Positions 1 through 36,919 of a stretch of DNA of 36,919 nt are shown piece by piece. The translations under genes and the position numbers were made by a program. The first letter of the stretch is position 1. Every line of letters begins with the position of its first letter. The stretch comes from Promethearchaeota archaeon (GTDB taxonomy: Archaea; Asgardarchaeota; Lokiarchaeia; Sigyniarchaeales; SOKP01): contig JAGXOA010000266.1 in the NCBI GenBank assembly GCA_019894715.1, positions 1 through 36,919 on the forward strand, written 5' to 3'. Below the pieces are notes generated by a model. The model did no database searches, had not been told where the DNA came from, and worked only from the letters and a program-made list of their open reading frames with translations.

Positions 1-111
1 ATCCTCTGTGAACGAGGAATCATTCCAAAAGCATTGGGATGGTTTTCTACGATATACAGACCAATCCGTACTAGAAGCGATTGTGCACTCGTAGGAAGCC
101 ACGGCCTTTAG
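1..111 (+). CDS. TnpB (IS605 OrfB) C-terminal fragment, cut by window edge
   Basis: Frame 1 is open from the first base and ends at TAG 109-111, giving 36 residues that finish in CALVGSHGL. That ending is typical of IS200/IS605-family TnpB proteins, whose stop codon lies inside the right-end hairpin. TnpB is an RNA-guided endonuclease carried by these transposons. The zinc finger and RuvC motifs would lie upstream, outside the window, so I cannot tell whether the full gene is intact. The call rests mainly on the arrangement of the ORF end, the hairpin and the GTAGTTCAC end. Confidence 0.6.
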   Translation: MLCERGIIPKALGWFSTIYRPIRTRSDCALVGSHGL

Positions 112-127
112 GCCGTGTGTAGTTCAC
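88..127 (+). mobile_element. IS200/IS605-type right end (hairpin plus terminal motif)
   Basis: A perfect 7-bp stem CACGGCC (100-106) / GGCCGTG (111-117) with loop TTTA is followed by TGTAGTTCAC, ending at about 127. This hairpin-then-TTCAC arrangement just after a tnpB stop codon is characteristic of IS605-type right ends. In active TnpB systems the same region forms the scaffold end of the guide RNA. It is the most GC-rich patch nearby. The exact cleavage site is inferred. Confidence 0.65.
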
Positions 128-212
128 ATAATGCAAACGATTTTATTTGAATTAATAATTATTTCTAAGATTTTGATATTTAATATCTACTCACTTATTA
201 TTTCATGCATAT

Positions 213-1502
213 TTAGGGTGTTGTTATTATTGGATCTTTTTCCTTATCCCAATTAACAGCAAATAAAAAATCTCTACTCGGTTTATTTCGATATATTATA
301 AAAAAACCACTTTTTTGCTCAAACTCTTGAGCTATGCTATTAAGAAAGTCAAAATCTGGAAAATAATCTTGTAATGGTCTTTGTTCTTTTAGACGGTTAT
401 CAATTTCTAATGCTTTAGCTTGTAATGTAAATCCTTTTATTTCAAAAAAATTAGGATTTGCTTTTTTTATAATTTTAATATACTCATCAATAAATTCCTT
501 TTTTAAGTTAAGATTCCTAACAGCAGTAAGTCTCACTAAAGTTCTAGTCGAAAGTGAATCTAATAATTCTAAAGATTCTTGAATTTTATTCCAACCATTT
601 TTAACCATAGGTCTGCATATTTTCTTATACAATTCTTCATTTGGTGCTGGAAGTGTAAGATATAGTTGAGATGGCAATGAATCCATATTAGAAATAGTGT
701 TTGGTAATGTTCCATTAGTTACTATAAAAGTTGTCATATTTCGATTTCTAAATTCATGTACAAGATCAGATATTTTTGGAAAAAGAAGAGGTTCCCCATC
801 AAGGGATATTGCAGCATGATTTGGATATAATGCTTCATTATGAACATTTATAATTTCATCAGGAGTTGTGAGTGTTCGATTTATTAAGAGTTCTATTTCA
901 TCTTTAGAGTCTAATGAATTTTTAATTTCATCATCTAATTTGTAGTATTTCATAGATTCATCAGAAGGGTCAATAAAGCTCTGATTTTTTAAAAGAGTAA
1001 TAGCTCGTACAATTTTATTTCTACTAACATGAATATTCTCACTAAGGGAAACAATACTATGAGGTCCTCCATGTAATAACATATAATAAAGGATATCAAT
1101 CATTATTTCATAATTATCAATATATCTCTTTAGAGGTAAGTGATTTAAGATTATATCTTGCTGATGTTTTATCATAGCATCAATAAGACTTTTTGGTTCA
1201 TCTGGTTCTACTATAAATTTGCTTCCTAGCGTGCCTTGTTCTATATCTCGCCAGCAAAAAACACATTGATGATTACAGAAAGGTAAAGAAGGTGTGTTTT
1301 GTAAGCATCTATGACTCTCTATTCCAAATATTCCTTTATAACAATTTCGATTACTCCTCCCAGTCATTAATTTTTGTTCTAACCAATGACAAGGTTTAAT
1401 TGCTGTGTGTTTATGATTTCCTATAACTCTGTACGTAGTTTTTGTATAGGACTCAACAAATTTATTTGTAATTTTATTATCTTCAATAAAGCTATTATTC
1501 AT
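213..1502 (-). CDS. taw1: S-adenosyl-L-methionine-dependent tRNA 4-demethylwyosine synthase (Taw1/TYW1-like) with an inserted helical domain
   Basis: A radical-SAM enzyme that builds the tricyclic imidazopurine of 4-demethylwyosine from m1G37 of tRNA-Phe using pyruvate. The radical-SAM triad is C76-x3-C80-x2-C83 (CNHQCVFCWRD), and C38, C54 and C66 lie upstream with the spacing expected for the second iron-sulfur cluster of Taw1. The family motif HAAISLDGEP is at 229-238. C83 is about 145 residues before this motif, whereas the usual gap is near 70. The extra segment, about 119-205, looks like a winged helix (a strongly helical part near IVSLSENIHVSRNKIVRAI). The gene diverges from the nucleoside phosphorylase gene. 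Identification is secure; the nature of the insertion is inferred. Confidence 0.88.
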   Translation of the reverse strand: MNNSFIEDNKITNKFVESYTKTTYRVIGNHKHTAIKPCHWLEQKLMTGRSNRNCYKGIFGIESHRCLQNTPSLPFCNHQCVFCWRDIEQGTLGSKFIVEPDEPKSLIDAMIKHQQDIILNHLPLKRYIDNYEIMIDILYYMLLHGGPHSIVSLSENIHVSRNKIVRAITLLKNQSFIDPSDESMKYYKLDDEIKNSLDSKDEIELLINRTLTTPDEIINVHNEALYPNHAAISLDGEPLLFPKISDLVHEFRNRNMTTFIVTNGTLPNTISNMDSLPSQLYLTLPAPNEELYKKICRPMVKNGWNKIQESLELLDSLSTRTLVRLTAVRNLNLKKEFIDEYIKIIKKANPNFFEIKGFTLQAKALEIDNRLKEQRPLQDYFPDFDFLNSIAQEFEQKSGFFIIYRNKPSRDFLFAVNWDKEKDPIITTP

Positions 1503-1621
1503 TAGACCAAAACACTATTTATCTTGTTTTTCCACTGAAATATAATAAATATAAAAAAGCTTAAGAGATAAATTAAATTAATTCTTAAGAAATATAAGTA
1601 TCCTAATAATTAGGTTTGAAC

Positions 1622-1629
1622 TTATAAAA
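1622..1629 (+). promoter_or_regulatory. TATA box for the nucleoside phosphorylase gene
   Basis: TTATAAAA preceded by a purine-rich TTGAAC, its centre about 24 nt before ATG 1649. That distance fits transcription starting at or next to the start codon (a leaderless mRNA). No Shine-Dalgarno motif is seen. Confidence 0.4.
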
Positions 1630-1648
1630 TATAATTGGAAATATTATT

Positions 1649-2512
1649 ATGAAAAATAGAATTAAAAGTGAATTATTGAACTTAGGGTTAAAATTTATTA
1701 ATGTTGATCAAAAACTTATTAAAATCTTTTTAGATACAATCCCATCAAATATAAATGAAATTGTAATTGTTCCAACAATAAAATATATCATGAAAAAACT
1801 CGTAAATAAATTGAATAATATGAGTAAAAAGGGTCGTGTCTATAATGGCTTACTAAATAATGTAAGAGTAAGTATAATTAAATGTGATGTGGGATGCCCT
1901 AATATGGCAATATTATTAGAATGTTTAAAAAGAACGAAAGCTAAAAAGATTATAAGAATTGATATTTGCGGGGGTATTGGTGAATTGGCAAATAATATTG
2001 ATATTGGAGATATTATTATTCCTAATCTCGCGTATTGTGGAGATGGTACATCTACACAATACATATTAACACAACCAGATTTAGTTAATCAGTTGGAATC
2101 GATTGATAATCCAATTGGACAATTTCAGAATATTATTGCAGGAGGACAAAAAATATTTATTGTAAGACCAGATGAAAATTTAAATTATACATTGTATAAT
2201 CATGGACTATCAGAAATCAAAGCTCAAACGAAAAAAGTTGATTTATGGACAACGGATGCCCTATTTTGTGAAACTTATGAATTTTTAAATGCTGTAAGAT
2301 CAAAAGATGTAGAAGGAATTGATATGGAATCTTCAATCTTATTTTTATTAGGAAAAAAATATAACCTACATACATCCTCAATATTATCTGTTTCTGATCT
2401 ACCTGGGACTAAATATGATATTTTTAATTCTAATGAAATTCATCCAGATTTGGAAAATGGCATGGATAAAGCAATTAAAATATTAATTACTTCTCTTCCA
2501 AAGATGAACTAA
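1649..2512 (+). CDS. Uridine/purine nucleoside phosphorylase family protein
   Basis: A 287-residue protein of the PNP/UDP phosphorylase superfamily, which cleaves nucleosides with phosphate to give a base and (deoxy)ribose-1-phosphate in nucleoside salvage. Visible signatures are the glycine-rich phosphate/ribose region IDICGGIGELANNIDIGDIII (about 104-124) and the nucleoside-binding motif EGIDMESS (about 224-231), equivalent to the family's G-x-E-M-E. A GD-phosphate motif lies near the D-I-G-D of the first block. Length is slightly above the usual 230-260 residues because of an N-terminal extension of about 60 residues. Sequence alone does not fix substrate (uridine, or purine nucleosides). 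The 3' end runs directly into a 264-bp repeat. Confidence 0.8.
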   Translation: MKNRIKSELLNLGLKFINVDQKLIKIFLDTIPSNINEIVIVPTIKYIMKKLVNKLNNMSKKGRVYNGLLNNVRVSIIKCDVGCPNMAILLECLKRTKAKKIIRIDICGGIGELANNIDIGDIIIPNLAYCGDGTSTQYILTQPDLVNQLESIDNPIGQFQNIIAGGQKIFIVRPDENLNYTLYNHGLSEIKAQTKKVDLWTTDALFCETYEFLNAVRSKDVEGIDMESSILFLLGKKYNLHTSSILSVSDLPGTKYDIFNSNEIHPDLENGMDKAIKILITSLPKMN

Positions 2513-2516
2513 CATT

Positions 2517-2780
2517 ACCTAAAGGTGTTGGATTCGTAATTCATCGAAACGAGCTCAATGGATTACTCGAGTCTTACAGTTTCTCCAAACACTTTATGTT
2601 CCGTAGTCCCTACGGTAGTATGATGATAAATTATTGGTTATCTAATTTATCATTAATACTTAATATAGAGTTTTTCCTCTATTTAAAATAGAGTGTGAGA
2701 TAGATTAGTGATTTTATTATAATTTTATAACAAAATTCATCCCCTCCCTAAAGAAATGGGTTTTCTTTTGTTTATATGAT
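2517..2780 (+). repeat. 264-bp dispersed non-coding repeat, copy A
   Basis: This block matches 13899-14162 on the opposite strand over its whole length, with about 30 mismatches and no gaps by eye (about 88% identity). The similarity stops sharply at both ends. It contains a hairpin CCGTAG-TCC-CTACGG (2601-2615), a second inverted repeat CTCTATTTAAAATAGAG (2677-2693), and a C-rich/G-rich pair before a T-rich end (about 2740-2770) that resembles a terminator. No ORF spans it. It could be a structured RNA gene or a transposase-less mobile element; I see no target-site duplication. Confidence 0.75.
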
Positions 2781-2789
2781 AAAAAAAAA

Positions 2790-3914
2790 TCATTCAAAGA
2801 AATAAGTTCTTACTATTGCATCCGCATTTTTAAATATAGATACTTCTCCTATGAAATGTTCTAATTGGCTAGAAAACTGTTTTTCAAAATCATTTGTAAA
2901 ATTTTTATGAGCCATATCAGAAGCTTGAGTTGTATAATCTACTAATAATGCACACAAGAAATGTTCTTTCTTTATTATTTTCAATTCTCGCCCTTCTAGT
3001 ATAATAGTCTCTATATAACCTGATGTCTTAGTTGTTTGTTTTAATAGAGAAGAAATAGCAGAAAAAGCCCCTGTTAAAAGCTCAGAGTCGCTTTGTTCTA
3101 TTTGTTCTCCAAATATCTTTGAATAGAGTTGTATTCCTGCTTCTGAATAAACAAGAAGTATATGTATATTTTGTCTTTGTAATAACCATGGTTTTTTACT
3201 TGCTTGAAAGAAAGTAAATCCTATTAAAAACATTCCAACATTTTTAATAAAATAACCTCCTAAATTAAAAACTTCAGCGGAAAAATGTTCTAATCCAAAT
3301 ACTATATTAATAACGTATGGAATAATAGGCATAAAGATTGCGAGAAATATGCCTAATGATAATAGTTTTATCAAATGTTTTTGAGTTGATGACCATGCTG
3401 TTTTTCTACTCCTATAAAGCATAGAAAATAATAAAATAAAACTAACTAAAGAAAAGATAAATTCTGCAATTTCTAGAAAACTATTTTCATAAAGTTCAAT
3501 AGAATAAAGACCTCCTTCTAAAGTAATTGTTAATGGAGGAGTAGATATTAAACCACCAATTATTAAAAATGCAAATATAGTAAGAAAAATTTGTGTTTTT
3601 GAAAATTGAATATCTTTTTCAAATACTTCAAGAAGAATAATTATGGAATAAAATACCAATATTTCTAAAATTGATAATGTAATAAAAAGTATTTTAGATA
3701 TTTCTAAATTATGTAAGTAATAAAAAGAGATAATAGTCGTAATAATACTTAGTAAGTAAGTTATAAAAAAGAGACTCAAGTATCCAAACATTTTATATTT
3801 TGTATTAAAATATTTCTTGGAAAAATTTATACAAAAAAAAACAGCTGGAAGCAACATTATTAATGGAACAATCCCATGTAAAAAAATATTTATTATATCT
3901 CCTTGAAATAACAT
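2790..3914 (-). CDS. Seven-TM membrane protein with C-terminal longin/roadblock-like domain
   Basis: A 374-residue protein. Hydrophobic segments at about 9-30, 42-66, 72-96, 105-126, 145-167, 184-206 and 218-240 give seven predicted membrane helices. A soluble tail of about 125 residues follows, beginning IHILLVYSEAGIQLYS and ending VRTYFFE. The tail has the order expected of a longin or roadblock alpha/beta sensor fold: strand-turn-strand with a 'G-I-x-L-Y' turn, a long helix (ELLTGAFSAISSLLKQT), then a three-strand block (GYIETIILEGRELKII, FLCALLVDY) and a final helix. Such folds usually bind small GTPases. The fold call is by pattern only. It lies downstream of the winged-helix regulator on the same strand. 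Confidence 0.6.
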   Translation of the reverse strand: MLFQGDIINIFLHGIVPLIMLLPAVFFCINFSKKYFNTKYKMFGYLSLFFITYLLSIITTIISFYYLHNLEISKILFITLSILEILVFYSIIILLEVFEKDIQFSKTQIFLTIFAFLIIGGLISTPPLTITLEGGLYSIELYENSFLEIAEFIFSLVSFILLFSMLYRSRKTAWSSTQKHLIKLLSLGIFLAIFMPIIPYVINIVFGLEHFSAEVFNLGGYFIKNVGMFLIGFTFFQASKKPWLLQRQNIHILLVYSEAGIQLYSKIFGEQIEQSDSELLTGAFSAISSLLKQTTKTSGYIETIILEGRELKIIKKEHFLCALLVDYTTQASDMAHKNFTNDFEKQFSSQLEHFIGEVSIFKNADAIVRTYFFE

Positions 3915-3967
3915 TTTGATATCATCTAAGATCCTATTTATTTATATTAATAAAATATTACTTTTAA

Positions 3968-3983
3968 TTTTTTTTTTTTTTTT
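3968..3983. repeat. 16-bp A/T homopolymer upstream of the 7-TM gene
   Basis: An uninterrupted run of 16 T on the plus strand (A on the coding strand), 54-69 bp before the start of the 7-TM/longin gene. It may affect promoter geometry, or slip during replication or sequencing. Confidence 0.8.
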
Positions 3984-4001
3984 AATCATTTGAAGTGAAA
4001 A

Positions 4002-4892
4002 TTATAATCCCTTTAATAAATCTGAGAAATTAGGTTTTTTAAAATAGTTATTATATTTTTTTAATAATTCAATATTAACCAAGTGTATTTTCTTTCCTGT
4101 ATTATTTTTTGAAGATTTTATTAGATCTAATTCTTTCATTTTTTTTATATGGTATTGAATTGTTCCTGGATAGACATCCAAACTCTCTGCGATATTAGAT
4201 ATCGCTATTGTTTCATCTTTAAAGAACTCTTCAATTATTTTTGGAATCAAATCATTTATAAAAACTACTTTATATTTATCAAAGTCATTAGGAAGATCTT
4301 TTAGGAAATAATGAAGTGTTTTTCCAATTTTTTTTGATCTTATAAGTCCAAAATGTTCTAAAGTCATAACGTGTTTAAGAAAAGGCGTTCTAGTTATATT
4401 AAGAGTCTCTTCTATATTTTTATTTCTTGCATGAACTCCAGGATTATCACGAATAAAATCTAATATCGCTATTAATTTTTCATTTTGTAGAATTTCTAGT
4501 TTTGTTCTTCTTTCTTTTGTAACAATCCAATTTTTTTCTTCTAAACTTCTTATTGTGAGGAAAATATCTTCTTTACTATAACCTTTATTGTATGATAATT
4601 TAGCGATACAAGTTGCATAGAGTTTTTCAATAATAGGATATTTTTGAATTTGAGATTCTGATTCAATTTCGAATTTTGTATCATATCGTTTTAATTTAAG
4701 TATTTCTTTAGCAATTTTTAAGATATCTTTTTCTTTTTCTGATAATTCGTCAATTAGTTCATCTTTTTTTATTGGTTCGGTTATATCTTTATTTAATTCT
4801 AAGGGAGTAAAATCGTTTTGTCTAAATGAACTTTCGTCTAGCAACATGTTTTTTTTCTTTTCTTTTGGGTCCCTTCTTTTCTCTAATGACAT
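4002..4892 (-). CDS. Transcriptional regulator with three winged-helix-like units
   Basis: A 296-residue protein with a charged N-terminal 50 residues, then three successive helical DNA-binding-like units. The first is about 88-137, including KEDIFLTIRSLEEKNWIV. The second is about 138-198, with FIRDNPGVHARNKNIEETL followed by LKHVMTLEHFGLI and a wing ending TLHYFL. The third is about 212-278, with ISNIAESLDVYPGTIQYHI, KKMKELDLI and a wing. Units two and three resemble ArsR/MarR-type winged helices common in archaeal regulators. It lies 15 bp after the zinc-ribbon membrane gene, so the two are probably co-transcribed. Its targets are unknown. Confidence 0.7.
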   Translation of the reverse strand: MSLEKRRDPKEKKKNMLLDESSFRQNDFTPLELNKDITEPIKKDELIDELSEKEKDILKIAKEILKLKRYDTKFEIESESQIQKYPIIEKLYATCIAKLSYNKGYSKEDIFLTIRSLEEKNWIVTKERRTKLEILQNEKLIAILDFIRDNPGVHARNKNIEETLNITRTPFLKHVMTLEHFGLIRSKKIGKTLHYFLKDLPNDFDKYKVVFINDLIPKIIEEFFKDETIAISNIAESLDVYPGTIQYHIKKMKELDLIKSSKNNTGKKIHLVNIELLKKYNNYFKKPNFSDLLKGL

Positions 4893-4907
4893 AATTATTT
4901 CTAAATT

Positions 4908-6599
4908 CTACGCATATTTTTCTAAAAATTGAACAAACTCAATCTGTTCATCAGAATCCATATATTTTAACTGTTCTATAATTTTGTTATATTGCTCTGG
5001 CTTTACATTTGGAAGTTTTCTTATCTTATTTACCAATATACGAGGTATTTTTTCTTGATAAAGGTTTATTATTGCTTCCATATATTTAACTTGTTGTTCT
5101 TTGGTTAGAAAAGCTAATTCTTTTAATAATTCCTCTTTCTCATATTTTGGGATTTTTAATTCTTTAATTTTCTCCCTAATATCATTTGAAAGTAAATTAA
5201 AAATTTTTGAGAAATATTCTTTTACTAATTTCTGATCTTTTTTATTTTTCACAGGTAAGATAGATTCATGTAGTTGAAGTTCTATCTCTTTATCTTTCTT
5301 AATTTCCTGTTCTTCTTTTTTTGATTTTTTTTCTTCAGATTTAGTAGGTATTTCTTTCTCAAGTTTTTCTTCGTTTTCTGGGATTTTTGAAGGTGTTTCT
5401 TCCTTGATTTTGATAATTTCTCTTTGAATTTCCTCTTTTTTTATCTCACTTGGTTTAGATTCTTGACTCTTTTTGTAAGGATTTATCCTTTGAATTGGTG
5501 GTAGTTCTTCCTTTTTAACTTCATTCTCTCTTTTAGCTCCTAATTGTGATTCTGATGGTTCTAACTTAAGAGTTAGTTCTTTTTCAATATAATCTGCGGG
5601 TTTAATTATGATAAGTATGTATATTGTTATAGCTTTAAATAAGATAAATATACCGACTGAAAAGAAGCTCGAAGCAATTACACCTAAAATAAAAGTTCTT
5701 ATGGCAACAATTCCTTCAAAACTCTGTGTATTTTGGATATTTTTTCTATATGAATAATCAATAATTAGACATAAGATAGTAAGAACAAGGAGACCTGTGC
5801 CAATGATTATAAAGAGATTTGCTATTATTAGATTTTTTAAAGCTTCTATGTTATCTATATTCTGAATAATATCAGTTATCAAAGATTGAATTTGAACATA
5901 AGTACCATCCTGAAAAAGAGAATATGCTACATAAGTTAACAAAATAAACCCTATTAGAGATGAAAATTGATTATATGAGTTTTTTATGTATAAGAAGATA
6001 TCATAAGTACTTAGTTTCTTTTTTTCTCGTATTAATATAATATAAAAAAAGACTAAAATTCCCTTTACCATTATAAAAATACCAACACCATAAACAAAGG
6101 ATCCTAGCATGCCTATCCAAAAACTATGCACAATAACTTCTCCAAGTTTTCCCTCTTTAATCTTTTTCTTGATTATTATTTTATCATACATAGCTATCAA
6201 TATCCCAAAAATTCCTAATAATGATTGTCTAACTAGAATTATATACCATGGGTCTACGGGATTAAAAAAATATTCTAAACTTAAACAAATAGAAAAGATT
6301 GAAACTATTAAGAGCGGAATATAAGAGATATTATTTAATTTTTGAATTGCATTATATAATACGGGATATGATTTTGATTCTTTATGGGGATATGTATATT
6401 TTTTTTGGATTTCCCATTTTTCCCATCTATTTGTTTTTTCATCAGATTTAAACTTTCTTTCAATAAAATTTGTACCTATAATATTCAAAGGAGTACCACA
6501 TTTTTCGCAAAATACTTTGACATTATTCTCAATTAAATTTGATAATTGACTGGGAAAATGAAATCCACATTCATTACAGATATATATTTTTTTAGACAT
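4908..6599 (-). CDS. Zinc-ribbon multi-pass membrane protein with charged linker and helical C-terminal domain
   Basis: A 563-residue protein I do not recognise as a named family. The N-terminal 35 residues form a zinc ribbon (C8-x2-C11 ... C31-x2-C34). Membrane helices follow at about 88-112, 118-141, 154-190 (probably two), 211-229, 255-285 and 297-332 (probably two). The segments around 150-190 and 294-332 resemble each other (both contain V/S-GIFI followed by K and a hydrophobic helix), which suggests an internal duplication. Residues 340-450 are a Lys/Glu-rich, probably disordered linker. The last 110 residues are a compact helical domain. It is the first gene of a likely operon with the winged-helix regulator. 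Confidence 0.6.
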   Translation of the reverse strand: MSKKIYICNECGFHFPSQLSNLIENNVKVFCEKCGTPLNIIGTNFIERKFKSDEKTNRWEKWEIQKKYTYPHKESKSYPVLYNAIQKLNNISYIPLLIVSIFSICLSLEYFFNPVDPWYIILVRQSLLGIFGILIAMYDKIIIKKKIKEGKLGEVIVHSFWIGMLGSFVYGVGIFIMVKGILVFFYIILIREKKKLSTYDIFLYIKNSYNQFSSLIGFILLTYVAYSLFQDGTYVQIQSLITDIIQNIDNIEALKNLIIANLFIIIGTGLLVLTILCLIIDYSYRKNIQNTQSFEGIVAIRTFILGVIASSFFSVGIFILFKAITIYILIIIKPADYIEKELTLKLEPSESQLGAKRENEVKKEELPPIQRINPYKKSQESKPSEIKKEEIQREIIKIKEETPSKIPENEEKLEKEIPTKSEEKKSKKEEQEIKKDKEIELQLHESILPVKNKKDQKLVKEYFSKIFNLLSNDIREKIKELKIPKYEKEELLKELAFLTKEQQVKYMEAIINLYQEKIPRILVNKIRKLPNVKPEQYNKIIEQLKYMDSDEQIEFVQFLEKYA

Positions 6600-6853
6600 A
6601 TCCTTTGCACTAGTAATATGTAATTGGTTTTTTTTATATTTTTTTTTAATATAATATTTAGATTATTTCTTATTTTCTTAAAAATATATTAAATTCTGTT
6701 ATTCTGGCATATAAAAATTATTGTTTTTGTCCTATTTTAATTTATAGCCACTTTTTATTATATGAAATAAAAAAATAATGAAATTTAAAAAAAATGGAGT
6801 CCAATTTTTGTCAAGATAACATTATTTTAGGATTGGATATCCTATTTTTAAAT

Positions 6854-7432
6854 TTAAATTGGTTTCAATATTTCTAACCAATTTATTGATTTAACTGTAT
6901 CATGTAATTGATGGTCATCTTGAACAACAATATACTCTAAGTTCTCAAATAGATCGTTAGCATTGTCCTGATTTTGCTTTAGAGGAATCACTTTATCATT
7001 TCTTCCATGAAAAATTTTCACTGGTATTTTAATTGGATCTATTTTTTTTGGAATAAATTCATCTCCTATCAGAAAAGGTGCTAATAAAATCAATTTTTTA
7101 ACTTTTTCCGGATTTTGAATTGTATATAATACCGCCATTAACCCACCAAAAGAAGAACCTATAATTGTCCATATCTTTTTCTCCATTAAAATATCATTTA
7201 ATTGTTTCATTCTTTTTTCTAAAAGAATTTTTCTAGGAATCCTTTCATGATATTCTTCAAGATCAGGAGTCAAACATTTTGGGAGCAATTTTCTAAAGAA
7301 TTCCCCTTTAAAACCATGTCCAGAACTAATTAAACCATGTATGAAAATAATATCATTCCCTTTTTTATTCAAAATCACAAGACTCATTGAATTCTTTTTC
7401 TGATAAATATTCAAATTATTACATAAAAACAT
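6854..7432 (-). CDS. Alpha/beta hydrolase fold protein
   Basis: A small (192-residue) alpha/beta hydrolase. The oxyanion-hole motif FIHGLISSGHG lies at about 30-40, the nucleophile elbow is G92-S-S94-F-G96 with Ser94, the acid is Asp146 in FHGRNDKVIP, and the base is His174 or His177 in DDHQLHD. This is a complete Ser-Asp-His triad in the family order. With almost no cap domain it resembles small esterases or lysophospholipase-like enzymes; the substrate cannot be read from sequence. ATG at 7387 (residue 16, MSLVILNKKG) is a plausible alternative start, because the first 15 residues are not family-like. Confidence 0.75.
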   Translation of the reverse strand: MFLCNNLNIYQKKNSMSLVILNKKGNDIIFIHGLISSGHGFKGEFFRKLLPKCLTPDLEEYHERIPRKILLEKRMKQLNDILMEKKIWTIIGSSFGGLMAVLYTIQNPEKVKKLILLAPFLIGDEFIPKKIDPIKIPVKIFHGRNDKVIPLKQNQDNANDLFENLEYIVVQDDHQLHDTVKSINWLEILKPI

Positions 7433-7505
7433 GTGAAGTTTTAGATCTTTTAAGTATAATTCATTGTTCTATTTCTTGATATTTTTAATAAAATTGATAA
7501 TCTTA

Positions 7506-8597
7506 TCACTCAATTAGAATATCATCCTCACTTGAAATATCTCCATGTTCTTTATTTAAATTCTTCATCTCTATTTTATATCCTATGTACATAAATAAAC
7601 CAACTATTGACAAATAAAAAATCATAAGAAATATAATAATTGGAGAATATTTTCCACCAAAAGAAATGGCAGACAAAGACATTCCAATAATAAAGCCTGT
7701 TATTAATCTTGATATCGTATTACTCTCTCTAATCGATAATCTTTGTATACCCCAATCAATGACACATGGAATTGGAAAAACAATACAGATTATAAGGGCA
7801 ATTTCTGGAGTAATAATATAATCAATAGTTCTTTCAAAAATATACATAACAAACACAGTAGATATAGCACCTAACAACGTACCAGAACATCTTGAACAAA
7901 AATAAATATATGTTCTTCCAAATTTAAGATAAAAGGTATGATCACATGCATAATATTCATGATGAGTTAAGGTCATATTATAAAAATGATATTCCTTATC
8001 TGCAAGAAAATGATCATATGAAAAAAGAAGGAGAGGAATTATCAATGGGATTGTTACAATAAATTGTAATAGGAATTTTAGACCATAATTAGAAAATATT
8101 ACTTCCAAACTACTGATTGGATGTATTATTGCCTCAAGAAGAATTATAAAGAAGCAAATAATAATGGAAAAAGTTTCTAATAGTAAGGAAGTATAAAGTA
8201 ATTTAATTTTTCTCTTATATTTTAAAGGTTTGTATTTATATAATCCCATAAAGAATCCAATTAAAGCCACAATTAAACACCAATGAATTTCTAAGTTATC
8301 ATAATATCCTATTTGATACAATAATTCTCCTAAAAATCCTGCTATTGCCCCATGAATAGGGCCTGCTAGAATTGAAAGAAATATAAAGAACAATAATGTA
8401 AATCCAAATTGAAACACATTATTTTGATCAATTACAAAATAGGTTGAAATTGAACCAATTGATTCAGAAAAATAGAAATATGATATGATTATAAAAGATA
8501 CTATAAAGAGATTTAGGAAAATTCTTTTTAATAATTTATATCCTTCTTCTTTAGGATTCTCTACATCACAATAATTTTTATCTCCATTTTCCATCAA
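7506..8597 (-). CDS. Membrane protein: ECF-S-like N-terminal half fused to DUF2085
   Basis: A 363-residue multi-pass protein. The N-terminal half (about 25-190) has 5-6 hydrophobic segments and a core 'AGPIHGAIAGFLGELLYQIG' pattern that resembles S components of ECF vitamin transporters. The C-terminal half carries DUF2085 signatures: H212-H213 and C218-D-H220, then C234-S-R-C237 followed by SGTLLG, then D281-W-G-I-Q and R-E-S-N with RLITGF. DUF2085 has no firmly known function; the conserved Cys/His suggest metal or heme-like binding near the membrane. It lies 44 bp after the unknown helical gene and 73 bp before the hydrolase on the same strand. Confidence 0.65.
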   Translation of the reverse strand: MMENGDKNYCDVENPKEEGYKLLKRIFLNLFIVSFIIISYFYFSESIGSISTYFVIDQNNVFQFGFTLLFFIFLSILAGPIHGAIAGFLGELLYQIGYYDNLEIHWCLIVALIGFFMGLYKYKPLKYKRKIKLLYTSLLLETFSIIICFFIILLEAIIHPISSLEVIFSNYGLKFLLQFIVTIPLIIPLLLFSYDHFLADKEYHFYNMTLTHHEYYACDHTFYLKFGRTYIYFCSRCSGTLLGAISTVFVMYIFERTIDYIITPEIALIICIVFPIPCVIDWGIQRLSIRESNTISRLITGFIIGMSLSAISFGGKYSPIIIFLMIFYLSIVGLFMYIGYKIEMKNLNKEHGDISSEDDILIE

Positions 8598-8641
8598 AAA
8601 CCCTTTTTAATAATATTTTGAATATATATTAAATTTATCAC

Positions 8642-9307
8642 CTAATTATATATTATATCTAAATATTGAATTAAATCTAGTTTAGTATGTTCAAAACCCT
8701 TTCTAAGTAATTTAAGAATAATTTTTTTTCCTATTGGTATTTTAAGAATACTTGGGTTTTTTTCTACAAGAGCTATTGCTTCATCATTATAATTGATATT
8801 TTTAATCAAAGCATCATATGCATCTTTCTTAGTTTTGAAGACTACTCTTGTCAATTCATCATAATTTCCAATATTTTCTTTAGTTTGCATCATTTTCATG
8901 ACATCTCCTACTTGCAAACTAAAAAGTTTCTTATTAATGTCTTTAAGTTTCTCAAAGTTTTTATTTTTTCTATTACAATGAGTATATGTTTGATCTCCTT
9001 CTAAATATTCTTGAAAGTTTTCCTCAATTACGTCATTAAATTTTTCCTTACCTGAACCATTCTGAATTAATAGTTTTCCACAGGTTAAAGTTATTTTTAT
9101 TTGCTTTAATGTTCCCACCTTAGCATTTTTTTTACTCCAAGAATCATAGAATGTTTTAATTAATGGTTTAAGAACCGGATTAAATAATCCTGCTTGTAAT
9201 TCCGAATCTATTAGTTCTCTCCCAAAATTTAAAGCATTATTCATTCTCTGAATCATTTCTTCTTCTATTATCTTAAAATTTCTTTCTATATAATCCAATT
9301 TAAACAT
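8642..9307 (-). CDS. Hypothetical helical protein
   Basis: A 221-residue soluble, charged and mostly helical protein with no membrane segment or signal peptide. I recognise no domain. There are two isolated cysteines, in LTCGKLL and YTHCNRKN, but no paired metal motif. ATG 9307 is the natural start, with the divergent solenoid gene beginning about 150 bp away. It is probably the first gene of the minus-strand run that continues into the ECF-S/DUF2085 gene 44 bp downstream. Confidence 0.55.
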   Translation of the reverse strand: MFKLDYIERNFKIIEEEMIQRMNNALNFGRELIDSELQAGLFNPVLKPLIKTFYDSWSKKNAKVGTLKQIKITLTCGKLLIQNGSGKEKFNDVIEENFQEYLEGDQTYTHCNRKNKNFEKLKDINKKLFSLQVGDVMKMMQTKENIGNYDELTRVVFKTKKDAYDALIKNINYNDEAIALVEKNPSILKIPIGKKIILKLLRKGFEHTKLDLIQYLDIIYN

Positions 9308-9424
9308 CCCTCAATCTTTTTTATTATCAAAAATTATAATAAGTTCAATTTTTTATTAAATAATTTAATAGTCATGTTCTTCTATTATATTATTGAATTC
9401 ACAATAAGAAAATAAATTTTGTAA

Positions 9425-9432
9425 ATTTATAA
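9425..9432 (+). promoter_or_regulatory. TATA box deciding the solenoid gene start
   Basis: ATTTATAA centred about 27 nt before ATG 9455. This fits a leaderless transcript beginning at that ATG. An in-frame TTG at 9440 would lie too close to the box to be transcribed. Confidence 0.4.
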
Positions 9433-9454
9433 TCAATAATTGAGTTATAAAACT

Positions 9455-12400
9455 ATGCGATATATCTTTAAAATTATAATCTTAGGGAATTCTGATGTTT
9501 CAATTCCATATTTATCTACTGCTATAAATGAAATTTTTGAAGATAAGGAAACATATATTGAGTGGCATCAAGAAATACCTGTTTTAGATGATATATGTGA
9601 GATTGAAACAATCGCTATAGCCAATTTAACAGCAGATATGGATCAAATTATTCCTAGTGTTGATGGGATTATATATTTTCTAAATCCATCAGTTGATGAA
9701 GAAATGGAATTTTTCCAAATGATACTTGATATTTTAGAAAAAGTAAAAAGAAATATTCCTACTATTATGATTTACTATAATGAGGATGGAATTCTTCCTA
9801 TTTCAGTAACTGATCTTTTAGAGGATACATGGATTAAATTTCCTGATTTTGAAGCTTTTGTTAATCTACACCCAATTCAATTTAGACAAGCATTACATTG
9901 TCTATGTTTAGCGATGATTTCAGGAGATTATCCCTTAGATATTGAAAATGCATGGTTGAGATATCCAATTTTAGTCATGCAAGCAAATTTCTTTTACAAT
10001 CGAAAGGATTTTTATAATACTGCCAAGACAATAAAGAAAATAGCATTTATCAGCAAATTATATAATAAAGAGAATAACTACATAGTTAGTGAACAAGCAG
10101 CATATCTTTTTTCAAAAATTAACCTTTATCAAGAAACAGCAAATATTTTAAGTCCAATTGATAAAAAAAGGGCTTACGAATATAAAAAAATATATGCCAA
10201 AGCTATGATCCGAGAAGGTAATAAATTATTTAAGAAAGGGGATTATAGATTTGCGGCTAAACAATATGAAAATGCTGCTCAATGGGCTTTAATTGAACTA
10301 AAAGAAAAAAAATTTATTGTTGAATGCTTTAAACTAGCTATAAATTCTTGGATTTCTGCATGTGAAATTGAGAACGCATTTACCATACTTGAACGATTAC
10401 CTCATGAAGATATAAAGCCAACTTTAGAAGAAGTTGCAGATAAAGTAATTGCTGCTGCAGATTTTCTTGTTTCATTGGATAACATAGAGGAAGCAAGAGA
10501 AGAACTATATATCTCTATAAATACATATCAAAGAGAAAATTTACCTAAAGTATTGAAAAAATTTACAAAAAAATTATTTGAAGTCCTAATTAAACTAATT
10601 CGAATTCAAATAAAAGACCAAAAAAGTAATGAGGCTAAAAGAAGCTATGATGAGATATCTAATTTATGGATTTCTTTTGAAGTAAAAAAAAGCAATATAG
10701 ATGATATTTTAGAACCATTAATAATACAATTCTTAGATAAATTTAATTTTGGTATTGCTACTTATTTATTGAATGAATTAGATTCATTAGAATTAAAGAA
10801 AACACTGACTGAATATGCTTCTAAAGCAGAAGAGAAGAGTAAGCAAATTAAAAAATTAGCAAAAGACATTAATATTGGTCATGGAATTCAGTTTCTTATT
10901 AGTTTTATTGAGCTTGAAAATGAAATAATAAATAAATATAATGCAAAAAATTTAGAGAAAGCATTAGAATTAGTCAGTAAGAATCAATATATAAGAGCAG
11001 CAGATGTTTTACAAAAATATACTGAATATCTAAAAACTATTGGTGAGATTAACGAAGCAGATAGAATTTTATGTGAATTATTAGATATATTAATTGAAGG
11101 TAATAGATTAGAAGAATTCATTAATTATTACAATAAAATTTCTGGACAAAGAGTAAAAAAGAACTATTTAAAATATATTTTTCCCTTCTTTATTAAACGC
11201 TATAAAACTCTTTCTAAGAATTACAAATATGAAAAAAATCAAAAAATATTTGAAACAATAAATTTAATTCTGAGAAAACAAATGTTATATGGGCAATCAA
11301 GGGAGATTAGTAAATTATTTATTGAAATTCTCAGAAAGGAAGCATTATTTTTAGTAGAAATAGAGAAAAATATAATTGGTATTGAAGGAGCAATTAATTT
11401 AACTAAGAAAGCTACAAATATATCATCTTCATATTTAGATAATTATACAATACAATTTGATGATGTTTATAAGGCAATAGCAGATATTTATGCTAATTTA
11501 GGAGATTTATCCGCAGCTTTAAGTAATATTGATAAAATTATTGATAAAAATATCAAGAAAGAAGCTTATAGTAAGATGACTAGAAAAGAAGAGACAAAAA
11601 TCTCTCAAGAATCAAAAAAAATTAAAGCTTCTCTAAAAGCTAAATCAATAAAAGAAAGTTTATCTGATATAATAAAGCTTGCCAATGAATCTAAATCAGA
11701 ATTAGGATACAATTTTAAACAAAGGAAAGGTTTTAAAAGAGCATTTTTTGAAGGAGCACTAGAAAACATAAATAAAAAGAATTATCAAGCTGCTCTTGAA
11801 TTGTATAAAAAAAGTATTTTACGAATGGAAAAAATTAAACAATATTATTTAGCAGGTGTCTCAGTAGCAATAATTACCTTGATCTATATTAAAATTAAAA
11901 AACAAAATGAACTAATTGAGTTTATAGAAAAAAATACATATTCTAAAAATATTTATTATAATACTTTTCCAATTATTTTAATTGAATATATTGTCAATCT
12001 AATGAAGATGAATGAAGATTTTAAGGTTAAAAATGCATTAAATTATATGGAAAATCTCCCTCTTTTTGAAAATGAAAAAGAATTATTATTTGAATTAATA
12101 GAAAAAAGTGCTTATAAAGAAATAAAAAAAAAAATAATTAAAGACAACCAAATCTCAACTAAGGAAGAAAAAGGAAAAAACTCTCGAAAGATGTTGGAAT
12201 TAGATCAAAAAATCGATATTTTACACCAGAAACTGAGAGATCATAAAACTATTTTTCAAGAATTATTTAAAAAACGAAATGCTCTGAAGAGAAGATATTA
12301 TAACGAAATACTGGATTTGCTAGAAAATGATAAATATTTGGAAGCATCAGATATATACTATGAACTAACAAAAGCTTTCTCAAAAAGAAAAGATTATGAA

Positions 12401-12670
12401 AATAGTACTCTTCTAATTCTTCTCTATGGATTATCAAATATTAAAGCAAAATCATCGATAAAAGAAATAAAAGAGAAAATAAATGAATATTTAAATGGAT
12501 TAGGTACTTCAAAAGGACTTGTTAGTGAAATCTTTCAGATTGATATCTTATTATTTATAATAGATGTATTTGACCATTCTGTAAGCAAATATATTTCTCA
12601 TATTAATGGAATGTTAGAGGCGATACCCTTGTTTGAGGAGGAAAAAAAGCTATTACCACTAAAATTATAA
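9455..12670 (+). CDS. Degenerate GTPase-like domain fused to a long helical-repeat (TPR/alpha-solenoid) array
   Basis: A protein of about 1071 residues. The first 165 residues alternate hydrophobic strands and helices like a Ras-type GTPase: YIFKIIILG, then TIAIANL, VDGIIYFL and IPTIMIYY. However, the P-loop position reads GNSDVSIP with no GKS/T, no DxxG is present, and the NKxD position reads NEDG. It is therefore probably a pseudo-GTPase. The rest, to about 1060, is almost all amphipathic helix pairs with TPR-like units (for example GNKLFKKGDYRFAAKQYENA and KKNYQAALELYKKSI). No membrane segment is present. Starts at TTG 9440 or ATG 9455 are possible; ATG fits the upstream TATA box. It ends 6 bp inside the convergent TFB gene. 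A scaffold or coat-like role is only a guess. Confidence 0.7.
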   Translation: MRYIFKIIILGNSDVSIPYLSTAINEIFEDKETYIEWHQEIPVLDDICEIETIAIANLTADMDQIIPSVDGIIYFLNPSVDEEMEFFQMILDILEKVKRNIPTIMIYYNEDGILPISVTDLLEDTWIKFPDFEAFVNLHPIQFRQALHCLCLAMISGDYPLDIENAWLRYPILVMQANFFYNRKDFYNTAKTIKKIAFISKLYNKENNYIVSEQAAYLFSKINLYQETANILSPIDKKRAYEYKKIYAKAMIREGNKLFKKGDYRFAAKQYENAAQWALIELKEKKFIVECFKLAINSWISACEIENAFTILERLPHEDIKPTLEEVADKVIAAADFLVSLDNIEEAREELYISINTYQRENLPKVLKKFTKKLFEVLIKLIRIQIKDQKSNEAKRSYDEISNLWISFEVKKSNIDDILEPLIIQFLDKFNFGIATYLLNELDSLELKKTLTEYASKAEEKSKQIKKLAKDINIGHGIQFLISFIELENEIINKYNAKNLEKALELVSKNQYIRAADVLQKYTEYLKTIGEINEADRILCELLDILIEGNRLEEFINYYNKISGQRVKKNYLKYIFPFFIKRYKTLSKNYKYEKNQKIFETINLILRKQMLYGQSREISKLFIEILRKEALFLVEIEKNIIGIEGAINLTKKATNISSSYLDNYTIQFDDVYKAIADIYANLGDLSAALSNIDKIIDKNIKKEAYSKMTRKEETKISQESKKIKASLKAKSIKESLSDIIKLANESKSELGYNFKQRKGFKRAFFEGALENINKKNYQAALELYKKSILRMEKIKQYYLAGVSVAIITLIYIKIKKQNELIEFIEKNTYSKNIYYNTFPIILIEYIVNLMKMNEDFKVKNALNYMENLPLFENEKELLFELIEKSAYKEIKKKIIKDNQISTKEEKGKNSRKMLELDQKIDILHQKLRDHKTIFQELFKKRNALKRRYYNEILDLLENDKYLEASDIYYELTKAFSKRKDYENSTLLILLYGLSNIKAKSSIKEIKEKINEYLNGLGTSKGLVSEIFQIDILLFIIDVFDHSVSKYISHINGMLEAIPLFEEEKKLLPLKL

Positions 12671-13582
12671 GACAACATTAGCATATTTCTGAAGATCTTT
12701 AACCCGCATTCGAAGTGTTACTTCAGTTACTTTAGCAAGTTGAGAAATCTCTTTTTGTGTTCTATTCTCATTAGATATTTTTGAACCTATATAAAGTGCT
12801 GCGGCAGCAATACCCTTTGGGTCTTTTCCTGTCGAATTGAATCCATTATCCTTCGCTTTTTTTATTAATTTTACAGCAATATTTCTACAGTTCATAGAAA
12901 GCTTTAATTCGTCATTGAATTTATCCACATATCTATCAGAAGTAAAATATTGAACTTTTAAATTAAGTTTGGGTAATATTTCCATTAAGATCAATCTATA
13001 ACTTCTAACAACTTTCTTTTTTGGTATTTGAGCAACTTTTGTAATTTCTTCAATAGTTCGAGGTATTCCATGTACTCTTAGAGCACAAAAAATAGATGCT
13101 GATAGTAGAGTATCAATACTTCTACCCATTGTTAGTTTTCTTTTAACTGTTTGTGTATATATGCGTAAAGCATCTTCAGCAACAGTATCTGAGACGCCTA
13201 ATCTCTTCTGAAGTCTTTGTAAATTTGGTAATGCGATCCATAAATTTCTTTCAAAGCTTGTAGTAAGGGATCTATGAATTTTTGCTAACCTATTAAATTT
13301 AGATTTATATTTAGGACTCAAAAGACTCCCTCTTGCATCTCGGCTACCTTTTATAATTGTTCTTGGTCCGATTGGGCTATAAACTCTTTCATTACTCTTT
13401 CTTTTTTGAATCTCCTCTTGAGTAAAAGCTCTTCTTGGAGAATTATCAAATATTCTTGAAAAAACTAATCCGCAATTTAAACACACATAAAATCCATCTT
13501 CTTCTGAAACTTTTGGTGAATCACAGCATGAATCATTGGTATCTTCTTCAAAAAATTGATCATTTTCGATTTTAGATGGCAT
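12665..13582 (-). CDS. tfb: Transcription initiation factor IIB (TFB)
   Basis: A 305-residue archaeal TFB, which binds the TBP-promoter complex and recruits RNA polymerase. An N-terminal zinc ribbon (about 17-42, YVCLNCGLVF) is followed by a B-reader/linker region (RAFTQEE, GSRDARGSLL) and two cyclin-like repeats at about 105-200 and 205-303. These include RSIDTLLSASIFCALRVHGI and GKDPKGIAAAALYIGSKIS, with the C-terminal recognition helix EVTLRMRVKDLQKY. The zinc ribbon is unusual: the first ligand pair is adjacent (C19-C20) instead of C-x2-C, while C34-x2-C37 is normal. It may be one of several TFBs in the genome. It is convergent with the solenoid gene, with both stop codons in one TTATAA. 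Confidence 0.93.
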   Translation of the reverse strand: MPSKIENDQFFEEDTNDSCCDSPKVSEEDGFYVCLNCGLVFSRIFDNSPRRAFTQEEIQKRKSNERVYSPIGPRTIIKGSRDARGSLLSPKYKSKFNRLAKIHRSLTTSFERNLWIALPNLQRLQKRLGVSDTVAEDALRIYTQTVKRKLTMGRSIDTLLSASIFCALRVHGIPRTIEEITKVAQIPKKKVVRSYRLILMEILPKLNLKVQYFTSDRYVDKFNDELKLSMNCRNIAVKLIKKAKDNGFNSTGKDPKGIAAAALYIGSKISNENRTQKEISQLAKVTEVTLRMRVKDLQKYANVVL

Positions 13583-13642
13583 TATAATCAGATATAAAAA
13601 GAACTAAATGGAGTTTTTGCTTTATATAGAAAATTATGATAA

Positions 13643-13650
13643 TATTTAAA
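13643..13650 (-). promoter_or_regulatory. Candidate TATA box for tfb
   Basis: On the minus strand this reads TTTAAATA, a close match to the archaeal TATA consensus, 61-68 bp before the tfb start codon. A second AT-rich box (TATATAAA, 13621-13628) lies nearer the gene, so which one is used is open. Confidence 0.35.
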
Positions 13651-13898
13651 TGCTAGTATTTTCAAGACAATTATCTCATATATACCTATAATAATAATCT
13701 AAATACGAACTTAAAATTTTTTATAAATTCACTTAACTCTTTTAATATCTACAGGGCTCCAGATTTTTTATTATTATTTTACTCTCTTTATTATTTCGGA
13801 GTAAATGTAGTTATTTCATTGGTTTTTTGTTTTGAAAATTAGCCTTTTTATTCTCTATTCTCCTAAGATAAGTAAATTGTTTATTAGAATATTGATTT

Positions 13899-14162
13899 AT
13901 CATATAAAAAAAAGAAAATCCATTCCTTTAGGGATAGGATGATTTTTGCTATAAAATGATAAAAAAATCACTATTCTATCTCACACCATATTTTAAATAG
14001 ATGAAAAACTCTATATTTAGTATTGATGATAAATTAGATAACCAATAATTCATTATCATACTACTATAGGGATTACAGGATGTTAAGCGTTTGGAGAAAC
14101 TGTAAGACTCAAGTAATCCATTGAGTTCGTTTCGATTAATTACGAATCCAACACCTTTTGGT
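13899..14162 (-). repeat. 264-bp dispersed non-coding repeat, copy B (inverted relative to copy A)
   Basis: On the minus strand this aligns without gaps to 2517-2780. The main hairpin is kept with changes on both arms: the second pair is C-G in copy A and T-A here, and the third is G-C in A and G-T here. An ACTCAA/TTGAGT stem with an 8-nt loop (14107-14126) is perfect here and nearly kept in copy A. The flanks share nothing with those of copy A. Confidence 0.75.
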
Positions 14163-14500
14163 GATGATAGTTCAAGGATCTTAGAACGTTATCAAATGAG
14201 AATAGTTTTTATAGTCATTATAGAAAAGAAAAATTACTAATTTAGTAAAAATAATCATTATTACAAGGTGATAATATCAAATGATCCAATTCTTGATCAA
14301 GATATCTACTTGAGATGATAATAAAATTTTTTTATTTTTTATGATTTAATAATAATAAGAGTGTTCAAAAATTTCTTCTAAATTATTTATGTCATGTATA
14401 CATTTAAAAAAAAAAATTCATTACAAATAAAATAGAGAAATGAGATCAAATAAATATGAAAATATTTTTAAATTAAAAATAAATTACTAATTGATTAATT

Positions 14501-15745
14501 ATGGCAAAAAAACAAAAATCAGAAAAAGAAGATGTAATTACTGAATCTGATAGCAATACAATTGACTTTATTCTAAAATTTTTTAATGCTAAATCCCTAA
14601 ATATTGACAAAGAGAAAAATCGAGTTGTTATAAAAGGAATTTTAAACAATTCGATTGAATCTTTCAGCTTCCTTAATAAAAAGGAAATTGCTTTTATTAA
14701 AAAAAGTTTAAATGTTTCAGAACTTAAAGACCTTTTAGAGTATAAGAATAAAAATCTCTACGATTTTATTTCATTTGATAATCTTAAATCCTCAGAAAAA
14801 GAAGGTATTGAGATTAAGGATTTAGAAGAAAAGATCCAAAAAGCAATAAATATTACAACAATAATAGATAAATTAAAAGAAAAATCTGTTTCTTTGGATA
14901 AAGAACAACAAAAAATTATAATAGCTGGATTGGATCAAGCGGGTAAAACAGCTATCTTAACCAAATTTGGGGGAAGATTTGGGCTCAATGAACTGGCGAA
15001 AATTAAACCTACTAAAAAAGTTGAAAGAAGGGAAATTAGTACAGAAAATTTTTCAATATTTCTATGGGATTTTGGTGGACAAAGTATATATCGAGAAGAA
15101 TATCTCCAAAATCCTGATACCTATTTTATTGGAGTAGATTTATTAATTTATGTTATTGATATTCAAGATGCAGATAGATTTAATGAATCATTTAAATATT
15201 TAAAAGGAATAATCAATGCCTTAAAGGATCTAGAAGAAAATCCTTATATCCTTATTTTCCTACACAAATACGATCCTGACATAAGACAAGATCCAAAAAT
15301 CCAACTTAATGTTGAATTTGTAAAAGATAACCTAAAAGACTTCTTTGCGGAGATAACTTTTACCCATGAAACGTATTTATCATCAATTTATACTTCTGTT
15401 GCAAGAGAACCGCAATTTGCTAAGTATATGAAAGAATTGATTGCTAATGTTGGTAATTCTATTGATGATCCTACAATTCAAAAAATAGAAGGTTTAGCAA
15501 AAACATTAGAACAAACTCTAAATGCTGTTATCCGGCTTTCAGAGAGCATGTCTTTAGAGTTAAATCATCTAGATGCAAGACTTGGTGCTTTAGAAAGTGG
15601 GGCAGTTCATATGGCCAAAATGGGAGTACCTGTAGAAATAACTCCAACCGTTAAGACAAATGGATCTGGTGAAGGAAATGTTAGAGTGAGGGTTCTTGAT
15701 GAATTAAAAGACCTATTTGCAAAAAGAAAGAATATAGATATTTAA
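14501..15745 (+). CDS. Arf/Rag-like small GTPase with long N- and C-terminal extensions
   Basis: A 414-residue protein. The GTPase core spans about 137-310: P-loop G143-LDQA-G148-K149-T150, switch I P170-T171, G3 motif W199-D-F-G-G-Q204 with the catalytic-type Gln kept, and G4 as H255-K-Y-D258. HKxD in place of NKxD is typical of Rag/Gtr GTPases, while WDFGGQ is Arf-like. The SSIYTSVAREP segment fits the G5 region. The N-terminal 135 residues are helical and charged and unlike known small GTPases. The C-terminal 90 residues include a likely coiled coil (EGLAKTLEQTLNAVIRLSES). No lipidation motif is seen. It could act as a nucleotide switch with Roadblock partners, as in Rag-Ragulator, but that is inference. 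It overlaps the convergent PAP2 gene by 4 bp. Confidence 0.82.
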   Translation: MAKKQKSEKEDVITESDSNTIDFILKFFNAKSLNIDKEKNRVVIKGILNNSIESFSFLNKKEIAFIKKSLNVSELKDLLEYKNKNLYDFISFDNLKSSEKEGIEIKDLEEKIQKAINITTIIDKLKEKSVSLDKEQQKIIIAGLDQAGKTAILTKFGGRFGLNELAKIKPTKKVERREISTENFSIFLWDFGGQSIYREEYLQNPDTYFIGVDLLIYVIDIQDADRFNESFKYLKGIINALKDLEENPYILIFLHKYDPDIRQDPKIQLNVEFVKDNLKDFFAEITFTHETYLSSIYTSVAREPQFAKYMKELIANVGNSIDDPTIQKIEGLAKTLEQTLNAVIRLSESMSLELNHLDARLGALESGAVHMAKMGVPVEITPTVKTNGSGEGNVRVRVLDELKDLFAKRKNIDI

Positions 15746-16467
15746 TTTTTTGATTTTTTTTCCTTTTTCCTTTGATTTTTTATATGTTTATATAGTGCTA
15801 GTAGAAATATAGAGCCAAATACTATAGAACATAATAGAAAATACCATACATTTTCAAATAATAAAGGATTAAGAGCATTATATACCATACTTATGTTTAA
15901 AAAATTCTCGATATGAAATAACAATTCAATAAGTAAAGGTGAAATAAAAAAGATTGTGAGTATGAATCCAATTATTCCTAAACAAAAACCAACAATTACA
16001 TCTGAAGGATAATGTACACCTAATTGAACTCTTGAGAATGAAACTAATCCTATTAATATTATAAAAAATATAACTAAATAGATTGATTTTGATAAATAAC
16101 TAATAATTAATCCTTGCGAAACAATATTGTAAGTATGCCAAGATGGAAAACTCCTAGAAAAAGGTTTTCTTGCATATACTTCAATATTATTAATTTTTTT
16201 AAAAGGTCTATCCCTTTTAATTAATGCTTTTATTAAAACAACCACAACCAATCCAAACAAATAGGCAAAACCAATATTTGATAAAAATTGTGGATCATAC
16301 CAAATAAATAAAAAAAATCCAATTAGATAACACCAAATAGTTTCTTCTCCTAAAAATGAGAGATTCCTCAATAATTTAGTAAATAAATTACCTCCAAAAC
16401 CATTATACTTAACTACAATATTTTTATCCCATTCTTCAGTTTTCTTAATCCATTCATTCATCTTCAT
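15742..16467 (-). CDS. PAP2-family membrane phosphatase
   Basis: A 241-residue integral membrane lipid phosphatase-like protein. All three PAP2 signatures are present: K-x6-RP (KALIKRDRP), P-S-W-H (family PSGH) and SR-x5-H-x3-D (SRVQLGVHYPSD). Five or six membrane helices surround them. Family members dephosphorylate phosphatidic acid, diacylglycerol pyrophosphate or polyprenyl pyrophosphate; the substrate here is unknown. The PHP gene ends 5 bp upstream of its start on the same strand, so the two are probably co-transcribed. The window also encodes a CTP-dependent lipid kinase-like protein that could act on related lipids. Confidence 0.82.
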   Translation of the reverse strand: MKMNEWIKKTEEWDKNIVVKYNGFGGNLFTKLLRNLSFLGEETIWCYLIGFFLFIWYDPQFLSNIGFAYLFGLVVVVLIKALIKRDRPFKKINNIEVYARKPFSRSFPSWHTYNIVSQGLIISYLSKSIYLVIFFIILIGLVSFSRVQLGVHYPSDVIVGFCLGIIGFILTIFFISPLLIELLFHIENFLNISMVYNALNPLLFENVWYFLLCSIVFGSIFLLALYKHIKNQRKKEKKSKN

Positions 16468-16472
16468 AATTT

Positions 16473-17309
16473 TTATTTCGCTTCTATTTGCTCTATTATT
16501 TTATAAGCTTTCTTTACATTTGATATCGTATCCTTAAAATATTTTAAATCATGAGAATCTGAACCAATAAAAATGTTTGCCCCCAATTCTCTCATATTGG
16601 TAATTACTTTTTTTGAAGGAAATGTTCTCCCAAGAGAATATTTTGGACCAGATAGATTATATTCAATATTTATACCATTTTCTATACATAATAATCCTAG
16701 ATTAAAGATTCTTTTATCCGAAATATCACAATCTTCACTTGGTTTTATTTCATTTGGATTAATATAGCGTAAAACAGTATCAATATGACAAATATTTTTA
16801 AAGATTTTAGATCTAATCATATTTTCAACAGAAATAAAATAATCGTCTATTAATTGTTTTAGTGATTTTGTTTTTAAAAGTCTAAGAATATATGATTTTT
16901 CAGTAATTGGATATCCAATATCACATTCATGTACACTCCCAGCAATAAAATCAATACACTTTCTATATTCATCTAAAAATTCTAATAAATCATTTTCTCT
17001 TTCCTTGTAGTAGTCTACTTCTAAACCACTCAGAACAAAGTCATGTGTTTCTTTAATTTCATCAATTTCATCTAAATATTTTTCAATCTTTCCATTAAAA
17101 AATGGATGAAATTTATCATTTTCAACTTTATAAAGTTCATAATGCTCTAAAAAACAAATATTCATTCTATTTTTTTTGGCAATTGGAAGATAATCTTCAA
17201 AACTAGGTCCATTGTTAATAATATCAGAACTCCATTTTGTATGGATATGATAATCTGTATATTTAAACCGCATTTGTTTATAAAAACAATTATTAATTGA
17301 TTTAATCAT
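16473..17309 (-). CDS. PHP-domain phosphoesterase (histidinol-phosphatase-like)
   Basis: A 278-residue PHP-fold metallo-phosphoesterase. The metal-ligand motifs appear in family order: YHIHTKWSSD, FLEHYEL, SGLEVDYY, AGSVHECD, ICHIDTVLRY, NIEYNLSG and IGSDSHDLKYF. The length and order best match HisK/HisJ-type histidinol-phosphate phosphatases. No histidine biosynthesis gene is nearby, so another phosphomonoester is possible. ATG at 17273 (residue 13, MRFKYTDYHIH) is an alternative start that places the first motif at the usual distance from the N-terminus. Confidence 0.75.
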   Translation of the reverse strand: MIKSINNCFYKQMRFKYTDYHIHTKWSSDIINNGPSFEDYLPIAKKNRMNICFLEHYELYKVENDKFHPFFNGKIEKYLDEIDEIKETHDFVLSGLEVDYYKERENDLLEFLDEYRKCIDFIAGSVHECDIGYPITEKSYILRLLKTKSLKQLIDDYFISVENMIRSKIFKNICHIDTVLRYINPNEIKPSEDCDISDKRIFNLGLLCIENGINIEYNLSGPKYSLGRTFPSKKVITNMRELGANIFIGSDSHDLKYFKDTISNVKKAYKIIEQIEAK

Positions 17310-17368
17310 ATGAAATAATGTATAATTTTAGAAAAGATTTTTGAAAAAAATAGTTTGGTAACAGTTAT

Positions 17369-18778
17369 TTATTTTTTAGAACTGATTATTCTTTCAATAA
17401 GAATAACAATTAGGACAATGAAAGCAATTGGAGGAAAAATAAGTAAAAATAGTCTAAAGGGAACATCTTGTCCTAAATTTTCCGGAAGAACAAACATTAT
17501 ACCATCAATAAAAGTACTTACTAATGAAAGGCATGTAAAAATGAGTAGAATATTGTTTATTTTGCTATCACTAAGTTCTTTTAATTTTTCTCTTCCTTGA
17601 TTATGTAAATATCCAAAAACGTCTAATTTATTCATAAAAAATTCTTCCATTTGTGAAATTCTCCAACTAATTATAGCTGCATTATAGACAAAATGAGCAA
17701 ATGGAGCAAGATTTTGTAAGTAATTTGCCTTATTTACTGAATATAATTCCATTTCCATTCTTAGCTTATTAATCCATATTAGAGCTCGCTTTACAAATTT
17801 TCTTTTAAAAGTTTGGTAAGATGCTAATTGATTCAGTTGTCTTAACAAAATTTCATTAAACACTTGGAGTGTTCGCCATTCAATTTCACAATATCTCAGT
17901 ATTTCTTTTGCATATTCTAATTCTATTTGTTCTAAATTTGCCCATAAGCTATTACCCCAACCAATATGAACAAAACCTTCTGTTCCTTTTGCAAAATTGA
18001 TCCCTCCATCAGGATGACTTATAGCTATTAATTCATTCATAATCTTTTCCACAGATTCTTCTTTTTCACTTTCAAGAAATTCTCTAGTCAATACAATATG
18101 TCCCCATAAAGGAAGATTTGCTTTTTGATTTGTAAATAATTCTTCATAAGATACTACGGGATTATCCAGTTCAAATTCTTCATCAATCTCATCAAATATA
18201 TTAAAGACATCTTGTCCAATTTTCTCAGAAAGTTTAATAAGGTCTGGAAATCTTATTATAACCTTCATGATATCTTGCAAAATTTTCACTGCCTTTTTTT
18301 TATCGAATGAAGATAGTTCTTGTTTAAGATTAAACATAACTTTGCAATAAATCATTCCAATTCCGTACTCATGAAAACTCATTGTTTCAAAAATTAGGAT
18401 GGGATTATCTCTAAAAACATCTTCTGGAATAATGGCCATATCTAAAATATATTCCTTATTAATGTCAATTGTGATTAAACTTTTATCTCGTTGAGTTTGT
18501 CCACTTCCCCCAGTTTTTCTGAAAAGTAAAGTATCAATCTCACCCTTAATGATAATTTCATCTTCCTTTAACCAATTTTGAACACATTCTTTTGGATTAT
18601 CCTCTCGATTGAATCTTTCAATAATTATTTGATTTGGATAAATTATATCTAATTTTTGATATAAGGCTCTCTGAAATTTATCGTAATTATTAATCAAACT
18701 AGAATTATCAATTACCATTTTTGAATTAAATGGTGCAATAACATAACATATATACTCTTTCTCATTGGGATTCTTCAT
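17369..18778 (-). CDS. Unknown protein with CorA-like helical C-terminus and two terminal TM segments
   Basis: A 469-residue protein. About 395 residues of soluble alpha/beta sequence end in long helices (around 290-390), followed by two membrane segments at about 403-425 (INNILLIFTCLSLVSTFI) and 440-463. Long helices feeding into two C-terminal TM helices resemble CorA/ZntB metal transporters, but the GMN signature is absent, so transport is not supported. The N-terminal region (YVIAPFN ... ETMSFHEYGIG) matches nothing I recognise. The Roadblock gene ends 44 bp upstream on the same strand, so the pair may be a membrane-linked regulatory unit. Confidence 0.55.
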   Translation of the reverse strand: MKNPNEKEYICYVIAPFNSKMVIDNSSLINNYDKFQRALYQKLDIIYPNQIIIERFNREDNPKECVQNWLKEDEIIIKGEIDTLLFRKTGGSGQTQRDKSLITIDINKEYILDMAIIPEDVFRDNPILIFETMSFHEYGIGMIYCKVMFNLKQELSSFDKKKAVKILQDIMKVIIRFPDLIKLSEKIGQDVFNIFDEIDEEFELDNPVVSYEELFTNQKANLPLWGHIVLTREFLESEKEESVEKIMNELIAISHPDGGINFAKGTEGFVHIGWGNSLWANLEQIELEYAKEILRYCEIEWRTLQVFNEILLRQLNQLASYQTFKRKFVKRALIWINKLRMEMELYSVNKANYLQNLAPFAHFVYNAAIISWRISQMEEFFMNKLDVFGYLHNQGREKLKELSDSKINNILLIFTCLSLVSTFIDGIMFVLPENLGQDVPFRLFLLIFPPIAFIVLIVILIERIISSKK

Positions 18779-18822
18779 CTAAAAATACCTTATTTTAATA
18801 TTTTGTTCTATATTATAAAAAT

Positions 18823-19212
18823 CTAACAATATTGGTTTATTTTTTTAAAATAAATATTTATATTATCTAAAACAGAATTCACTCTCGAAAATTCATTAAT
18901 AATTAATGTTAGGAACATATTTCTTTCATTATTTCTTAAAATCATTAGGGAAATATCCTCTAATTGGGCAATAATTTTGTTTAATTTTCGACCTCCAATT
19001 GTTTTACCTAATCCATCAGCACTTTTTAAGACAGATGCAATCATCGGAATAAAATCTTTTAAATTATAATTCTCTTGAGTTTCTTTAATTAATAATCTGC
19101 CATCCAAATACGATAAAAATACTCCTGAGAATTTTCCTTCTTTTTTGATTTCAATCAGAATATCTGATAATTTTTCATAATCTGGAATATTTTGGGATTT
19201 ATTACTACTCAT
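18823..19212 (-). CDS. Roadblock/LC7 domain protein
   Basis: A 129-residue single-domain protein with the Roadblock pattern: a first helix (LSDILIEIKKEG), the strand-turn-strand FSGVFLSYLDGRLLIKE, a long helix (DFIPMIASVLKSADGLGKT), then three strands (LNKIIAQLEDISLMILR, NMFLTLIINEFS) and a closing helix. Roadblock proteins dimerise and act as scaffolds or GAPs for small GTPases (MglB, Ragulator). It precedes the CorA-like membrane protein by 44 bp. It is diverged from the other Roadblock protein at 26197. Confidence 0.75.
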   Translation of the reverse strand: MSSNKSQNIPDYEKLSDILIEIKKEGKFSGVFLSYLDGRLLIKETQENYNLKDFIPMIASVLKSADGLGKTIGGRKLNKIIAQLEDISLMILRNNERNMFLTLIINEFSRVNSVLDNINIYFKKINQYC

Positions 19213-19284
19213 AATTTTAAGACACTATCTTTAATATCTAAAATAATTAATATCAATTTATTTAATTAATGTTATAGATAAAAA

Positions 19285-20685
19285 ATGATTGAAAATGAAG
19301 AATTAGTAAAAATTATAGAAAAAAAAAATGAATCTTTTATTAGAAATGATCTCATCCCATTCCTAAAGATATCCAGTTGTACATTAAATAAAACAGGGAT
19401 TCATGAAGCTACTCAATATATAATTAATTATATTTCCGAATTTTGCGATGATATCCAACAAATTGAAGGAAAAGTAAATCCTCTAATTATAGCAAAAGTT
19501 TCTGGTAAGATTGATAATCCATTACTAATCTATATGATGTATGATACTCAACCTATCAATGATTTAGATAAATGGTTATCACCTCCATTTCAAGCAGATA
19601 TAAGAAAAATACCTTCTCTAATAGATCTGGGAGATTGTATTATTGCTCGTGGTGCATATAATTCGAAAACACCGTTATTATCTTTTCTTAATATAATAAA
19701 AATTCTCAAGGCTAATGATTCTTTACCAATATCATTATATCTAATTATAGATGGAGAGGAAGAAATAGGATCTCCAACTTTTTTAAAATTATTAACTCAT
19801 AATAAATCATTATTTAAACACTGCATAGATGCCTATTATCCTTCAACCAAACAAGATTTGGATGGAAAAGCTATTATAAAATTAGGATATAAAGGGATTA
19901 TCTCTTTATCTTTAAAAACTCACACTAAAAATCAACAAATTCATTCTGCTTATAACAATATTGTCCCAAATCCCACTTTAGATCTATTGAGTTTGATTAA
20001 TGTTATTTTTAATGATAAAAAAATTCAAATTTATTCTCTCTGTAATGAGTATAAACTCTCAAAACAAGATAGAGAATTAACAGAAAATTTAGCTTCAAAT
20101 GAAAATATTGATAAAATAATGATGAAAGCAGGAATTAGTCATTTATCTATCAATGATCCCTCCCTATTATTTCAGGATTATTTATTTAAACCAACATTCA
20201 ATATTTCTACATTAAAATCGGGTCATTTGAAGCAAGGTATAAAAAACTCAATTCCAAATTCTGCATCATGTAATATAGATATAAGGTTTGCTCATCAATT
20301 GTCAACAAATACTATATTTGAAGAAATTGAGGAAATTATATCTTTATTTTCTAAAAATATTATTTCAAAAGTAGAAATTATAAGGAATAATGGACTTGAA
20401 AGCTCTCGAGTTAATAGAGACTCAATATTAATAAAAAGTATCTTAAAAAGTTTTAATAAATTAGAGATTCAATCTGAAATCTGGCCAATTAGCGCTGCAG
20501 CATCACCAGTAAGCAAGATTCAAAGTGAATTAGGTATAGATTATTTAGCTGCAGGCCTAGGAATAGGTGGTAATGCCCATTCAATTAATGAATTTATTAA
20601 ATTAGATTCAATAATCAATGCTAGGATATCATATTTCTATTTTCTGGTCTTCTATTCCAAAATTAAAAAAATAAAAAAAAAATGA
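19285..20685 (+). CDS. M20-family (ArgE/DapE/CNDP) fold protein with altered metal ligands
   Basis: A 466-residue protein with M20 amidohydrolase/peptidase architecture. Kept elements are Y86-D87-T-Q-P, the catalytic/metal E-E in DGEEEIGSP (158-159), the dimer-domain H-S near 210, and the late H in GGNAHSINEF. The usual metal ligands differ: the first His position is Met85 (YMMYD for GHxD), the bridging Asp is Asn126 (RGAYNSK for RGxxDxK), and the next Asp ligand appears to be Ser/Thr near 187. Loss of three of five ligands suggests no normal di-zinc hydrolysis, so this may be a binding protein or a changed enzyme. The alignment is by eye. It starts 72 bp from the divergent Roadblock gene. 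Confidence 0.72.
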   Translation: MIENEELVKIIEKKNESFIRNDLIPFLKISSCTLNKTGIHEATQYIINYISEFCDDIQQIEGKVNPLIIAKVSGKIDNPLLIYMMYDTQPINDLDKWLSPPFQADIRKIPSLIDLGDCIIARGAYNSKTPLLSFLNIIKILKANDSLPISLYLIIDGEEEIGSPTFLKLLTHNKSLFKHCIDAYYPSTKQDLDGKAIIKLGYKGIISLSLKTHTKNQQIHSAYNNIVPNPTLDLLSLINVIFNDKKIQIYSLCNEYKLSKQDRELTENLASNENIDKIMMKAGISHLSINDPSLLFQDYLFKPTFNISTLKSGHLKQGIKNSIPNSASCNIDIRFAHQLSTNTIFEEIEEIISLFSKNIISKVEIIRNNGLESSRVNRDSILIKSILKSFNKLEIQSEIWPISAAASPVSKIQSELGIDYLAAGLGIGGNAHSINEFIKLDSIINARISYFYFLVFYSKIKKIKKK

Positions 20686-20794
20686 GTTATTTTTATAAAT
20701 TCTGTTGAATAACTTTTTAATAAATCAATTAAATTATTAATAATAAGATAAAAAAATGAATGGTAAATTCTTCTTATCTTTTTTTTTAATTGCA

Positions 20795-20802
20795 TTTATA
20801 TC
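20795..20802 (+). promoter_or_regulatory. TATA box for the Rab-like GTPase gene
   Basis: TTTATATC centred about 26 nt before ATG 20825, fitting a leaderless mRNA. No Shine-Dalgarno site is seen. Confidence 0.4.
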
Positions 20803-20824
20803 ATAATAAAATTCTGGAAAATCA

Positions 20825-21379
20825 ATGGGTTATTTTCAAAGTGATGTTATTTTTAAAATATGTATTTTTGGGGATGGTGGTGTTGGAAAATCAACTTTAA
20901 TCAGACGATATTTAACAGGATTATTTGATGATTCAACATCAATGACTATTGGATTAGATTTTTACTCAAAGCAATTGATAATAAAAGGCATAAAAATTGC
21001 TCTACAAGTCTGGGACTTTGCCGGAGAAGAAAGATTCAGATTTCTTTTACCCTCTTATGTAATGGGTGCTTCTGGGGGGATCTTCATGTACGATATCACT
21101 CGATTTACTAGCTTGAAAAACTTTCCTGAATGGTTTAGTATTTTTAAAAAAGGATTTAATAACAGCAATAACGATGAGCAAAAATTACCTATAATTATGA
21201 TTGGAGGAAAATCAGATCTAAGTGAAAAAAGAACAGTGTTAAGGAAACATGCTGAAAAAATAGTAAATGATGAAAATTTATATAGTTATTTTGAATGTTC
21301 TTCAAAAACAGGCGAGAATGTAGAGAATATATTTAATGAAATTGTATTATATCTCTTGAAAATCGCAAAGATCTTTTAG
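20825..21379 (+). CDS. Rab/Ras-like small GTPase
   Basis: A 184-residue compact GTPase. G1 is G16-DGGV-G21-K22-S23, switch I has T41-I-G, G3 is W63-D64-F-A-G67-E-E, and G5 is C148-S-S-K151. Two positions differ from canonical Rab. The catalytic Gln of WDTAGQE is Glu68, and G4 reads G-G128-K-S-D131 so that the Asn of NKxD is Gly. The C-terminus (KIAKIF) has no Cys, so prenylation as in eukaryotic Rabs is not expected. The gene is monocistronic by position. Possible partners are the Roadblock and longin proteins in the window; none is proven. Confidence 0.88.
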   Translation: MGYFQSDVIFKICIFGDGGVGKSTLIRRYLTGLFDDSTSMTIGLDFYSKQLIIKGIKIALQVWDFAGEERFRFLLPSYVMGASGGIFMYDITRFTSLKNFPEWFSIFKKGFNNSNNDEQKLPIIMIGGKSDLSEKRTVLRKHAEKIVNDENLYSYFECSSKTGENVENIFNEIVLYLLKIAKIF

Positions 21380-22026
21380 TAAGAAAAGTCCAAGAACTCA
21401 AAACAAAATAGAAATTTAAAGAATTATTTTAAGGTTAATAAATCATATTAAACCATTGATATATAAATATAAAAAATCTTTTTAATTCTTAGTTTTCTAT
21501 TATTTAAAATAATATTAAAACCTTTTATAACTAAGAAAATTAAAAAGTCTTTCCTTTTACGATTGAAAAATAGAATAAATTAATGTTTTATTGGGAAAAA
21601 TCCTAATTTGCTTCTGTCTTCTCTTCCTGAATTATTTCCTATTAGATTAGATAATATGGTTATTCTCCTTTTTTGTCGGGGTCATAGCTTTTATGTTCAT
21701 AGTTTTAAAGCTAAAGTATTCAATAATCTTATTGAAATATTGTTTTCTATAAATAAATTTTAATAAAATATTTATAAATATCAAGAGAAATTTTTATCAT
21801 CTATTATAGTAAATATTAGTATCAACTTCCCCTTTTAAAAGATAAAGTTTTTTCTATTCTAGTTATACCCTTTATTAAGATTCTTCTTTTTTTATATCAA
21901 TAAGCTAATATAGTATATGATTATTTTTTTAAAAATTACAAAGAAGATTAATTAACACCTTATTTATATATTATTATTAAATAAGTATTAAATTAGTTAA
22001 AACTAACATTAGGGTTCTATTATATT
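21380..22026. other. 647-bp non-coding interval
   Basis: Very AT-rich DNA with scattered T tracts and no ORF of convincing length. The only less AT-rich patch is near 21675-21690 (GTCGGGGTCATAG). I found no tRNA-like fold, repeat copy or IS end. The promoter of the longin-like gene at 22027 must lie near its 3' end, but no single TATA box stands out. Confidence 0.5.
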
Positions 22027-22374
22027 ATGCCGATTGGTTCAATAATTCTAAAATGGGATGAAAGAAGTGGTATTAACATATTAGCAAAAAATCCGGAAGA
22101 TGTTGTCGATATAATATCCAAAAAAAGTTTACTTCAACTTTATAATATGCATCAATATCTAACAGAAGAAGGTGTTGTATGGTTAAATTTAGATACCTTA
22201 AATATTGTCTCCTATTTTTCTGGTATAGATTTTTATTTTGTACTAGTACTTAATATGCTTGAAAATCCTGAAGATTTTGAAGAAAAAACTCGAAATTGTG
22301 GAAAAAAATTATTGGATTATTTGGATAGTGAGAATTTAGATGAGATAATGACTAATTTATGCGAAGATTTATAA
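22027..22374 (+). CDS. Small longin-like protein
   Basis: A 115-residue single-domain protein. The order fits the longin fold: strand (SIILKWDERSG), turn and strand (INILAK), a long helix with NPEDVVDIIS-LLQLYNMHQYL, a three-strand sheet (GVVWLNL, LNIVSYFSG, FYFVLVLNML) and a C-terminal helix. The 'K-W-D-E-R-x-G' start and 'S-Y-F-x-G' strand recur, from memory, in small Asgard proteins. Longin domains in eukaryotes bind small GTPases and act in vesicle traffic. There is no membrane segment. The assignment is by pattern. Confidence 0.6.
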   Translation: MPIGSIILKWDERSGINILAKNPEDVVDIISKKSLLQLYNMHQYLTEEGVVWLNLDTLNIVSYFSGIDFYFVLVLNMLENPEDFEEKTRNCGKKLLDYLDSENLDEIMTNLCEDL

Positions 22375-22401
22375 TAATATTCTCGTAAAATCCTATAATT
22401 T

Positions 22402-23241
22402 TCATATAAATATATCTTCCAATTCATTTATTACAAGAAATGGTAATAATTCTCTATTTTTTTCTGAATTAATCAGTTGATTTTTTATAATATCTATATC
22501 CTCTTCAGTTGTAACTCCTGTTAAAACTACTATTGTTTTAATTCCTGCTCTATTACCTGCTAAGATATCTGTATTAAGCCGATCGCCAATCATACATGTA
22601 TATTCCCTCTGAATTCTATTTTCTTCTAATATTTTAGTTATCCCAAACGGATTTGGTTTTCCATATATTATTTTTGGTTCTTTATTTGTACAAGTCATAA
22701 CTGCATTAACCATAACTCCTGCTCCAGGTTTAAGACCTTTTTCAACAGGTAAGGTGGTGTCTGAATTAGTAGCAATAAATTCCGCACCTTTTTCAAGAAT
22801 ACATTTCTGTGCAAATGATAATTTATTATAATTAAAATTTCTATCAAGACCAACAACAACAAAATCTACATGGTTGGTTATATCTCCTTCCTCTATTATT
22901 ACATGTCCACAATTTTCCAATTCCGTTTTTAGACCGATCTCACCAATTATAAATATTGTTGATTTTTTCTTCATTTTTGTAATTTCAACTGTAGTAATCG
23001 AAGCACTCGTATAAAAATCTGAGATCACACTTTTTATCCCAAGTTTTTCTAGTCTTTCTACATACATTTTCCGAGTTATTGTGGAGTTATTTGTATTATA
23101 TACTACCTTAATAGATTGATCTTTTAATTCTTGGATAATCTTATCAACATTTGGAATTAAGTTTTTACCTCTATAAATTACACCATCAAGATCAAAAATA
23201 ACTAGTTTTATCTCCTTTAAATCATTGATTAATTCTCGCAT
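22402..23241 (-). CDS. HAD-superfamily (NagD/phosphoglycolate phosphatase-type) hydrolase
   Basis: A 279-residue HAD IIA-type phosphatase. Motif I is D17-L-D19-G-V-I-Y, motif II is YNTNNST, motif III is the Lys in IYGKPNPFG, and motif IV is IGDRLNTDI. A C2 cap of about 100 residues lies between motifs II and III. These enzymes dephosphorylate small phosphometabolites such as 2-phosphoglycolate, p-nitrophenyl phosphate or glycerol-1-phosphate-like esters. The substrate is not readable from sequence. The lipid-kinase-like gene ends 95 bp upstream on the same strand. Confidence 0.85.
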   Translation of the reverse strand: MRELINDLKEIKLVIFDLDGVIYRGKNLIPNVDKIIQELKDQSIKVVYNTNNSTITRKMYVERLEKLGIKSVISDFYTSASITTVEITKMKKKSTIFIIGEIGLKTELENCGHVIIEEGDITNHVDFVVVGLDRNFNYNKLSFAQKCILEKGAEFIATNSDTTLPVEKGLKPGAGVMVNAVMTCTNKEPKIIYGKPNPFGITKILEENRIQREYTCMIGDRLNTDILAGNRAGIKTIVVLTGVTTEEDIDIIKNQLINSEKNRELLPFLVINELEDIFI

Positions 23242-23336
23242 AATTATTTAGAATAATAAGGAATGATATTAAAACATATTTAGAGATTAAAATTACTATA
23301 AAATCAGTTTGTATTATAACTAATAAAAAAATATTT

Positions 23337-24470
23337 TTAAAACCCAATAGGTAAACTCAAAATACTATAAAAAATTGTAATTCCAAGTGTAATTAAGATG
23401 GGATTTAAGATATTATCAGCTATATATGTTGGAAAAAAATCAAGCAAAAAGAAAATTATAGCAGCTATTAAGGCATATATTGGACCTACAGTAAATAATC
23501 CTATTAAATAAGCACTACCTACTCCTGCAATAAAACCTTCAAGTGTCTTCTTTTGACCTCTTAGGCAATTAACTTTATGTTTACCAATACCTCTTCCAAT
23601 AAGTGCGGCAGCAGCATCAGAAAAACAAGCAATTAGAATTCCCGCTGTAAGAGCTTTTAAGTGTACTGCACCTTCTAAATATAGGATAAATGAAAAAATA
23701 GCTCCAGTCAACAAATATATTTGAGGCCCGACTGCATTGCGTTCTTCATTTCTTAACACCGAACGTGTTAAGAGATTTAACATAGAATATTCAGGCCCCC
23801 ATAAGACCCTTATTAATTCTGGTACAATAGTGAACACTAATATCGCTACAAAAGCAAATAATGTAATATAATAAATTGCTAGAGGATCTCCTATTCCGTA
23901 TGGATATGTACTTAAATCACCCCATAAGAAATTATAAACTGGTTCTGTATTCTGTATCAAATAGATAATTCCTTCATTTACCATTCCTGCTAGTGGAGGT
24001 AACATAAAAAAACCGAAAATCGCTACTGCAAATAATAATCCTCCCAAATGAAAAACTTTACGGATAGCTTCCATTTTCATAGATATTTGCTCTCTGTATG
24101 GATTTTCCTTTTTCATCGCAATTATATATCTCTTTATTAGAGACATATCTTTGGTATTGGAGGGTAAATTATCAAAATCTATATTTTTACTAATTTTACG
24201 TATAAATAGACTAAAACTTAGAAAAACTATTAGCATGATTCCTACCCACCATACCATAAATCCATTATATGGATAATGAGCTATTCCTTTAATTGAATTA
24301 TAATAAGCAAAAAAGATAAATAATATCGCGCAGACTAATGTTGAACTACTCCCATATCTATTTTCTTTATATCCTTTATAGACAATATAAAACATAAGAA
24401 ATGATATTATAAAGAAGAAATAAGTTAATGTTGTATTATAAATTCCTGGTACAATATCCAAATTAATCAT
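23337..24470 (-). CDS. CTP-dependent lipid kinase-like membrane protein (dolichol kinase/DGK1 family)
   Basis: A 377-residue protein with about ten membrane helices. Family signatures are visible: RKVFHLGG at about 133-140, the N-E-E-R-N-AVGPQIY block, F-S-D-A-A-A-A-L-I-G-R-G-I-G, and KKTLEGFIAG. These match the dolichol kinase (SEC59), DGK1 and phosphatidate cytidylyltransferase-like group, which uses CTP to phosphorylate a polyprenol or diacylglycerol-type alcohol at the membrane. In archaea a role in making dolichyl phosphate for protein glycosylation, or in salvage of isoprenoid alcohols, is plausible. The N-terminal three helices (about 1-92) are additional to the core. Confidence 0.75.
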   Translation of the reverse strand: MINLDIVPGIYNTTLTYFFFIISFLMFYIVYKGYKENRYGSSSTLVCAILFIFFAYYNSIKGIAHYPYNGFMVWWVGIMLIVFLSFSLFIRKISKNIDFDNLPSNTKDMSLIKRYIIAMKKENPYREQISMKMEAIRKVFHLGGLLFAVAIFGFFMLPPLAGMVNEGIIYLIQNTEPVYNFLWGDLSTYPYGIGDPLAIYYITLFAFVAILVFTIVPELIRVLWGPEYSMLNLLTRSVLRNEERNAVGPQIYLLTGAIFSFILYLEGAVHLKALTAGILIACFSDAAAALIGRGIGKHKVNCLRGQKKTLEGFIAGVGSAYLIGLFTVGPIYALIAAIIFFLLDFFPTYIADNILNPILITLGITIFYSILSLPIGF

Positions 24471-24488
24471 ATATTCTTATATTCTATT

Positions 24489-24822
24489 GATATTATTTCA
24501 ACAGTTCGTTAAAATTCTATAATAATTTATAATAATTTGTAAAATTCAAAAATCTTTTGCTCTTATCAAATTTTAGTAGTTGTCTTTATTTTTTGTTTAA
24601 ATAGATCCAATCCACCACACCATTTAGATGAAGCAAACTATAAAATTCAGATTACATCCAAGTACCTCACAAGAGCAAAAATCATATGAAATCTTGACAA
24701 TTTATAATAAAGTCAAGCAAATGTGTTTTAAAAAATTACTTAAACTAAAAGATATGGACTTAAAAAAAAATGAAAAACGAAGTAAATTTTGGAATTTTAC
24801 AGAAATTACCAATGTTTTATAA
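24489..24822 (+). pseudogene. Remnant of an IS605-type tnpB element (left end plus N-terminal fragment)
   Basis: ATG 24628 opens a 64-residue ORF beginning MKQTIKFRLHPSTSQEQK, the typical start of archaeal TnpB (about 400 residues when complete). A stop at 24820-24822 ends it, and no continuation or right end is seen. About 136 bp upstream, 24489-24526 matches 36794-36831 at 32 of 38 positions. It includes the subterminal hairpin TTTCAAC/GTTAAAA, whose stem has one mismatch here and none at 36801. It is a dead, deleted copy, left between the lipid-kinase-like gene and the URO-D-family gene. Confidence 0.75.
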
Positions 24823-24898
24823 ATAATTAAAAGGTTATATCCTATAGTTAGTCTTCTATATAATCTTTTTTAGTAAATATTCATCTAGATGATATGTT

Positions 24899-25966
24899 TT
24901 GAAAACTGAGAGTAAGAATTTTCTTAATTCCCTTATGAGAATTGATTCTAAAGAAATCTCTCTTTATTGCACAGGATTTCCAGAAGAAAACTTTATGAAA
25001 ATATATCAAAATAATTATAATATTATCTCTGAAGATTATGACAGCCTTCTTCTAAATGGTAAAGATTATTCTCTTATTAATAAAATAGGGTTTGATGCAA
25101 TCTCAATCTGGGACTTTCGGAGAGGAAAAGGGGGATATAATCTTGATAATCAAAAAAAGGTAGATGGGTGGGGTAGAATTATCAAAAACAATTGGTATAC
25201 TTGGGAAGGTGTATTCAAACATGAAAAAATAATTGATAATTGGAGTCATCTAACTTTACCATCAAAAAAACACTATTTAGAATTGGAAAAATTCCTTAAA
25301 AATAATAGAAATAATATACATTATGTCTTATCATTGCCTGGTTTATTTGAAAAAACTTGGCAATCAATGGGTTTTATTTTTTTTTCCAAATGTCTAAGAA
25401 AAAATATTGATTTAATATCGAAAGTTATAGATTTTTTTTATAATCATATAATGAATCTAATAACATCCTTAAAAAAATCTGGAGCTACAATTTTCTTAAT
25501 TGCTGATGATCTAGGATATAATAATCGATCATTTATCCAAAAGAATTTGTTTTATCAATTATTTTTTGAGAAATACAAAGATATTGTAAATTTTATTCAT
25601 AGAAGTAAAAATCATGTAATTCTCCATTCCGATGGATATATATCTAACTTTTTTGATCTATTTATCCAAATTGGATTTGATGGTGTGCAAAGTATTGAAC
25701 CAAATGCTGGGAATGACATTTTTAGTCTTTTCAAAAAATTTAAAAATAAAATTTGCTTTATTGGAAATCTTGATAATGGTAAATATTTAACATTTGGTAG
25801 TATTTCAGAGGTTAACCAATATATCAGAAAGTTAATAAATGTCGCAAGAAAATACAATTCCTCATTAGTAATATCTCCAACTCAACAAATAAATTCCATT
25901 ACTCGTCCTGAAAATATTTATAATATGATAAAAACGACAAAATTAATCTCTCATAATAGAAATTGA
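24899..25966 (+). CDS. Uroporphyrinogen decarboxylase-family (methyltransferase-like) protein
   Basis: A 355-residue protein with the URO-D/MtaA TIM-barrel pattern: FDAISIWDFR early, LPGLFEKTWQ, FLIADDLGYN at about 200, VILHSDGYI-FFDLFIQIGFDGVQSIEPNAG at about 240-270, and ICFIGNLDNG near 290. The H-S-D-G plus E-P pair is typical of the corrinoid- and methyl-group-related branch rather than of true heme biosynthesis decarboxylases. TTG 24899 is the start; ATG 24935 is possible, but the residues before it (NFLNSLMR) fit the family's N-terminal helix. Its methyl donor or acceptor is unknown. It lies just after the tnpB remnant. Confidence 0.72.
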   Translation: MKTESKNFLNSLMRIDSKEISLYCTGFPEENFMKIYQNNYNIISEDYDSLLLNGKDYSLINKIGFDAISIWDFRRGKGGYNLDNQKKVDGWGRIIKNNWYTWEGVFKHEKIIDNWSHLTLPSKKHYLELEKFLKNNRNNIHYVLSLPGLFEKTWQSMGFIFFSKCLRKNIDLISKVIDFFYNHIMNLITSLKKSGATIFLIADDLGYNNRSFIQKNLFYQLFFEKYKDIVNFIHRSKNHVILHSDGYISNFFDLFIQIGFDGVQSIEPNAGNDIFSLFKKFKNKICFIGNLDNGKYLTFGSISEVNQYIRKLINVARKYNSSLVISPTQQINSITRPENIYNMIKTTKLISHNRN

Positions 25967-26121
25967 TTATATATATCATAATGATGTTTATTAGATTAGG
26001 TTGATAAAGAAAATGATTGAATTATTATTGTCATTATTTTTTTTTAAGTTAATAATCTAGTAACATATTCCAATCAAAAAAAATAAAATATATAATAAAA
26101 ATTAAATAATATCAATCTAAG

Positions 26122-26129
26122 TTTAAATA
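26122..26129 (+). promoter_or_regulatory. BRE/TATA promoter of the Roadblock gene
   Basis: TTTAAATA preceded by CTAAG, a good match to the archaeal TATA and BRE consensus. The predicted transcription start is near 26152, giving a leader of about 45 nt that contains the ribosome-binding site. Confidence 0.5.
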
Positions 26130-26182
26130 TAACTTTTAATGTTATAATATTATAAATTTAATTTTCAAATTAAATAATTATT

Positions 26183-26186
26183 GGAG
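26183..26186 (+). promoter_or_regulatory. Shine-Dalgarno site of the Roadblock gene
   Basis: GGAG with a 10-nt spacer before ATG 26197. It is one of the few clear ribosome-binding sites in this window. Confidence 0.55.
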
Positions 26187-26196
26187 TTATTTTCTC

Positions 26197-26568
26197 ATGG
26201 CACAATCAACAGGAGGAACACTTGATAGTATATTGAAGCAATTATTAGCTTCTATTCCAGAAGTAAAATCTGCAGCTATTGTATCAGTTGAGGGACTTCC
26301 TATCGCCTCAGCTCTTCCACAAGGGGTAGATGAAACTCGAATTGCTGCTATGACTGCAGCTATCCTTTCACTTGGAGAAAGAGCAGCTCATGAAATGCAT
26401 AAAGGAGATTTAGAACAAATAATGGTTAAAGGAAGTGATGGTGTCCTATTAGTATTAGCTGCCGGTCCTAATGCAGTATTAACTGTCTCTACTACAAAAG
26501 ATGTAAGGTTAGGATTAATCTTTCTTGATTGTAAGAGAACTTGTGAGAAGATAGCTAGATTAATTTAG
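26197..26568 (+). CDS. Roadblock/LC7 domain protein (MglB-like)
   Basis: A 123-residue protein in the classic Roadblock order: helix (TLDSILKQLLAS), strands VKSAAIVSVEGLPIASAL, a long helix (DETRIAAMTAAILSLGERA), strands EQIMVKGSDGVLLVLAAG and NAVLTVSTT, and a closing helix with CKRTCEKIARLI. It is closer to archaeal and bacterial MglB-type proteins than the Roadblock protein at 18823. Codon choice and GC are higher than in its neighbours, and it has a good promoter and Shine-Dalgarno site, which suggests strong expression. Its likely role is dimeric scaffold or GAP for a small GTPase. Confidence 0.85.
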   Translation: MAQSTGGTLDSILKQLLASIPEVKSAAIVSVEGLPIASALPQGVDETRIAAMTAAILSLGERAAHEMHKGDLEQIMVKGSDGVLLVLAAGPNAVLTVSTTKDVRLGLIFLDCKRTCEKIARLI

Positions 26569-26809
26569 ATCTCTCATAACTTTATTCAATTTAAAAATTA
26601 TTTCTTTTCTATATTTTTCTTATTATAACAATCTATTATAATTCTGAAAAGATATCTTTTCTTTTTAAATTATTAATTGTTAAGGAACAAATTATTTTAA
26701 TTGATTAAATATTATTTCTTAAAAAACAATAAAGATCTCAATGAACTTTCTTTTCAAATTTAGAATTTATAATTAAAACATATTCTCTTAATATTTTAAA
26801 AGTACAAAA

Positions 26810-29800
26810 ATGAGTGTTGAAAATTTTAGTAAACAACTAATCTCAAGATATATAGAAACAGAATGTGAAAGGCAATTATTTTTAGATATAGCTCAAAAAT
26901 TCCCTGAGAAATGGTATACTGATAAAAGAAAAATTGAAAGGCCTAAATACATACGTAAAAATGTTGAATTATTAAAAGAATTAGGTAAAAAATATGAAAA
27001 TGATGTTTATTCCACTTTATTAAAATTTAAAGGGATAAAATATAATAACAATGGTCCAAAAATAGTTGAAGATACATATTTAAATCCATTTTTATTTAAA
27101 CAGCTATATAATGAAATGAAAACGTCTCATAATAAAGATTTTATATTGTTAGAACATCAATATGAAATTCCTGAATCTTTTTTTCAAGATTTATTTCCTC
27201 CCAAAAATTCAGATGATAAAATACCTGTAAATTATGCAGAACAAAGACCTGATATTATTATTATTGGAAATTCTTTAAGTGAATCTTTAAATTCTATTTT
27301 TGAATTAAAACCAAAAGGTATCATTCGAGAAGTTCCTAAAGATGAATTAAATTATCGATATGGAATAAATATTATAGATATTAAGAATATTAGAGAAGAT
27401 CATATTGGAAAAAAACAATTTGTAGAGATCTTCTATTATCTCTACACATTGAGTTACTATTTACATGAATATAATTTAGAGAATAAATTTTTCATTCAGA
27501 TTGAATTTAATGGAATATTTTCGAAATTTGATAAAGAAATTTTGAATAATTTTAAATCAGTAAAAGATATCATAGATTTTACAATTCTAATTCACTGGAA
27601 AGAATCACACCAACTTTTTATTGATATAATTGAAAAAATTAAAAATTTATGGCTAAAATGTCCTGTTTCAATTGAATCTATTCCTGTTAATATTCAAATT
27701 AAATGTGGTCATTGTTATTTTATAGAAGATTGTAAAAAGACACTTGGTTTCGGTATTAAAGAACCTAAAGATTGGTCATTAAAACTATTGCCACATACTT
27801 CTAATTCTATCGCTCTAAAACTAGATGATTTAGATTTTCGAACTATTGGTGATGTAGCTAATAATATAAACAAAATACCTATAGGAAATACTCCTGAGCC
27901 AATTTATTCAGAATTACCATTATTAGGATTAAGAGCTAGATCTCTTATGAATAACGAAGAAATAAATCCTGATCCTGGACATATTTACACATATACCCTT
28001 CCTAAATTTTCATCATTTTCAGTTACTTTTGCGTTAGAAACAGACCCTGCTAATGAAAGAGTTTATACTGCAGGTTTTCTTGTCGAAATGTTTACTTCAC
28101 CAAATGCACCTTTTAGTGGTGTATTTGATAATTGGTGGAGAATTTGGAAAAGAACAATGATTAAGAATGCACCTCCATTGGAAATTCAAAAAGAACTAAA
28201 CAAATATCTTACTAGAGAAATATCATTAGGGGACGTTGGATGGTTTCTTAATCTCCTTAAAAAGCTAAAGAATTTGCTTATTTTTCTAAAAGGTGAAGAA
28301 ACAAGATCAGGAAAAAAAAGAAAATTTACTAAAGTTGTATATCAAATTGCAGCTGTAAATGAGGATCATACTAATGAATCTGAAGCAAAATTTACAAAAG
28401 AAGTTATAAAAAAACTGCATTATATAATTGAATTTTGTAATATATTAGAAAATTATGTGGTTGTTGAAGGATTAAAATCAGGAACCTTTTATGGGCCAGC
28501 AACAAGTCTTTTTTACTGGTCAAAAAGACAGTTAGATAATTTTCAAGATATGTTAGAAAGAAATTTAGCCGAAATTATCAATGATATACCTATTTATAGA
28601 AAATATCTTAAAATACTCTTTTTATTTAATCCTACTGATTCAGAGGTTACTAATCCATACCAACCCAAGAAATTATTTAATGTACAGAAGTTTTGCGAAA
28701 CAATTATAGGGATTCCTTTAATTATAAGCTATACATGGCATGAAATTGCAAATAAGCTGTGGGGAACTCTTACTAGTGAGGAATATTGGATGGAACATTT
28801 TAATTATATGGATTTTAATAATTGGTATAAAATGATTTTAGAAGAAGATAGCGACAAGGTAGAAGAAATTAAAAATGAGATACGAAGACAAATTATGCAT
28901 AAGATCAGAACAATAAATCGCCTTAGAATTGAGTTTCAAATTAAGAGCAATTATATAATATCCAAACATGCAAATATCATCAGTAGAGATGTAATAAAAA
29001 GTTCTGTTTTAACATCTGATTTTCATCCCATTGCACAAGTATGGTATTTATTCTCAAGATTAACAGGTACTATGGATCAAATGGAAAAAATAGAGATACG
29101 TACAACATATCCTGAATTTAGTATAGGTAAAATGAATGCTGCTAAAGTAAGCAATCTTAAGATCTATAAGAAAAATAATAAAACCTATAATACTTTTGAA
29201 TTAAAAAATTTATCTAGTAACATGAAAATCGATAGTGGTGATAGATTATTACTCCTTCCTGAATTTAAGCGTGATATTAGCTCAAACCGACGTATGATCC
29301 CATGGATAATTACAATCGATGAAATATTATGGTCATCAAAAATTAATGGTTACCAAATAAAAACCAAACTCTCATATAGTGATTCTTTTAAAGAACTTAA
29401 AAGGGATGGGTTAAAATCTGCAAATTTAGAAATTATAGATTGGTATCTCTATCCTATATCATTAGATACATGGTCAGGTAAATTATATGGTAATCATGGA
29501 CTATTAGAAAGATATAATATAGGTAAATCATGGCTTGGTAAGCGATTATCATATTTATGGAATATTCAATCAAAAAACAAATTATTATGGCCTAATAATT
29601 GGAATTTTTCTAGTTCCTCTGTCTATTTGTACTCTCCACTTTTATTGAACGAAATTAAAGATCAGTATACAAAATCAGAAAATTTAGATTTATTAACAAA
29701 AATCTATCCATCACCCGACCCATCACAAAAAAATGCGATAAACCTAACCTTAAAAAATATAATTTCTGCTATTCAAGGACCTCCTGGAACAGGTAAATCT

Positions 29801-31294
29801 CAAACAATTGCAGCATTAATTGATGAATATTATGAAAGGTGTATTTTAAAAGGAAAGAAATCAGTACATATTTTAATTACTGCCTTTTCTTATGCTGCTC
29901 TCCGAGTAATAATAGAAAAAATTCAAAATGCCAAAGATAATCTAGATATTCCTACAAATGCATCTAAACTTCAATTGATATTTCTAAGATCCCAATATCA
30001 AAGACCTATAGAAAATAAAAATGGTAAAAAAAAAATTGATGATCTTGTACGTTATGGAACTTCATGGAAGTTAAATGGTGAATCACGTACAGTTACAAAT
30101 ACAAAACCTTTAGAAAACTCTCTTGAAGATTGTTTTATAATGTTTGCTAATGCTCATCAGTTATATTATTTACCAGAGCGAGTTAATGATAATTTTTACT
30201 TTGATTTGATATGTGTTGATGAAGCAAGTCAACTTCCTGTAGATTATTTCATTTCAAGTCTGCAATTCGTAAAAAATAAAAAATTCAGAATTATCAAACC
30301 AAAAAAAGCTCAAAAACCAAAATCAGAAGTTAAAGACAAAGAAGCTGTAAATAAACTTTCTTTAGAATATAACGAAAATCAAGTTCCTACAAAAGTAATT
30401 ATTGTTGGGGACTATAATCAACTTCCTCCTGTACAACCTGTTTCCCCTCCTAAAAATCTTAAAATAATATTAGAAAGTCTATTTGCTTATTATGTTAAAA
30501 ATCATCAAATTCCAAATGTCCAACTTCAAATCAATTATAGATCAAATAAGAACATAGTAGAATTTACATCTCAACTTGGTATTTATAAAGATCTTAATGT
30601 ATATTTAAAAAATATTAATAAAGAACTCTCAGGAGAATTAGAAAGAGTTAAGGAAGAGTGGGTAAAAAGTGTATTAGATCCTAAAAAAGCAGTTATAAGC
30701 ATAATACATGATAGAAATTATGAGATTGGGATTAGTAATTTAGAAGTTGAAATTGTTGTTAATATTTTAAAGGGATATTATTTAATGATTAATCCTAAAA
30801 ATAAAGAACAAGAAAGAATCTTTTGGAAAGAAAATGTGGGGGTTGTAGCACCACATAATGCTCAAGGACGTGTAATTATTCGACGAATTCATTATGAACT
30901 AACGAATGATAAAGAACCTTTATCAAATCTTGAACATACAGAACTAATGTTTCTGCTAAAAAATACAATTTATTCTGTAGAAAAATTTCAAGGATCTGAT
31001 AGAGAATTGATTATATCATCAATTGGTCTTTCAGATAGAGATCAAATATCTGCTGAGAGTGAGTTTATTTATAATTTAAATAGATTCAATGTTCTTACTT
31101 CCCGAGCTAAATCCAAAATTATTTTAATCGCTAGTAGAAGATTTTTAAAATTTATTCCAAATAAGAGAGTTATAATGGAAGAAGCCGCTCATATAAGAAG
31201 ATTTGCTTTTGAATATTGCAATAATTCTTCTACTATTTTAATAAAAAATGAAAAAAATAAGAATGAAAAAGTACAATTAAGATATAAAGACTAA
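26810..31294 (+). CDS. Dna2-like Fe-S nuclease / superfamily 1 helicase
   Basis: A 1494-residue protein. The N-terminal RecB/Cas4-type nuclease has D148 (RPDIIII), E165-L-K167 and a QFVEIFYYLY motif. It is framed by cysteines C19 and C299-x2-C302-x5-C308, the arrangement that holds a 4Fe-4S cluster in Cas4, AddB and Dna2. Residues of about 380-600 resemble a decayed RNase H-like domain (FALETDP; FYWSKRQLDNF). The C-terminal SF1B helicase has Walker A GPPGTGKS (990-997), DEAS (1137-1140), GDYNQLPP, NYRS, FQGSD and LTSRAK. The overall order matches Dna2 and bacterial/archaeal TM0106-like nuclease-helicases. It is followed after 20 bp by mre11 and then rad50, which suggests 5' strand resection at DNA ends. 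Confidence 0.85.
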   Translation: MSVENFSKQLISRYIETECERQLFLDIAQKFPEKWYTDKRKIERPKYIRKNVELLKELGKKYENDVYSTLLKFKGIKYNNNGPKIVEDTYLNPFLFKQLYNEMKTSHNKDFILLEHQYEIPESFFQDLFPPKNSDDKIPVNYAEQRPDIIIIGNSLSESLNSIFELKPKGIIREVPKDELNYRYGINIIDIKNIREDHIGKKQFVEIFYYLYTLSYYLHEYNLENKFFIQIEFNGIFSKFDKEILNNFKSVKDIIDFTILIHWKESHQLFIDIIEKIKNLWLKCPVSIESIPVNIQIKCGHCYFIEDCKKTLGFGIKEPKDWSLKLLPHTSNSIALKLDDLDFRTIGDVANNINKIPIGNTPEPIYSELPLLGLRARSLMNNEEINPDPGHIYTYTLPKFSSFSVTFALETDPANERVYTAGFLVEMFTSPNAPFSGVFDNWWRIWKRTMIKNAPPLEIQKELNKYLTREISLGDVGWFLNLLKKLKNLLIFLKGEETRSGKKRKFTKVVYQIAAVNEDHTNESEAKFTKEVIKKLHYIIEFCNILENYVVVEGLKSGTFYGPATSLFYWSKRQLDNFQDMLERNLAEIINDIPIYRKYLKILFLFNPTDSEVTNPYQPKKLFNVQKFCETIIGIPLIISYTWHEIANKLWGTLTSEEYWMEHFNYMDFNNWYKMILEEDSDKVEEIKNEIRRQIMHKIRTINRLRIEFQIKSNYIISKHANIISRDVIKSSVLTSDFHPIAQVWYLFSRLTGTMDQMEKIEIRTTYPEFSIGKMNAAKVSNLKIYKKNNKTYNTFELKNLSSNMKIDSGDRLLLLPEFKRDISSNRRMIPWIITIDEILWSSKINGYQIKTKLSYSDSFKELKRDGLKSANLEIIDWYLYPISLDTWSGKLYGNHGLLERYNIGKSWLGKRLSYLWNIQSKNKLLWPNNWNFSSSSVYLYSPLLLNEIKDQYTKSENLDLLTKIYPSPDPSQKNAINLTLKNIISAIQGPPGTGKSQTIAALIDEYYERCILKGKKSVHILITAFSYAALRVIIEKIQNAKDNLDIPTNASKLQLIFLRSQYQRPIENKNGKKKIDDLVRYGTSWKLNGESRTVTNTKPLENSLEDCFIMFANAHQLYYLPERVNDNFYFDLICVDEASQLPVDYFISSLQFVKNKKFRIIKPKKAQKPKSEVKDKEAVNKLSLEYNENQVPTKVIIVGDYNQLPPVQPVSPPKNLKIILESLFAYYVKNHQIPNVQLQINYRSNKNIVEFTSQLGIYKDLNVYLKNINKELSGELERVKEEWVKSVLDPKKAVISIIHDRNYEIGISNLEVEIVVNILKGYYLMINPKNKEQERIFWKENVGVVAPHNAQGRVIIRRIHYELTNDKEPLSNLEHTELMFLLKNTIYSVEKFQGSDRELIISSIGLSDRDQISAESEFIYNLNRFNVLTSRAKSKIILIASRRFLKFIPNKRVIMEEAAHIRRFAFEYCNNSSTILIKNEKNKNEKVQLRYKD

Positions 31295-31314
31295 ATTAAC
31301 AGTTTGAATATTCT

Positions 31315-32814
31315 ATGACTAATACAAAATTCCTTCATATTGCAGATATACATCTTGGTAAAAGACAATATAATCTTATTGAAAGATATAATGATTATTT
31401 CCGTGTTTTTAAATGGATTTTAGAAATATCTATCAAAAAAGAAGTTGATTTTATATTAATTTCTGGAGATATGTTTGATAATAGAAAAATTGGTCCTGCT
31501 GTTTTAACAAAAGTTTATTACATAATTTCTAATTTTAAGGAAAGAGCTCAAAAGGTCTTAAATCGTGATATACCTATTATATGTATTGAAGGAAACCATG
31601 ATAATCCAATCTATTCAACCCAATCTTGGATGACTTTCCTTGCTGATTTAGAGTTAATTATCCTTCTTTCAGGAAAATATGATAAAAAAACAAAGAAAGT
31701 AATTTTTGAACCCTACAATAAAAATATTCATAATGGTGGAATGATAAAAATAAACGATATAAAAATTTATGGACTTCCATTCTTTGGCAGTTCTACAACA
31801 CATATCTTTCCTCAAATATATGATGCAATAGAAGATAATACCGAAAATCCCAATATTTTAATGATGCATTTTGGGATAGAAGGGTATGATCCATTAAAAT
31901 CAGGAATACCTATATCAAATAATCTAAATAATTTAAAAGAAAAAGTAAATTATCTTGCTTTAGGTCATTTTCATAATCAATATATAATTCCTAAAAAAGA
32001 TCGTTGGATTTTTAATCCTGGAAGTTTAGAAATTAATGACCTTAAAGAAATTTTTGGAGATTATAAAAGGGGAGCATTTATTGTAAAATTTGTTGGTAAA
32101 GAAATCAATATTGAAGAATTAACATGTGAGATTGGAGATACTAATTCAAATTTAATCCCAAATAGAAAATTTATAAACCTATCGCCAATAAATATTAGTA
32201 ATACCACTTCTTTTAACGAATCAATTAATTTAATAATGGAAACACTGGTAAAAAATGGAATTCCTGAAAAAGATTTGGGATTATCAACAAATAAAAACGA
32301 TCTTAATTGCCCAATTATTTTATTTTCATTAAAAGGACCAATACCATATCCAAGACTTGAAGTGAATATTAATCAATTGAAGAGGGAAATTTTAGATAAT
32401 TTTTCTATACTTGATGTAAGAATTTTTTCATCTTCTCTTTCTTCAACATTAGATGAAATCATCTTTTCTGAAGAGAAGAAAACTATAGAGGAGATCGAAA
32501 CTGAGGTTTTCAATGCTATAGTTGGTGAAAATCCGATTTTTAAAGGAATTGAAAATAATGTGGTTGAACTAATGAAAAATCTAAAAAACAGTTTAGTTGA
32601 TAAGACTCCAAATTATTTTGAATTGAAAGAATTCTTAAAAGATTGGTTTATGCAAAATACAGAAAAGTTTGATCTTCCAAAAGTAAGTATTTATTCAAAT
32701 AAAAATGAGGAAATAGAACAAAAATCCTCTAAAGATGTCCAAAAAGATGGGGTTGAAGATGAAATCGAAGATGAAATAGATTTAGATGATTATATAGATG
32801 ATATTGATAATTAA
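31315..32814 (+). CDS. mre11: DNA double-strand break repair nuclease Mre11
   Basis: A 499-residue metallophosphoesterase with the Mre11/SbcD motifs in order: LHIADIHLG, ISGDMFDN, IEGNHDN, MMHFGIEG and LALGHFHNQ, with the conserved Asp, His and Asn metal ligands all present. It works with Rad50 as an Mn-dependent 3'-5' exonuclease and endonuclease that processes broken ends. Residues beyond about 290 form the capping and Rad50-binding region; the last 30 are strongly acidic (DEIEDEIDLDDYIDDIDN). It lies 20 bp after the Dna2-like gene and 16 bp before rad50, so all three are probably one transcript. Confidence 0.92.
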   Translation: MTNTKFLHIADIHLGKRQYNLIERYNDYFRVFKWILEISIKKEVDFILISGDMFDNRKIGPAVLTKVYYIISNFKERAQKVLNRDIPIICIEGNHDNPIYSTQSWMTFLADLELIILLSGKYDKKTKKVIFEPYNKNIHNGGMIKINDIKIYGLPFFGSSTTHIFPQIYDAIEDNTENPNILMMHFGIEGYDPLKSGIPISNNLNNLKEKVNYLALGHFHNQYIIPKKDRWIFNPGSLEINDLKEIFGDYKRGAFIVKFVGKEINIEELTCEIGDTNSNLIPNRKFINLSPINISNTTSFNESINLIMETLVKNGIPEKDLGLSTNKNDLNCPIILFSLKGPIPYPRLEVNINQLKREILDNFSILDVRIFSSSLSSTLDEIIFSEEKKTIEEIETEVFNAIVGENPIFKGIENNVVELMKNLKNSLVDKTPNYFELKEFLKDWFMQNTEKFDLPKVSIYSNKNEEIEQKSSKDVQKDGVEDEIEDEIDLDDYIDDIDN

Positions 32815-32815
32815 T

Positions 32816-32820
32816 AGGAG
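32816..32820 (+). promoter_or_regulatory. Shine-Dalgarno site of rad50
   Basis: AGGAG with a 10-nt spacer before ATG 32831, placed inside the 16-bp mre11-rad50 gap. Confidence 0.6.
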
Positions 32821-32830
32821 ATAGAAAAAA

Positions 32831-35542
32831 ATGATAATAACTAAAATTGAATTAAAAAATATTACAACTCATAAAAAAACAATAATTGAATTCCAAAGAG
32901 GGCTAAATCTGTTATTTGGAAATAATGGTACAGGTAAATCAACAGTTCTTAATATGATTGGATATGTACTATTTAATTATCTTCCTAGTAAGAAAGAAAA
33001 TTATATTCGTCAAGCTAAATTTGGAGATAGAAAACATGGTTCTATAAAGGTATGGGTCGTTGGTATAGATGATGAATTATATATTATCGAGAGGTCATTA
33101 GCAAAGTCTAATCCGATAGTTCAGGTCAAATATGGATACACAGATTTAATTGTTTCTGGAGTTAATAACAGATCGGATTTAGAAGAATGGGTAAAGGGCC
33201 AATTGGATTTAAATCCAGAAACTAACTTATCTGATCTTTTTAAAACATCTATTGGTGTTCCTCAAGGAACTTTTACTCAACCATTTTTAGAATCTTCTCA
33301 AAACAGAAAAGATTTTTTCAATCCTATTTTAAAAGTTGATGTATATAGAAAAATCTGGAAGAAGTTTTTAAATATTATTAAGGAAATTGACAATGATTTG
33401 GTTGAATTAAATAATAAAAGGACTGAATTAGAAACTAGATTAGAACCTTTAGATGAATTAAAAAATCAAAAAAAAGATTATAATTCAAAATTAAAGGATT
33501 CTCAGAAGGAATTGATCAATAGTAAAAAGGAATTAGAAGAACTAAATAAAAAATTTAAAGATTATAAGAAATTAGATGGTGATTTAAAAGAAAAAAAAGT
33601 TCTAAAAGATCAATTATTTCGTCAAAAAAAAGAATTGCTTGAAAATATTCAATCAACAAAATTAAAAGTTAAGAAAGTTAAAAACGCAGAAGAGATTTGT
33701 AGCTCTACTATTAAGGATTTTGAGGAGTATGAAAGATCTCTAAAAGATGAAAAAAATCTGAGAAAATTAAATGAAGAATTGACAGTTCTAAATAAGAAAA
33801 TAAATGTATCAAACCAAATATTAACTCAATTGATGAGTAATAAAGAAGAAAATAAAAAACAGATAATCGAAATAAAACAACATCAGAAAATATTTTCACA
33901 GTTAAAGGGTAATTATGAATCATATCAAAAACTACAAGAAAGAATTCAAGAATTAAGAGATAAATCCAGCAAAATTAACGTATTTGAAAGTAATCTTGAT
34001 ACTAAAAAAACAGAAAATGTTGCAATAACAATAAAAATAAATGAAATGGAGAAAAAATCTGATAATTATTTAAAATTAAAAGAAAAAATCGATATACTAG
34101 AGAAAAAAAAAGAAGAAAAGCATAAATTAGAATTAGAGATTAATTCAATGGAAACAAAGATAAATCAAATTGAACAAAACAAGAATGAATCTAAGGAGGG
34201 AATTTGTCCAATCTTAAATGAACAATGTCTTAATATTGGTGATAATTCTTTTGAAGACATATTTCAAAAGAAATTAGATAAAATAAATCAAGAATTCAAA
34301 CCTAAATTAAGAAATTTAAATGAAATTGATAAGGAATTAGCAAAATATGATTTTTTAAAAGAAGAGATAGATCTAATAGAGGAAATTAAAGCAGAACTAA
34401 ACATTTACAAAGAAAGAAAGCTGGAAATAGGAAGAAATATTAAAAAACTTGTTGAAAAGGTTAAAGAAAAGCAAAGTATAGAAATCAAATTAAAAGAATA
34501 TAACAATAAATCTATTAAAATAGAACCAGATACCAAGAGATATACGGTGATTAAAGAAAAAATTCACATTGATCTACCAAAACTTGAGAAAAATACAGAA
34601 GAAATAGATGAAGAGATTAGTCCAATACAAAAAAAACTAAAACCATTAAATGATAGAATTAAAGAATTAGAAGAAATACCTGAAAAATTAAAAATTATCA
34701 ATAAAAAATTAGAACGACTGAAAGGAAACCATGATAAATATCTATCTAATAAGGATATAGCAGAAACCTCCCAAGATTTAAAAAGTGAACTTAAAAATAT
34801 AGAAGATAAACATGAAAAATTAGAAAGAATATATCAATCAAATCTAGCTGAAATTAAGAAAATCGAAAATTTATATAATAAAGATGAAATGGATAAATTA
34901 GAAATTGAGATTTCTAAAAAGAAAGAAAATAAAGGAAGATTACTTAGTTTAAATCAAGAATATAAAAAAAGAGTAGATGAAATTCTTGATAAATTAGAAG
35001 AACTTAAAGATATTGAAAATAATTTACAAAAAAATCTTAAAAAAATTAGTGTAATAAATTTCATCAAAAATATTTCTGAGAAAATCCGTTCCTATTTTAA
35101 TATTGCAGGTCCAAAAATAACTAAAACTTTATTAAAACACATAAATGCAGAAGCTACAAATCATTATAGGTCGATTATGGAAGATCCTAATGTCATTTTA
35201 ACATGGGAAGAAGATTTTCTAATTAAAATTAAAACTAATCAGAATGAGAAAGAATTTACACAATTATCCGGTGGAGAACAAATGACTGCTGCTTTAGCAG
35301 TAAGATTAGCAATCCTAAATGTCTTATCCAATGCAGAATTTGCTTTTTTTGATGAACCTACAATGAATTTAGATCCTGAAAGAAGGGAAAATCTAGCAAA
35401 AATCATTCCAAGAATAAAAGGTTTTAAACAACTTTTTCTAATCACCCATGATGATACGTTTGAGGAAAATGTTGATAATGTGATTAAATTCACAAAGGAT
35501 GATAATGAAATAACACAAGTTGAATGTTTTACTAAAAATTAA
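32831..35542 (+). CDS. rad50: DNA double-strand break repair ATPase Rad50
   Basis: A 903-residue SMC-like ATPase. Walker A is FGNNGTGKST near the N-terminus. Two coiled-coil arms (about 180-450 and 480-760) flank a central turn, and the C-terminal lobe has the signature LSGGEQMTAAL, Walker B FAFFDEPTMNLD, and the H-loop ITHDD. It tethers DNA ends and drives Mre11. The hook at the centre reads C459-P-I-L-N-E-Q-C466, i.e. C-x6-C, not the C-x2-C of the standard zinc hook. A zinc-binding dimer contact may therefore be altered or use other geometry. It is the last gene of the three-gene operon, ending at a hairpin terminator. Confidence 0.92.
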   Translation: MIITKIELKNITTHKKTIIEFQRGLNLLFGNNGTGKSTVLNMIGYVLFNYLPSKKENYIRQAKFGDRKHGSIKVWVVGIDDELYIIERSLAKSNPIVQVKYGYTDLIVSGVNNRSDLEEWVKGQLDLNPETNLSDLFKTSIGVPQGTFTQPFLESSQNRKDFFNPILKVDVYRKIWKKFLNIIKEIDNDLVELNNKRTELETRLEPLDELKNQKKDYNSKLKDSQKELINSKKELEELNKKFKDYKKLDGDLKEKKVLKDQLFRQKKELLENIQSTKLKVKKVKNAEEICSSTIKDFEEYERSLKDEKNLRKLNEELTVLNKKINVSNQILTQLMSNKEENKKQIIEIKQHQKIFSQLKGNYESYQKLQERIQELRDKSSKINVFESNLDTKKTENVAITIKINEMEKKSDNYLKLKEKIDILEKKKEEKHKLELEINSMETKINQIEQNKNESKEGICPILNEQCLNIGDNSFEDIFQKKLDKINQEFKPKLRNLNEIDKELAKYDFLKEEIDLIEEIKAELNIYKERKLEIGRNIKKLVEKVKEKQSIEIKLKEYNNKSIKIEPDTKRYTVIKEKIHIDLPKLEKNTEEIDEEISPIQKKLKPLNDRIKELEEIPEKLKIINKKLERLKGNHDKYLSNKDIAETSQDLKSELKNIEDKHEKLERIYQSNLAEIKKIENLYNKDEMDKLEIEISKKKENKGRLLSLNQEYKKRVDEILDKLEELKDIENNLQKNLKKISVINFIKNISEKIRSYFNIAGPKITKTLLKHINAEATNHYRSIMEDPNVILTWEEDFLIKIKTNQNEKEFTQLSGGEQMTAALAVRLAILNVLSNAEFAFFDEPTMNLDPERRENLAKIIPRIKGFKQLFLITHDDTFEENVDNVIKFTKDDNEITQVECFTKN

Positions 35543-35577
35543 CAATCTGAAATTGTTAAAACCTATTTTTCTTTTTT
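35539..35577 (+). terminator. Hairpin and T-tract terminator after rad50
   Basis: A perfect 8-bp stem TTAACAAT (35539-35546) / ATTGTTAA (35552-35559) with a 5-nt loop, followed by two T-rich tracts up to about 35577. The stem includes the rad50 stop codon. Hairpins are not required for archaeal termination; the T tracts alone would suffice. Confidence 0.6.
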
Positions 35578-35710
35578 AAAATTAATAAGAAAAAAACAGA
35601 CATAATAATCCCAACAAAACACAAAATATTAATTTTATAGTTCATTTTTCTCTTTATCTATATTTTAGCTTCTTTAATGGTGTCTTGATATTTTTAAACT
35701 AATTACACTC

Positions 35711-36295
35711 GTGAGCAAGATTGAAATACCTCCTTTTTTATTTGGTCAAGATAAGGCGGTTTCAGCAAGAATTATATTAAGTGAAGATTATGAAGGAATT
35801 ATCACAAGAGATTATGGATTTATAATCGCTGTTGTTGATGTTCTTTCTGTCTCAATAGGACAGATAATTCCGGGAAATGCTAACACTTTCCATGAAGTAC
35901 AATTCACAATTTTATCCTTCCGACCAACAATATCTGAAGTTGTGGAAGGAGATGTGGTAGAAATAGTAGACTTTGGTGCTTTCATTCGATTAGGGCCATT
36001 AGATGGGCTTGTACATGTAAGTCAAATTACAGACGACTACATTTCATATGAACAAGTAGGTAACAGATTTATTGGAAAGGAGACTGGCAAAATCTTAGAA
36101 GTAAATGACAGTGTTAGAGCAAAAGTGATTGCTGTATCGTTAGGGGGTGGACGAAGTGGTAAACTTGGCCTCTCTATGCGTAGTCCATTCTTAGGAAAAG
36201 ATGATTGGATTGAAGAGGATATAGAAAAAATGTATTCAGATGATAAATCAAAAGAAGGAAAAAATAACGCCTCTGATGATGAATCTTCGGAATGA
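35711..36295 (+). CDS. rpoE: DNA-directed RNA polymerase subunit E' (Rpo7/Rpb7)
   Basis: A 194-residue subunit from GTG 35711. The tip domain (IEIPPFLFG ... EVQFTILSF) and the S1-type OB domain (VEGDVVEIVDFGAFIRLGPLDGLVHVSQI) are both clear. With its partner it forms the polymerase stalk that binds nascent RNA and aids initiation. The GTG start lacks about seven N-terminal residues usual in the family. Reading upstream in frame from ATT 35690 gives MFKLITLVSKIEIPP, which fits the normal 'M-Y/F-K-L' start and length exactly. A TATA-like box near 35654-35663 fits transcription beginning at about 35687. I therefore think ATT may be the true start. The last 25 residues are an acidic tail. Confidence 0.9.
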   Translation: MSKIEIPPFLFGQDKAVSARIILSEDYEGIITRDYGFIIAVVDVLSVSIGQIIPGNANTFHEVQFTILSFRPTISEVVEGDVVEIVDFGAFIRLGPLDGLVHVSQITDDYISYEQVGNRFIGKETGKILEVNDSVRAKVIAVSLGGGRSGKLGLSMRSPFLGKDDWIEEDIEKMYSDDKSKEGKNNASDDESSE

Positions 36296-36534
36296 AATCT
36301 CTCTATAATAATATCCTTATTTTAAAATCTATTGAATACTCTTTTTTATTTTATCTAAATATTCAAAAATAAAAATACTTCTTAATGTATAATACTAATT
36401 TTATATTATTTTTTCATTTTTTATAGAAAGCTGTAATTTTATATAAATAATTTTTTATAACTCTTTTTAAAATTAAAGGAAAATTTTTTTTCTGAAGGAT
36501 GATTTTTATGATTTAATTACTAATAATCATATTA

Positions 36535-36542
36535 TTTATCTA
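36535..36542 (+). promoter_or_regulatory. TATA box for spt4
   Basis: TTTATCTA centred about 25 nt before ATG 36563, consistent with a separate leaderless spt4 transcript. This would explain the unusually wide 267-bp gap after rpoE. Confidence 0.35.
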
Positions 36543-36562
36543 ATTTAGAAGATGTAATTATT

Positions 36563-36751
36563 ATGAAAGAAAAAGCATGTAAGACTTGTCATCTTATTAC
36601 AAAAAATGATACAATTTGCCCGAAATGTAAAACTCACACTCTAAGTGAAGATTTCACTGGAGAAGCAATAATAGTAAAACCAAGAAACTCAAAAATTTCA
36701 GAATATTTAAAAATTCATATCCCTGGAAAATATGCTCTCAGAGTACGTTAA
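36563..36751 (+). CDS. spt4: Transcription elongation factor Spt4 (RpoE'')
   Basis: A 62-residue zinc protein: C6-x2-C9 and C19-x2-C22 form the ribbon, then LSEDFTGEAIIVKP and a C-terminal PGKYALRVR, which is the archaeal Spt4 signature. It pairs with Spt5 on the polymerase clamp for processive elongation. It follows rpoE, the usual archaeal order, but with a 267-bp gap rather than close coupling. That gap is AT-rich and otherwise empty. Confidence 0.92.
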   Translation: MKEKACKTCHLITKNDTICPKCKTHTLSEDFTGEAIIVKPRNSKISEYLKIHIPGKYALRVR

Positions 36752-36793
36752 TTTAAGAATATAAGTATTATATTCAATCTTTTTTAAGATTTT

Positions 36794-36919
36794 TATATTA
36801 TTTCAACTGTTTGTTGAAATTTTATAAAAATCATAAATTTCAATTTTCGTTATAATTCTTTTTATTTCAAAAAGACCAGCCCTTAAGTTATTTGGCTCTT
36901 CACTCATCACTGTGTTCAC
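36794..36919 (+). mobile_element. Left end of an IS605-type element running off the window
   Basis: Positions 36794-36831 match the left end of the tnpB remnant at 24489. They contain a perfect 7-bp hairpin TTTCAAC (36801-36807) / GTTGAAA (36813-36819) with a 5-nt loop, typical of IS200/IS605 subterminal hairpins. In the remnant the ATG lies about 136 bp after this point, which here falls just beyond the window, so the transposon gene itself is not seen. Confidence 0.5.

Follow-up and report, generated by a model that had tools for sequence, protein, structure and literature searches.

Among described systems, the archaeal operon that groups mre11 and rad50 with herA and nurA is the closest to the locus presented here. 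In Sulfolobus islandicus each of these four genes is essential, and HerA, NurA, Mre11 and Rad50 are held to cooperate in 5'-3' resection (PMC4351679). End resection in Asgard archaea appears essentially unstudied, and a 2026 review of the group mentions conservation alone with respect to Mre11-Rad50. The openly accessible full texts that we covered on Asgard and archaeal Mre11, Rad50, HerA, NurA and Dna2 do not describe an operon of this kind, nor does a paper on BREX diversity mention Mre11 or Dna2.

The window, i.e. the whole 36,919-nucleotide stretch of Promethearchaeota DNA that was analyzed, is contig C5 of a 3.36 Mb genome that is 98% complete. Three open reading frames on the same strand, separated by gaps of 20 and 16 bp, correspond to the three-gene operon that the initial annotation had proposed. 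The operon is flanked by a roadblock gene and by rpoE1, a setting that it shares with its genus-mate only. Its features are:

26810..31294, plus strand: NUC, an open reading frame of 1494 aa (Fe-S nuclease, RNase-H-like domain, SF1B helicase)
26810..27799, plus strand: RecB/Cas4-type nuclease domain of NUC, N-terminal (aa 1-330), from invariant residues, AlphaFold and Foldseek
27962..28774, plus strand: RNase_H_2-like domain in the middle of NUC (~aa 385-655), from a profile match and modelled secondary structure; boundaries estimated
29681..31189, plus strand: SF1B helicase core of NUC (~aa 958-1460), from Pfam, conservation and a profile match
31315..32814, plus strand: mre11, 499 aa (NCBIfam Mre11_Sulfo, E 8e-33)
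32831..35542, plus strand: rad50, 903 aa (NCBIfam Rad50, E 3e-51)
34205..34228, plus strand: Rad50 zinc-hook motif CPILNEQC, an atypical C-x6-C instead of CxxC, by motif reading
35543..35580, plus strand: weak AT-rich hairpin with a T-rich tract, a possible transcription end

A terminator had been thought to close the operon. The AT-rich hairpin 3' of rad50, TTAACAAT-CTGAA-ATTGTTAA, is indeed followed by a T-rich stretch, but it is weak (-4.2 kcal/mol) and was not called by a terminator scan. Chance was excluded as an explanation for the operon because the gene order is kept in related genomes. An assembly artefact was rejected as well, the same operon being carried by a single-contig genome (G088).

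Alignment of Mre11 showed that all of its metal-binding residues are present (D11, H13, D52, N94, H95, H185, H218 and H220), and Rad50 contains the expected ATPase motifs (Walker A GNNGTGKS, signature LSGGE and FFDEP). This Mre11 is the sole full-strength Mre11 match in the window genome. The CPx5C form of the Rad50 hook is found in operons of the window's family and of genus g13, while genus g12 has CPVC and most of the other Asgard Rad50 types that we examined have CxxC. An Mre11 paralogue of ~400 aa that stands alone, with no adjoining rad50, was observed at four loci (L158, L159, L160 and L166) and in ~28 further genomes; its position is conserved in the genomes examined, and its nearest kin is the Mre11 of the operon. 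Two NUC-type mre11 genes are present in one genome (G152, contigs C66 and C190), and one of the two occupies the shared slot described below.

The only Pfam matches in NUC were to helicases (AAA_11/AAA_12), and the helicase motifs are intact (GPPGTGKS, DEASQ, GDYNQLPP, FQGS and NRFNVLTSRAK); by profile, the helicase core matched the Asgard Dna2 helicase at E 2e-37. As neither Pfam nor NCBIfam found a nuclease domain in NUC, and Pfam found none in 14 aligned relatives, the nuclease was identified through motifs, profile comparison and folding. Four invariant cysteines span this domain in the Fe-S pattern C19...C299-x2-C302-x5-C308, and the nuclease motifs D148, D190-I-K192 and E206/Y210 are invariant or nearly so among 22 aligned sequences; the last of these has glutamate (E206, with Y210) where glutamine is usual. 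The AlphaFold model of the nuclease domain (pLDDT 91) resembled viral RecB-like/PD-(D/E)XK exonucleases in a Foldseek search of a viral library (E 3.5e-4 to 6e-3), while Foldseek searches of the PDB with the nuclease domain and with aa 1-947 gave no significant match. Motifs and domains thus bear out the earlier identification of an Fe-S nuclease and an SF1B helicase within one 1494-residue protein.

Profile-profile comparison aligned aa 290-426 of NUC, and this stretch only, with Asgard TM0106 proteins (prob 89, E 2.5e-6). The alignment covers the Fe-S cysteines and runs through the first strand of the TM0106 RNase_H_2 domain. No fold match was found for the middle domain of NUC. The first catalytic aspartate of RNase_H_2 is lost in NUC (VDIEG in TM0106 versus FALETD, such that DxE reads A-L-E), and the RNase-H-like domain is probably catalytically dead, judging by this substitution. 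NUC did not match the TM0106 family model TIGR03491 at its curated cut-off, and the best of 15 members, a NUC relative, reached only 5e-4. NUC is not Dna2, and probably descends from a TM0106-like nuclease that became joined to an SF1B helicase.

Relatives of NUC, full-length or partial, were found in ~30 of 228 Asgard genomes, with full-length relatives extending down to ~30% identity. Bacterial relatives that align over the full length at 35% identity occur in Deltaproteobacteria and in one unassigned proteobacterium. The NUC-mre11-rad50 order is present in 19 genomes of the window's order (Lokiarchaeota/Prometheoarchaeum) wherever the contig allows; the linkage first noticed in the window is therefore kept in 18 more genomes. 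Most gaps in these operons are <120 bp, and two genomes (G090 and G091) have one extra gene between NUC and mre11. A further genome (G159) has a solitary partial NUC, and its Mre11-Rad50, which is of the operon lineage by a weak node (bootstrap 62 or less), lies between HerA and NurA. The nuclease half of that NUC copy (L054 7879-11478) is apparently missing. Trees of NUC, Mre11 and Rad50 recovered the same main subgroups. NUC stands alone in other Asgard families, the sole exception being a locus in a distant family (L058), where it lies 5' of an Mre11-Rad50 pair from a lineage that follows HerA elsewhere in the phylum. As this is a different Mre11-Rad50 lineage, the coupling to NUC probably arose at least twice.

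The absence of herA and nurA from the window was confirmed. Both kinds of gene were found elsewhere in the same genome, unlinked to the operon: a solitary NurA on contig C113 and HerA-like DUF87 proteins on C145 and C192. NurA is present in 206 of the 228 Asgard genomes. Related genomes that are devoid of NUC contain NurA-HerA-Mre11-Rad50 operons of two types (A and B) and a type F operon encoding HerA, a NurA-like protein, Mre11 and Rad50. In several genera these modules share a chromosomal slot flanked by the markers k1 (122 aa) and k2 (~205 aa) and an Alba-like gene. Among 38 related genomes the slot was occupied by type F in 21, by type B in 12, by NUC-mre11-rad50 in 4 (G103, G141, G144 and G152) and by a fourth kind in 1 (G131); most of the type F assignments relied on the Mre11 score, with HerA adjacency checked in 10. 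No genome had two modules in the slot, and in ~9 genomes it was empty, with the k1/k2 markers close together and no Mre11. The window's own operon lies outside this slot. Another shared site, in genus g2, contains either type B or type F.

In a Fisher test that ignored kinship, the presence of NUC was negatively associated with that of HerA-NurA modules (4/19 versus 41/60; p=4e-4); the same test gave p=0.002 at 85% completeness, 0.047 at 90% and 0.05 within one genus. Eight genomes of the window's order at >=90% completeness have neither kind of module. As the two kinds of gene set alternate at one chromosomal spot, both probably serve to trim DNA ends. The suggestion that NUC takes the place of HerA and NurA is supported by its occupation of the shared slot in four genomes and by the rarity of co-occurrence.

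The best reading of these results, which we hold with moderate confidence from comparative evidence, is that the operon encodes an Mre11-Rad50 DNA-end-processing module in which NUC would do the work of both the HerA translocase and the NurA nuclease. We favor it because the linkage is conserved and seems to have arisen repeatedly, and because NUC stands in the place of HerA-NurA; occupation of that slot supports a role in DNA-end resection. Our proposed mechanism is modelled on the cooperation of HerA-NurA with Mre11-Rad50 reported for Sulfolobus (PMC4351679). Mre11-Rad50 would recognise and open a double-strand end, and NUC, presumably in physical contact with Mre11-Rad50, would load onto the freed strand, with its SF1B motor unwinding or translocating. 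The Fe-S RecB-type nuclease would then cut the unwound strand with the polarity that leaves a 3' overhang for RadA, thereby accomplishing resection. NUC need not be the sole resection machine, since unlinked NurA and HerA-like genes persist in the window genome. It also speaks against this reading that the module is patchy and that outside the window's order NUC relatives are mostly alone, several of them beside defence genes.

The initial annotation had called the nuclease-helicase Dna2-like and the operon a candidate ancestral or convergent resection module. If the operon were an ancestral Dna2-MRN module that gave rise to eukaryotic resection, the matching activities would be accounted for, as Dna2 also combines an N-terminal four-cysteine Fe-S PD-(D/E)XK nuclease with a C-terminal SF1B helicase, here adjoining mre11-rad50. 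However, NUC matched mouse DNA2 at E 2e-7, compared to 9e-64 for Asgard Dna2 orthologues. In a tree of helicase cores extracted with an HMM, with mouse as the only eukaryotic DNA2 sampled, NUC formed a clade of its own (100/100) with mouse DNA2 and Asgard Dna2 outside, and a clade joining NUC to mouse DNA2 was rejected (AU p=0.038). Support for placing mouse DNA2 with Asgard Dna2 was weak (47), so our claim is limited to mouse DNA2 falling outside the NUC clade. The domain architecture differs as well, NUC having an additional RNase-H-like domain and no PF08696 match, and the N-terminal profiles of NUC and Dna2 did not align with each other. Across the phylum, 44 genomes had PF08696 matches above the cut-off, with no match found in the window genome. 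True Dna2 orthologues, ~1000 residues long and containing the Dna2 nuclease domain, occur in other Asgard families (f12, f14 and f15), and their neighborhoods, often conserved, have neither mre11 nor rad50 adjoining. The Dna2-like identity was thus not borne out. As NUC is not Dna2, the ancestral alternative fails and is extremely improbable, leaving functional convergence alone. Happenstance co-transcription of an independent nuclease-helicase would fit the many solitary relatives of NUC, but an order fixed in 19 genomes, a second linkage to a different Mre11-Rad50 lineage and the exchange with HerA-NurA at the slot make this neutral explanation very unlikely, and it was rejected.

A more serious rival is that the operon provides anti-virus or anti-plasmid defence, with Rad50-Mre11 sensing the ends of invading DNA and NUC degrading it, because NUC relatives that lack mre11-rad50 often lie beside defence genes. 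These include BREX-2 pglY/pglZ in a proteobacterial bin (L075), type III restriction-modification (L050), AIPR/AbiU (L049) and a methyltransferase with PprPIWI (L065); methyltransferases also adjoin distant plasmid relatives of NUC and a relative in Chromobacterium. The patchy distribution of NUC, the MoxR-vWA-SMC genes next to or close by the operon in four genomes and the scores of the operon Rad50 with Lamassu LmuB models point in the same direction. The similarity to LmuB is probably generic and SMC-like, however, and NUC copies linked to mre11-rad50 mostly have ordinary neighbors, can hold the HerA-NurA slot and often belong to the only Mre11-Rad50 operon of the genome. Carriage by viruses or plasmids was not seen: no NUC relative was found among IMG/VR viral contigs, and plasmid matches were helicase-only (21-36% identical). 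A PADLOC scan of the operon identified no described multi-gene anti-phage system, its matches being confined to the helicase core and generic SMC-like proteins. A present defence function of the linked operon is unlikely in our estimation and has weaker support than end processing, while an origin of NUC from a defence context is plausible. The initial annotation had set its reading against an unconserved gene order or kinship to defence nucleases; the order proved to be conserved, whereas kinship to defence found partial support in the neighborhoods of unlinked relatives.

Several observations were made alongside this analysis. At four loci (L041 515-3031, L042 3-3840, L043 3-3968 and L063 8738-13360), the genes beside or near the operon encode an SMC-like ATPase, a protein of 174 aa and a MoxR ATPase, plus a vWA protein at L063. 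Asgard Dna2 orthologues (L191 7983-10958 and relatives) end in a RING-like Cys/His motif for which RING structures of E3 ligases were matched. In two families of the window's order, an SF1 helicase of 1120 aa that weakly matches the Dna2 nuclease (L196 8265-13664 and L199 7834-13518) is encoded directly 5' of an apparent type IA topoisomerase.

We conclude that the NUC operon is best regarded as a new form of the resection operon built around archaeal Mre11-Rad50, for which defence may have been the source. Should NUC replace HerA-NurA, then archaea independently evolved a one-chain nuclease-helicase partner for Mre11-Rad50, and NUC would be functionally like eukaryotic Dna2 despite its separate origin. 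Because other Asgard families have true Dna2, the question of where eukaryotic Dna2 came from can now be addressed directly. We tentatively suggest a broader possibility: archaeal Mre11-Rad50 may be the core of an exchangeable cassette whose whole end-processing partner is swapped between lineages at one slot, the partner being one of several kinds of HerA-NurA or a TM0106-like nuclease-helicase derived from defence. The homologous-recombination machinery of the archaea nearest to eukaryotes might then evolve through replacements drawn from the defence repertoire, and Dna2-MRN would be a parallel outcome.

The likeness of the operon to bacterial Mre11-Rad50 (SbcCD) consists of the Mre11 phosphoesterase and the Rad50 ATPase, but the operon proteins score best with archaeal models. 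BREX/PLuB and other defence SF1 helicases (NF040671, MkoA and DpdJ) resemble NUC in the helicase core only; we saw no BREX-type gene near the operon within the window, although one bacterial NUC relative lies in the BREX-2 cluster. The TM0106 family of RecB-like nucleases and the proteins that PGAP names bifunctional RecB family nuclease/DEAD/DEAH box helicase share the nuclease plus helicase layout with NUC, and the Fe-S cysteine triad, a hairpin stretch and the RNase_H_2-like strand align; NUC differs in its large middle region, its linkage to mre11-rad50 and the loss of the first RNase_H_2 aspartate. With the archaeal HerA-NurA-Mre11-Rad50 operon the locus has in common mre11-rad50 accompanied by a translocase and a nuclease, catalytic motifs that are intact in both Mre11 and Rad50, albeit with an atypical zinc hook, and a slot common to both in related genomes. 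HerA and NurA themselves are absent from the NUC operon, where the FtsK-like HerA hexamer and NurA give way to a single fusion of an SF1B helicase with an Fe-S RecB-type nuclease.
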